A stretch of 45,087 bases of DNA from assembly GCA_013297825.1 (NCBI GenBank), contig JAAFIN010000008.1, forward strand, positions 1 to 45,087, read 5' to 3'. Shown piece after piece: positions 1-45,087 of the stretch (positions within the stretch are counted from its first letter, which is position 1; the number at the start of each line of letters is the position of its first letter). The position numbers and the translations under genes were made by a program. The notes beneath the pieces are model-generated. The model did not search any database. It was not told the origin of the DNA and saw nothing but the letters and a program-made list of their open reading frames with translations. Source of the stretch: Cytophagales bacterium. Its GTDB lineage: Bacteria; Bacteroidota; Bacteroidia; Cytophagales; Microscillaceae.

Positions 1-2
1 GT

Positions 3-1949
3 TATATTTTTAAGTTTGATTTGACAACGCCAGGCGTGATAAAACTACAATCTGATTTGCTTAAAACACCATCTTTTTATGCAGATGAAGCCACCAAATA
101 TGGTATGCCCTTGCATAAAATACTTGGCTTTAAAAATATGGGTATTGCAAGATTATCATTTACTTTGGGTGCTGCGGAGCTTCTTGGAACAGCAGTAGTA
201 CCTGTAAAATTTAAAGGAGATAATAAAGTTAAATTATTAGCTACTGCAGATTTGGGGCGACCTTACGAATTTGATGCTGACAAATTAAAAATTACCACAC
301 CCATTGGAAAACTAAAAGATTATATTGCTGCGACGCCTCCTATTGTTCCTTGGATTTTCAAACTCATTCAAGGAACAGCTCACCCAACTTTTGACCCTGT
401 TACCAAAGAACTTTTCACAGTTAATTATACCAAATCTGTCAAAACTTTGTTAGAAGCGTCTGGTTTGTTGCCTCAATTACAATCAAATCCACAATTAGCA
501 GAGCGATTGATAGAAGAATCTATCATAGAATTAGAAAAAAAACGAGATGAAGATAAACAAGAAATTACATTTGAGTCTTTTTTTACACACCTTGAAAAGA
601 AAATTGCCAAAGAAATTAAAGAATCTTGGCTTGCCAAATTGATACGAACAATCATAAAAAGTATCAAATCTTGGTTTAACAAAGAAACTACTTTGGAAGA
701 TGCAGTTTATTTGCTTCGTTTTACAGACACCAACACACATAATCGTTGGCGTGTGGTTGATGAAAAAGGGCAAAATATTACCATTTGGCAATGTATGCAC
801 CAAACCAGCATTAGCAAAGATTATGTAATTTTGATTGATGGGGCTTTCAAACTTTCGTTAGATGTGCTAATGAATAATCCTTTTCCGCACAATGAAAGGA
901 TAAATGCTTTTCTGCGACAACTTACTACAAAGCCTCAAATGGCAAATACACCTTTGTACATCATCAAGCGTGCTGATTTGACTGCAGACAAAGATACTGT
1001 AATAGCCAAAAAAGTTACGTTAAGTCCTGAATTTATACATTTTACAGCCAATTATTCCAATGATAATAATTTGATTACCATTTACACTGCATCTAATGCA
1101 GCAGCTTGTTTGGCTGAATGGGTGCGTTATTATGATAATATTTTTCCAAATATGCCCATAGAACAAGGTACAGAAGGGATTTTGTGTGTTGGTTCTATGG
1201 ACGTGGGGCGTGTAGGAAAAATAGTAATTGATGCAGAAAATGCAACTATTAAGGAGGAAAAAATGACCTTTAAAACAGGCGAACTGGACAATCCAAATGG
1301 CATAGGGGCTCATACTTGGCTTGCAGGTCTTTACACTTTTAGAGATTTCATCTCAGCAGATGTACCTGTAACCGAAATCAAAAATATTTATTGGCAATTT
1401 GGAGCGTTGGAAGAACGAAGACTAACAAAATTCATCTTTGACCTTTATAAAAATTATCCAAACCGCATTGTTCCTGCTGAAGATATTAAAAAGTACAGCG
1501 AAAAAGGCGTTCCTTTCCAATTATCAAGGCTTAATACTGAAACAATGGACATAGAAGATTTTTATCAATATCCTGATAATTATTCTTTGGGTTCTATACA
1601 ATTTGTACCACGTAAAGTGCCTAATCCAAACACAGACCCAAGTATGGACGGTTATCTTTTTACCACAATGATAAATGGCGTGGAAGAAGAAGGCGATGGT
1701 ATAAATTACTTGCGTGAAATATGGATTTTTGATGCAAGTAATTTAAAACAAGGTGCAGTTTGTGTGCTTACACACCCAGAATTTAATTTTGGTTTTACCC
1801 TGCACCCTGTTTGGGTGCCTGATATTCACACCACAACAACAAGCATCAACCACACCGAAGAATACAAAGAGTTAATCAATAAATTAGACAAAAAACACAG
1901 ACCACACATACAATCAATGTTTGAACAATATATTTATCCCAATTTTTAA
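3..1949 (+). CDS. Carotenoid oxygenase family protein (5'-partial)
   Basis: This is a non-haem iron dioxygenase of the carotenoid cleavage (RPE65) family, which cuts carotenoid or apocarotenoid double bonds. The frame is open to the window edge, so the true start lies upstream; residues here are numbered from the TTG at 21. The four iron-ligand histidines of the family appear in order: H121 in TAHPTFDP, H260 in CMHQTSISKDY, H340 in FIHFTANY and H595 in FGFTLHPVWVP. DPVTKELF and the C-terminal SMDGYLFT strand also fit the family. Odd point: residues about 140-225 form a charged, helical insertion ending in an amphipathic Lys/Trp/Ile-rich segment, so the protein exceeds 640 residues where bacterial members are usually shorter. 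The substrate cannot be read from the sequence. A palindrome that may end transcription follows the stop codon. Confidence 0.85.
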   Translation, partial: YIFKFDLTTPGVIKLQSDLLKTPSFYADEATKYGMPLHKILGFKNMGIARLSFTLGAAELLGTAVVPVKFKGDNKVKLLATADLGRPYEFDADKLKITTPIGKLKDYIAATPPIVPWIFKLIQGTAHPTFDPVTKELFTVNYTKSVKTLLEASGLLPQLQSNPQLAERLIEESIIELEKKRDEDKQEITFESFFTHLEKKIAKEIKESWLAKLIRTIIKSIKSWFNKETTLEDAVYLLRFTDTNTHNRWRVVDEKGQNITIWQCMHQTSISKDYVILIDGAFKLSLDVLMNNPFPHNERINAFLRQLTTKPQMANTPLYIIKRADLTADKDTVIAKKVTLSPEFIHFTANYSNDNNLITIYTASNAAACLAEWVRYYDNIFPNMPIEQGTEGILCVGSMDVGRVGKIVIDAENATIKEEKMTFKTGELDNPNGIGAHTWLAGLYTFRDFISADVPVTEIKNIYWQFGALEERRLTKFIFDLYKNYPNRIVPAEDIKKYSEKGVPFQLSRLNTETMDIEDFYQYPDNYSLGSIQFVPRKVPNPNTDPSMDGYLFTTMINGVEEEGDGINYLREIWIFDASNLKQGAVCVLTHPEFNFGFTLHPVWVPDIHTTTTSINHTEEYKELINKLDKKHRPHIQSMFEQYIYPNF

Positions 1950-1969
1950 AAATTTCTTTTACATATTAT

Positions 1970-2003
1970 AACTTTTGGAGGATTTAAAACCCCTCCAAAA
2001 GTT
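1970..2003. repeat. Palindrome, cttttggagg family (copy 1)
   Basis: The 12-base arms aacttttggagg and cctccaaaagtt flank a 10-base AT-rich loop. A second member lies at 14625-14656. It sits between the carotenoid oxygenase stop and the next start. It could act as a terminator for the former, although no long T run follows on the plus strand. Confidence 0.7.
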
Positions 2004-2045
2004 TTAAAAGTTTTACTAAGATTTTATAAAAAATAAAAAAATAAA

Positions 2046-5000
2046 ATGGAAGATACAACAAACTATCGCATTATAAAAAATATCTATAAATCAGAAAAAA
2101 CAAATATTTTTTTGGCTTCTGACCCAAATAATATACAAGTTGTTTTAAAAACCACTGCCTCAATTTATCCCACGCCAAGCGAATTAAAACGCCTTGAAAT
2201 GGAATATGAAATTACAAAAAATATACAACAAAATACGCAAGAAAATACTCAAAATAAAGGCGTCGTAAAAGTATTTGATTTTATACAACAAAATAATTCT
2301 GTTGCAATTGTAACCGAGTACGTGGAAGGATTGACATTGGCTAATTTTTTTAGAATTTTTAAAGATAAAAAAGTTATCCTAAAAGATGCCCTAAAAATCG
2401 CCATCAATATCACAAAAGCATTAGAGTTAATTCACGAGAAAAATGTTATTCACAAAGACATAAATGCAACAAATATTTTAATAAATCCCGATACACTCCA
2501 AACCACCATCATTGATTTTGATATTTCTACACAGCTTTCTGTGGAAAAAAAAGAAATGGTTAATATCAATCATTTGGAAGGAAGTTTGGCGTATATTTCG
2601 CCTGAACAAACAGGACGAATGAATAGAAATATTGATTATCGCACTGATTTGTATTCATTGGGTGTATTGATGTATGAAATGCTGGCAGGCGAAATGCCTT
2701 TCCAAATGTCTGAACCTATTGAGCTTATCCACGCACATATTGCCTTGATGCCAAAAGCATTGCATTTGTTGGATAAAAATATTCCTGAAATTATTTCAAA
2801 TATTATCTTAAAATTGCTTTCCAAAAATGCAGAAGACCGTTATCAATCTGCCAAAGGTTTGGAAAATGATTTGAACTTTTGTTTAGATGAATTATCAAAA
2901 GCAAACAATCCTAACGAAAATATTTTTAACCTACAAAAATTTGAATTGGGAAAAAAAGATTTTTCGGATAAATTTAATATTCCCCAAAAATTATATGGCA
3001 GAGAAGAAGAAACCAAAAAATTATTACAGGTTTTTGAAGAAGTTTGTGAAGAAGGCAAAGCACGTATTATGTTTGTGAAAGGATATTCAGGCATTGGAAA
3101 ATCTGCCCTCATCCAAGAAGTTCAAAAACCACTTACCGAAGAAAAAGGCTATTATATCAAAGGAAAATTTGAGCAATTTCAACGAAATATTCCATATTCT
3201 GCCATTATTCAGGCATTTGATGTGTTGATAGATAATATCTTAACAGAATCCAAAGAAAAAATTGAAAATTGGAAAAAAGAGCTATTAAATGCCTTAGATG
3301 GCAATGGTGGGGTAATTGTGGAGGTAATTCCTCGTTTGGAATTTATCATTGGCAAACAGCCAGAAGTAGAAAAAATGACTTCCTCAGAAACACAAAATAG
3401 GTTTAATTATACTTTTGAGCAATTTATAAAAGTATTTACCAAAAGAGAACACCCTGTTGTGCTGGTGATTGATGATTTGCAATGGGCTGATGGTGCAAGT
3501 TTGGAATTGATAGAATTATTTTTGCAAAATGCCCAACATCAATATTTATTCATTATTGCCTCTTATCGTGATAATGAAGTTGATGAGGCACACCCTTTGA
3601 GTTTTACACTTAAAGATTTGGCGGAATATACCACCATTGAAAGCATTGGTTTAAGGAATTTGACTTTAGAACACATCAAAAATATTATCATTGACACGCT
3701 AAAAACAGATGAAAATTCCTCAAAAAATTTAGCAACACTTACTTTTGATAAAACACAAGGTAATCCATTTTTTGTAAATCAATTTCTAATCACTTTATAT
3801 GAAGAAAATCTACTAAGTTTTGATTACCAAAATTATCAATGGAAATGGGACAATGAAAAAATAAAAGCCCAAAATATCACAGATAATGTGGTGGAATTGT
3901 TGGTAAATAAAATTGAAAAATTGCCTCAAGAAACAATTACTTTGTTACAATTTGCATCAGCGTTTAATACACAATTTGATGCTGAAATCCTAAAAGCAAT
4001 TACAGAAATGAGGCATATTGAAGCCTATTTGGAATATGCACTGGAAGACCAGCTTATCTCAACCACAGAAAAAGGCTATAAATTCCAACACGACCGCATA
4101 CAACAGGCTTCTTATTCTTTGATTGAAGAAAAAAATATCCCAAATGTGCATTTAAAAATTGGAAAAATGTTATTAAAAAACAACCAATCTGACGAAAAAT
4201 TAGACCAAGAAGTTTTTAATATCATCAACCAACTCAACAAAGCAAAAGAAATTATTGAAGATGTTGAAACCCTTAAAGTATTAAAAAAATTAAATTTTCA
4301 AGCATCAATCAAAGCTAAAAATGCAAATGCTTATACAAGTGCTTTGGATTATTTACAAAAAACATTAACATTCACCAATGGAAATATTTGGGAAAATGAA
4401 TATAATTTTGCTTTGAGATTGTTTAGGGAATTGATGGAGGTAGAATATCTCAATGGGAATTTTGAAAATTCAGAAAAATACGCCCAAATTACCCTTGAAA
4501 ATGCAAAAAATGCCTTAGAAAAAGCAGATATTTATAATATTTTAATCATTCAAGCAACACTACAAGCAAAATATGCTGATGCAGTAGCATTGGGCAAAAA
4601 AGCCCTTGAATTATTGGATTTTATCATTCCTGATGATGCAAATTTAGAAGCAGGGATTGGTGCAGGGATTGGTGCGTTGATGCAACATTTGGGCGGTAGA
4701 GATATTCTTAGCTTGGTAGATGCGCCTGATGCAACAGAGCCACGAGATATTTTAGTTGCCAAAATTTTGGTAAATTTAGCACCACCAGCCTATTTTTCTA
4801 ATCCTAATTTATGGACTTTTATTATTATCAATGCAACTGCTTTGGGGCTTGAAAAAGGCAACGTTCCTGAATTATGTACTGCATACAGTTCTTATGGAAT
4901 TTTGGCAGGAATTATATTTGGAGATTATAACGCAGGGTATCAATATGGTAAATTTGCATATAAATTGAGTGAAAAATATAACAATATCAAACAAAAATGT

Positions 5001-7391
5001 AATACTTGTTTTGTGTTAGGCACTTTTTTAATTTATCCAACACAACCCATAAAAAATGCAATAGCCATCTTAAAAGAAGGTGTAAAAACAGGGTTGCAAT
5101 CAGGAGAATTTCAATTTGCAGGAAATAATGCCTCCAATATGCCATTTACAAGTTTTGTGCAGGGGGACAATGCTGACACATTTACGCAACAAAATGATGA
5201 AAGTTTGCAAATAGCCATTAAATATCGTAACACTTTTGCTGTGGATTTTTTGCTTTCAAATTATACATTAGTGGAAGCATTAACCTATAAAAAAATAAAT
5301 ATTCCTTCTCATCTTCCCAATACTATGGAAGATATATTAGAATATTCCATCAAAAACAATACTTTTACAGCAGTTTTTAACTGTTACCAATTTACTGCTA
5401 TTGCAAAATTGGTTATGCGAGATATGGCAGAAGCCTCTAAAAATATCATAGAAGCCCAAAAATTATTGCCTTTCAACATAGGCAATATGCAGTATTTTGC
5501 TTTCCTTTTTTATTATCCAGTTATCCAACTAAGAATGGTAGTAGAAGGTCTTTTGCAAAAAGAAGAAGTTTTTGAACAAATTAAGGATTTTGTAGCTAAA
5601 TTAAAATCGTTAAGCGAAATAAATCCTGCAAATTTTTATAATAAATATACTTTTATCCAAGCATTAACTGCTCAAATAGAAGGGCAATATTTTGAGGCAA
5701 TGGATTTGTATGATATTGCGATGGAAGAAAGCAAAAAACAAGGTTTTATTTTGGAAAATGCAATTATTACAGGTTCAACTGCTTTATTTTATGAAAAAAT
5801 AAATAAGCCTAAAATGGCTCAAATTTATTTGCAAGAAGCACATCAATTATACAATATTTGGGGTGCAACCAAAAAAGTAGAGCAACTCCAGAAAAAATAT
5901 AATTTTCTGCTTAAAAATAAATCAGAATATCAAAATGATAATTTTTCTGATAATGTGTCATTTAAAAACTCTGTTACGCAAACCTCTATATCCTCCAAAA
6001 ATACTTTTACCTCATTAAACATAAATGACTCATTAGATTTTATGGCAATTATCAAAGCCTCCCAAACACTTTCGCAGGAGGTTGTGCTGGATACTTTGTT
6101 GGAAAAAGTAATGAATATTTTGATTGAAAATTCAGGAGCAGAGCGTGGATTTTTGTTTTTAAATAAAAACGAAAAACTTTATTTGGAAGCAGAAGTTGAT
6201 AAAAGTATTGAAAAGCAAGGTGCTGAAAAAATCAATATTTTTCAGTCTGTTCTTTTGGACGAAATCAAAGAAAATGATTTTTTGTTTTCTACCGAAATTG
6301 TAAATTATGTGATGCGTACCCAGAAAACAGTTGTGTTAGATGATGCCACAAAAAAAGGACAATTTACACACATTTCACACATTAAAAATCAAAAAGTAAA
6401 ATCGCTTTTATGCCTTCCTTTGCTCAAAACAGGCAAAATCGTAGGGATTTTATATTTGGAAAATAACCTAAGTATTGGGGCTTTTACCAAAGAACATTTG
6501 GAAATATTGAATGTACTTTCTTCTCAAATGGCAATCTCAGTGGATAATGCTTTATTGTATGAAAATTTGGAGGACAAAGTAGAAGAAAGAACTTTACAGC
6601 TTAATATTGCTTACAAAGAAATCAAAGAACAAAACGAACACGTATCACAAAGTATTCAATATGGGCAAAGAATACAATCAGCAATTTTGCCTACAACAGA
6701 AGAAATTAGTGCCAATTTCAAAGATTATTTTATCCTCTACAAGCCTCGTGATGTTGTGTCAGGTGATTTTTATTGGTTTGCTGAAAAAGATGGAAAATCT
6801 ATCATTGCTGCGGTGGATTGCACAGGACACGGTGTGCCAGGTGCGTTTATGTCAATGATTGGACACGCATTATTAAGTGAAATTATTTTAGCAAATGATG
6901 TTTTGGAGCCTGCTTTAATTCTCAAAAAAATGGACGAAGCCATTAACCAAATGCTTAAACAACACGAAACACAAAATCGTGATGGTATGGATTTGACGCT
7001 TTGTATTTGGGATAAAAATGAAAAACTTTTGCATTTTGCAGGTGCTAAAAACTCGCTTATTTATGTAAAAGATGGCGAATTAAATATCTTAAAAGGTAGT
7101 ATTTATGGGCTTGGGGGTGAAATCAGGAAAAAAGCGGTGGTTTTTGAGGAATACACTTTAAAAATTGATAGCCCAATTTGTTGTTATATTTCTTCTGATG
7201 GATTTCAAGACCAATTTGGTGGAGAATTTAACAAAAAGTTTATGAAAAGTGAATTTAGAAACCTTTTGTTTAGTATTCATAATGAAACTTTTGAACAACA
7301 AAAAGAATTATTGGAACAAAAATTATCAGATTGGAAAGGACACAACAAACAAACTGATGATATTCTTGTGATTGGTTTTAAGGTGGAATAA
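2046..7391 (+). CDS. Ser/Thr kinase - AAA ATPase - GAF - SpoIIE phosphatase fusion
   Basis: A very large cytoplasmic signalling protein of 1781 residues. Order of domains: protein kinase (about 1-290: lysine K35, HKD at 136-138, N143, D157 in DFD instead of DFG, then GSLAYISPEQTGRMN); AAA/NACHT-like ATPase (Walker A GYSGIGKS at 346-353, Walker B VVLVIDDLQW at 471-480); a long helical TPR-like region (about 640-1300); GAF (about 1335-1500); a short coiled coil; and a PP2C-type SpoIIE phosphatase (about 1565-1780: SGDFYW, VDCTGHGVPGAFM, SSDGFQDQ, TDDILVIGF). Related kinase-ATPase-GAF proteins in other bacteria end in a histidine kinase or another output; here the output is a phosphatase. No transmembrane segment is visible. 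The start ATG lies 96 bases after the previous gene. Partners are unknown. Confidence 0.92.
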   Translation: MEDTTNYRIIKNIYKSEKTNIFLASDPNNIQVVLKTTASIYPTPSELKRLEMEYEITKNIQQNTQENTQNKGVVKVFDFIQQNNSVAIVTEYVEGLTLANFFRIFKDKKVILKDALKIAINITKALELIHEKNVIHKDINATNILINPDTLQTTIIDFDISTQLSVEKKEMVNINHLEGSLAYISPEQTGRMNRNIDYRTDLYSLGVLMYEMLAGEMPFQMSEPIELIHAHIALMPKALHLLDKNIPEIISNIILKLLSKNAEDRYQSAKGLENDLNFCLDELSKANNPNENIFNLQKFELGKKDFSDKFNIPQKLYGREEETKKLLQVFEEVCEEGKARIMFVKGYSGIGKSALIQEVQKPLTEEKGYYIKGKFEQFQRNIPYSAIIQAFDVLIDNILTESKEKIENWKKELLNALDGNGGVIVEVIPRLEFIIGKQPEVEKMTSSETQNRFNYTFEQFIKVFTKREHPVVLVIDDLQWADGASLELIELFLQNAQHQYLFIIASYRDNEVDEAHPLSFTLKDLAEYTTIESIGLRNLTLEHIKNIIIDTLKTDENSSKNLATLTFDKTQGNPFFVNQFLITLYEENLLSFDYQNYQWKWDNEKIKAQNITDNVVELLVNKIEKLPQETITLLQFASAFNTQFDAEILKAITEMRHIEAYLEYALEDQLISTTEKGYKFQHDRIQQASYSLIEEKNIPNVHLKIGKMLLKNNQSDEKLDQEVFNIINQLNKAKEIIEDVETLKVLKKLNFQASIKAKNANAYTSALDYLQKTLTFTNGNIWENEYNFALRLFRELMEVEYLNGNFENSEKYAQITLENAKNALEKADIYNILIIQATLQAKYADAVALGKKALELLDFIIPDDANLEAGIGAGIGALMQHLGGRDILSLVDAPDATEPRDILVAKILVNLAPPAYFSNPNLWTFIIINATALGLEKGNVPELCTAYSSYGILAGIIFGDYNAGYQYGKFAYKLSEKYNNIKQKCNTCFVLGTFLIYPTQPIKNAIAILKEGVKTGLQSGEFQFAGNNASNMPFTSFVQGDNADTFTQQNDESLQIAIKYRNTFAVDFLLSNYTLVEALTYKKINIPSHLPNTMEDILEYSIKNNTFTAVFNCYQFTAIAKLVMRDMAEASKNIIEAQKLLPFNIGNMQYFAFLFYYPVIQLRMVVEGLLQKEEVFEQIKDFVAKLKSLSEINPANFYNKYTFIQALTAQIEGQYFEAMDLYDIAMEESKKQGFILENAIITGSTALFYEKINKPKMAQIYLQEAHQLYNIWGATKKVEQLQKKYNFLLKNKSEYQNDNFSDNVSFKNSVTQTSISSKNTFTSLNINDSLDFMAIIKASQTLSQEVVLDTLLEKVMNILIENSGAERGFLFLNKNEKLYLEAEVDKSIEKQGAEKINIFQSVLLDEIKENDFLFSTEIVNYVMRTQKTVVLDDATKKGQFTHISHIKNQKVKSLLCLPLLKTGKIVGILYLENNLSIGAFTKEHLEILNVLSSQMAISVDNALLYENLEDKVEERTLQLNIAYKEIKEQNEHVSQSIQYGQRIQSAILPTTEEISANFKDYFILYKPRDVVSGDFYWFAEKDGKSIIAAVDCTGHGVPGAFMSMIGHALLSEIILANDVLEPALILKKMDEAINQMLKQHETQNRDGMDLTLCIWDKNEKLLHFAGAKNSLIYVKDGELNILKGSIYGLGGEIRKKAVVFEEYTLKIDSPICCYISSDGFQDQFGGEFNKKFMKSEFRNLLFSIHNETFEQQKELLEQKLSDWKGHNKQTDDILVIGFKVE

Positions 7392-7590
7392 AAAGGGTAT
7401 TAAATTTTCCCAAAAAAAAATCATTTTTTATTTTTTATTTAGAATAAATTTGGCAATAATATTGTTTTATAAGAAAATGAATATTCCAAAATAATATTCT
7501 TAGAAATAAAAATAGTTTTAATTTTTTATAAAAAACCTGTATTTTGGCTGTTTTACTGACACCTGATTACTGGTTACCAACCACAAAATT

Positions 7591-9168
7591 ATGGAAATTA
7601 AAGGCATGGATCCAAGAGAAAAAGCACGCATTATCAATATGGATCCTTCAAGTTATGGTGCATTTGCAGAAATAGGTGCAGGACAAGAAGTTGCAGCGTT
7701 TTTTTTTAAGGCAGGCGGTGCCTCCAACACCATCGCAAAAACCATGTCAGCGTATGATATGACTTTTAGCAATGCAATTTATGGCGTAGAAGAAAGCGGA
7801 AGATATGTGTGTGAATCACGCCTTTTAAAAATGCTTGACAAAGAATATAGACTATTAGAACAACGATTGGGGATAAAAATGGGCTTTGAACGTGCATTTT
7901 TTGCCTTCGCAGCAACCGTTACTACCATTAATTTTCAAAAAACAACACAAGGACACGGTTGGATTGGTGTAAGATTTCAAATTACGCCACAAGCTCCTAC
8001 CAACGAAATAATTGCCCACGTAAAAATGCACGAAAAAGACACGCTTAACCAACAACAAGCTGTGGGGGTTTTGGGTGTAAATTTAATTTATGGTGCGTTT
8101 TATCTTAGACAAGACCCTGAAAAACTTATTCAATCGCTGATGGACGGTTTGAGTCCTGAACGTATTGAAGTAGATATGATAAGGATTTCAGGGCCTGATT
8201 TTGAACATATTGATAACCGTCTTATGAGCCTTCACTTGGTAAAACACGGTCTTACCAACGCAGCGATTTTTGGCCCTGATGGCAATGTAATTCAACCTTC
8301 GGATTTGCTTTACAAAAAAAATATCCTTGCTTTGCGTGGTCGTTTTAGACCGCTTACGCTTGTAAATTTGGATATGTTGAAGCGTGGTTTTGAGCAATTC
8401 TGCAAAGATGATGATGTAAAACGTGATAAAATTGAAGTACTCGCTGAACTTACCTTAAAAGATTTACGAGCCAATGACAACGAAGAAATTGATTACCAAG
8501 ATTTCTTAGATAGAGTGGATATTTTGAGTTCAATGGGTTGTACAGTTATGATTTCCAATTATCAAGAATATTATAAATTGGTGTCATATTTTTCACAATT
8601 TACCAAAGAAAAAATTGGGCTTGTGTTGGGTATTTATTCATTGGAACAAATTTTTAATGAAAAATATTATGAAAAACTTTCAGGGGGAATTTTAGAGTCA
8701 TTTAGCCAATTATTTAGCAAAAATGTAAAACTCTATGTGTATCCTGCCAATATGAAAGACAATCCTGGCGAAATATACAGTTGCAGGAATTTTCATTTGC
8801 CCGAAAATCAAGTTGATTTGTACCAATATCTTTTGGCAAATGACAAAATAGAAAATGTAAAAGATTTTGATAGAAGTATTTTACATATTGTATCTGATAA
8901 TATTCTAAAAATGATAAAAGATGGTAACGATGGTTGGGAACAAACTGTGCCAGATGGCGTTGCAAAAACCATCAAAGAACGCAATTTATTTGGTTATGTA
9001 ACTATCAAAAAAGAAATTATTGTCAAACAAGTTGAAAAATTCGCATTTCTAAATGGAAATGGACAACAAAATACTGAACACGAAAAAAATACAAATGGTG
9101 CAACTACACATTTGTCAGAAACTGAAAATATCCTTGAAAAAGTAGTAATTTCTTCCCCTGAAAACTAA
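7591..9168 (+). CDS. Conserved protein of unknown function (525 aa)
   Basis: A soluble protein without signal peptide or membrane segment. The N-terminus contains ARIINMDPSSYGAFAEIGAGQEV, which I recognise as a conserved start found in a widespread bacterial family. Database names given to that family (including nicotinate-nucleotide adenylyltransferase) are not supported by any catalytic motif I can see. The last 60 residues are polar and Asn/Glu-rich. It is monocistronic: about 200 AT-rich bases separate it from the kinase-phosphatase gene, and a strong hairpin terminator follows. The start ATG at 7591 is the first in frame; an ATG five codons later (MDPREK) is an equally possible start. 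Confidence 0.8.
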   Translation: MEIKGMDPREKARIINMDPSSYGAFAEIGAGQEVAAFFFKAGGASNTIAKTMSAYDMTFSNAIYGVEESGRYVCESRLLKMLDKEYRLLEQRLGIKMGFERAFFAFAATVTTINFQKTTQGHGWIGVRFQITPQAPTNEIIAHVKMHEKDTLNQQQAVGVLGVNLIYGAFYLRQDPEKLIQSLMDGLSPERIEVDMIRISGPDFEHIDNRLMSLHLVKHGLTNAAIFGPDGNVIQPSDLLYKKNILALRGRFRPLTLVNLDMLKRGFEQFCKDDDVKRDKIEVLAELTLKDLRANDNEEIDYQDFLDRVDILSSMGCTVMISNYQEYYKLVSYFSQFTKEKIGLVLGIYSLEQIFNEKYYEKLSGGILESFSQLFSKNVKLYVYPANMKDNPGEIYSCRNFHLPENQVDLYQYLLANDKIENVKDFDRSILHIVSDNILKMIKDGNDGWEQTVPDGVAKTIKERNLFGYVTIKKEIIVKQVEKFAFLNGNGQQNTEHEKNTNGATTHLSETENILEKVVISSPEN

Positions 9169-9190
9169 AAGTTTTTGGAAAATAAAAAAT

Positions 9191-9247
9191 AAAAAATTCC
9201 TACAATATCTATTTTTTTAAGTATGATATTGTAGGAATTTTTTTTTG
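9191..9247 (+). terminator. Rho-independent terminator after the 525-aa gene
   Basis: The arms attcctacaatatc and gatattgtaggaat are perfectly paired, and a run of T follows. It lies 22 bases after the stop codon at 9168. The A run on the left arm means it may also work for the opposite strand. Confidence 0.9.
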
Positions 9248-9280
9248 AAAAAAGTTGGAAAATTTTCTCATATTTTTCTT

Positions 9281-9361
9281 CTGACACCTTTCACCCTTCA
9301 TCTGATACCTTTCACCTGACACCTTTCACCTGACACCTTTCACCTTTCACCTTTCTTCTTC
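9281..9361. repeat. cacctttcacctgaca tandem repeat
   Basis: Repeated units of cacctttcacc and ctgacacc fill the space between two convergent genes and end just before the stop codon of the Nif3 gene. Similar strings occur in reverse orientation at 14801-14838 and in shorter form at 24785-24816. Confidence 0.75.
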
Positions 9362-9365
9362 CTCC

Positions 9366-10460
9366 TTAAAAACAAAAAACAGGATTTGTATTTTGTGTAG
9401 TGATGTGTGTTTCAAGCGTGGGAAATTGTTTTTTGATAAAATCATTCAATAATTCGCTGGTGTATTGTTCGCTTTCATAATGTCCAATATCTGCAATGAC
9501 AATTTTATTATCTGCATCAAAAAACTCGTGATATTTGAAATCTGCACTCACATAAACATCAGCTTTTTGGCGAATGGCATTTCCTAACAAAAAACTCCCT
9601 GAACCACCACACAAAGCTACTTTTTTGATATTTTTGCCTAAAAGTTGTGTGTGTTTTACGCAAGATGTTTGCATAGTTTCCTTCAAAAATTTCAAAAAAT
9701 CCATTTCTGACATTTCATTTTCCAATTCACCTATTGCACCAGCACCCACTTCTTGATTGGTATTTTCTACATTTTGCAAAAAATATGCTACTTCTTCGTA
9801 AGGGTGATTTTCGTGCATTGCACGCATAATTTGTGATTGTAACGGAAAAGGAAAAATAACCTCTACACGATTTTCTTGCACTTCTTCCTGTTGATTTTTT
9901 TCACCAATAAATGCGTTACTTTGTTCAGTTGGCATAAAAGTTCCTGTGCCTTGTGTCCTAAAACTACAATTTTTATAATTTCCTATTTGTCCTGCACCAG
10001 CATTAGCAAGGGCATTTAGGAGTTTTTGGGTGTGGTCTAATGGCACAAAAATTGTAAGTTTTTGTAAAGTTTGGTTTTTTGGGGCAAGAATTTTAATATT
10101 TTTTAAGCCTAATTTTTCAGCAATTTTAAAATTCACACCATTTTTTACATTGTCCAAATTGGTATGAATGGCAAAAATCGCCACATCATTTTTAATGGCT
10201 TTTAGCACAGTTCGCTCTACATAACCATTTCCATTAAGCCTTTTTAAGCCTTTAAATACGATTGGGTGATGTGCAATAATCATATTACAACCTTTTTCTA
10301 AGGCTTCATCAATGGTTTTTTCAATACAATCCAACGAAATTAGTATTTTTGTAATTTCAGTTTGAGGATTTCCTACGATAAGCCCTGCATTATCATAATT
10401 TTCTTGGTACGCAGAAGGTGCGATTTTTTCTAAAAATTGTGTAATTTCAAATATTTTCAT
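9366..10460 (-). CDS. Nif3-like dinuclear metal centre protein
   Basis: A member of the Nif3/YbgI (GTP cyclohydrolase I type 2-like) family: a soluble toroidal protein with a two-metal site. The biochemical role is not established for most members. Metal-ligand motifs are visible: IIAHHP (H64, H65), HTNLDN (H99, D103), and GHYESE near the C-terminus (H327, E331). Length 364 suits the longer family form, which has a PII-like middle domain inserted (about residues 130-235) between the two halves. The start MKIFEITQFLEKIAPSAYQENYDNAG is typical. It is monocistronic on the minus strand, with a candidate TAATTTTG box 32 bases upstream of the start codon. Confidence 0.93.
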   Translation of the reverse strand: MKIFEITQFLEKIAPSAYQENYDNAGLIVGNPQTEITKILISLDCIEKTIDEALEKGCNMIIAHHPIVFKGLKRLNGNGYVERTVLKAIKNDVAIFAIHTNLDNVKNGVNFKIAEKLGLKNIKILAPKNQTLQKLTIFVPLDHTQKLLNALANAGAGQIGNYKNCSFRTQGTGTFMPTEQSNAFIGEKNQQEEVQENRVEVIFPFPLQSQIMRAMHENHPYEEVAYFLQNVENTNQEVGAGAIGELENEMSEMDFLKFLKETMQTSCVKHTQLLGKNIKKVALCGGSGSFLLGNAIRQKADVYVSADFKYHEFFDADNKIVIADIGHYESEQYTSELLNDFIKKQFPTLETHITTQNTNPVFCF

Positions 10461-10491
10461 TTTTGTATTTATTTTTTAAAACTTTAAAAAT

Positions 10492-10499
10492 CAAAATTA
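10492..10499 (-). promoter_or_regulatory. Candidate -7 box of the Nif3 gene
   Basis: On the minus strand this reads TAATTTTG, an exact match to the Bacteroidota TAnnTTTG element, and places a transcription start roughly 25 bases before the ATG. No clear TTG -33 element was identified, and in DNA this AT-rich the match can arise by chance. Confidence 0.45.
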
Positions 10500-10538
10500 G
10501 AGTTTTTTAAATGAAGCCATTTTGAAACACTGATTTTA

Positions 10539-10632
10539 CAAACAGCCAGGTTCTTTCAGAATGACATTATTTTCACGGATTTTTTTCTTTTTTTTGTAAA
10601 ATTTTGATGTTTTTTACAAATTTTTGTAATTC
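10539..10632. repeat. Dispersed intergenic repeat (copy 1)
   Basis: The stretch from cacggattttttt to gatgttttttacaaattttt closely resembles bases 43420-43483 on the same strand. It lies in the 531-base gap 10461-10991. The rest of that gap is poly-A/T-rich DNA without a coding frame that I can support. Confidence 0.6.
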
Positions 10633-10991
10633 ACTTACAAACTCTATTATTTTTTGTATTATGCTAACGATTTGTTAATCATATTTTTAGTGTAATTATA
10701 AATTTTTTATTTATTATCTTGCAAATAGAACTAAACTTTTTGATTTTTTTTGTGTCAAAGAAAAAAAAATTAACATATACATTTACTTTTTTTTACAAAA
10801 AGGTATCTAATAAAAAGATGTCTTACTAACTTTCCAATTTTTTAAAAAAAATTATTTTTTGCACAACCTTTTTTATGCTTGTTGCGTATATTAAATTATA
10901 ACAACGAAAAAGTGTAAAAATTATTTTAAAATCAAAAAAATAAAATTTTTAACTTAATTTCTCTTTATTTATAAAATAAAACATTAAAAAA

Positions 10992-11930
10992 ATGTCATTA
11001 TTCAGTATATTTTTTACATTCTTGTTTGCTTTTGGTAATACACCAACTACAAACATACAATTAAGCAACGAAACCTATCAAGTAGTATTTGTACAAGGTA
11101 ATATCAGCATTGGCGGACAAGCCTTGACAAGAGGTGCTTCTTTGAACGCTTCACAAAAAGTGGTTTTTAAAGGAAATGACGCAAAAGCTGTCGTTATCAG
11201 CACTACAAGAGGTCGTTTCGTATTGGACTCCAAAAAAGCAACCCCAGCAGGTAGCGAATTGGTGGCTTTTATCAAAGACGTAGTTTCTCCACTCAAAACC
11301 AATTCTAAACTCTCTACAAGAGGCGGTTTGAACGAAAAAGGTATCCTTGATTTGGAAAAACATTTTGGTATGCAAGCAAAACCTGAAGAATTTTTACCAA
11401 CTTTTATTATGATTGGTGATAATTATGAATTTAAAATTGGTGAAAAGGTAGAAGCTAACCAAATCGTAGCAGTAAAAACAGGTGCTAAAATGACAGGTTT
11501 GAAACGTGTAGGCAATATGTATGCTATTTCTAAAGCATCTGTACAAGATGCGAAAAAAGTAGAAATTATTTATGCGAAAAAAGGAACTACAAAACAAGAT
11601 GTAAGGGCTTCTTTTAAACCTTTATTTATTGAATCAAAAGACCTTAAAGATGGTTTTGAGCAATACCTTAAACTTGTAGATATTGAAGAAATCGTAAATA
11701 TCAATATGAAAAAAGCAAACGATTTGGAAGTTGCTGCTAACAAACTTTCTGCATCTGACCTTGACGCAAAAATCAAAAAAATGACTACTCCACAGAAAAA
11801 AGCACTTGTATTGTTCTATTATTTGCAAGAAAGTTTTGGTGAAATGGACGCTCAAGGCAATATTGATGTAAATAAAATCAAAGTTGATGAAGATTACTTG
11901 GAGAAATTTATAAATGATAACAAATTATAA
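10992..11930 (+). CDS. Exported protein of unknown function (312 aa)
   Basis: I do not recognise the family. The N-terminus (MSLFSIFFTFLFAFGNT) is a hydrophobic, signal-peptide-like stretch but lacks basic residues. Residues about 25-75 (VVFVQGNISIGGQAL, then RGRFVLD) have the beta-rich look of a FecR-like or envelope domain. The remainder is Lys-rich and helical, including AKKMTTPQKKALVLFYYLQESFGEMD. The gene stands alone, with a 531-base upstream gap and a strong terminator behind it. Codon use is even and the frame is free of shadows of comparable quality, so it is a real gene; function is open. Confidence 0.8.
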   Translation: MSLFSIFFTFLFAFGNTPTTNIQLSNETYQVVFVQGNISIGGQALTRGASLNASQKVVFKGNDAKAVVISTTRGRFVLDSKKATPAGSELVAFIKDVVSPLKTNSKLSTRGGLNEKGILDLEKHFGMQAKPEEFLPTFIMIGDNYEFKIGEKVEANQIVAVKTGAKMTGLKRVGNMYAISKASVQDAKKVEIIYAKKGTTKQDVRASFKPLFIESKDLKDGFEQYLKLVDIEEIVNINMKKANDLEVAANKLSASDLDAKIKKMTTPQKKALVLFYYLQESFGEMDAQGNIDVNKIKVDEDYLEKFINDNKL

Positions 11931-11947
11931 TTTTCTTTGAAATAAAC

Positions 11948-11988
11948 AAAAAAAGCCAAATTTTCCTAAGAAAATTTGGCTTTTTTTT
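11948..11988 (+). terminator. Terminator after the 312-aa gene
   Basis: The arms agccaaattttc and gaaaatttggct enclose a four-base loop, followed by eight T. It begins 18 bases past the stop codon. Confidence 0.92.
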
Positions 11989-12102
11989 GTGGTTTATTGG
12001 GTTCTCTGACAATTTTTGTGGAAGAATAAAAGATTTCTTTTCCAAAATATCATTTTGAAGCTAATTTAAAACTATTTTTTAATTTTTAAAATAAAAAATA
12101 AT

Positions 12103-12480
12103 ATGAAAAAACTATTTTTATTTTTATCCATTATTTTCTTTTTTGGAAATAATAATAATGTTTTTGGACAAGATGATAATGCAATATATGAGGTGGTGGA
12201 TAAAAAAGCGGAATTTCCTGGTGGTTACATAGAATTTCAGAAATTTGTAACCAAAACCTATGAATATCCAAAGAAACTTTGTATTATGGGAACTTCAATA
12301 CTTCAATTTGTTGTGGAAAAAGATAGTACAGTTTCAAATATAAAAATTTTTAAAGATTTACACCCTAAATTTGAGGCAGAAGCTATACGTGTTGTAAAAC
12401 TTACAAAATGGATTCCTGCAACCTACAAAGGTAAAATTGTCAGAAATCGTATTATAGTTCCCATAAAGGTTAAATATTAA
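12103..12480 (+). CDS. Small secreted TonB C-terminal domain protein
   Basis: 125 residues: a signal peptide (about 1-22, ending VFGQ) followed directly by a TonB C-terminal domain. Visible family signs are AEFPGGYIEFQKFVTKTYEYP, ILQFVVEKDSTVSNIKIFKDLHPKFEAEAIRVV, WIPATYKGKIVRNRIIVPIKV. In full TonB proteins this domain contacts the TonB box of outer-membrane receptors; here the N-terminal anchor helix and proline-rich spacer are absent. It therefore cannot transduce energy alone and may be a periplasmic binding module, a common stand-alone form in Bacteroidota. Monocistronic, with a shared bidirectional terminator behind. Confidence 0.85.
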   Translation: MKKLFLFLSIIFFFGNNNNVFGQDDNAIYEVVDKKAEFPGGYIEFQKFVTKTYEYPKKLCIMGTSILQFVVEKDSTVSNIKIFKDLHPKFEAEAIRVVKLTKWIPATYKGKIVRNRIIVPIKVKY

Positions 12481-12499
12481 ATTTCAATTTTTTGAAAAT

Positions 12500-12539
12500 A
12501 AAAAAAAGCCAAAAAAATATTTTTTTGGCTTTTTTTTAT
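12500..12539. terminator. Bidirectional terminator between convergent genes
   Basis: An A run, agccaaaaaaatatttttttggct, and a T run form a self-complementary hairpin between the TonB-C gene (plus) and the GAF sensor (minus). It can serve both strands. Confidence 0.88.
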
Positions 12540-12580
12540 TTTTTTACTGATTCCTAAGACATAATTCCTGACAACTTTTT

Positions 12581-14545
12581 CTACGCAAAAGTCGGTTGTA
12601 ACTGCAATTTCGCATCTGTAATATCATCAATAATAAACAAAAATTTGCGAACATTGCCCATTTCATCACGAATTGCAGAGGCACTTATACGTGTAAAAAA
12701 TCTTGCATCATTTTTACCTTTGATATAGGCATAACTTTGCCATTTGATACCTTTTTCCAAATGTGATTTTCCTTCATCTATTTTATCTTGGGCAAAAAAC
12801 AAATAATCTATGGCAAGTCCTTGTAATTCAGACAAATCCAAACGCAGGCGAGTAGTTGCGAGGTCATTTACGCTTTTTACTGCAAATTTTTCGTCAGTTT
12901 CCACAATCAAATACGCAGTATTTAGCAAAGCATCTTTTTCTTGTGCCTCTCTTTGTGAAGTTTCCAAAAACATTTGGGTAGATTGCAAAGCCTCCATACT
13001 AATGCGTGTTTCTTCCTCTTGTGCCTTCATTTGTTCGGTAATATTATTAGATTCTTGAAGGAGTTTTTGGGTACGAGTATTGATTTTTACAGTTGAAACG
13101 GTGGAAGCAATACTTTCCGCAATTTTTTCCACAAAATTAATTTCAAAAGGTTTAAATGCTTTGAAAGATGCCAATTCAACCACACCAAATACTTCTTCAT
13201 TGATTTTCAAAGGCACAATCAAAATACAATTTGGATTGGATTCGCCCAAACCTGACGTAATGCTAATATAACCTGTTGGCACATCAGTAAGACAAATCGT
13301 AGCTTTTTCTTGCCACGCTTGTCCAGCAAGTCCATCACCACCATAAATACGTTGGTTCATATAACTTTTGTCAATGTCCCACGCATAACAGGCTTGCATT
13401 GTGAGATATTTTTCGTTGTTTTCGTCTGGTTCATCAGCAGTAATAAATAATGCACCTTGATTGCCTTTGATGTATTTTACCAAAGAAGAAATAATATTTT
13501 CAGCGAGTTTTTGGAGGTTGTTATTATCTTTTTTCAAAATCTCACTAAATAATACAAGACCTTCATTCGTCCAAGTACGTATTTTTTCTTCTTCTGCCAC
13601 TTTCAAAAGGTTGGTACGCATACCCAAAAGTGCATTTCCAAGAATATCTTTATTACTTACAGGTTTGTAAGGTGCGGTATAATTTCCCTTACCAATACTT
13701 TCCGCAAAATCAGAAGTATTGCGAAGCGAATAAATCAATTTATCAGCAGAATCTGCCATTTCGCCAATTTCATCTGCATTAAATTTATAATGTTGGTCTT
13801 GAGGAATTTCGCCCTCGCCTAATTTCACGAAAACGCTATTGATGTATTTAATAGGGCGAACAATCTGCCTACGTGTCCACCAATTCACAAGAAAACCAAT
13901 AAATACAAGTCCTGTTCCCAAAATAATAATCAAATTACTAAGATTATTAAAAGACCCCAAAAGTTGGTTTTCGGTTTGCTCACGTTCTTGTTTTTTTTGA
14001 GCAGAGATATTATCAAGTTTTTTTACAAGTAAATCATTTTCCACCAAAACACGTCCATTAAGGATTTTTTCAGCTTTTTGGATATTATCAGATTGCAAAT
14101 AAGATTCGCTATCAGGCAAATAATCCATAATTTCCTCTTGTGCTTTTTTCAAAACCTCAAATTTTACAATCGCAGAATCTAACTGACGAGCAAGATTTTG
14201 GTTTCGCCAATTTTTGCTAAAACCCTGCATATTTTCTTTAAAATCAGGGAAATTTTCGTGGATTTTTTGCAGATTTTTTTTATCGTCAGCCCTTGCGTTG
14301 CCAGATTCATATACCCAACTAAACGTAAAAAGCGTAGATTGTGTAACCATTAGCCTAAATTTATCCAAATAATCAATGGCAGGATTTACGATTTTGCTTG
14401 CCTCCTGTACTTTGTCGGTACTTTGTTGGAGCGTAACAAGGCTAATAATACCATTGACAATAAAAAGTATATAAATAAATATAAAACCAAGAATAATTTT
14501 TTGGCTAATACTTTTCAGTTGAAAAAAGGATAAAATATATTTCAT
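12581..14545 (-). CDS. Membrane sensor: HAMP-GAF-PAS, no output domain
   Basis: 654 residues from the ATG at 14545. TM1 is about 18-40, an extracytoplasmic helical sensor about 41-190, TM2 about 195-217, then HAMP (about 218-270), a linker, GAF (about 320-480, with VKYIKGNQGALFI and VPLKINEEVFGVVELASF), a coiled coil, and a PAS domain ending DDITDAKL. The protein stops after PAS: there is no histidine kinase, GGDEF or phosphatase. It is a paralogue of the gene at 14985-16154, from which it diverges. The frame is open a further 53 codons upstream to 14704, but that extension translates a palindromic repeat, so I use MKYILSFFQ as the start. It may act by protein contact with another signalling protein. 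Confidence 0.88.
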   Translation of the reverse strand: MKYILSFFQLKSISQKIILGFIFIYILFIVNGIISLVTLQQSTDKVQEASKIVNPAIDYLDKFRLMVTQSTLFTFSWVYESGNARADDKKNLQKIHENFPDFKENMQGFSKNWRNQNLARQLDSAIVKFEVLKKAQEEIMDYLPDSESYLQSDNIQKAEKILNGRVLVENDLLVKKLDNISAQKKQEREQTENQLLGSFNNLSNLIIILGTGLVFIGFLVNWWTRRQIVRPIKYINSVFVKLGEGEIPQDQHYKFNADEIGEMADSADKLIYSLRNTSDFAESIGKGNYTAPYKPVSNKDILGNALLGMRTNLLKVAEEEKIRTWTNEGLVLFSEILKKDNNNLQKLAENIISSLVKYIKGNQGALFITADEPDENNEKYLTMQACYAWDIDKSYMNQRIYGGDGLAGQAWQEKATICLTDVPTGYISITSGLGESNPNCILIVPLKINEEVFGVVELASFKAFKPFEINFVEKIAESIASTVSTVKINTRTQKLLQESNNITEQMKAQEEETRISMEALQSTQMFLETSQREAQEKDALLNTAYLIVETDEKFAVKSVNDLATTRLRLDLSELQGLAIDYLFFAQDKIDEGKSHLEKGIKWQSYAYIKGKNDARFFTRISASAIRDEMGNVRKFLFIIDDITDAKLQLQPTFA

Positions 14546-14624
14546 GTTATAATTTTTTTTTATGAAAATTTTTATTTGAGAAAGTACAAAAAACCCAAAA
14601 TATCTTTTCTTTTGAAGGGTTTTT

Positions 14625-14656
14625 AACTTTTGGAAGGTTTGAAACCCTCCAAAAGT
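14625..14656. repeat. Palindrome, cttttggagg family (copy 2)
   Basis: The arms aacttttggaagg and ccctccaaaagtt have a short gtttgaaa loop and the same arm sequence as 1970-2003, with one extra base. It lies in the leader of the GAF-PAS sensor gene and accounts for the false N-terminal extension of that frame. Confidence 0.7.
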
Positions 14657-14783
14657 TTTCAGATGTAAAAATACAAATTTAAACTTTTGCAAATTCAATA
14701 CCAAAGCTACTTATTCATTTTTTAATTTAAAAATAAAAACATAATAATTCCCAAAATAAAACGTGAAATAACCCATTTTTTTT

Positions 14784-14791
14784 TATTTTTG
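14784..14791 (+). promoter_or_regulatory. Candidate -7 box of the second GAF sensor gene
   Basis: TATTTTTG matches TAnnTTTG and lies about 190 bases before the start of the gene at 14985. If correct, the transcript leader consists almost wholly of two tandem repeat families. No TTG at the expected -33 distance was seen. Confidence 0.35.
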
Positions 14792-14800
14792 CGAAGAAAT

Positions 14801-14838
14801 TAGGGGAAAGGTGTAAGGGGAAAGGTGTAAGGGGAAAG
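14801..14838. repeat. ggggaaaggtgtaa tandem repeat
   Basis: About three units of ggggaaaggtgtaa. It is the reverse complement type of the cacctttcccc strings seen upstream of pruA. Confidence 0.7.
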
Positions 14839-14875
14839 TACAAAATACAAAACAGCTAAGAAATTATTTAAACTT

Positions 14876-14980
14876 TTTGAACTTTTGAACCTTAAACTTT
14901 TTGAACCTTGAACTTTTTGAACCTTGAACTTTTGAACTTTTGAACTTTTGAACCTTGAACTTTTGAACCTTGAACTTTTA
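14876..14980 (+). repeat. TTGAAC-type tandem repeat (leader of GAF gene)
   Basis: Head-to-tail units of cttgaac, cttttgaac and ctttttgaac run to within a few bases of the ATG at 14985. The same family forms the leaders of the genes at 17512 and 18568 and abuts the stop of the gene at 21311. Confidence 0.85.
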
Positions 14981-14984
14981 AAGA

Positions 14985-16154
14985 ATGGAAGAAAAACGCT
15001 TACAAATTGTTACAATGACCTGTTTTATGATATTGGTCATTACTACCTGCATCAATCTTATTATTACAACATTATTCAAAGAACAGATAAATATGGTTTT
15101 TTGGATGTGGGAATTTGTAACCAATTTTATGTCTTTGGGACTGATAGGATATTTGATATATATTTTTCAAGTAAATATTTATTTTAATTACAAAAGATTT
15201 TTGAGAAGGTTTTACAATTTTATTTTGGGCAACAAAATGCAAGTAAATGCTTCACAAAAAAAAGGATACTTTGCAAAAGCACATAAAGATTTGGATATTT
15301 TGGAAGATAATTTATTAGAATTAGAAAATTTTGCAAAAAAAATTGGTGAAGGTGAATTTGATGTTGAACTCTCAAAAGATGCACAAAGATTTTCACTTAC
15401 AAAAACCCTTTTGGAAATGAAAAATCGCCTCCAAGAACTCCAAAAAGAAGAAGAACAACGTAATTGGACAATTAGAGGCATTGCAGAGTTTAGTCATATA
15501 TTACGCAATAATAATAATTTTGAGCTTGCCAAAACCACAAATACATTCATTAGTTATCTTATAAAATACATCAAAGCCCAACAAGGTGCTGTATTTGTCA
15601 TCAATAATGAAAAACCTGTAAATAAATTTTTGGAATTGATGGCTTCTTATGCGTACAATGCTACACAATTTGAACAAAAAAAACGAAGTATGGAAGATGG
15701 TTTTTTGGGTGAGTGTATTCGCAGGAAAAAAAATATTAAAATAAATGATATTCCCGAAACATATACCCAAATAACCTCTGGACTTGGGCAAACGATTCCA
15801 CGCAATATATTGCTTGTGCCTATTATTTTTAAGGATATTGTGTATGGTGTGGTGGAAATTAGCACATTGGAAATATTGGAGGATTTTAAAATTGAATTGA
15901 TAGAAACCGTTACACGCAATTTGGCAGTGGCTTTTGATACTTTTTATACCAATCAAAATACCCAAAATCTTCTTAAAGAAACCACTGCTATCAAAGATGA
16001 ACTTATGACAAGGGAACAAATTATGTTAGAAAATATTGAACTTTTGGATGAACTTCAAAATATGGTAGAAAATCAACGTAATACCATAGAACAACAAAAT
16101 ATTTTGATTGAAAACCTTTCAAAAAACGCTACAACCCACAAAGGAGAAATTTAA
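14985..16154 (+). CDS. Membrane GAF-domain sensor, no output domain
   Basis: 389 residues. Two N-terminal membrane helices (about 9-30 and 40-65), a linker, a GAF domain (about 165-320) and a C-terminal coiled coil (about 325-380). It aligns over the linker and GAF with the divergent gene 12581-14545: compare NWTIRGIAEFSHILR with TWTNEGLVLFSEILK, LIKYIKAQQGAVFV with LVKYIKGNQGALFI, and QITSGLGQTIPRNILLVPI with SITSGLGESNPNCILIVPL. It lacks both the periplasmic sensor domain and PAS of its paralogue and has no catalytic output. The two are transcribed away from a shared 440-base spacer, so joint control is plausible. The ligand is unknown. Confidence 0.85.
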   Translation: MEEKRLQIVTMTCFMILVITTCINLIITTLFKEQINMVFWMWEFVTNFMSLGLIGYLIYIFQVNIYFNYKRFLRRFYNFILGNKMQVNASQKKGYFAKAHKDLDILEDNLLELENFAKKIGEGEFDVELSKDAQRFSLTKTLLEMKNRLQELQKEEEQRNWTIRGIAEFSHILRNNNNFELAKTTNTFISYLIKYIKAQQGAVFVINNEKPVNKFLELMASYAYNATQFEQKKRSMEDGFLGECIRRKKNIKINDIPETYTQITSGLGQTIPRNILLVPIIFKDIVYGVVEISTLEILEDFKIELIETVTRNLAVAFDTFYTNQNTQNLLKETTAIKDELMTREQIMLENIELLDELQNMVENQRNTIEQQNILIENLSKNATTHKGEI

Positions 16155-16214
16155 AAAGGAAATTTTAAAAAATGGTTTGTTTTAATTTACATTTCAGAAT
16201 TTACATTTTAAAAT

Positions 16215-16631
16215 ATGTGTGATTTTACAAAAGGATTTATTCTGTGTACTTGTGAAGAAATACCGCCCAAAATAATTCATCATAAAAATTCAAGAAAACA
16301 CAAAAAAAATCTTTCCACAGAAAAAACATATCATTGGTATTTGTGTAAAGTGGAAGCAAAAGATGATGATTTTTTGATGGAAGGTTTATGCGAAATGCCA
16401 AGCCAACAAATAGGAGATGGTTTGGAAGAAGAATGGGTTTTATTGAATTTGAATTGTGAAAAATGTTTTGATTTTGAATACACTCCACAAGAAGGCGATA
16501 ATTTGGTTATTAGATACCATAAAAAACCTGAATTTTTGTCATTTATTTTCAAAAATAATATTTGGGTGGCAGATGCTTATGACCCTTTTGTGTATTTTTC
16601 TACGCTTAAAAATAAAGGTATTTTAAAGTAG
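16215..16631 (+). CDS. Hypothetical protein (138 aa)
   Basis: I do not recognise it. It is a small soluble protein starting MCDFTKGFILCTCEE. It has several cysteines (Cys 2, 11, 13, 44, and CEKC further on), a basic stretch HHKNSRKHKKN, and a C-terminal half rich in aromatics and acidic residues. It starts 60 bases after the GAF sensor stop on the same strand and is followed by an AT-only hairpin, so it is probably cotranscribed with the sensor and may be functionally linked to it. The pattern of cysteines could bind metal, but the spacing matches no motif I know. Confidence 0.7.
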   Translation: MCDFTKGFILCTCEEIPPKIIHHKNSRKHKKNLSTEKTYHWYLCKVEAKDDDFLMEGLCEMPSQQIGDGLEEEWVLLNLNCEKCFDFEYTPQEGDNLVIRYHKKPEFLSFIFKNNIWVADAYDPFVYFSTLKNKGILK

Positions 16632-16692
16632 AAAGCACAAGATTTTTAAAAAATTACACCTTTAATTAAACCTTTTATCAAAAAAAACATCT

Positions 16693-16734
16693 ATAACAAT
16701 AAAAAAATCTGTTTTTTTTATTGTTATTTTTTTA
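16693..16734 (+). terminator. AT-rich hairpin terminator
   Basis: ataacaataaaaaaa pairs with ttttttattgttat and a T run follows, between the 138-aa gene and the sigma factor gene. The stem is nearly all A-T, so termination strength is uncertain. Confidence 0.55.
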
Positions 16735-16764
16735 TAAAAAATTTACTTGTAATAAAAAATTATT

Positions 16765-17310
16765 TTGGAAGATGTAGAGATTTTGACCAAATTTCAAGAC
16801 TCAAATACAAAAAATTGGGCTTTTGAGCAACTTGTCAAAAAATATCAGCAAAAAATTTATGGACACATTCGCAAAATGGTCATTGACCATGATGATGCGA
16901 ATGATATTACGCAAGAAACTTTTGTGAAAATTTGGCGTAACCTGGACGGATTTCAAGGAAATTCGCAGTTATACACGTGGATTTACCGCATTGCGACCAA
17001 TGAATGTTTGAGTTTTTTGGAAAAAAAACGTAAAAAATCGTGGTTTTCTTTTGATACCAAAAACGAATATTTGGCTGAAAAACTCACAAGTTCTGCTTAT
17101 ATATCTGGTGATGAAATCCAAATGAAACTTCAAAAAGCATTATTGACTTTGCCTGACAAACAGCGTTTGGTGTTTAATATGAAATATTTTGATGATATGA
17201 AATATGAGGAAATTTCTGCGGTGCTTGGCACAAGTGTAGGAGCTTTGAAGGCATCTTATCATTTGGCAGTGAAGAAAATTGAGGAGTTTGTAAAATTCAA
17301 TGATGAATGA
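16765..17310 (+). CDS. RNA polymerase ECF sigma factor (sigma-70 family)
   Basis: 181 residues with both ECF domains. Sigma-2 has FEQLVKKYQQKIYGHIRKMV, DDANDITQETFVKIWRNLDGF and TWIYRIATNECLSFL. Sigma-4 has LPDKQRLVFNMKYFDDMKYEEISAVLGTSVGALKASYHLAVKKIEEF, a helix-turn-helix that reads the -35 region. Start: TTG at 16765, because an in-frame TAA lies at 16753 and no ATG fits the fold. It is followed by a membrane protein with an anti-sigma-like layout and a Spy-like periplasmic protein, the usual three-gene order for envelope-stress sigma loci in Bacteroidota. It likely directs its own operon, although I could not identify a matching promoter. Confidence 0.93.
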   Translation: MEDVEILTKFQDSNTKNWAFEQLVKKYQQKIYGHIRKMVIDHDDANDITQETFVKIWRNLDGFQGNSQLYTWIYRIATNECLSFLEKKRKKSWFSFDTKNEYLAEKLTSSAYISGDEIQMKLQKALLTLPDKQRLVFNMKYFDDMKYEEISAVLGTSVGALKASYHLAVKKIEEFVKFNDE

Positions 17311-17311
17311 T

Positions 17312-17380
17312 AAATGGAACAGCCAAAGTCTGAAGCAGGATTTTCAGGATTTGAGGATTAACAGGATTAAATACAAATTA
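17312..17380 (+). repeat. Intergenic spacer repeat (copy 1)
   Basis: An aacagccaaa string, then gcaggattttcaggatt and acaggattaaatacaaatt. Nearly the same series, in the same order, occupies 18423-18490. Both run straight into a TTGAAC-type array. Confidence 0.75.
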
Positions 17381-17520
17381 AACCTTAAACCTTAAACTTT
17401 TGAACCTTGAACTTTGAACTTTGAACTTTTGAACCTTGAACTTTTGAACCTTGAACTTTTTAAACCTTGAACTTTTGAACCTTGAACTTTTTAAACCTTG
17501 AACTTTAAACCTTGAACTTT
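17381..17520 (+). repeat. TTGAAC-type tandem repeat, overlaps a start codon
   Basis: An array of cttgaac, ctttgaac, cttttgaac and ctttttaaac units. The last unit supplies the TTG start and first codons (M-N-F-K-P) of the following gene. Confidence 0.85.
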
Positions 17521-18399
17521 AAACCTGCACCTTTTGAAGTACCTGATGGGTATTTTGAAAAATTAGAAAAAGATATTTTAGCAAAAACTACTGTTCCCAA
17601 TGAAGCAATTTTTGGGGCAAAGGATACGCCTGTGTCTTCACCTTTTAATGTTCCCAAAGAATATTTTGAACAATCTGCTCAAAATATCCTTGCAAAAACT
17701 TCGCAACAATTTCCCAAAAAATTACCTTTTTACACACCTAATGTCTATTTTGAAACTTTACTACACCAAATATTAAAAAAAATTAGTTATAAAAAACCAA
17801 ATGTTTTTTGGTCATTTTTTCAAAAAATAGCATTTCAATTTAATCAATATTTGCCTGTTTTTTTTCCAAGAAAACAAGTTTTTTATCCCTTAATGTTTAT
17901 GTTTTTGGGTGTTTTTGGATTTTATTTTAGCCCCCTAACCCCCAAAGGGGGAACAAATCATAAAGTAGAAGAAAATGCGAAATTAGAAAGCCCTCCAAAA
18001 TCCAAAGAGGAAAAAAATACCAAAAACTCCCCCTTTGGGGGCTTGGGGGGCTTCAAAAATAATTCTGAAAATCAATTAAACCTTTCTGCACAAAATACAT
18101 CAAAAACTGTAACAAATAACAAGATAAATCAAGTAAGTAAGATAAATGAAAATTTAGCAGAAAAAACAAAATCATTGGACGAACAACTGCAATTTATCTC
18201 AAAACAAGACCTTGAAGAATATCTTAAAAGCGAAGAAATGAACACAAATGATATTTTGGAAATGATTTCTAATGAACAATCTGCTATGATGATTGAAACG
18301 ATTTTATTAGGACGTGAAGAACACGAAGAAGAATTAAGACACAAAAAAGAACAAGAAATCAATCAATTATTACACGAAATTCACGAAATGGCAGAGTAA
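17512..18399 (+). CDS. Anti-sigma-like membrane protein with inserted palindromic repeat
   Basis: 295 residues. The N-terminal part has three copies of a motif PF-x-VP-x2-YFE-x6-IL-x-K (about 7-26, 44-63 and 72-90), as in Bacteroidota proteins encoded next to ECF sigma factors. One membrane helix follows (about 123-139, VFYPLMFMFLGVFGFYF), so the N-terminus would be cytoplasmic and able to hold the sigma factor. Residues 140-181 are translated from a palindromic repeat. The C-terminal part is polar and helical, ending in a Glu/His/Lys-rich stretch. The start is TTG at 17512: an in-frame TAA precedes it at 17506 and the next in-frame ATG is far downstream, after the motifs. Role as anti-sigma is inferred from position and layout; no zinc motif is present. 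Confidence 0.82.
   Translation: MNFKPAPFEVPDGYFEKLEKDILAKTTVPNEAIFGAKDTPVSSPFNVPKEYFEQSAQNILAKTSQQFPKKLPFYTPNVYFETLLHQILKKISYKKPNVFWSFFQKIAFQFNQYLPVFFPRKQVFYPLMFMFLGVFGFYFSPLTPKGGTNHKVEENAKLESPPKSKEEKNTKNSPFGGLGGFKNNSENQLNLSAQNTSKTVTNNKINQVSKINENLAEKTKSLDEQLQFISKQDLEEYLKSEEMNTNDILEMISNEQSAMMIETILLGREEHEEELRHKKEQEINQLLHEIHEMAE
17929..18053. repeat. Palindromic repeat inside the anti-sigma-like CDS
   Basis: Left arm (17929-17953) begins agccccctaaccccc and continues with aaaggggg. Right arm (18027-18053) is its near-exact reverse complement, ctccccctttggggg followed by cttggggggctt. Between them, 17989-18012 is a degenerate direct copy (agccctccaaaatccaaag). The GC-rich arms stand out from the surrounding AT-rich DNA, and the reading frame stays open across the whole element. 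Confidence 0.88.
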
Positions 18400-18422
18400 T
18401 TATAAATTATGAATTATAAATT

Positions 18423-18490
18423 ATGAATGAAACAGCCAAATAAGAGCAGGATTTTTAGGATTATAAGATTGACAGGATTAAATACAAATT
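18423..18490 (+). repeat. Intergenic spacer repeat (copy 2)
   Basis: The same series as 17312-17380: aacagccaaa, gcaggatttttaggatt, acaggattaaatacaaatt. It follows the stop of the anti-sigma-like gene directly. Confidence 0.75.
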
Positions 18491-18566
18491 GAACCTTAAA
18501 CTTTTTGAACCTTAAACTTTTTGAACCTTAAACTTTGAACCTTGAACCTTAAACTTTGAACTTTTG
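18491..18566 (+). repeat. TTGAAC-type tandem repeat (leader of Spy-like gene)
   Basis: Units of cttaaac, ctttttgaac and ctttgaac reach to one base before the ATG at 18568, so no separate ribosome-binding region exists. Confidence 0.85.
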
Positions 18567-18567
18567 A

Positions 18568-19053
18568 ATGAAATTATTTATATTTATACTATTTTTTTTT
18601 ATAATTTTTTTAGAGAAAAATCATAAATTATACGCACAACCGCCTACACGTTTGGAAAAAATGTATGAAATGCGTAGAGCAGAAGTAGAAAAATTGAAAA
18701 AAGATATGATTTTTTCACATATAAATTTGCAAGAAAATCAAACAAAGTCTTTTTCTGAAATGTATGATGTGTATCTTAAAGAAAAATTGGTGTTGCGTAG
18801 AAAAATACAAAAAACACGCAAAAGTGCAATGAGTCTTGCGAATACAGATGCAGATTTGAAAAAAAATGTTGATGATTTATTTATTTTGCGTCAAGAGGAA
18901 TTAGATTTAGAAAAAAATTATAAAACCAAATTTCTTACTATTCTGAATATTCGCCAATTAGCGGAATTATATCGTTCTGAACAAGATTTTATCCAAAATC
19001 TCTTACGCACATTGCGAAATAATGCCCCAATTAAAGACAAAGAAGATGATTAA
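18568..19053 (+). CDS. Spy/CpxP-like periplasmic protein
   Basis: 161 residues: a signal peptide (about 1-24, ending LYAQ) followed by an almost wholly helical, highly charged domain rich in Lys, Glu and Arg, with a long central stretch YDVYLKEKLVLRRKIQKTRKS. This matches the layout of Spy/CpxP/ZraP-like periplasmic proteins that chaperone unfolded envelope proteins or sense metals. The LTxxQ signature is replaced by similar text (NLQENQTKSF near residue 55 and NIRQLAELY later). Third gene of the ECF locus, so it is probably a target or feedback partner of the sigma factor. No metal-binding cluster is evident. Confidence 0.75.
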   Translation: MKLFIFILFFFIIFLEKNHKLYAQPPTRLEKMYEMRRAEVEKLKKDMIFSHINLQENQTKSFSEMYDVYLKEKLVLRRKIQKTRKSAMSLANTDADLKKNVDDLFILRQEELDLEKNYKTKFLTILNIRQLAELYRSEQDFIQNLLRTLRNNAPIKDKEDD

Positions 19054-19097
19054 AAAAAACCGCTCATAAAATTTAATTTTGTGAGCGGTTTTTTTTT
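19052..19097. terminator. Bidirectional terminator (ECF locus / mnmG)
   Basis: aaccgctcataaaat pairs with attttgtgagcggtt, flanked by A and T runs. It overlaps the stop codon at 19051-19053 and can end both convergent transcripts. Confidence 0.93.
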
Positions 19098-19106
19098 GAG
19101 TATCAT

Positions 19107-19182
19107 TGAATTTGGCTGTTTTATTCATCATTTACCATTCAACATTGAATTTGGCTATTTCATTCCTAATTCTTAATTCCTT
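19107..19182. repeat. Text-like intergenic repeat (ttggctgtt / cattcaacatt)
   Basis: Repeated aatttggctgttt, catttaccattcaacatt and cctaattcttaattcc strings, ending at the mnmG stop codon. Related copies at 39658-39735 and 42107-42180. Confidence 0.7.
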
Positions 19183-21046
19183 ATCTTCCCACAAACACCA
19201 TCAAAATAGAAATATCAGAAGGCGAAATACCACTGATGCGTGAGGCTTCGCCAAGTGTTTTTGGACGCATTTTAGGGAGTTTTTGGCGACTTTCCGCAGA
19301 AAGTGCTTGAACTTTGCTGTAATCAAAACTATCAGGAATCATCAAATCCTCCAATTCTTGAAAACGCATTGCCATATTGCGTTCTTTTTGCAAATAGTCA
19401 TCATATTTATAATGAATTTCTACTTGTTCGCTCACTTGAATAGGAAATTCAGCCAAAACATTTGCAAAAGGTATATAATTTTTTGCCAAATTTTCTATGG
19501 TAATTTCAGGGCGTTTTAATAGATTTCCAATGATAACTTTTTCACGAATTGGGCTTGTTTCCAATATTTCCAGTGTTGGATTTATTTCTTCTGGTGAGGC
19601 TTTTAGGTCTTTAAGAATATGTTGCAAATCCGCAATTTTTTGTTTTTTGGCTTGCAAATCATCATAACGTTTTTGTGAGGCAAGTCCCAAATTGTAGCCT
19701 TTTTCTGTAAGACGAATATCAGCATTGTCTTGACGCAAGGAAATACGATATTCTGCCCTTGACGTAAACATACGATAAGGCTCGTCAGTGCCTTTATACA
19801 CAAGGTCATCAATCAAAACACCAATATAAGCGTCAGCTCTTGACAAAATAATATTTGGTTTTTCGTGTACTTTTTGGTGTGCATTCATACCTGCCATAAG
19901 TCCTTGACAAGCAGCTTCTTCATAACCTGTTGTGCCATTGATTTGTCCAGCAAAATAAAGATTTTCAATAAGATGTGTCTCCAACGTAGGTTTTAATTGC
20001 GTTGGTGGAAAATAATCATATTCAATCGCATAGCCAGGTCTGAACATTTTGCAATTTTCAAAACCAGGAATTTTTTTAATTGCTTTGTACTGCACATCTT
20101 GGGGCAATGAAGTAGAAAATCCATTTACATAAATTTCCACAGTGTCCCAGCCTTCAGGTTCTACAAAAATCTGATGACGGTCTTTGTCCGCAAAACGGTT
20201 GATTTTATCCTCAATAGAAGGACAATAACGAGGGCCTAAACCTTTAATCCTGCCAGTAAACATAGGTGATTGCTCAAAACCTGTTTGCAAAATCTCGTGT
20301 ACTTCGGTATTGGTGTAGGTAATAAAACAACTTCTTTGGGTCGTGAGTGATTGGGTTTCATCGCTAAACGAAAATTTGCTTGGATTTTCGTCGCCTTTTT
20401 GTTCTTCCATTACCTCATAATTCAAAGTACGTCCATCAATGCGTGGAGGCGTACCTGTTTTCATACGACCAGCTTCCATACCAAGCTCCACGAGTTGCTC
20501 TGTGATACCTGTTGAGGCTTTTTCGCCCATTCTACCACCGCCAATGCGTTTTTCGCCAATATGAATAAGACCATTCATAAAAGTTCCGCTTGTGAGGATT
20601 ACACTTTTGGCTTTTATTTCAAGTCCCATACCTGTAATAACACCACACACACGATTATCTTTTACGATAAGTTCTGCAACCATATCTTGCCAAAAATCCA
20701 AATTTGGCACATTTTCCAATGCCAAACGCCACGCTTCGGTAAATTTAGCCCTATCACTTTGGCATCTTGGACTCCACATAGCAGAGCCTTTGGAACGGTT
20801 GAGCATACGAAATTGTATCATAGTTTTATCACTGATAATACCTGACATACCGCCTAATGCGTCAATTTCTCTTATAATTTGCCCTTTTGCTACGCCACCC
20901 ATTGCAGGATTGCACGACATTTGGGCGATTTTGGTCATGTCTAAGGTTATAAGAAGTGTCTTAGACCCCATTGTGGCAGAGGCGTAAGAGGCTTCACAAC
21001 CTGCGTGTCCCGCTCCTACCACGATTACATCATATTCGGGAAACAT
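19181..21046 (-). CDS. mnmG: tRNA uridine-5-carboxymethylaminomethyl(34) synthesis enzyme MnmG
   Basis: The FAD-dependent partner of MnmE (GidA) that installs carboxymethylaminomethyl at the wobble U34 of certain tRNAs. 621 residues, the normal length. FAD-binding GAGHAGCEAS at 11-20, then family strings CNPAMGGVAKGQIIREIDALGG, LNRSKGSAMWSPRCQSDR, TGTPPRID, RYCPSIEDK, GQINGTTGYEEAACQGLMAG, and the C-terminal helical domain that binds MnmE, ending ISGISPSDISILMVF. All expected parts are present. It is monocistronic on the minus strand. mnmE is not in the window. Confidence 0.98.
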   Translation of the reverse strand: MFPEYDVIVVGAGHAGCEASYASATMGSKTLLITLDMTKIAQMSCNPAMGGVAKGQIIREIDALGGMSGIISDKTMIQFRMLNRSKGSAMWSPRCQSDRAKFTEAWRLALENVPNLDFWQDMVAELIVKDNRVCGVITGMGLEIKAKSVILTSGTFMNGLIHIGEKRIGGGRMGEKASTGITEQLVELGMEAGRMKTGTPPRIDGRTLNYEVMEEQKGDENPSKFSFSDETQSLTTQRSCFITYTNTEVHEILQTGFEQSPMFTGRIKGLGPRYCPSIEDKINRFADKDRHQIFVEPEGWDTVEIYVNGFSTSLPQDVQYKAIKKIPGFENCKMFRPGYAIEYDYFPPTQLKPTLETHLIENLYFAGQINGTTGYEEAACQGLMAGMNAHQKVHEKPNIILSRADAYIGVLIDDLVYKGTDEPYRMFTSRAEYRISLRQDNADIRLTEKGYNLGLASQKRYDDLQAKKQKIADLQHILKDLKASPEEINPTLEILETSPIREKVIIGNLLKRPEITIENLAKNYIPFANVLAEFPIQVSEQVEIHYKYDDYLQKERNMAMRFQELEDLMIPDSFDYSKVQALSAESRQKLPKMRPKTLGEASRISGISPSDISILMVFVGR

Positions 21047-21082
21047 TGTAATTAAGAATTAGGAATTAAGAATTAGGAATTT
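21047..21082. repeat. aattaggaattaag tandem repeat
   Basis: Two to three units of aattaagaattaggaatt directly upstream of the mnmG start codon. The same string is at 22228-22267, and its reverse complement at 42286-42318. Confidence 0.75.
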
Positions 21083-21270
21083 TTTATTTAAAACCTTTTT
21101 CTTCATTCAAATTAGAAATAATTTAAAAAAACAACAATTTATAAATTGTTTTTATATAAAACAAAAAAAAATCAAAAAAAGCACAGATTTAAGATGTTTT
21201 TTTTGAAAGTTTTTTTTTGGTTTAAAATAAATGCAAAAAAATCAAAAAAGGTTCAAAAAACAATATTTGA

Positions 21271-21316
21271 TTTTTAAACCTTAAACTTTTGAACCTTGAA
21301 CTTTTAAACCTTAAAA
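21271..21316 (+). repeat. TTGAAC-type repeat abutting a stop codon
   Basis: ttaaacc, cttaaac, ttttgaacc and ttgaac units. The last ttaaacctt runs into the stop codon of the minus-strand gene at 21311. Confidence 0.7.
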
Positions 21317-22225
21317 AAACACCAATCCATTTTCTAAAATATTTTGGATTTTTTCAGCAAAAACATCTTGATTGATTTCGTTGTATTGGTTTATGGTAAT
21401 ATTTTTTCCTGAATTTGTAACAAAAGTAGCTTCATAGATTGTTTGACCTGTTTGGGGCTTAATTTTTACAAATTGATTTTGGTCAATGATTGTATTGGGT
21501 GTTTTGGGCAAAATATTTTTTGACATTAATTTTTTACCATTTGGCACAAAATTTCCTTTTTGAAAAAGTCCCAAATCCCAATATTTATTTTTGATGTTAT
21601 CAGATAATAATTTAAAATCATCTTTTTCCCAACTAAAATAACCGCCTACCGAATAATCATTTTCAGAAATTTGGTTATTTTCTGCTTCATATTGATAAGT
21701 CAATAAAAAATTATAAACACCTAATTTTACTTTTTCAGGTTTTTCGTTCAAAGCACTTCTATATTGAAGTCGCATTTGATAATTTGGAACATTATTATTG
21801 ATTACAAAACCTTTTTGTTTGTATTCTGCAACTACTTTTTTGGCTTCACTTATCGCAGAAGAATTGCGTTGAAAATATTTGGTGGTATAACTAACTTGTC
21901 CATATCTTACCCCAATACCCAAATGAAATTCTTTATCTCTTACATAAACCTCCATCACTTCTGAACCATTATAATAATATTCGTCCATCATATTGTTGGT
22001 ATCAGGAGGCAGACTATATACTCTATAACCGCTTTTTTGGGAATATTTCCAAAAATCTGTGCGTGTGAGCGTGTCCATGTGAGCAGACACATCTTGTTGT
22101 GTAGCAAAATAATTGCGGTTGCGAAGAAGGTTTTTTACGTCTAATGTGGTGGTACTGCCATGCTTGGTCATAAGTTCCTCTGCTATACTGCGAACTGCGT
22201 CAATAGTAAGTGGTTGTGGATTCAT
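21311..22225 (-). CDS. Protein with possible winged-helix and WGR-like regions (304 aa)
   Basis: I do not recognise the whole protein. Residues about 5-70 (LTIDAVRSIAEELMTKHGSTTTLDVKNLLRNRNYFATQQDVSAHMD) look like a helical, winged-helix type fold. Residues about 85-140 (LGIGVRYGQVSYTTKYF, then SEAKKVVAEYKQKGFV) recall a WGR domain, whose usual pattern is W-G-R, a strand, a conserved aromatic, then a helix ending K-G-Y; here the WGR triplet itself reads VRYGQ. The C-terminal half has no clue. No signal peptide. It is flanked by repeats on both sides and is on its own. The WGR comparison is by eye and needs a profile search. Confidence 0.7.
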   Translation of the reverse strand: MNPQPLTIDAVRSIAEELMTKHGSTTTLDVKNLLRNRNYFATQQDVSAHMDTLTRTDFWKYSQKSGYRVYSLPPDTNNMMDEYYYNGSEVMEVYVRDKEFHLGIGVRYGQVSYTTKYFQRNSSAISEAKKVVAEYKQKGFVINNNVPNYQMRLQYRSALNEKPEKVKLGVYNFLLTYQYEAENNQISENDYSVGGYFSWEKDDFKLLSDNIKNKYWDLGLFQKGNFVPNGKKLMSKNILPKTPNTIIDQNQFVKIKPQTGQTIYEATFVTNSGKNITINQYNEINQDVFAEKIQNILENGLVFF

Positions 22226-22267
22226 GGGAAATTAGGAATTAGGAATTAAGAATTAGGAATTAAGAAT
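22226..22267. repeat. aattaggaattaag tandem repeat (second array)
   Basis: Tandem aattaggaattaag units immediately upstream of the minus-strand start at 22225. The rest of the gap to 22549 is A/T-rich with no supported gene. tgtattttag at 22512-22521 may be part of the promoter of the next gene. Confidence 0.75.
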
Positions 22268-22549
22268 TGTGTAATTTTTAATCAAAAATACATTTTTTTT
22301 AAGAATAAAACAAATATTTTTGATGAAAAACAAAAAATAAATAACTTAAATTTTTGAGATGTTAGATTAAAAAAAAATTAGTTTTTGGAAATTGGAAAAA
22401 ATTAAATAAAAAATTACGAAATTATAGCTAAAAAATGTTAAAAAGTGCAAGAAAATTAAAATAAACCACAAAATAACTGCTTACAAATATTAAAATAAAT
22501 GTATATAAATTGTATTTTAGGAAAAACTAAATAAAAATCTCACAAACAA

Positions 22550-24505
22550 ATGAAAAAATTATATTTACTATTTTTATTGGTGATATTTACCATTTCTTTT
22601 ACTTTTGCTCAAAATAAAAGCATTAGAGGAAAAATAATTTATTTGGGAAATGGCGTAAAAGACGCAAAAATCTTTTTGAATGGTTATGAAGCACAAGCTA
22701 TGACAACAAAAGCAGATGGGGATTTTGTGCTTGCAATACCTACTGAATTATCAAATAAACCGCTCAAAGGCATTACAATTCTTTCGTCTGGCATTAAACA
22801 TATTTGGGAAATTCCGCTTGAAATTATGGATAAGTTGCTCCAAATTGATGTTACAAAAGCCATTGAAAACCACGAAAAAGAATTGAAATTGCAACAGAAA
22901 AAAGAAGAAATTGCAAAAAATAATCAAAAAACAGAGCAAAAAGAAAACACAAAAGAAAATTCAAAAAAAGATTTGGTTGAAAATGAAAAACAAAAAAATG
23001 ATAAAACAGAAAAAAACACTGACACAGAAAAAACAACCGAAATCAATAAAGACACTACACAAAAAGTAGAAAAAATTGAAAAATTAGATTTTAGGAAAAT
23101 GGTAAAAGAACGCACAAAAAACCAAACAGAACACTTAAAAACGTTGTATGAAGAATTTTTTGTGAATGAAATAAAACCAAATACTATTCAATCTGACATT
23201 GAAAATCTTAATTTTAAACTTCAAAAAGAACAAGAACTTACATTTGCACGCAACAAGATTATTCAGAAAGAAATACAATCTATCAGACAAAAAATAGCAG
23301 GAAATCCAAATATGTCCCAAGCACAAAGAGACAGCCTAAAAAGCCAAATTTTTGAATTGGATAAACAATTTGAAGCCAACAACAAAAATTATGAACTTTT
23401 TGCAATAACCATAGAAAAAGAACTTGAAGCCCTTAGAACAATCGCAGGTATTCAAGAAAATTTTTTGAAAAAATATAGATTCTCTTTTTATATTTTTGGA
23501 GGAATTATTTTGGTTTTGTTGTGTGTGGTTGCGTTTTATTTTTATACTGCACGCCTTAGGCTCAAACAAAGAAATGATTTGGCTTTACTCAATAAACAAA
23601 TTGAAGAACAAAAAAATCAATTATTAAGCAAAAACGAAGAACTTAATCAACAAAGTGAGGAACTCAAAGCACAAGCTGAATTGATACAAGAAACCAATTT
23701 GACCTTGAAAAAAACAAATGATGTGCTGAATAATAAAAATAAAAACATTACTGAAAGCATAGAATCTGCTAAAATCTTACAACAATCAATATTCACAAGC
23801 CAAAAACAATGGGAAAATATTTTGCCTAATTCTTTTGTATTTTTAAAACCAAAAGACATTGTTTCAGGTGATTTTTATTTTTTGGCTAATCAAAATGATA
23901 AAATTATTGTAGCGGTTGTGGATTGTACAGGACACGGTGTAGAAGGTGCTTTTATGACAATATTGGGACATTCTTCACTTAATCAAATCATACATTTTGA
24001 AAATACTACAAATGCCTCACAGATTTTGACTAAACTCAATAAAATGATTTATCAAACATTGGATTTTAAGCAAAAAAGTAATGTGAAAAGTGGTATGGAT
24101 ATGAATATTTTGGTTTTTGATAAAACACAAAAAACAGTACAATTCGCAGGAGCAAAAAATGATGGATATTACGTTGAAAATAATGAATTGTATATCTTAA
24201 ATGCTACAAGAAAAGGCATTGGAAGCGAAGAAAACACCATTTATGAAGAAATAAACATTTCTTTAGCAGATAAAAAAATTGTGTTTTATTTGGCTTCTGA
24301 TGGATTGCAAGACCAATTTGGTATGCACAAAGAAAGACTAAAAGAGGTTAAATTTATGAAAAGTAATTTCAAAAATTTACTATTGCAATCGCATATTCTT
24401 AACTTTATTTCACAAAAAGAAAACATCAAAAATACTTTTTTGAATTGGAAAAAGGATATTGTGCAAACAGATGATATTTGTATAGTAGGCGTGAAATTTA
24501 ATTAG
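22550..24505 (+). CDS. Membrane-anchored SpoIIE-type protein phosphatase
   Basis: 651 residues. Signal peptide about 1-20 (ending FTFAQ). An extracytoplasmic beta domain follows (about 24-105, SIRGKIIYLGNGVKDAKIFLNGYEAQAMTTKADGDFVL) that resembles a carboxypeptidase regulatory-like fold, then a Lys/Glu-rich spacer, a coiled coil (about 185-305), one membrane helix (about 312-332) and a second coiled coil. The cytoplasmic SpoIIE phosphatase is about 420-651: IVSGDFYFL, VVDCTGHGVEGAFM, ASDGLQDQFG, TDDICIVGVKF. The metal-binding aspartates are present. It probably dephosphorylates a phosphoserine or phosphothreonine partner in response to an envelope signal. Its phosphatase domain resembles that of the fusion protein at 2046-7391, but no kinase or STAS partner is adjacent. 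Confidence 0.9.
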   Translation: MKKLYLLFLLVIFTISFTFAQNKSIRGKIIYLGNGVKDAKIFLNGYEAQAMTTKADGDFVLAIPTELSNKPLKGITILSSGIKHIWEIPLEIMDKLLQIDVTKAIENHEKELKLQQKKEEIAKNNQKTEQKENTKENSKKDLVENEKQKNDKTEKNTDTEKTTEINKDTTQKVEKIEKLDFRKMVKERTKNQTEHLKTLYEEFFVNEIKPNTIQSDIENLNFKLQKEQELTFARNKIIQKEIQSIRQKIAGNPNMSQAQRDSLKSQIFELDKQFEANNKNYELFAITIEKELEALRTIAGIQENFLKKYRFSFYIFGGIILVLLCVVAFYFYTARLRLKQRNDLALLNKQIEEQKNQLLSKNEELNQQSEELKAQAELIQETNLTLKKTNDVLNNKNKNITESIESAKILQQSIFTSQKQWENILPNSFVFLKPKDIVSGDFYFLANQNDKIIVAVVDCTGHGVEGAFMTILGHSSLNQIIHFENTTNASQILTKLNKMIYQTLDFKQKSNVKSGMDMNILVFDKTQKTVQFAGAKNDGYYVENNELYILNATRKGIGSEENTIYEEINISLADKKIVFYLASDGLQDQFGMHKERLKEVKFMKSNFKNLLLQSHILNFISQKENIKNTFLNWKKDIVQTDDICIVGVKFN

Positions 24506-24565
24506 TTTTTTTTGGAGAAAAGGATAAGGAATGCGTAAATTCTAATTTGGATATGTTTGACGTTT

Positions 24566-24634
24566 CACAGGCATAAATGCCTGTGCTATACATAAAAATA
24601 CAAAAATATGTATAGAATAGGCATTTATGCCTAT
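24566..24634. repeat. Nested palindrome (aggcataaatgcct hairpins)
   Basis: Two small palindromes, cacaggcataaatgcctgtg (24566-24585) and ataggcatttatgcctat (24617-24634), face each other. The outer parts gctatacata and tatgtatag also pair, so the unit can fold as a long arm or two hairpins. It lies in the 316-base gap 24506-24821, soon after the phosphatase stop. Confidence 0.8.
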
Positions 24635-24729
24635 CCATTTTATTTTTAATTCATTCCTAAGGAAAAATACAACAAAAAAAATATTTTTTTGGATTAAACA
24701 AAGAAAATTTTGTTTTTTTTATTTATGAT

Positions 24730-24737
24730 TATATTTG
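24730..24737 (+). promoter_or_regulatory. Candidate -7 box of pruA
   Basis: TATATTTG is an exact TAnnTTTG match 85 bases before the pruA start. A TTG at 24711-24713 lies a little closer than the usual spacing. Between box and gene is a cacctttcccc-type string (24785-24816). Confidence 0.5.
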
Positions 24738-24821
24738 CAAAATAAAAAAAAATAAAATTTGGTTGTTTTTGTATTTTTACATTAACACCTTTCCCCTTAT
24801 TCCTTTTCCCTTTCCAAAAAA

Positions 24822-26447
24822 ATGAACGCAATATTCCAACTTCCTCATATCCAAAATGAGCCTACACTTGCTTACACGCCTAATTCTCCTGAAAGAAAAG
24901 CCCTCAAAGAAGCAGTAGCTCAAATGCGAAAAGACACTATTGAAATTCCTATGTATATAGGAAGTGAAAAAGTATTTACAGAACGTAAAATCCGCATTGC
25001 TCCGCCTTATAACCACAAACACACATTAGGATATTTTTGTGAAGGTGATGCAACACACGTAGAACAGGCAATTACTTCCTGCCTTAATGCCAAAGAAAAT
25101 TGGTCAAACCTAAGTTGGGAACACAGAGCAGCTATATTTTTGCGTGCTGCGGATTTGCTCGCTACCAAGTACAGAGCAAAAATAAATGGTGCTACAATGC
25201 TTGCACAATCCAAAAATGCACACCAAGCAGAAATAGACGCAGCGTGTGAATTGATTGATTTTTTGAGGTTTAATGTGCAGTATATGCAATTTATCTACGC
25301 ACAACAACCCAATTCTTCGCCCCAAATATGGAATCAAGTAGAATATCGTCCTTTGGAGGGTTTTGTGTTTGCGATAACGCCTTTTAATTTTACTGCGATA
25401 GCAGGAAATTTGCCTATGTCTGCGGTTTTGATGGGCAATGTATGCGTATGGAAACCAGCTTATCCACAAGTATATTCTGCACAGGTGATTATGGAAGTAT
25501 TCAGAGAAGCAGGTTTGCCTGATGGTGTTATCAATTTGATTTATGTAGATGGGCAAGTAGCTGGTGATATTATTTTCAAACACAAAGATTTTGCAGGTTT
25601 GCATTTTACAGGAAGCACCGCAGTATTTAAGCATCTTTGGAAAACGATTGGACAAAATTTAGATATTTATAAAAGTTATCCAAGAATTGTAGGCGAAACA
25701 GGCGGAAAAGATTTTGTACTTGCACACCCTTCTGCTGATGTGCCTGCGTTGGTTACAGGGCTTATTCGTGGAGCTTTTGAGTTTCAAGGACAAAAATGTT
25801 CTGCAGCATCAAGGGCTTATATTCCGTCTAATATTTGGGTAGCAGTAAAAGAATTATTGGTAAATACAATGAAAACGATAAAAGTAGGCTCACCTGAAAA
25901 TTATGAGAATTTTGTGAATGCAGTTATTGATGAACGTGCTTTTGATAAAATTTCAAATTATATCACAGAAGCAAAAGCTAATCCAATGAATGAAATTATT
26001 TGTGGTGGTACTTTTGACAAATCCGAAGGATATTTTATCCAACCTACTGTTATTGTAACGCAAGACCCAATGTCCAAAACAATGGTAGAGGAGATTTTTG
26101 GGCCTGTTTTGACAATTTATGTATATGATGCCAATAATTTTGAAGATGTGCTAACTTTGGTAGATAATTCTTCGCCTTATGCCCTTACAGGTGCGATATT
26201 TTCGCAAGACCGCTACGCTATGGAATACGCAATGAAAAAACTACAAAATTCTGCTGGAAATATTTATCTTAATGACAAACCAACAGGTGCAGTCGTAGGA
26301 CAACAACCTTTTGGCGGTGCAAGAGGCTCAGGAACAAATGATAAAGCGGGTTCTTGGCTTAATCTTTTGCGTTGGGTGTCGCCTCGCACCATCAAAGAAA
26401 ATCTTTTGCCTCCTACGGATTATCGTTATCCGTTTTTGAGTGAATAG
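24822..26447 (+). CDS. pruA: L-glutamate gamma-semialdehyde dehydrogenase
   Basis: 1-pyrroline-5-carboxylate dehydrogenase, the second step of proline catabolism, giving glutamate and NADH. 541 residues, the mono-functional form. Catalytic glutamate E292 in GETGGKDF and catalytic cysteine C326 in FQGQKCSAASRAY. Other family strings: EYRPLEGFVFAITPFNFTAIAGNLP, GNVCVWKP, LHFTGSTAVF, EEIFGPVLTIYVY, GAVVGQQPFGGARGSGTNDKAG. Proline dehydrogenase is not adjacent, so the pathway is split. Monocistronic, with its own promoter and a bidirectional terminator behind. The ATG at 24822 fits the family N-terminus. Confidence 0.97.
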   Translation: MNAIFQLPHIQNEPTLAYTPNSPERKALKEAVAQMRKDTIEIPMYIGSEKVFTERKIRIAPPYNHKHTLGYFCEGDATHVEQAITSCLNAKENWSNLSWEHRAAIFLRAADLLATKYRAKINGATMLAQSKNAHQAEIDAACELIDFLRFNVQYMQFIYAQQPNSSPQIWNQVEYRPLEGFVFAITPFNFTAIAGNLPMSAVLMGNVCVWKPAYPQVYSAQVIMEVFREAGLPDGVINLIYVDGQVAGDIIFKHKDFAGLHFTGSTAVFKHLWKTIGQNLDIYKSYPRIVGETGGKDFVLAHPSADVPALVTGLIRGAFEFQGQKCSAASRAYIPSNIWVAVKELLVNTMKTIKVGSPENYENFVNAVIDERAFDKISNYITEAKANPMNEIICGGTFDKSEGYFIQPTVIVTQDPMSKTMVEEIFGPVLTIYVYDANNFEDVLTLVDNSSPYALTGAIFSQDRYAMEYAMKKLQNSAGNIYLNDKPTGAVVGQQPFGGARGSGTNDKAGSWLNLLRWVSPRTIKENLLPPTDYRYPFLSE

Positions 26448-26469
26448 TATTTAATTAGGAATTAAGAAT

Positions 26470-26509
26470 GAAAAAACAGCTCTAAATAGAATTTTAGGGC
26501 TGTTTTTTT
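26470..26509. terminator. Bidirectional terminator (pruA / LRR gene)
   Basis: aaaaaacagctctaaa pairs with attttagggctgtttttt between the two convergent genes. Confidence 0.88.
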
Positions 26510-26513
26510 ATTT

Positions 26514-27368
26514 TTAAAATACTGTGTTACAATTTGGCAAAAAAGATTTAATTTTTTGTTTTTCTTTGGTAGGAATAAGATTTTCGTATAAATACAATTC
26601 TTTTAAATTTGTTAATTTTACGATTTTTTTCAACACAGTAGTAAATTTATTTGCACCTAAATATAATCTTTGTAAGTTTTTTAGGTTACTGATTTCTTTA
26701 GGCAAAGTAGTTAATTTATTATTATTCAAGTGTAACCTTTGCAAATTCCCCAATTCTCCAATACTTTCAGGTAATGCAATTAATTGGTTATATTGTAAAT
26801 CCAACATTTCTAATTTTTTTAATCCTTCAATGTCTTTGGGTAAAATGGCAATATGGTTTTTCTCTAAATACAATGATTTTAAATTTTTTAATTCCCCAAT
26901 TTCTTTGGGTAAAGTTGTTAATTCATTTGAAATCAAATATAATTCTTGTAAATTATATAACATTCCAATTTCTTTAGGTAAAACTTTTAATAAATTATTC
27001 CCCAAACTTAGTGATTTTAAATTTTTAAAACTCCAAATTTCATTTGGTAAAACAAGTAATTTATTAAAAGATAAATCTAACTCTTGCAAATTTTTAAACT
27101 CCGAAATTTCTTTAGGTAAAGTAGTAAATTGATTTTCATTCAAATATAAATGTTGCAAATTTTTCAATTCTCCAATTTCTTTTGGTAATTCTTTTAAATT
27201 TTTTTCTGACAAATTAAGTTTATAAACCTTCAAAGGTTCTTTCAAAGCCTCATTCAAATCTGTATATTCTTTTTCATTAGCAAGTGTTGTGCTATCCAAT
27301 AATTGCCCTTGTGCATAAACACACACATACACACACATAAAAAGAAGTAAGCAAAATAGTTTTTTCAT
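26514..27368 (-). CDS. Secreted leucine-rich repeat protein
   Basis: 284 residues: signal peptide about 1-19 (ending VYAQ), a short linker, then about nine to ten leucine-rich repeats of 23 residues (pattern [23 protein letters not shown]) to near the C-terminus, ending FLPNCNTVF. Such solenoids bind proteins or glycans; the partner is unknown. Repeats are regular enough that recombination between units could change their number. The cysteine near the end may cap the solenoid. There is no type IX secretion-like C-terminal domain and no lipobox. Monocistronic on the minus strand. Confidence 0.9.
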
Positions 27369-27556
27369 ATTGTTTTTAGGTCTAAAAATTAAAAAATGGT
27401 TTAAATTTGGCTTAAAATTACGTTTTTAGAATTATTGTATCAAAAAAATTGCTATTAAATTCATACATCAAAAAAACATTTTCCCATAAAAATTGTCAGA
27501 CAACCAAAAAAAATGCTTTTGCAACCGCAAAAATAGCACAAAAAACCTTATAAAAA

Positions 27557-27720
27557 CCTAATGCTTTTATAATTCTAAATGCTTGTGCAGTTTTTTTTAC
27601 CAACAACCCATCAACAAATAAGCCTCTGCAATATGTTGTTGGTATTTGATAACAGATGTATATTTGCATTGTACTTGCATTTTTATAAAAACACAACAAT
27701 AGTGCAGTTTTTTCGCTTGG
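27557..27720 (+). repeat. Dispersed hairpin element, copy A (diverged)
   Basis: It shares several blocks with the reverse complement of 30968-31185: cttttataattc, atgcttgtgca, accaacaac, aagcctctgcaat and ttttttcgcttgg. accaacaac and gttgttggt form a hairpin around the conserved aagcctctgcaat. The terminal repeats of the other copy are not recognisable here. The whole gap 27369-27813 holds only this element and the terminator behind it. Confidence 0.75.
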
Positions 27721-27754
27721 AAACACCCATAAAAAGCAAAATAACAGAGAAAAA

Positions 27755-27792
27755 AATAAAAAAGCTATCCCAAAAAGATAGCTTTTTTATTT
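27755..27792. terminator. Terminator downstream of the oxidoreductase gene
   Basis: aaaaaagctatc and gatagctttttt flank a short loop. It lies 22 bases beyond the minus-strand stop at 27814. Confidence 0.9.
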
Positions 27793-27813
27793 TTCCAAAA
27801 GAAAATTTGAAAA

Positions 27814-28494
27814 TTATCTTGCAACTTTAAAATTAAAAGCACCGTTTTGGGTGGCTGTCCATATACGTAACCATACAGGCAATAGACTTTCTGTACCTCT
27901 TGCAGTACTCATATCACCCAAATCCAGCATTTCGGATTCTTTCCACCCAAAACTTTTTAATAAATTGATGACTACATTTTTTGCATCAGCATAATTACCA
28001 CTCAAAAACACTGTGCTATCTTCTGATAACATACGTGGATTTAACATTACACCATTATACATAGTATTGAGTGATTTCACAAATTTTGCGGTTGGGAAAG
28101 TTTCCTGCAATACTTCACCCAAAGAAGTTGTATTGCTCAAAAATAAAGTTGGAAGTCCTCCACTACTAAAGTCAAGTGGATTGGTAATGTCCAAAATCAC
28201 TTTTCCGTCAATGGTTTTGCCTGCGAATTGCAAAGCATCTTTTGCACCCTCGCCTTTTGTTACCAATATGACCAAATCCGCTTCTTCCGCAGCAGTTTCA
28301 AAAGGCAACAATTTTACATTTGGATTGATTGCTAAAAATTCGCTTATGGTTGGCGTGCCATAACGGTCTTTTTCGGTATTTGCCAATGTTCTTTCTACAT
28401 TTCTTGTACCTAATGTTACAGTGTGTTGGAGGGCTACAAGTTTGGTAGCAAATGCTTGCCCTACGCTTCCTGTACCAAAAACTGAGATTTTCAT
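27814..28494 (-). CDS. NADP oxidoreductase, coenzyme F420-dependent type
   Basis: 226 residues. The N-terminal Rossmann fold (GTGSVGQAFATKL at 7-19) and LVILVTKGEGAKDAL, VILDITNPLDFSSGG, FVKSLNTMY place it in the F420-dependent NADP reductase/6-phosphogluconate dehydrogenase-like superfamily. In Bacteroidota, which generally do not make F420, such proteins are probably NADPH-dependent reductases of another substrate. Single gene on the minus strand, upstream of the LRR gene but separated by repeat DNA. The N-terminal ATG fits the start of the fold. Confidence 0.85.
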   Translation of the reverse strand: MKISVFGTGSVGQAFATKLVALQHTVTLGTRNVERTLANTEKDRYGTPTISEFLAINPNVKLLPFETAAEEADLVILVTKGEGAKDALQFAGKTIDGKVILDITNPLDFSSGGLPTLFLSNTTSLGEVLQETFPTAKFVKSLNTMYNGVMLNPRMLSEDSTVFLSGNYADAKNVVINLLKSFGWKESEMLDLGDMSTARGTESLLPVWLRIWTATQNGAFNFKVAR

Positions 28495-28553
28495 ATTGTT
28501 ATTTTTTATTTAGTTTTTTAAAAGATTTTTTTGTGAATAATTGAGGGAATTTA

Positions 28554-28595
28554 GCACGCAGATAACGCAGATTGGGCGGATTTACGCGGATTTTT
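28554..28595 (+). repeat. cacgcagataacgcagatt intergenic repeat
   Basis: cacgcagataacgcagatt then gcggatttacgcggattttt. A related string is at 43410-43443 (cacgcagataacacagatt). Confidence 0.7.
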
Positions 28596-28609
28596 ATTAC
28601 TTTTTTAAT

Positions 28610-29632
28610 TTAAAACCATTTTGCTTTTGCGAGTGCTTGGTCTTGTATCAAACTAAAAGTATTAGGATACACCAATGGCGGTTTTGTGAGTTCATCTATC
28701 ATTTGGATATCCTCTTTGCTAAGTTCCAAACCTATTGCTTGCAAATTTGCATCAAGTTGTTCCAATTTGCTCACGCCAATAATTACACTACTTACGACTT
28801 TTTTGGCAAGCAACCACGCCAATGAAATCGCAATGATATTTGTATTATATTTTTGGGTGAGAATTTGCAATTTTTCTATCACTTTATAACCTAATTCTCT
28901 ATCAAATAATCCCAAATCAAAACTATTTAATCGTCCATCTTGTGGAGCAGGGTTTTCTTTGGTGTATTTTCCTGATAAAAATCCACTACTTAATGGACTC
29001 CAAACCATCATACCAACTTTGTGGTGCAAACTCATTGGCACGATTTCATTTTCAACTTCTCTATTCAAAATAGAATAGTGCATTTGTGAAGCTACAAATG
29101 GCGTGTAATTATGGTCTTTTTGGTATTGCAACATTGTGGAGGCTTTCCACGCTTGGTAATTAGAAAAACCAATATGTCGCACTTTGCCATTATTCACCAA
29201 ATTTTCTAAGGTTTTTAAAGTTTCTTCAATGGGCGTAATAGGGTCATCATTGTGCAAAAGCAATACATCTATATAATCCGTATTCAGATTTTTTAGGCTT
29301 AATTCAACTTGCTGAATAAGGTGTTTTGTGCCTACACCTGCATTAAAAGGTTGATTTCCTGCTCTAAAAGATATTTTTGTGGCAATGATTGCGTCTTGTC
29401 TTTTTCCTTCCAATGTTTTACCCAAAATCCTTTCGCTTTCACCACCGCCATACATATCCGCAGTATCAAAAAAATTGATACCATTTTCCATAGCTTTATT
29501 TGTTACTTGGGTAGCTTCTTTCAAATCTAAAGTACCTTTAAATCCTCCAAAGTCCCATTTACCAAAAGTCATTGCACCCAAACTTAATTCTGAAACGATT
29601 AAACCTGAATTGCCTAATTGTCTGTAATTCAT
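28610..29632 (-). CDS. Aldo/keto reductase
   Basis: 340 residues from the ATG at 29632. An NADPH-dependent (alpha/beta)8 barrel. The tetrad is visible: D56 and Y61 in NFFDTADMYGGGE, K86 in IATKISF, H127 in LLLHNDD. SLGAMTFGKWDFGG and IGFSNYQAWK also fit. The frame is open 35 codons further upstream (to 29737), but that extension is hydrophobic AT-rich text without family similarity and it would cross the promoter, so MNYRQLGNSGL is the better start. The AraC regulator lies directly upstream on the same strand, suggesting it controls this gene. Substrate unknown. Confidence 0.93.
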   Translation of the reverse strand: MNYRQLGNSGLIVSELSLGAMTFGKWDFGGFKGTLDLKEATQVTNKAMENGINFFDTADMYGGGESERILGKTLEGKRQDAIIATKISFRAGNQPFNAGVGTKHLIQQVELSLKNLNTDYIDVLLLHNDDPITPIEETLKTLENLVNNGKVRHIGFSNYQAWKASTMLQYQKDHNYTPFVASQMHYSILNREVENEIVPMSLHHKVGMMVWSPLSSGFLSGKYTKENPAPQDGRLNSFDLGLFDRELGYKVIEKLQILTQKYNTNIIAISLAWLLAKKVVSSVIIGVSKLEQLDANLQAIGLELSKEDIQMIDELTKPPLVYPNTFSLIQDQALAKAKWF

Positions 29633-29699
29633 ATTTTTTAAAATTTTTGTAACACACACTTTCAATGTGTAATTTTGATAAATTGTAATATTTATGATG

Positions 29700-29707
29700 C
29701 AAAGGTA
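29700..29707 (-). promoter_or_regulatory. Candidate -7 box of the aldo/keto reductase gene
   Basis: Minus strand TACCTTTG, an exact TAnnTTTG match about 68 bases before the chosen start codon. It lies inside the upstream frame extension, which supports the shorter start. Confidence 0.5.
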
Positions 29708-29857
29708 AAGCAGATAAAATATTTTTTTGTAGTTCAATTATTGATAAAAATGGTAAATTTGGGACTGAAAACACTCACAATTACTTAACAGTTATCAATG
29801 GCAAAGCCTTGATAATTAAAAAAATATTATTTGGTTTTTTCAGCTTCACTATTTTCT

Positions 29858-30772
29858 TTATTTTTTTTCCGCTAAAAATTGTCTTTTAAATTGCATAGGA
29901 GAATAATTGGTAAGTTTTTTAAAAAACTTACCAAAATTAGCAGTATCACTATAATTGAGTTGAAAAGCAATTTCTGCTACATCAAAATCTGTATAACACA
30001 GAAGCATTTTTGCCTCTGACAAAACCCTTTCATTGATGATTTGTAAGGCACTTTTATCACTAAGTTTTGAAATGGTTTTTGATAAATAGTTTGCACTTAC
30101 ATTCATTATTTGGGCGTATTCTTCTACGGTTCTTTTTTCTAAATAAAATTTATTAACAAGTTGAATATATTGCCTATAAAGAATCTCCTGCGAGGATTGA
30201 AAACTCTGTTCTAATTGAATTTGGGTTTGTGTATATTGTTTTAATTCTTGTAAAAGTGCCAAAAATCTATAACTTGCCAACTCATATTTATAATCTGAAC
30301 ACTTAAAATACGCCTCAAAAACATCTATAAAACTTTTGGAAAATGTAATAAATTTTTCAGTAGTAATACTAAAAAAATTCACTTTCATCACATCAAAAAA
30401 TGGAAAATTTTGCTCAAAATCAGGCTTAAAAAAATCAAATAATTCTTTTTGAAAATAAATAATATATCCATTTGCTTTTGGACTTCTGTTAAAACTATAC
30501 ACTTGTCCAGGCATTTGAAACGCCAAAAAAGAATCTAATTTATTAAGCAGAATGGTATCATAGGTTATTTCACTAATGTCTGCTTGCGTAATAAGGCTTA
30601 AAAAATAAAAATCTTTTCTGTAAGGTGCTTTTACCGCAATCACATTTGGGTCTTGTGCTTCAAGTTTGAGGCAATAAAAATTGGAGTTTTGGGTGTGGTG
30701 TGTGTTGCTGATACTTTCCAAAAAACTATTGATGTCCTTGTAATGCGGAATATGCGTATTAAGATTGTTCAT
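29858..30772 (-). CDS. AraC family transcriptional regulator
   Basis: 304 residues. An N-terminal cupin-like sensing region (about 1-190; note QMPGQVYSFNRSPKANGYIIYF) and a C-terminal AraC DNA-binding domain with two helix-turn-helix units (about 205-302): VEEYAQIMNVSANYLSKTISKLSDKSALQIINERVLSEAKMLL and DVAEIAFQLNYSDTANFGKFFKKLTNYSPMQFKRQ. Such regulators commonly act on neighbouring genes; the aldo/keto reductase next downstream is the natural target, about 225 bases away, where its own promoter lies. The inducer is unknown. Confidence 0.95.
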   Translation of the reverse strand: MNNLNTHIPHYKDINSFLESISNTHHTQNSNFYCLKLEAQDPNVIAVKAPYRKDFYFLSLITQADISEITYDTILLNKLDSFLAFQMPGQVYSFNRSPKANGYIIYFQKELFDFFKPDFEQNFPFFDVMKVNFFSITTEKFITFSKSFIDVFEAYFKCSDYKYELASYRFLALLQELKQYTQTQIQLEQSFQSSQEILYRQYIQLVNKFYLEKRTVEEYAQIMNVSANYLSKTISKLSDKSALQIINERVLSEAKMLLCYTDFDVAEIAFQLNYSDTANFGKFFKKLTNYSPMQFKRQFLAEKK

Positions 30773-30880
30773 TTTAAATATATTTTGATGTTATTTTTGA
30801 ACATAGATTTTTGAATGACTTATTGGATAACTTGTTGGATTTGAGTCATAAAAAAATAAAAAATTATAAAACCAAAGCTG

Positions 30881-30888
30881 TATTTTTG
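30881..30888 (+). promoter_or_regulatory. Orphan TAnnTTTG box on the plus strand
   Basis: TATTTTTG with no plus-strand gene for over 5 kb. Downstream it would read through the 218-bp inverted-repeat element to a hairpin with a T run. It may be chance in AT-rich DNA. Confidence 0.25.
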
Positions 30889-30967
30889 CAATTTTTTTTA
30901 GAACTATACACTTTTTAAATACACATTTATTAAAAATACAGGTTAAATAATTAAAATATTTTATTCT

Positions 30968-31185
30968 TTGTTGGTCTTACCAAGCAAAAAAGTCTACACC
31001 GTTGTTGTTTGTTTAGAAATACAAAGATAGCATTTTTACAAATGTAAAAGCATTTTTCGTTACCAATAACGCATTGCAGAGGCTTGTTTATTGAATTAGT
31101 TGTTGGTGAAAAAATATGCACAAGCATTGGGAATTATAAAAGTATTAGATTTTTAGTTGTAAGAGTATTTTTCTAAGACCAACAA
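30968..31185. mobile_element. Non-coding element with 12-bp terminal inverted repeats (copy B)
   Basis: It begins ttgttggtctta and ends with the exact reverse complement taagaccaacaa. The inside has further hairpins (accaataac with gttgttggt around gcattgcagaggctt; gcatttttac with gtaaaagc). A diverged relative lies at 27557-27720 in the opposite orientation. No ORF of note, no transposase, and no clear target duplication. MITE-like by shape. It occupies much of the 519-base gap 30773-31291. Confidence 0.7.
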
Positions 31186-31199
31186 TGGAGAAAAACACA

Positions 31200-31245
31200 A
31201 TAAAAAAACCACCAAAAGAAACTTTCCTTTGGTGGTTTTTATTTT
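31200..31245. terminator. Terminator after the SGNH lipoprotein gene
   Basis: aaaaaaccaccaaaag and cttttggtggttttt-like arms with a short loop, 46 bases beyond the minus-strand stop at 31292. T runs on both strands. Confidence 0.88.
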
Positions 31246-31291
31246 ACCATGAATTACAAAAAATTTATAATTCATCATTTATAATTCATGA

Positions 31292-32677
31292 TTATTGACA
31301 AAGTGTTTCCCACACACGAAGCGTGCTAAAAAGGCTTGTATTCAATAGTGGAATAGTAGCACCATATTTAGCATTGATAGACCTGAGCATTTCATTTGCA
31401 GTAACTGCATAACCTGCAGGAGTAAGATGCACGCCATCAGTACTGAAAGCTCCACCTTGCAAATAAGTGCTTCTATATGTAATACCATTAGAAGTAACGC
31501 CTTGCGGAGAAGCCACTTGTGAAAGTAAAGCATTTGCATCAAAAATCGCCCAATCTTTTGCAGTTGCAGCAGCAGTGATTACTGCATTAAAATCATCAGT
31601 TCTTTGGTTTATTTCTGCAATTTCTGAAGCATCAAGCACAAGGTTGTCAGGTATAGGGTTTGCTGGTGAAATACCAAAACCATTTGTACCAATATTGCGA
31701 TATGCAGCAGCAGCAGCCAATAAATATAAATCACTTTCATTTGAAACTCTTACGCCTGCAGCAGTGCTAATACGAATTTTGAAAGTATTTGTATCCAATC
31801 CAGCACTTCTTAATCCATTCATTAGAAGTCTATGGGTTACAACATAAAAATATGGAATAGTAGTTACCTTTGGAATAGTACCTACAATGCCTTTTTTAGT
31901 ACCTGTTGCAATGGCATTAAACATATCATTGTAATTAGAAGTAAAAGTAGGTAAATCAGTAAGCCATTGACCCATTGCCATAGTTTGAGGCGTTTGGTCA
32001 GGTGCGCCTGCGGTTGCATATCCAAGAACGTCATTATTACCCAACCAAAACGATACAAATGTAGCATCAGAAGTTTTAGCAGTTGCATAATCCAAATAAC
32101 TTTGTCCTGTTGCACCAGGCAATAATCTTTCAAAGTATTTATTGTATGATCCTGTTGGATTTGAAACACCATAATTTGGATTTTTTAAATCACTCACACG
32201 AATACCAGGTATACCAAGATTGTTGATAGCACCACCATTAGCTCCTGACCATTCTTCCAATCTATTAGTAGCACCATCTACTGCTATAATTGAACTTTTG
32301 AAAGAAGGACAAGATGCTGTATTGTAAAGTCTTGGCGTATTTGTAGCAGAAGGAATACCTACTTGTCTGCGATATTCGTCTCCATCAGCACCTGCTGTAC
32401 TAAAAAATGGTTGCACAAAAGCTCCACCACCTACTCCCCTAAATTGCAAAGCAAGCATACTTGGGTATGAATTGGAGATGCCTGTATTATAAAGTCCTCC
32501 ATCTGCATAACCTGCAGTAAGAGAATTACCTATTGCAACATATTTTGAGAAATTAGCAGAACCAAAACCTGTAACAGGAGCAACCACAACAGGCTTAACT
32601 TCACTTGGTGATACCGAACATCTCACTGAAATTAACCCTAACAGGATAAAAATCCATATTTTAGAAAATTTTAACAT
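31292..32677 (-). CDS. SGNH/GDSL hydrolase lipoprotein
   Basis: 461 residues. Lipoprotein signal peptide with C20 (LISVRC). SGNH esterase blocks: nucleophile S52 in IGNSLTAGY (block I), G213-N214-N215-D216 in WLGNND (block III), and D414/H417 in STDGVHLTPAGYA (block V). Probably an outer-membrane anchored esterase or lipase acting on acylated or acetylated substrates. It lies 84 bases downstream of the TonB-dependent receptor on the same strand, with a stem-loop in the spacer and a terminator behind, so the two form an operon. Here it occupies the place a SusD-like lipoprotein has in nutrient uptake loci, suggesting that the receptor imports the hydrolysis product. Confidence 0.92.
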   Translation of the reverse strand: MLKFSKIWIFILLGLISVRCSVSPSEVKPVVVAPVTGFGSANFSKYVAIGNSLTAGYADGGLYNTGISNSYPSMLALQFRGVGGGAFVQPFFSTAGADGDEYRRQVGIPSATNTPRLYNTASCPSFKSSIIAVDGATNRLEEWSGANGGAINNLGIPGIRVSDLKNPNYGVSNPTGSYNKYFERLLPGATGQSYLDYATAKTSDATFVSFWLGNNDVLGYATAGAPDQTPQTMAMGQWLTDLPTFTSNYNDMFNAIATGTKKGIVGTIPKVTTIPYFYVVTHRLLMNGLRSAGLDTNTFKIRISTAAGVRVSNESDLYLLAAAAAYRNIGTNGFGISPANPIPDNLVLDASEIAEINQRTDDFNAVITAAATAKDWAIFDANALLSQVASPQGVTSNGITYRSTYLQGGAFSTDGVHLTPAGYAVTANEMLRSINAKYGATIPLLNTSLFSTLRVWETLCQ

Positions 32678-32696
32678 AATTTTATATTTTTTTTAA

Positions 32697-32723
32697 GCCC
32701 TTTATTTTTGGAATAAAGGGCTA
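32697..32723 (-). promoter_or_regulatory. Intercistronic stem-loop, receptor to lipoprotein gene
   Basis: agccctttatt and aataaagggct are a perfect 11-base stem with a 5-base loop, 20 bases before the lipoprotein start. No T run follows on the transcribed strand, so it is more likely an RNA-stability or processing element than a full terminator. Confidence 0.65.
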
Positions 32724-32761
32724 TTTTGGGCGAATTTTTATTAAAAAAGTTTTTTTAAATC

Positions 32762-35710
32762 TTAACGGAAAAACTCATCAAAAGTAATAGAGAAATAATA
32801 CAACTGACCAACATAAGGACCGCCAAAACTTGCGTTGTAATCTTTACCAAAATAATCGTTGTTTAATTTACCTAAAAGATTGCTTGCACCAAGTTTAAGC
32901 ACAGATTTCATTTCTTTTACTTTGTAGCTTACTTGTGCATCAACTACACCAAAAGCCTCTACATAGCCATTTCCAAAAGATGACTGCCACAAAAATCTAT
33001 CTTGCCAACGATAAGAAATATCAAAACCTACGTTTTTCCATACTTCACGATTAGCAATACCAATGTTGAATTTGTGTTTTGGTGTATTAAAACCAGGCTC
33101 AAAAGTAGGGTCAGTAGATAAATCAGCTTGGAAATCAGCAAAAGAATAACTACCATTAAGATTGTATCCTTTTGGCAAACGATACGTAAATCCAAGACCT
33201 GAACCCCAAGATTGAATAGGTACTTTAGAATTTACATAAGGACGGAAAGCTGCACCTGCTGCAAAAGGGTCAGTTCCTGGTACAGAACCACCTTTAATTG
33301 CATATACTGTTCTTTGAGCAATAAAATTAGTATAATCATTGTAATACACATTAAAATCAATCATCAATTTATTATCCATCATTACCCCTTTATAACCCAC
33401 TTCGTATGCTTGTAGTTTTTCAGGTTGGATATAATCCAAATTAATTACACTACCTGTTGGATTAGCACGGTCAGTATAAGCACCACCTTCAAAAATACCA
33501 AATGCTTCAGCATTTGTGCGTGTGCCACCCAAAAGGATACCTGATGCAGAAGGGAAATAAATAAATTGTGCTTGTGTTTCAGGGTTGCGGAAACCTGTTT
33601 GATAAGATGCACGAATATTATGTTGTTTTTTCTCACCCAAAGAATATACCACAGAAGCACGTGGATTTACTTGTCCTTGAAAGTTTTGGTTTTTGTCATA
33701 ACGAATTGATGCTGTGATTTTCAAGCGGTCATCAAGCAATGATTTACCAGCTTGCACATATCCACCAAACTCGTCAATTGTAATACGACTGATACTTGTA
33801 CCATTATTTTCTCTAAATACAGTATTATCAGAAAATAAATCATATCTACGCACATTACCACCTACTTGTAAATCCATAAAAGTAACTACATCTTTGAAAT
33901 TATAGTTAAATTCTGCGTGGTAAAGTCTTGAATTATCCAAGAAACTTGCACCACCATTTTTAAATCTTTTTCCTCTGATGTCTTCTACTGCGTCTTTATA
34001 AGCCTGCGAACCTGGTTGTGGGATAGCATTCATTGTAGCATTGTAAGAATTATCACGTACTGTATTGATTTGTTCTACAGTAGGAGTAACTCCTGTACCA
34101 GCGTAAGTTCCAAAAAAGTTTTGTACCATATTTTGTGCAAAAGCAGGCGCAAAATTACCAGGAATGTATTTTCCCATAATACTACTTGTCAATAATAAAC
34201 CAATAGCATCTAAATTGTATGATTTACCTGCATCACTTTGTGACATATATGCACGTACAAAGAAATTTTTACCTTTTAATTCCAATTTGCTAAACATAAT
34301 ATTAAAATCACGCAAAGCATAACGATTGCCACCTTGATAAACTGATGAACCACTACCATAACGGAAATTACCTATCAACTCTAAATTATCATTGATACGA
34401 TAATGTGCTGCTGCATCAAATTTGTAGCTTCTTGCATTTTGATTATCCACCAGATTTTCTTCTTTGTGTCCCAAACGTGGCAATGGTATAGTGCCATTAG
34501 GATATTTACTTGCAACATTTTGAAAGAAACTAGACAATGCAGTTTGAGCTAACGCTGTATTACCATTGAAGAGTGCAGGGTTATTTAAAGTAGAAGCAAA
34601 AGCAGGATTAGCAATAAAGCTATTTGCAAAAGCATTCGCAGTTGTAGAAGTAATAGGCAATCCAAGTGGAACTTCATCACCATATGTGTTTAATCCGTCA
34701 AAATTAAATCTGTCATTTACAGTAGGATTTGCATTATTTGGGTTGTCATAGTTTGTAACACCTGTTCTTAACACATCATAATTATTAGCTCTCCAATCTT
34801 GTCCATCAAGGATAGAAGCATTCACTTTAAATGCAAAACGATTTCCAAAAGATTTCGCATAACGAATTGCAAAATTAGTATAACTATTGCGACCGTGTGC
34901 TTGTGCATTTCCTGTAAGATTATTACCATAAAAATTTCCACCAGGTGCAGCATTTGATTGCGTGCTTCCTAATTTTAATGTTGCACTAAGTCCTTGATAT
35001 TCAAATGGACTTTTGCTATTCATAAACAAAATACCATTAAAAGCATTAGGCCCATAAAGTGCTGAACCTGCACCAGGCACAAGTTCCACGCTTTCTACAT
35101 CAAGGTCAGAAATACCTACTACGTTACCTGTTGGGAAGTTCAATAAAGGAGACGCATTGTCCATTCCATCAATCAACTGCACAAAACGTGTATTGTTAAT
35201 TGCTGCAAAACCACGTGTATTGATAGAGTTAAAAGTCAAACTACCAGGCGTAGAACTTACACCTTTCAAACGTGCCAAACCATCATAAAAATCAGGTGTT
35301 GGTGCTTGTTGAACCGCAATGATGTCCATTTTTTCAATGGTTACAGGTGATTTCATAATATTCTCCTCCACACGTGAAGCAGAAACTACCACGCCTTCGC
35401 CCATAGTTTCTTCTTCAAGTTTTACGGTGATTTCACCTGCTTCTTTTACTTCAATGTCTTGTCCTGTAAAACCTACAAAAGACACTTGTAAAGTAAGTGG
35501 AAGTGCATTGCTGGTGGTAAGGCTAAATGTACCATCAGGGTTGGATATTGTACCAAAATTTGTGCCTTTGATATACACATTGGCACCAGGTAGAGGTTCG
35601 CCCTCTGCGTCAGTAATTTTTCCTGTGAGTGTGGTTTGGGCAAATGACAAAGCACTTGCAAATACCAAAAATAAACCCACTAACAGAAAACGGGTAAAAA
35701 ATTTCTTCAT
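32762..35710 (-). CDS. TonB-dependent receptor with CarboxypepD-like domain
   Basis: 982 residues, an outer-membrane beta-barrel importer. Signal peptide about 1-24 (ending SFAQ), a carboxypeptidase regulatory-like domain (about 26-105, LTGKITDAEGEPLPGANVYIKGTNFGT), a TonB-box-like stretch (VVVSASRVEENIMKSPVTIEKM), a plug (about 115-235, with INTRGFAAINNTRFVQLIDGMDN and LVPGAGSALYGPNAFNGI) and a 22-strand barrel ending in the typical terminal aromatic strand LYYFSITFDEFFR. No SusD homologue follows; an SGNH lipoprotein does. The substrate is not predictable from sequence. Possible promoter with a long leader near 36040. Confidence 0.96.
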   Translation of the reverse strand: MKKFFTRFLLVGLFLVFASALSFAQTTLTGKITDAEGEPLPGANVYIKGTNFGTISNPDGTFSLTTSNALPLTLQVSFVGFTGQDIEVKEAGEITVKLEEETMGEGVVVSASRVEENIMKSPVTIEKMDIIAVQQAPTPDFYDGLARLKGVSSTPGSLTFNSINTRGFAAINNTRFVQLIDGMDNASPLLNFPTGNVVGISDLDVESVELVPGAGSALYGPNAFNGILFMNSKSPFEYQGLSATLKLGSTQSNAAPGGNFYGNNLTGNAQAHGRNSYTNFAIRYAKSFGNRFAFKVNASILDGQDWRANNYDVLRTGVTNYDNPNNANPTVNDRFNFDGLNTYGDEVPLGLPITSTTANAFANSFIANPAFASTLNNPALFNGNTALAQTALSSFFQNVASKYPNGTIPLPRLGHKEENLVDNQNARSYKFDAAAHYRINDNLELIGNFRYGSGSSVYQGGNRYALRDFNIMFSKLELKGKNFFVRAYMSQSDAGKSYNLDAIGLLLTSSIMGKYIPGNFAPAFAQNMVQNFFGTYAGTGVTPTVEQINTVRDNSYNATMNAIPQPGSQAYKDAVEDIRGKRFKNGGASFLDNSRLYHAEFNYNFKDVVTFMDLQVGGNVRRYDLFSDNTVFRENNGTSISRITIDEFGGYVQAGKSLLDDRLKITASIRYDKNQNFQGQVNPRASVVYSLGEKKQHNIRASYQTGFRNPETQAQFIYFPSASGILLGGTRTNAEAFGIFEGGAYTDRANPTGSVINLDYIQPEKLQAYEVGYKGVMMDNKLMIDFNVYYNDYTNFIAQRTVYAIKGGSVPGTDPFAAGAAFRPYVNSKVPIQSWGSGLGFTYRLPKGYNLNGSYSFADFQADLSTDPTFEPGFNTPKHKFNIGIANREVWKNVGFDISYRWQDRFLWQSSFGNGYVEAFGVVDAQVSYKVKEMKSVLKLGASNLLGKLNNDYFGKDYNASFGGPYVGQLYYFSITFDEFFR

Positions 35711-36039
35711 AATAAAGAAAATTAAAAAAATTAAAATTAAAAAAAGGAATAAAAATAAAAAACTGAGAATAATTTAAAAATTTGTTTTTAATAAAATTTT
35801 ATAAAAATTAAAAAAATGATTTAAAAAATAAAATAAAGCATTAAAAGAAATTTATATTATTGATTTTTTGTGATTTGAAAAAATAAAAAATAGTCATTTG
35901 TAATTATTTTGCAATTATTATTTTTAAATTTTTTGTAGAAAAATTAAAAATAAATATTTTTTATAATTAAAACAAAATATTATTCTGTATTTTTAACGAT
36001 TGTTCAATAAAATATGCTTTTTATTTCATTATATAAAAA

Positions 36040-36047
36040 CAAATTTA
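36040..36047 (-). promoter_or_regulatory. Possible promoter of the TonB-dependent receptor gene
   Basis: Minus strand TAAATTTG with TTG (36069-36071) 21 bases upstream, close to Bacteroidota spacing. It implies a leader of about 330 bases. The region 35711-36283 is otherwise A/T-rich without a supported gene. Confidence 0.35.
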
Positions 36048-36085
36048 GGCTAAAAAATATGAAAAAAACAAGTTAAAATAAAAAA

Positions 36086-36126
36086 AAAACAAGTTTTTTT
36101 ATGTTTTTGATAAAAACTTGTTTTTG
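36086..36126. terminator. Unassigned hairpin with A and T runs
   Basis: aaaacaagttttt and aaaaacttgttttt form a terminator-like hairpin. No gene reads into it from the plus side, and on the minus side it is upstream of the receptor gene. Confidence 0.45.
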
Positions 36127-36283
36127 GTCTAATTGTTTTAATGGTATTAAAAAAAGGTTGTTTTGTGATTTTTTATTTGAACTAAAAATAAAATAATTTT
36201 TTTTTGCTGTTTGAATGTTTAACTTCTTTCCATATTTTTTTGATTTTTTTTTGATTTTTTATTTTAACCAAAAATTTAAAAAC

Positions 36284-36333
36284 ATCATTTTTCAGAAAAT
36301 AAATTTATTTTAAAAGAAAATTATATATTTTTG
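36284..36333 (+). repeat. 50-bp direct repeat, left copy (with promoter box)
   Basis: Identical base for base to 37277-37326. It starts atcatttttcagaaaa and ends tatatttttg, which contains a TATTTTTG box (36326-36333). Similarity extends about 13 bases further left with one mismatch. Confidence 0.92.
36326..36333 (+). promoter_or_regulatory. Candidate -7 box of the toxin-antitoxin operon
   Basis: TATTTTTG matches TAnnTTTG, about 195 bases before the antitoxin start. It is part of the duplicated 50 bp. Confidence 0.5.
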
Positions 36334-36526
36334 TGTTAATCTTAGAAAGATATACTTTAAAAGGGATAAAAAGTGTCATTTTTAAGAATTTAAAAAATTG
36401 CTATTTTATCATTTTTGAACATAAAAACAATCTTTTTCTTCTTTTTATTTATGTTATATTTTACCCCTTACGAAGTATAGTTACAAATTTTACGGTTTGA
36501 AAATGAAAAAATAAACTTATAAAGAT

Positions 36527-36727
36527 ATGCAAATTACTCTTGAAATACACGATAAAAATTTTTTGATAGCATTTGAAAATTTATTACAACAATTTCAAAT
36601 ATCTTATCAAACTAACACTACAAAACAAAAAAAAAATAGACAAGATTTTTTAAAAAAATATAAACCTGTTGGTGTAAAATCAAATTATACACCAACAAAA
36701 ACTGATTGGTATGAGCAAGCAAAATAA
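36527..36727 (+). CDS. Putative antitoxin of a PIN toxin pair
   Basis: 66 residues, starting MQITLEIHDKNFLIAFENLLQQF. A short N-terminal strand-helix unit is followed by a basic, Lys/Asn/Gln-rich tail ending KTDWYEQAK. It matches no named antitoxin family I can identify by eye. The evidence for its role is size, position and the 17-base overlap with the PIN-domain gene, the usual layout of VapBC-type operons in which the first gene encodes the antitoxin. The C-terminal tail would be the toxin-binding part and the N-terminus may bind the operator. Confidence 0.75.
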   Translation: MQITLEIHDKNFLIAFENLLQQFQISYQTNTTKQKKNRQDFLKKYKPVGVKSNYTPTKTDWYEQAK

Positions 36728-37184
36728 AATATTCCTGGACAGTAGTATTTTAATTGAATTTGAAAAACAAAGTGAAAAAAGCAGCCTTTTTGTTTTGTTA
36801 CAAAATAGTGATTTTGAGCTTTATATCAATGCTATCGTAGCAAGTGAATATCTTTATAAACTTATAGGGATTATTGCACAAAAATCACCAATGGCAGTTT
36901 GTGAAAGCAATAAAATAAAAGAAATCATAGAACAACAAGACATAGAGAGTTTTTTAAGTATATTTTCCTATTTGGAAATTACAGAAGAATCTATTTTATT
37001 TTCTGTTGATTTAATGAAAAAACATAATCTTTTGCCAAATGATGCTATGATTTTAGCTACTTGTTTGTTGCAAAATATTAAAGTTTTAGCAAGCCACGAC
37101 ACAGATTTTGCATTGGCTTGTCAAAACGAAAGTATTTTATTGTTAAAAAATGATATTGATTTTAATAATTTCCTAAAAGAATGA
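36711..37184 (+). CDS. PIN-domain ribonuclease toxin (VapC-like)
   Basis: 157 residues. The acidic PIN active site is complete: D10 in FLDSSILIEF, E46 in VASEYLYKL, D111 in LPNDAMILATCL and D130/D132 in ASHDTDFALAC. PIN toxins cut tRNA or rRNA in the presence of Mg2+ or Mn2+; the target of this one is unknown. It overlaps the antitoxin by 17 bases in another frame, giving translational coupling. A terminator follows at 37217. The pair lies within a 50-bp direct repeat and is absent from neither copy's promoter logic: each repeat carries the same -7 box. Confidence 0.9.
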   Translation: MSKQNKIFLDSSILIEFEKQSEKSSLFVLLQNSDFELYINAIVASEYLYKLIGIIAQKSPMAVCESNKIKEIIEQQDIESFLSIFSYLEITEESILFSVDLMKKHNLLPNDAMILATCLLQNIKVLASHDTDFALACQNESILLLKNDIDFNNFLKE

Positions 37185-37216
37185 AAATAAATATATTTTT
37201 ATTCTTTTTATGTCTA

Positions 37217-37252
37217 AAACTCCAAAAAAGACTAAAATTTTTGGAGTTTTTT
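37217..37252 (+). terminator. Terminator of the toxin-antitoxin operon
   Basis: aaaactccaaaaa and tttttggagtttttt with a short loop, 33 bases after the toxin stop. Confidence 0.85.
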
Positions 37253-37276
37253 AATGTTACCCCAAAATTTAAAAAA

Positions 37277-37326
37277 ATCATTTTTCAGAAAATAAATTTA
37301 TTTTAAAAGAAAATTATATATTTTTG
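37277..37326 (+). repeat. 50-bp direct repeat, right copy (with promoter box)
   Basis: Exact copy of 36284-36333, 993 bases further on. It sits where the promoter of the lipoprotein gene at 37428 is expected. Confidence 0.92.
37319..37326 (+). promoter_or_regulatory. Candidate -7 box of the lipoprotein gene at 37428
   Basis: TATTTTTG followed by cagttt, about 100 bases before the ATG. It is identical to the box of the toxin-antitoxin operon by duplication. Confidence 0.5.
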
Positions 37327-37427
37327 CAGTTTAATTTTAAAAACCTTATTATAATTTAATTTAATATTAAAAAAAGAAAAAATTTTTAATCTTAAAATCT
37401 TAATCCCAATTTACATAATTTCGTTAT

Positions 37428-38696
37428 ATGTTTAAATCCTATCTAAAAATCTTTGTGATAATGCAATGTTTGGCTACTTTTATGGTAGCTTGTGGCAACA
37501 ATCAAGCACAAGATAATTCAGCTAATAAAAAAACTGAAACAGCCAAAAACCAAGAAAAAGGCAACGACAAAAAAGATAACAAAGACAATAAAAATACTGA
37601 ACAAAAAGAAGAAACAACTGCCTCAAATGACCGACTAACGCCCAAAGAAACCGTTACTGACCGCAAAATCAACGATATGGCTCGTTTTATTGCAGGACTT
37701 GAACCAGAAGAAGGTAGTGTTTATGCAGAAAGTTGCAAAGAGGCATATTGGAAAAATTATTCTGCAACTGCTAACGCACAATGGACGAATATGAATGCCA
37801 AACTCCCAAAACTCAAAGAATGGCGTGATACTGAACTCAAAGATGTAAATAAATTGGGTGGAACATTGTTTTATCCATTTTCAGGGCCTGATTTCTTGCA
37901 CGCAGGTACATTTTTTCCAGAGGTTGATGAAATGATTTTGATGGGACTTGAGCCTATTGGGTCATTACCTGATTTTGATAAAGTTTCAAAACCTGCTTTT
38001 TTTGGTGCAAATGGTATTCAAAGGTCATTGGCAAGTGTGTTGGCATATAGTTTTTTCCAAACCTTGCATATGCAAGTGGATTTAACAGGTAGAGCAACCC
38101 CTACTGTAGATGGCACTTTGCCTGTAATTCTTACATTTATGGCTCGCACCAATCACAAAGTACTTCATTTTGAAAAAGTAGCTATCAATGCAGAAGGTAA
38201 AATCGTACCTGCGGAAGGTTTTAAAGGTGATAAAGCAACTTATTATGGTAATAAAATTGCTTATCAACGTGCTGACAAACCAGAAGAAAGAAAAACATTA
38301 TATTATTTTAGTGTAAATCTTTCAAATGATGCTTACGAAGGAAAAGGTGGTTTAAATCAACGCAAAGATTTGAAAAGTTTTATTGAAAATCTCCCAATGA
38401 AAACTACTTATTTGAAATCTGCATCTTATTTAATGTACAAAGAATATTTCTTTGTAATTCGTGATATTATTTTGAATAAAACTACTTATTTGTTGCAAGA
38501 TGATTCAGGTATGCACTATCGCAATGTGAAAAATGGTAAATGGGATATCACATTGTTTGGTGCGTATGCAGGCCCAATTCCATTGTTTGGAAATTATTGG
38601 CAACAAGATATTGCTAACGACTTCAAAAAATCTGAAATGGTGCGTCCTTTGCCTTTTGGCATTGGTTATCACCTTCACCCTCAAAACGCAAAGTAA
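37428..38696 (+). CDS. Lipoprotein of unknown function (422 aa)
   Basis: Lipoprotein signal peptide with C22 (FMVAC), then a disordered Lys/Asn/Glu/Asp-rich linker (about 23-70), then a globular domain (about 75-415). The domain has strings such as [35 protein letters not shown] and [43 protein letters not shown] recall similar hypothetical proteins in Bacteroidota but no function. The last residues (about LHPQNAK) are encoded by DNA that, on the other strand, encodes the RFEGEG part of a GDP-mannose dehydratase, so this C-terminus is probably not original: see the truncated gmd. Membrane side and partner are unknown. Confidence 0.85.
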
Positions 38697-39510
38697 CCCC
38701 AATTTCTTTGAAAGCAAGCACCACAAAATCCCTTACAGTAGTCGTAATGCCTGTTGCAATCACAAAATCCTCTGGTTTTTCTTGTTGTAACATCAACCAT
38801 TGAGCCACTACATAATCCTTAGCGTGTCCCCAATCTCTTTTTGCATCAAGATTTCCCAAAAAAAGTTTGTCTTGCATACCCAACGCAATGCGTGAAACTG
38901 CTCTTGTAATCTTGCGTGTTACGAATGTTTCGCCTCTAAGCGGGCTTTCGTGGTTAAATAAAATACCATTACAAGCAAACATTCCATAAGCCTCACGATA
39001 ATTAACCGTAATCCAATACGCATACAATTTGGCTACTGCATAAGGCGAGCGAGGATAAAATGGCGTAGTTTCGCTTTGTGGAACTGCCTGCACAAGACCA
39101 TACAATTCAGAGGTAGAGGCTTGATAAAATTTTGTTTTTTTCTCCAAACCTAATATGCGAATTGCCTCCAAAATACGCAATGTGCCTATTCCGTCAGCAT
39201 TGGCAGTATATTCAGGTGTGTCAAAACTTACCCTCACGTGGGACATTGCCCCAAGATTATAGATTTCGTCAGGTTGAACTTCTTGAATAATACGAATGAG
39301 ATTAGTAGAATCTGTCAAATCACCATAATGCAATTTGAAACGAATATTTGTTTCGTGTGGGTCTTGATAAAGGTTATCAATGCGGTCAGTATTGAATAAT
39401 GAACTTCTGCGTTTGATGCCATGCACCATATAACCTTTGTCCAATAAAAATTGGGCAAGATACGCACCATCTTGTCCCGTTACGCCTGTAATAAGTGCAA
39501 CTTTTGTCAT
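38623..39510 (-). pseudogene. gmd: GDP-mannose 4,6-dehydratase, C-terminally truncated
   Basis: The enzyme converts GDP-mannose to GDP-4-keto-6-deoxymannose for fucose and related sugars. Present: [15 protein letters not shown] (NADP site), [22 protein letters not shown] (YxxxK) and [17 protein letters not shown]. Homology to the family runs to [10 protein letters not shown]; the last residues (about [15 protein letters not shown]) are read from the opposite strand of the lipoprotein gene and are foreign. At 295 residues it lacks roughly the last 50-75 residues of the usual 345-373, a region including the PRYFRPAEV stretch that shapes the sugar site. So it is probably inactive, or an assembly error. 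The start and a TATTTTTG box (39542-39549, minus) look normal. No GDP-fucose synthase is adjacent. Confidence 0.88.
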
Positions 39511-39541
39511 GTAGTTTTTTTTGGAATTTATTATTTTTTTG

Positions 39542-39549
39542 CAAAAATA
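39542..39549 (-). promoter_or_regulatory. Candidate -7 box of gmd
   Basis: Minus strand TATTTTTG about 32 bases before the ATG. An exact TAnnTTTG match in a compact position. Confidence 0.5.
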
Positions 39550-39600
39550 GTTAAGAATTATGGATTTTTAATTTTTTTTATTTTTTAAGATGTTAAGCAC

Positions 39601-39645
39601 AAAAAAAACCTTTATTCCATCAAGAATAAAGGTTTTTTTTATTTT
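39601..39645. terminator. Terminator after the OmpA-like/TPR lipoprotein gene
   Basis: aaacctttattcc and gaataaaggtttt with A and T runs. It lies downstream of the minus-strand stop at 39733 and upstream of gmd, insulating the two. Confidence 0.88.
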
Positions 39646-39657
39646 ACAAATAAATGT

Positions 39658-39735
39658 ATTTGGCTGTTTAATTTACCATTCAACATTGAATTTTGGTTGT
39701 TTAATTCAACATTTACCATTTACAATTTACCATTA
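39658..39735. repeat. Text-like intergenic repeat (ttggctgtt / accattcaacatt)
   Basis: aatttaccattcaacattg, ttggttgtttaattc and catttaccatttacaattt strings fill the space up to the stop codon at 39733. Confidence 0.7.
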
Positions 39736-41640
39736 TTTAATAGCATCTTTGAAAGTTGCACCATTTTTCACTTTTTCAAATTCTACATCTTTGATAGCTT
39801 TTCCTTTAAGGGTGTTATCAAGTTCTACAGCTTGTTTAAGTGCTTTTCCTGCGTCAGCTTCTTGTCCTTTGCGTGCATAAGCCACTGCAAGAGCATAGAA
39901 AGTAATCGCATCTTTTGGATTTTTTTGGCTTGCAGAATTGAAGTTAGCGATTGCTTCGTCATAGTTGATACCTTGCATCAAAGTAGCCAAACCTTTGTTA
40001 AAGAGGTTAGGATTGCTTTGAGGAGCATTATTTAAGAAATCAACTGCTTCACGATATTTACCATCATTGCGTTTTTGAGCGTCTTTGATAGCAAGATAAC
40101 CTTTTGCACCATTGATAAGTTTAGAAACTGCTGGATTGGTACTTCCAAGATTAGATGCTTTTTTCAAATATTCTTCCATTTTAGCGTTGTCGCCTTTGAT
40201 AGAATACGCCATTGCAAGGTTATAAGCACCTTCACCTGTTTCTTGTTTGCCCATACCTGCTTCAAGGTATTTGATAGCATCATCAAGTTTTGCGTTGCTT
40301 TTTTTGAACAGAGTAATATCCAACAAAGTAGAACCAAGATTGTTATTTACTTTGTAAGTATCGTATGTTTTTTGGGCGGTCATTAGGATTTCAGCTCTTT
40401 CATCAAGGTCAGAAGTTTGAGAAGCTGCATAAAGATATTCTGCTTCTGTGAGTGCATCACCTTTTGCTTTACCATCTCTAATTTGTTTGGTAAGGGCTGA
40501 CATTTCAGCTACAGATTTTGCAACACCAGGTTTTTTGATACCTGTTTTTGCATAACGCATTTTAGGATAAACTTCGTCCATCAATGCTTTGTAGTATGAT
40601 TTTTTTTGCAATTTAAGTTCTTTTTCAGTGAAATCACCATCACCACCCAAAGTAGATTTTGCGTCAGCTTTATCACCAGCAGACAATGCACTTGCATCAA
40701 CAAGGTCATTAAATTCTGGGATAGTTTCGCCCATTACTTTTTTAGAGAAATTGAATTTGTATTCTGCAATTTCGTCTTTTTTGTATTTGAATTTCTCCAA
40801 CATTGTTTTGAATTGCATTTGCAATGCCATTGCACGTTTTTCAGCAAGACCTGTATTCACAGCTTCTGTACCTTCTGGAGAGTGGGAGCTTGTACCTTGT
40901 GCTTCAAAAGCTGGTACTTTTGTTTCTTTGAAAAGTTCTGTGATAGTTTCCATTACAGCTTTGTTGTTGCCTGTATTAGGACTAAGCATAAAACTACCTC
41001 TTTCAAAATTAACACCTACTTCCAAAACATCATCTTTTGGGGCGCTATAATTGTGGTCAAAAGACGCAAAAGGAGATTCAGAAGTGGTAGGATTTACACC
41101 ACTTACAGGGCTTTTTACCAAAAGAACCGTAGTAGCAATACCTTTTACAAATTTACCATCTTTGTCTTTAAGACGTACAGGGCCAAATTCTTTTGATTTT
41201 GGTTTAGAACCCAATTTTGTTGCAATACCTTTTAAGAAAAGACCGCCTTCTTTGAATTTATCTTGGTAACCCATATTAAATTCTTTATTTACTGCTACGT
41301 CTTCTTTTTTAGTTACATATTCGTCACCTTTTGCCTCATAAGCACCTACACGTTGTCCTTGTGTAAGGGCATTAGGATCCATATCAGCCATATTGTCAAT
41401 ATTGCCTGGTACATAATACAATTCAAGAGTGTAAGAAGTACCTTTTTTCATCATTTTGATAGGCAATTTACCTGAAAGTTTGAAATCAACTTTATCGCCT
41501 CTGCCATGTATTTCCAAAGGATTTGGGTCAACAGTCATCTGTTGTTCTTTGGCGAGTTTTGTCATTTCTGAAAGCGGGTCTTTGCATGATGCAAACATTC
41601 CTGCACCAAGCAGGATACCTAACGCAATTTTGCTTTTCAT
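39733..41640 (-). CDS. Lipoprotein with OmpA-like and TPR regions
   Basis: 635 residues. Lipoprotein signal peptide with C19 (MFASC). Residues about 25-200 form a beta-rich domain. About 208-282 is an OmpA C-terminal-like segment: FERGSFMLSPNTGN, VPAFEAQGTSSHSPEGTE, NTGLAEKRAMALQMQF, similar to the peptidoglycan-binding pattern, although the classical NxxLSxxRA reads NTGLAEKRA. From about 395 to 625 there are several tetratricopeptide repeats (GEGAYNLAMAYSIKGDNAKMEEYLKKA; AITFYALAVAYARKGQEADAGKALKQAVEL). It may link the outer membrane to peptidoglycan and to a protein partner. Similar combinations occur in some type IX secretion accessory proteins, but nothing else here supports that role. 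Confidence 0.85.
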   Translation of the reverse strand: MKSKIALGILLGAGMFASCKDPLSEMTKLAKEQQMTVDPNPLEIHGRGDKVDFKLSGKLPIKMMKKGTSYTLELYYVPGNIDNMADMDPNALTQGQRVGAYEAKGDEYVTKKEDVAVNKEFNMGYQDKFKEGGLFLKGIATKLGSKPKSKEFGPVRLKDKDGKFVKGIATTVLLVKSPVSGVNPTTSESPFASFDHNYSAPKDDVLEVGVNFERGSFMLSPNTGNNKAVMETITELFKETKVPAFEAQGTSSHSPEGTEAVNTGLAEKRAMALQMQFKTMLEKFKYKKDEIAEYKFNFSKKVMGETIPEFNDLVDASALSAGDKADAKSTLGGDGDFTEKELKLQKKSYYKALMDEVYPKMRYAKTGIKKPGVAKSVAEMSALTKQIRDGKAKGDALTEAEYLYAASQTSDLDERAEILMTAQKTYDTYKVNNNLGSTLLDITLFKKSNAKLDDAIKYLEAGMGKQETGEGAYNLAMAYSIKGDNAKMEEYLKKASNLGSTNPAVSKLINGAKGYLAIKDAQKRNDGKYREAVDFLNNAPQSNPNLFNKGLATLMQGINYDEAIANFNSASQKNPKDAITFYALAVAYARKGQEADAGKALKQAVELDNTLKGKAIKDVEFEKVKNGATFKDAIK

Positions 41641-41780
41641 TTGAAAATAAATGTGGTTTTTTAAATTATGTTTTAATACAATATATCTATTTTTTGGTGC
41701 AATTTTAACACATTATTTTTAAAAATTGAAAAAAAAACCTTTTTTTTTTGAAAGAATTTAGAAAAAAGTAAAAAAAGTCC

Positions 41781-41788
41781 TAACTTCG
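41781..41788 (+). promoter_or_regulatory. Possible -7 box of the pspC-like gene
   Basis: TAACTTCG, one mismatch from TAnnTTTG, about 87 bases before the ATG at 41875. Confidence 0.3.
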
Positions 41789-41874
41789 TATGTTTTATTA
41801 CAAATAAAAAAATTATACTTTTTTTATTTTCATTTTTTTACTTTAAATTATTGAGCAAAACAATACAAAATTAT

Positions 41875-42096
41875 ATGAAATTAGTACAAAATTTTTTTGA
41901 AAAATCTGCCTTTGGGGTGTGTTCGTGGCTGGGCGACAAAATGCGTGTTTCTGCAAGTAGCATACGATTATTTTTTATTTATGTGTCTTTTTTGGGCTTA
42001 GGTTCTCCTATTTTGGTTTATTTGATACTTGCTTTTTGGGTTAATATGAGCAAACATTTTCGCAAATCACGCAATTATTATAGTTGGGACAGATAA
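41875..42096 (+). CDS. PspC domain protein
   Basis: 73 residues from the ATG at 41875, a single PspC domain. The SSIRLFFIYVSFLGLGSPILVYLILAFWV stretch is the family's hydrophobic helical pair, followed by a basic tail. PspC domains sit in the inner membrane and take part in envelope stress responses, often by holding a regulator. The frame begins at a TTG 24 bases earlier (41851), but the ATG is nearer the usual PspC start. Monocistronic, between convergent neighbours. The chaperone PspA is not in the window. Confidence 0.88.
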   Translation: MKLVQNFFEKSAFGVCSWLGDKMRVSASSIRLFFIYVSFLGLGSPILVYLILAFWVNMSKHFRKSRNYYSWDR

Positions 42097-42106
42097 AATA
42101 ATTGTG

Positions 42107-42180
42107 AATGGTAAATTGTGAATGGTAAATGAAACAGCCAAGTACAATGAAAAATGATAAATGAAACAGCCAAATAAAAT
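42107..42180. repeat. Text-like intergenic repeat (aatggtaaat / aaacagccaa)
   Basis: gtgaatggtaaat twice and atgaaacagccaa twice. Reverse orientation of the strings at 19107 and 39658. Confidence 0.7.
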
Positions 42181-42194
42181 ATTGCATTTTTTAG

Positions 42195-42236
42195 AAAAAA
42201 AGGTTTTGATAATTGCTTATCAAAACCTTTTTTTAT
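42195..42236. terminator. Bidirectional terminator (PspC / low-complexity protein)
   Basis: aaaaaggttttgataa and ttatcaaaacctttttt, between convergent genes. Confidence 0.92.
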
Positions 42237-42285
42237 TTTTTTAGCTTATTTCAATTTTATAAATTACAAATTATTAGAATTTTTA

Positions 42286-42318
42286 AAATTCTTAATTCCT
42301 AATTTATAATTCCTAATT
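42286..42318. repeat. attcttaattcctaat repeat
   Basis: ttcttaattcctaattt and ataattcctaatta strings reach the minus-strand stop codon at 42317. Confidence 0.65.
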
Positions 42319-42940
42319 ACTTCGCTGGTTTCAACATTTCAATCCATTTTGTGGTAGTATTTTTAGCAAATTCTACACTAAACATATCAGATATGTTAAT
42401 TTTGGTTGGGTTGGTGATATTTTCACGAATGTTGCTTGTAACTTCTTTCACATTTTCACGCAATTTATCAACATTTGCATTAAGAATACCTTTCAGACCT
42501 TCCAAATTTTCTACTTTCAAAGTAGTGCGAAGTGCCTCAAACCATTCTTTACCCAAAGATTCTTGAGCTTCAATCACTTGTTTAACAGTTTCAGGTGCTT
42601 TTTCAAAAGCAATTCTTTTTTTGATTTCACTTGAAAGTGTTTCCAAATTACCTTGTTGTTTTTCAAGCCACTCATTGATATTTTCACGAGTTTTTTGGAT
42701 AGTTTCAGTTGGTTGAATACCATTCACAAAATTTTTGGTATTGTCCACTACCATTTCTACAAGTTGTTTTTGTGTGTCCAAAAGCGTTTCTAATACAGTT
42801 TTTTTAGTATTTTCTGTATTTTCAGCAGTTGCTTCTGTGGTGTTTTCAGTATTTTCTGTGGTAGTTTCAGCAGTAACAGTTTCTACTGTGATAGTTTCTT
42901 GCTCTTGGTTTTCGGTGTTTTTGGTTTTTGTATTTTTCAT
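42317..42940 (-). CDS. Helical low-complexity protein of unknown function (207 aa)
   Basis: No signal peptide. Residues about 1-48 are a Thr/Glu/Asn-rich low-complexity tract with repeated TENT-type units. Residues about 49-205 are a long series of amphipathic helices (LLDTQKQLVEMVVDNTKNFVNGIQ, IQKTRENINEWLEKQQGNLETL, IRENITNPTKINISDMF). The size and the amphipathic helices recall phasins, which coat polyhydroxyalkanoate granules, but no signature proves it and no polymer synthase is nearby. A strong candidate promoter lies 63 bases upstream. The low-complexity DNA could vary in length. Confidence 0.75.
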   Translation of the reverse strand: MKNTKTKNTENQEQETITVETVTAETTTENTENTTEATAENTENTKKTVLETLLDTQKQLVEMVVDNTKNFVNGIQPTETIQKTRENINEWLEKQQGNLETLSSEIKKRIAFEKAPETVKQVIEAQESLGKEWFEALRTTLKVENLEGLKGILNANVDKLRENVKEVTSNIRENITNPTKINISDMFSVEFAKNTTTKWIEMLKPAK

Positions 42941-43002
42941 AAAAATTGGGGAATTTTATAATTTGGATTTTTTAAATATTTTACTTGTTTATAAATTTTA
43001 TG

Positions 43003-43010
43003 CAAACGTA
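43003..43010 (-). promoter_or_regulatory. Promoter of the low-complexity protein gene
   Basis: Minus strand TACGTTTG with TTG (43032-43034) 21 bases upstream: the best match to the Bacteroidota -33/-7 pair seen in the window. Confidence 0.6.
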
Positions 43011-43100
43011 ATCAAAATCTATTTTTCCTTCCAAATTTTTTTGTAAAAAATTGTGATTTTTTTTCAAAAAACTTTTCAATTTAATATTTTTAAGGTATAA

Positions 43101-43190
43101 AATTGTATTTTTCTAAGAAAATTATGCGTGCAGAGTATTTTTTTATTTTAAAAAATTAAAAAAATGTAAATTGTATTTTTCTAAGAAAAT
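43101..43190. repeat. 22-bp direct repeat pair in intergenic DNA
   Basis: aattgtatttttctaagaaa plus at occurs at 43101-43122 and 43169-43190. Each copy contains the small palindrome ttttctaagaaaa. They lie in the 743-base gap 42941-43683, where I see no gene. Confidence 0.7.
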
Positions 43191-43409
43191 GTTTAAAAAG
43201 TTTAAGAAATTATTTAACCCCACAAAAGAAAATTTAGTTTAAAGTTTATGATTTGAGGTTTTAAAGAAATATAAAAAAAATTGATTTTTTTTCTGAAAAA
43301 CTTATTTAGTCCAAGTCTTCCACACAAAAAATAGTACGCAAATAACTATAAAAACGTATAAAAAAATATTTGTTTTAGGAACGAAAACAAAATAATGTCA
43401 TCTTTTTGG

Positions 43410-43483
43410 CACGCAGATAACACAGATTTTCACAGATTTTTTTTCTTTTTTCGTGAAGTTTTGATGTTTTTTATCAATTTTTA
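43410..43483. repeat. Dispersed intergenic repeat (copy 2)
   Basis: cacgcagataacacagatt followed by acagattttttttc and gttttgatgttttttatcaa. The first part relates to 28554-28595, the second to 10575-10632. The rest of the gap up to 43683 is A/T-rich without recognised features. Confidence 0.6.
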
Positions 43484-43683
43484 GATTTTATTTTAAAAAC
43501 CCTAAAGTTTAAAAATTAAATTTAAAATTTTTGAATAAGTTTTCAAAAAACTGCATTTTTTAATGAATTTGTATGTTTTAAAGAAAAATCAAATTACTTT
43601 GTTAAAAACTTACAAAAAATAATAAATTAAAACAAAAAAACACCTATTTTAGCAAAAAATTATAAAAACAAATTTTTTCTATA

Positions 43684-45087
43684 ATGACACTCATCAAATC
43701 AATCTCTGGCATACGTGGAACTATTGGTGGAAAACAAGGCGACAGTCTTACACCTTTGGACATTGTAAAATTTACTGCTGGATATGCCCAACTTATCCAA
43801 GAACGCAACAAGGAATTATACGAGCCTATTAGCATTGTAATAGGACGTGATGCACGCATTTCTGGCGAAATCGTAGCTTCATTGGTTGCTTCTACCTTGC
43901 AAAGTATGGGAATGGCTGTGATAGATTTGGGGCTTTCTACAACCCCAACGGTGGAAATGTCGGTAGGATTTGCCAAAGCACACGGTGGTATTATCATTAC
44001 TGCAAGCCACAATCCTGCACAATGGAACGCTTTAAAACTTTTGAATGAAAAAGGCGAATTTCTTAGTGCAGAAGATAGCCAAAAAGTATTAGAATTTGCT
44101 GAAAAAGGCGATTTTACTTTTGTAGAAAATAAAAAATTAGGTGGATATTTTCGTGAAGATGGTGAAAGATACATTGAACGACACATTGAAGCAATATTAG
44201 CGTTGCCTTTGGTTGATGTAGAGGCAATCCGTAATCGTGGTTTTAAAGTGGTATTGGATTGTGTTAATTCAACAGGAGGTATTACATTGCCTCGTTTGTT
44301 GCGTGCTTTGGGTGTGCAGTTTGTGAATGAAATGTATTGCGAACCAACAGGACATTTCCCACACAATCCTGAACCGCTTCCTGAAAATCTTACTGATATT
44401 GCAAGAGAAATGCAAAAAAAATCTTATGATTTGGGCATTGTTACCGACCCAGATGTGGATAGATTGTGTTTTTTGTGTGAAGATGCTACAATGTTTGGCG
44501 AAGAATACACGCTTGTTGCAATTGCGGATTATGTTTTACAACACCAAAAAGGTGCTACAGTTTCTAATCTTTCTTCCACACAGGCATTGCGTGATGTTAC
44601 GCACCAAGCAGGACAACGTTATGAAGCATCTGCAGTTGGTGAGGTAAATGTGGTGGAGAAAATGAAAGAAATTAACGCAGTAATAGGTGGTGAAGGCAAT
44701 GGTGGTGTAATTTATCCTGAATTGCATTATGGACGTGATGCGTTGGTGGGTGTGGCGTTGTTTTTGACACATTTGGCAAAATCAGGTAAAACTGCCTCAA
44801 TGCTTAGAGGAAGTTATCCAAAATATGTAATTTCAAAAAATAAAATTTCACTTACACCTGAGATTGATGTAGATGATATTTTGGTGAAAATTGAAGAAAA
44901 ATACAAAAATCAACCTACTAACAATATTGATGGCATAAAAATAGAATTTGATAAGGCTTGGGTACATCTTCGCAAATCCAATACAGAGCCAATTATTCGC
45001 ATTTATGCAGAAGCTGAAGCTATCAACATTGCTGAAAATATTGCTAATAAAATCATTAGTGATATAAAAAATCTGATAAATCCATAA
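43684..45087 (+). CDS. glmM: Phosphoglucosamine mutase / phosphomutase
   Basis: 467 residues, complete, ending at the last base of the window. Alpha-D-phosphohexomutase superfamily: SGIRGTIGG at the N-terminus, phosphoserine loop TASHNP (S108), metal-binding DPDVDR (255-260), sugar loop GEGNGGVIYPELHYGRDAL and phosphate site RKSNTEPIIRIYAEA. In Bacteroidota this subtype is usually glmM, converting glucosamine-6-phosphate to glucosamine-1-phosphate for UDP-GlcNAc synthesis. The EGNGG sugar loop differs from the common GlmM form and resembles archaeal and phosphomannomutase types, so a mannose or glucose role is not excluded. Upstream is a 743-base non-coding region; tattttag at 43653-43660 may be a promoter element. 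Confidence 0.92.
   Translation: MTLIKSISGIRGTIGGKQGDSLTPLDIVKFTAGYAQLIQERNKELYEPISIVIGRDARISGEIVASLVASTLQSMGMAVIDLGLSTTPTVEMSVGFAKAHGGIIITASHNPAQWNALKLLNEKGEFLSAEDSQKVLEFAEKGDFTFVENKKLGGYFREDGERYIERHIEAILALPLVDVEAIRNRGFKVVLDCVNSTGGITLPRLLRALGVQFVNEMYCEPTGHFPHNPEPLPENLTDIAREMQKKSYDLGIVTDPDVDRLCFLCEDATMFGEEYTLVAIADYVLQHQKGATVSNLSSTQALRDVTHQAGQRYEASAVGEVNVVEKMKEINAVIGGEGNGGVIYPELHYGRDALVGVALFLTHLAKSGKTASMLRGSYPKYVISKNKISLTPEIDVDDILVKIEEKYKNQPTNNIDGIKIEFDKAWVHLRKSNTEPIIRIYAEAEAINIAENIANKIISDIKNLINP

What the first reader, a model, noticed from the sequence alone, without database searches (positions are those of the whole stretch)
30968..31185. 218-bp non-coding element with 12-bp terminal inverted repeats and a diverged inverted copy
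Ends ttgttggtctta and taagaccaacaa are exact inverted repeats. The internal blocks are shared with 27557-27720 in opposite orientation, including a hairpin whose loop (aagcctctgcaat) is conserved while the flanks vary. Conserved loops with variable flanks suggest a structured DNA or RNA, moved by a transposase or recombinase in trans. The two copies bracket three genes (27814-30772).
Basis: seen in the sequence. Interest (0 to 1): 0.62.

Follow-up and report, generated by a model that had tools for sequence, protein, structure and literature searches.

The report
Hairpin-pair mobile repeat between genes
The sequence is a decayed copy of a small "passenger" mobile repeat made of two DNA hairpins, almost certainly spread by a known kind of single-strand DNA enzyme (RAYT), and in this bacterium dozens of copies sit, mostly facing the same way, between short genes that look like defences against rival bacteria's toxins.

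Summary
The feature is real. The 218-bp element and its inverted partner are shortened, diverged members of a family with about 59 recognisable copies in this genome (full length about 290 bp). The core is two consecutive hairpins with the same foot, GTTGTTGGTG/CACCAACAAC, in mirror orientation, with variable but self-complementary distal stems; covariation is strong. Related elements with the same ends occur in other Microscillaceae and across Bacteroidota. A blind search for genes lying between two such ends returned REP-associated tyrosine transposases (RAYTs; NCBIfam NF047646) in three genomes. RAYTs of one clade are flanked by these hairpins in about ten genomes, including a same-family genome in which hairpin 1-RAYT-hairpin 2 has this element's layout. 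There are no target-site duplications. So it is a REPIN: a non-autonomous REP pair mobilised in trans by a RAYT, very probably of the Bacteroidetes subclass 2.6 (group 5). The matching RAYT was not found in this draft genome, so the family is probably orphaned here. Unexpectedly, two thirds of the copies are clustered, mostly co-oriented with their neighbours, between short genes, a few of them recognisable immunity genes (Imm49, Barstar, Tri1).

The parts
30957..31198 (+). REPIN copy 1, whole profile match (internally shortened; this family is about 290 bp when full length)
   Evidence: nhmmer 189.7 bits, model positions 15-323 of 335
30968..30979 (+). extra left terminus (ttgttggtctta), pairs with 31174-31185
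   Evidence: sequence; the C/G change against the family consensus is present on both sides
31001..31070 (+). hairpin 1, decayed: foot GTTGTTG (31001-31007) and arm GCATTTTTCGTTACCAATAAC (31050-31070)
   Evidence: alignment with full-length copies
31099..31188 (+). hairpin 2: foot GTTGTTGGTG (31099-31108) ... TAAGACCAACAATGG (31174-31188)
   Evidence: single-strand DNA fold of 30962-31193, z -2.26
27509..27745 (-). REPIN copy 2, inverted and diverged
   Evidence: nhmmer 187.8 bits; arms shared with copy 1
27632..27702 (-). hairpin 1 of copy 2
   Evidence: read from sequence and alignment
27608..27631 (-). spacer of copy 2 (aagcctctgcaat)
27497..27607 (-). hairpin 2 of copy 2, outer foot degraded
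27814..28494 (-). bracketed gene: NADP/F420-type oxidoreductase (PF03807); ordinary gene, not part of the element
28610..29626 (-). bracketed gene: aldo/keto reductase (PF00248); not part of the element
29858..30772 (-). bracketed gene: AraC-type regulator (PF12833); not part of the element

Best explanation
The element is a REPIN: a short non-autonomous mobile DNA made of two REP hairpins in inverted orientation. It was spread by a RAYT, a Y1/HUH single-strand DNA transposase that reads the hairpin feet, most likely of the Bacteroidetes-specific subclass 2.6 (RAYT group 5). Each hairpin has a fixed 10-bp foot (GTTGTTGGTG/CACCAACAAC) and a lineage-specific distal stem and loop. As a single strand, for example on the lagging-strand template, the unit can fold as two hairpins or as one outer stem closing a multi-way junction. 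The RAYT would cut at the feet, excise or copy the unit as single-stranded DNA and insert it between genes without a target duplication. Shown here: copies, architecture, covariation, no detected target-site duplication, and physical association of the hairpins with one RAYT clade elsewhere, including the same family. Inferred: cutting, single-strand transfer, and that mobility has stopped here because the cognate RAYT is missing. The window copies are old and decayed. In this genome the family has become concentrated between short immunity-like genes in one orientation; direct repeats of about 290 bp there would also let cassettes be gained or lost by homologous recombination (inferred).
For: About 59 copies in own genome. 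Same ends in related genera, where the hairpins differ in distal stem and loop. Widespread in Bacteroidota. Covariation: 97.4% paired cells, 33 double-sided changes against 9.9 +/- 2.4, 0/500 shuffles; score 0.321 against 0.090. Own arms more complementary than swapped arms, 9.84 against 7.53 +/- 0.22, maximum 8.28 of 1000. Single-strand DNA fold z -6.05 for a full copy and -8.54 for a relative. Blind search for ORFs between inverted ends found homologous RAYTs in three genomes (L171 has a hairpin on each side). RAYT identity: NF047646 at 3e-19 to 3e-25, two of five clade members over the cut-off, and PDB TnpArep 4ER8 at E=0.0016. Of 61 RAYTs, the nine with these hairpins within 250 bp on both sides all fall in one clade of 29, and none of the other 32 has them on both sides. 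Same-family L300 shows hairpin 1-RAYT-hairpin 2 with matching stem arms. Cytophaga aurantiaca L305 has an intact RAYT with tandem extended two-hairpin copies beside it. No target-site duplications (29 copies; 2.48 against 2.68 in shuffles).
Against: No clade member in the own genome: the best match is a partial, distant RAYT on C208, flanked by different palindromes. The draft is 95% complete and breaks at these repeats, so absence is not certain. Stems and loops are much longer than in classical REPs, and the usual GTAG-type guide tetranucleotide is replaced by GCC/GG(A/C). The nine-in-29 result is partly circular: three of the nine seeded the search profile and the genomes were chosen for the motif; without the three it is six of 26 against none of 32, about p=0.006 by hand. 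Random spread of REPINs does not by itself explain the orientation bias.
Confidence: 0.86

Rival explanations
1. Integron-like recombination site: the repeat is the attC-like end of mobile gene cassettes, and a tyrosine integrase builds the arrays.
For: One gene or a small block per interval and one orientation in arrays; an integrase with a partial match to the integron model lies near the end of contig C343.
Against: That integrase scores 101.7 and 96.9 bits in two pieces against a cut-off of 265 and carries none of the repeats; none of the five tyrosine recombinase matches lies on a contig where these repeats were found. Elements occur singly and in tandem outside arrays, in other genera too. 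The gene repeatedly found between two ends is a RAYT.
Confidence: 0.05
2. Classical MITE moved by a DDE transposase recognising the 12-21-bp terminal inverted repeats.
For: Terminal inverted repeats, many copies, non-coding.
Against: No target-site duplications; the search for genes between the ends returned RAYTs and no DDE transposase; ends are part of hairpins whose distal stems covary.
Confidence: 0.04
3. A structured RNA or terminator kept for a function after genes, not a mobile element.
For: Mostly downstream of co-oriented genes (42 of 53); strong fold.
Against: Lineage-specific amplification, tandem and truncated copies, isolated copies in either orientation, ends shared with RAYT-carrying units. 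A secondary role as terminator or RNA stabiliser, known for other REPs, is not excluded.
Confidence: 0.05

Closest known systems
REPINs / BIMEs and RAYTs (PMC3116915; PMC2817692)
   Same: REP pair in inverted orientation, intergenic, many copies, folds as single strand, cognate RAYT flanked by the same hairpins, sister RAYTs carrying other palindromes
   Different: Much longer (about 165-290 bp), two-part stems with lineage-specific distal stem and long loops, no GTAG guide, RAYT not found in this genome
TnpAREP subclass 2.6 / RAYT group 5 of Bacteroidetes (PMC6006769)
   Same: Phylum, protein length (about 165-195 aa in most members), motifs NH[ILVF]H and YIHxNP, flanked by 'atypical secondary structures' with copies elsewhere in the genome
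   Different: The part of the paper read here gives no sequence for those structures; membership is by motif and context, not by a joint tree
IS200/IS605 elements
   Same: Y1/HUH enzyme, end hairpins, no target duplication
   Different: No IS200-type transposase associated; enzyme is REP-type
rAID orphan-immunity arrays of Bacteroidales (PMC12247911)
   Same: Rows of short co-oriented immunity-like genes with conserved intergenic sequence
   Different: No recombinase found on the repeat-bearing contigs; the intergenic sequence is a REPIN; different order (Cytophagales)

Membership tests
REPIN | two REP hairpins in inverted orientation forming one repeated unit | tested here: met
REPIN | cognate RAYT gene flanked by the same REPs | tested here: met
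   met in other Bacteroidota and in the same family (G014, L300; that RAYT copy carries two in-frame stops). In the own genome: not found
REPIN | canonical GT[AG]G guide tetranucleotide at the hairpin foot | tested here: not met
   foot is GCCG/CGG(A/C); non-canonical structures are reported for subclass 2.6 (PMC6006769), so this is a variant, not an exclusion
REPIN | transposition by RAYT demonstrated | not testable with these tools
   needs biochemistry
RAYT subclass 2.6 / group 5 | REP-associated tyrosine transposase with NH[LIV]H, W[Q], YIH[QN]NP, about 179 aa, Bacteroidetes | tested here: met
   NF047646 hits, two of five clade members over cut-off; motifs NH[ILVF]H, W followed by Q/K/E/H/R, YIHxNP, most members 161-213 aa. 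x in YIHxNP and the residue after W vary more than the published consensus; not placed in a joint tree
Integron attC | IntI integrase linked to the array | tested here: not met
DDE-type MITE | target-site duplication | tested here: not met
   29 copies
rAID system | XerD-like recombinase next to the immunity array | tested here: inconclusive
   none on the repeat-bearing contigs, but the arrays are broken at contig ends
rAID system | co-oriented orphan immunity genes with conserved intergenic motif | tested here: inconclusive
   orientation bias met; Imm49, Barstar and Tri1 among 50 neighbours, but most neighbours match no family, so immunity function of the whole array is inferred

The most novel reading that the evidence does not exclude
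The repeat is more than a parasite: in this lineage REPINs act as boundaries of immunity-gene cassettes. Genes lying between co-oriented two-hairpin units would be captured, moved or shuffled as single-stranded DNA by a RAYT, a HUH-based analogue of the integron for collecting toxin-immunity genes.
Probability: 0.1. Interest if true: 0.85.

Novelty: new variant of a known kind. Interest (0 to 1): 0.5.

Why it matters
It puts sequence and anatomy to the "atypical secondary structures" reported around the Bacteroidetes RAYT subclass, shows that REPIN stems can change wholesale between lineages while only the foot stays fixed (a natural test of what a RAYT recognises), and shows REPINs concentrated, in one orientation, between immunity-like genes, which makes a role for REPINs in the turnover of such gene rows testable.

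Tried and rejected
Integron attC (integrase scored; no linkage). Known RNA family (Rfam at evalue threshold, nothing near gathering). RAYTs present in the own genome as the source: they are flanked by other palindromes. First association test by Pfam Y1_Tnp alone missed the partner, because the clade scores weakly; the blind search between ends found it. The Taibaiella RAYT in L284 lies near the motif but has other repeats of its own around it. Plasmids and phages: no match to a minimal form. Literature search for the literal sequence gave only primers and unrelated texts. A first version of the arm-swapping test allowed too little shift and counted both strands; redone. Within own-genome copies alone the arm test is uninformative (8 distinct pairs).

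Full report
Observation. The 12-bp exact inverted repeats (30968-30979, 31174-31185) and the inverted partner at 27551-27644 are there. A search of the own genome (5.06 Mb, 362 contigs, 95% complete) gave 72 matches; a profile of full-length copies finds 59 matches of 60 bits or more in the contigs fetched, and 48 right ends match with at most 3 mismatches (the reversed control pattern gives 0). Full-length copies are about 290 bp with imperfect 21-bp ends; both window copies are internally shortened.

Anatomy. The core is two hairpins in a row: GTTGTTGg.TGT..GAAAAATGC...GCATTTTTCG.CACCAACAAC, a 24-28-nt spacer, then GTTGTTGGTG.GAAAAATGC...GCATTTTTCTAACACCAACAACGG. In other genera of the family only the feet and the ends are shared; one copy of Microscillaceae Prado074 (G004) has stems GAAATTACC/GGTAATTTC and GAAAAATGCCC/GGGCATTTTTC, others swap them, and two further genomes use GAAAAGTGCAG and GAAAGGTGGG stems. 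Counted on 16 distinct hairpins, 97.4% of cells pair, 33 cells changed on both sides against 9.9 in shuffles, and slid controls fall to 37-57%. Arms fit their own partner better than any other. Folded as single-stranded DNA, a G004 copy gives an outer stem closing three inner hairpins, z -8.54; a full own copy z -6.05; the decayed window copy z -2.26.

Who moves it. The pattern CACCAACAAC-N6..36-GTTGTTGGTG hits mostly Bacteroidota, many with a minimal form such as GCC[GTTGTTGGTG ttat CACCAACAAC]...[GTTGTTGGTG aaaa CACCAACAAC]GGC. This looks like a REP pair, so RAYTs were examined. Those of the own genome have their own, different palindromes. A blind search for ORFs between inverted ends then returned homologous RAYTs in L171 (Taibaiella lutea), L188 (Chitinophagaceae) and L270. 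A profile of these three finds clade members in many genomes. The hairpins flank them in L292-L296, L298, L299, L300 and L305 (L297 excepted), and on one side in L301. Of 61 RAYTs, the nine with the hairpins within 250 bp on both sides all lie in one clade of 29 (support 0.86), none among the other 32. Three of the nine seeded the profile and the genomes were chosen for the motif; without those three it is six of 26 against none of 32 (about p=0.006 by hand). Relatives within the clade are flanked by other palindromes, for example GTTGCTGGTC/GACCAGCAAC, ATTGCTTGTG and TTTGCAGGTG. NCBIfam names the proteins REP-associated tyrosine transposase, two of five over the cut-off; the only PDB relative is TnpArep 4ER8. 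In same-family genome G014, L300 reads [GCCGTTGTTGGTGTGTCGAAAAGTGCAG...CTGCACTTTTCGTCCACCAACAAC] RAYT [GTTGTTGGTGGACGAAAAGTGCAG...CTGCACTTTTCGACACACCAACAACGGC]: the layout of the short element with the gene still in place, although this RAYT has two in-frame stops. In C. aurantiaca an intact RAYT has copies of extended two-hairpin units on both sides. In the own genome no clade member was found; G004 holds two fragments related to the clade, with other palindromes beside them.

Insertion. Flanks of 29 well-bounded copies show no target-site duplication (longest match 2.48 against 2.68 in shuffles), as expected for Y1 single-strand transposition (established for IS200/IS605) and unlike most DDE elements.

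Where the copies are. 40 of 59 copies have another within 3 kb. The gene on the 5' side is co-oriented in 42 of 53 cases, on the 3' side in 33 of 42 (clustered copies are not independent). Intervals hold one or a few short genes. Among 50 neighbouring proteins at most about a quarter match Pfam; matches include Imm49, Barstar, ADP-ribosylarginine hydrolase (Tri1) and DUF6934, whereas seven of seven window genes around the finding match Pfam. Copies on the same contig are slightly more alike than copies on different contigs (0.908 against 0.870, permutation p 0.005), so local duplication or conversion contributes. This recalls the rAID immunity arrays of Bacteroidales, described as co-oriented short immunity genes with conserved intergenic motifs and a tyrosine recombinase (PMC12247911); no recombinase lies on the repeat-bearing contigs found here.

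Known kind. REPINs are defined in PMC3116915. PMC6006769 reports a Bacteroidetes-dominated TnpAREP subclass 2.6 (= RAYT group 5) with motifs NH[LIV]H, WQ, YIH[QN]NP and "atypical secondary structures" around the genes, copies of which occur elsewhere in the genome. The clade here fits by motif, length and phylum. The present element is therefore a new variant: an extended REPIN family, orphaned in this genome and concentrated between immunity-like genes.

The window copies. They are two decayed members in opposite orientation on either side of an oxidoreductase, an aldo/keto reductase and an AraC regulator. Nothing suggests that these move together; synteny in relatives was not tested.

Noticed in passing
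L031 3259-3604; L046 1110-1455; L042 121-452; L050 2477-2823; L039 10524-10868: A second intergenic repeat family (about 340 bp, palindromes CGTTGAAGTTTCCAACTTCAACG, GCGGTTTTCAACCGC, CGCCCAAAGGGCG, ATGCGAAGTATTTTACTTCGCAT) lies on many of the same contigs; related palindromes flank the RAYT on G000 C208, so this is probably that RAYT's own REPIN family.
   Followed up: partly
L032 (G000 C319), L031 (C213), L035 (C137), L034 (C129), L039 (C51), L099 (C142): Rows of short, mostly unassignable co-oriented genes; Imm49, Barstar and a Tri1-like ADP-ribosylarginine hydrolase are among the 50 neighbour proteins scanned from these and similar contigs: a candidate orphan-immunity array in a Cytophagales (Microscillaceae) genome.
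   Followed up: partly
L098 8261-9064 and 9276-9290 (G000 C343): A XerD/IntI-like integrase (363-aa frame) at a contig end, followed by AACGTTGGGCGTTAT, which resembles an integron core site; possibly a separate integron-like locus.
   Followed up: no
L224 1201-2210 (G000 C170): IS200/RAYT-type gene surrounded by repeats ACGCAGGGTATAAAACCCTGCGT: another REP family in the same genome.
   Followed up: no
L322 1700-2140 and L323 2200-2350 (G004 C241, C501): RAYT fragments with palindromes of the type TTGCCTGTGNNNNCACAGGCAA beside them, in tandem in L322.
   Followed up: no
L046 3070-4008 (G000 C245): IS110-family (RNA-guided) transposase next to a copy of the repeat.
   Followed up: no
window 26514-27368: Leucine-rich-repeat protein with a regular 69-bp repeat next to the second copy; LRR genes also occur beside other copies.
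   Followed up: no
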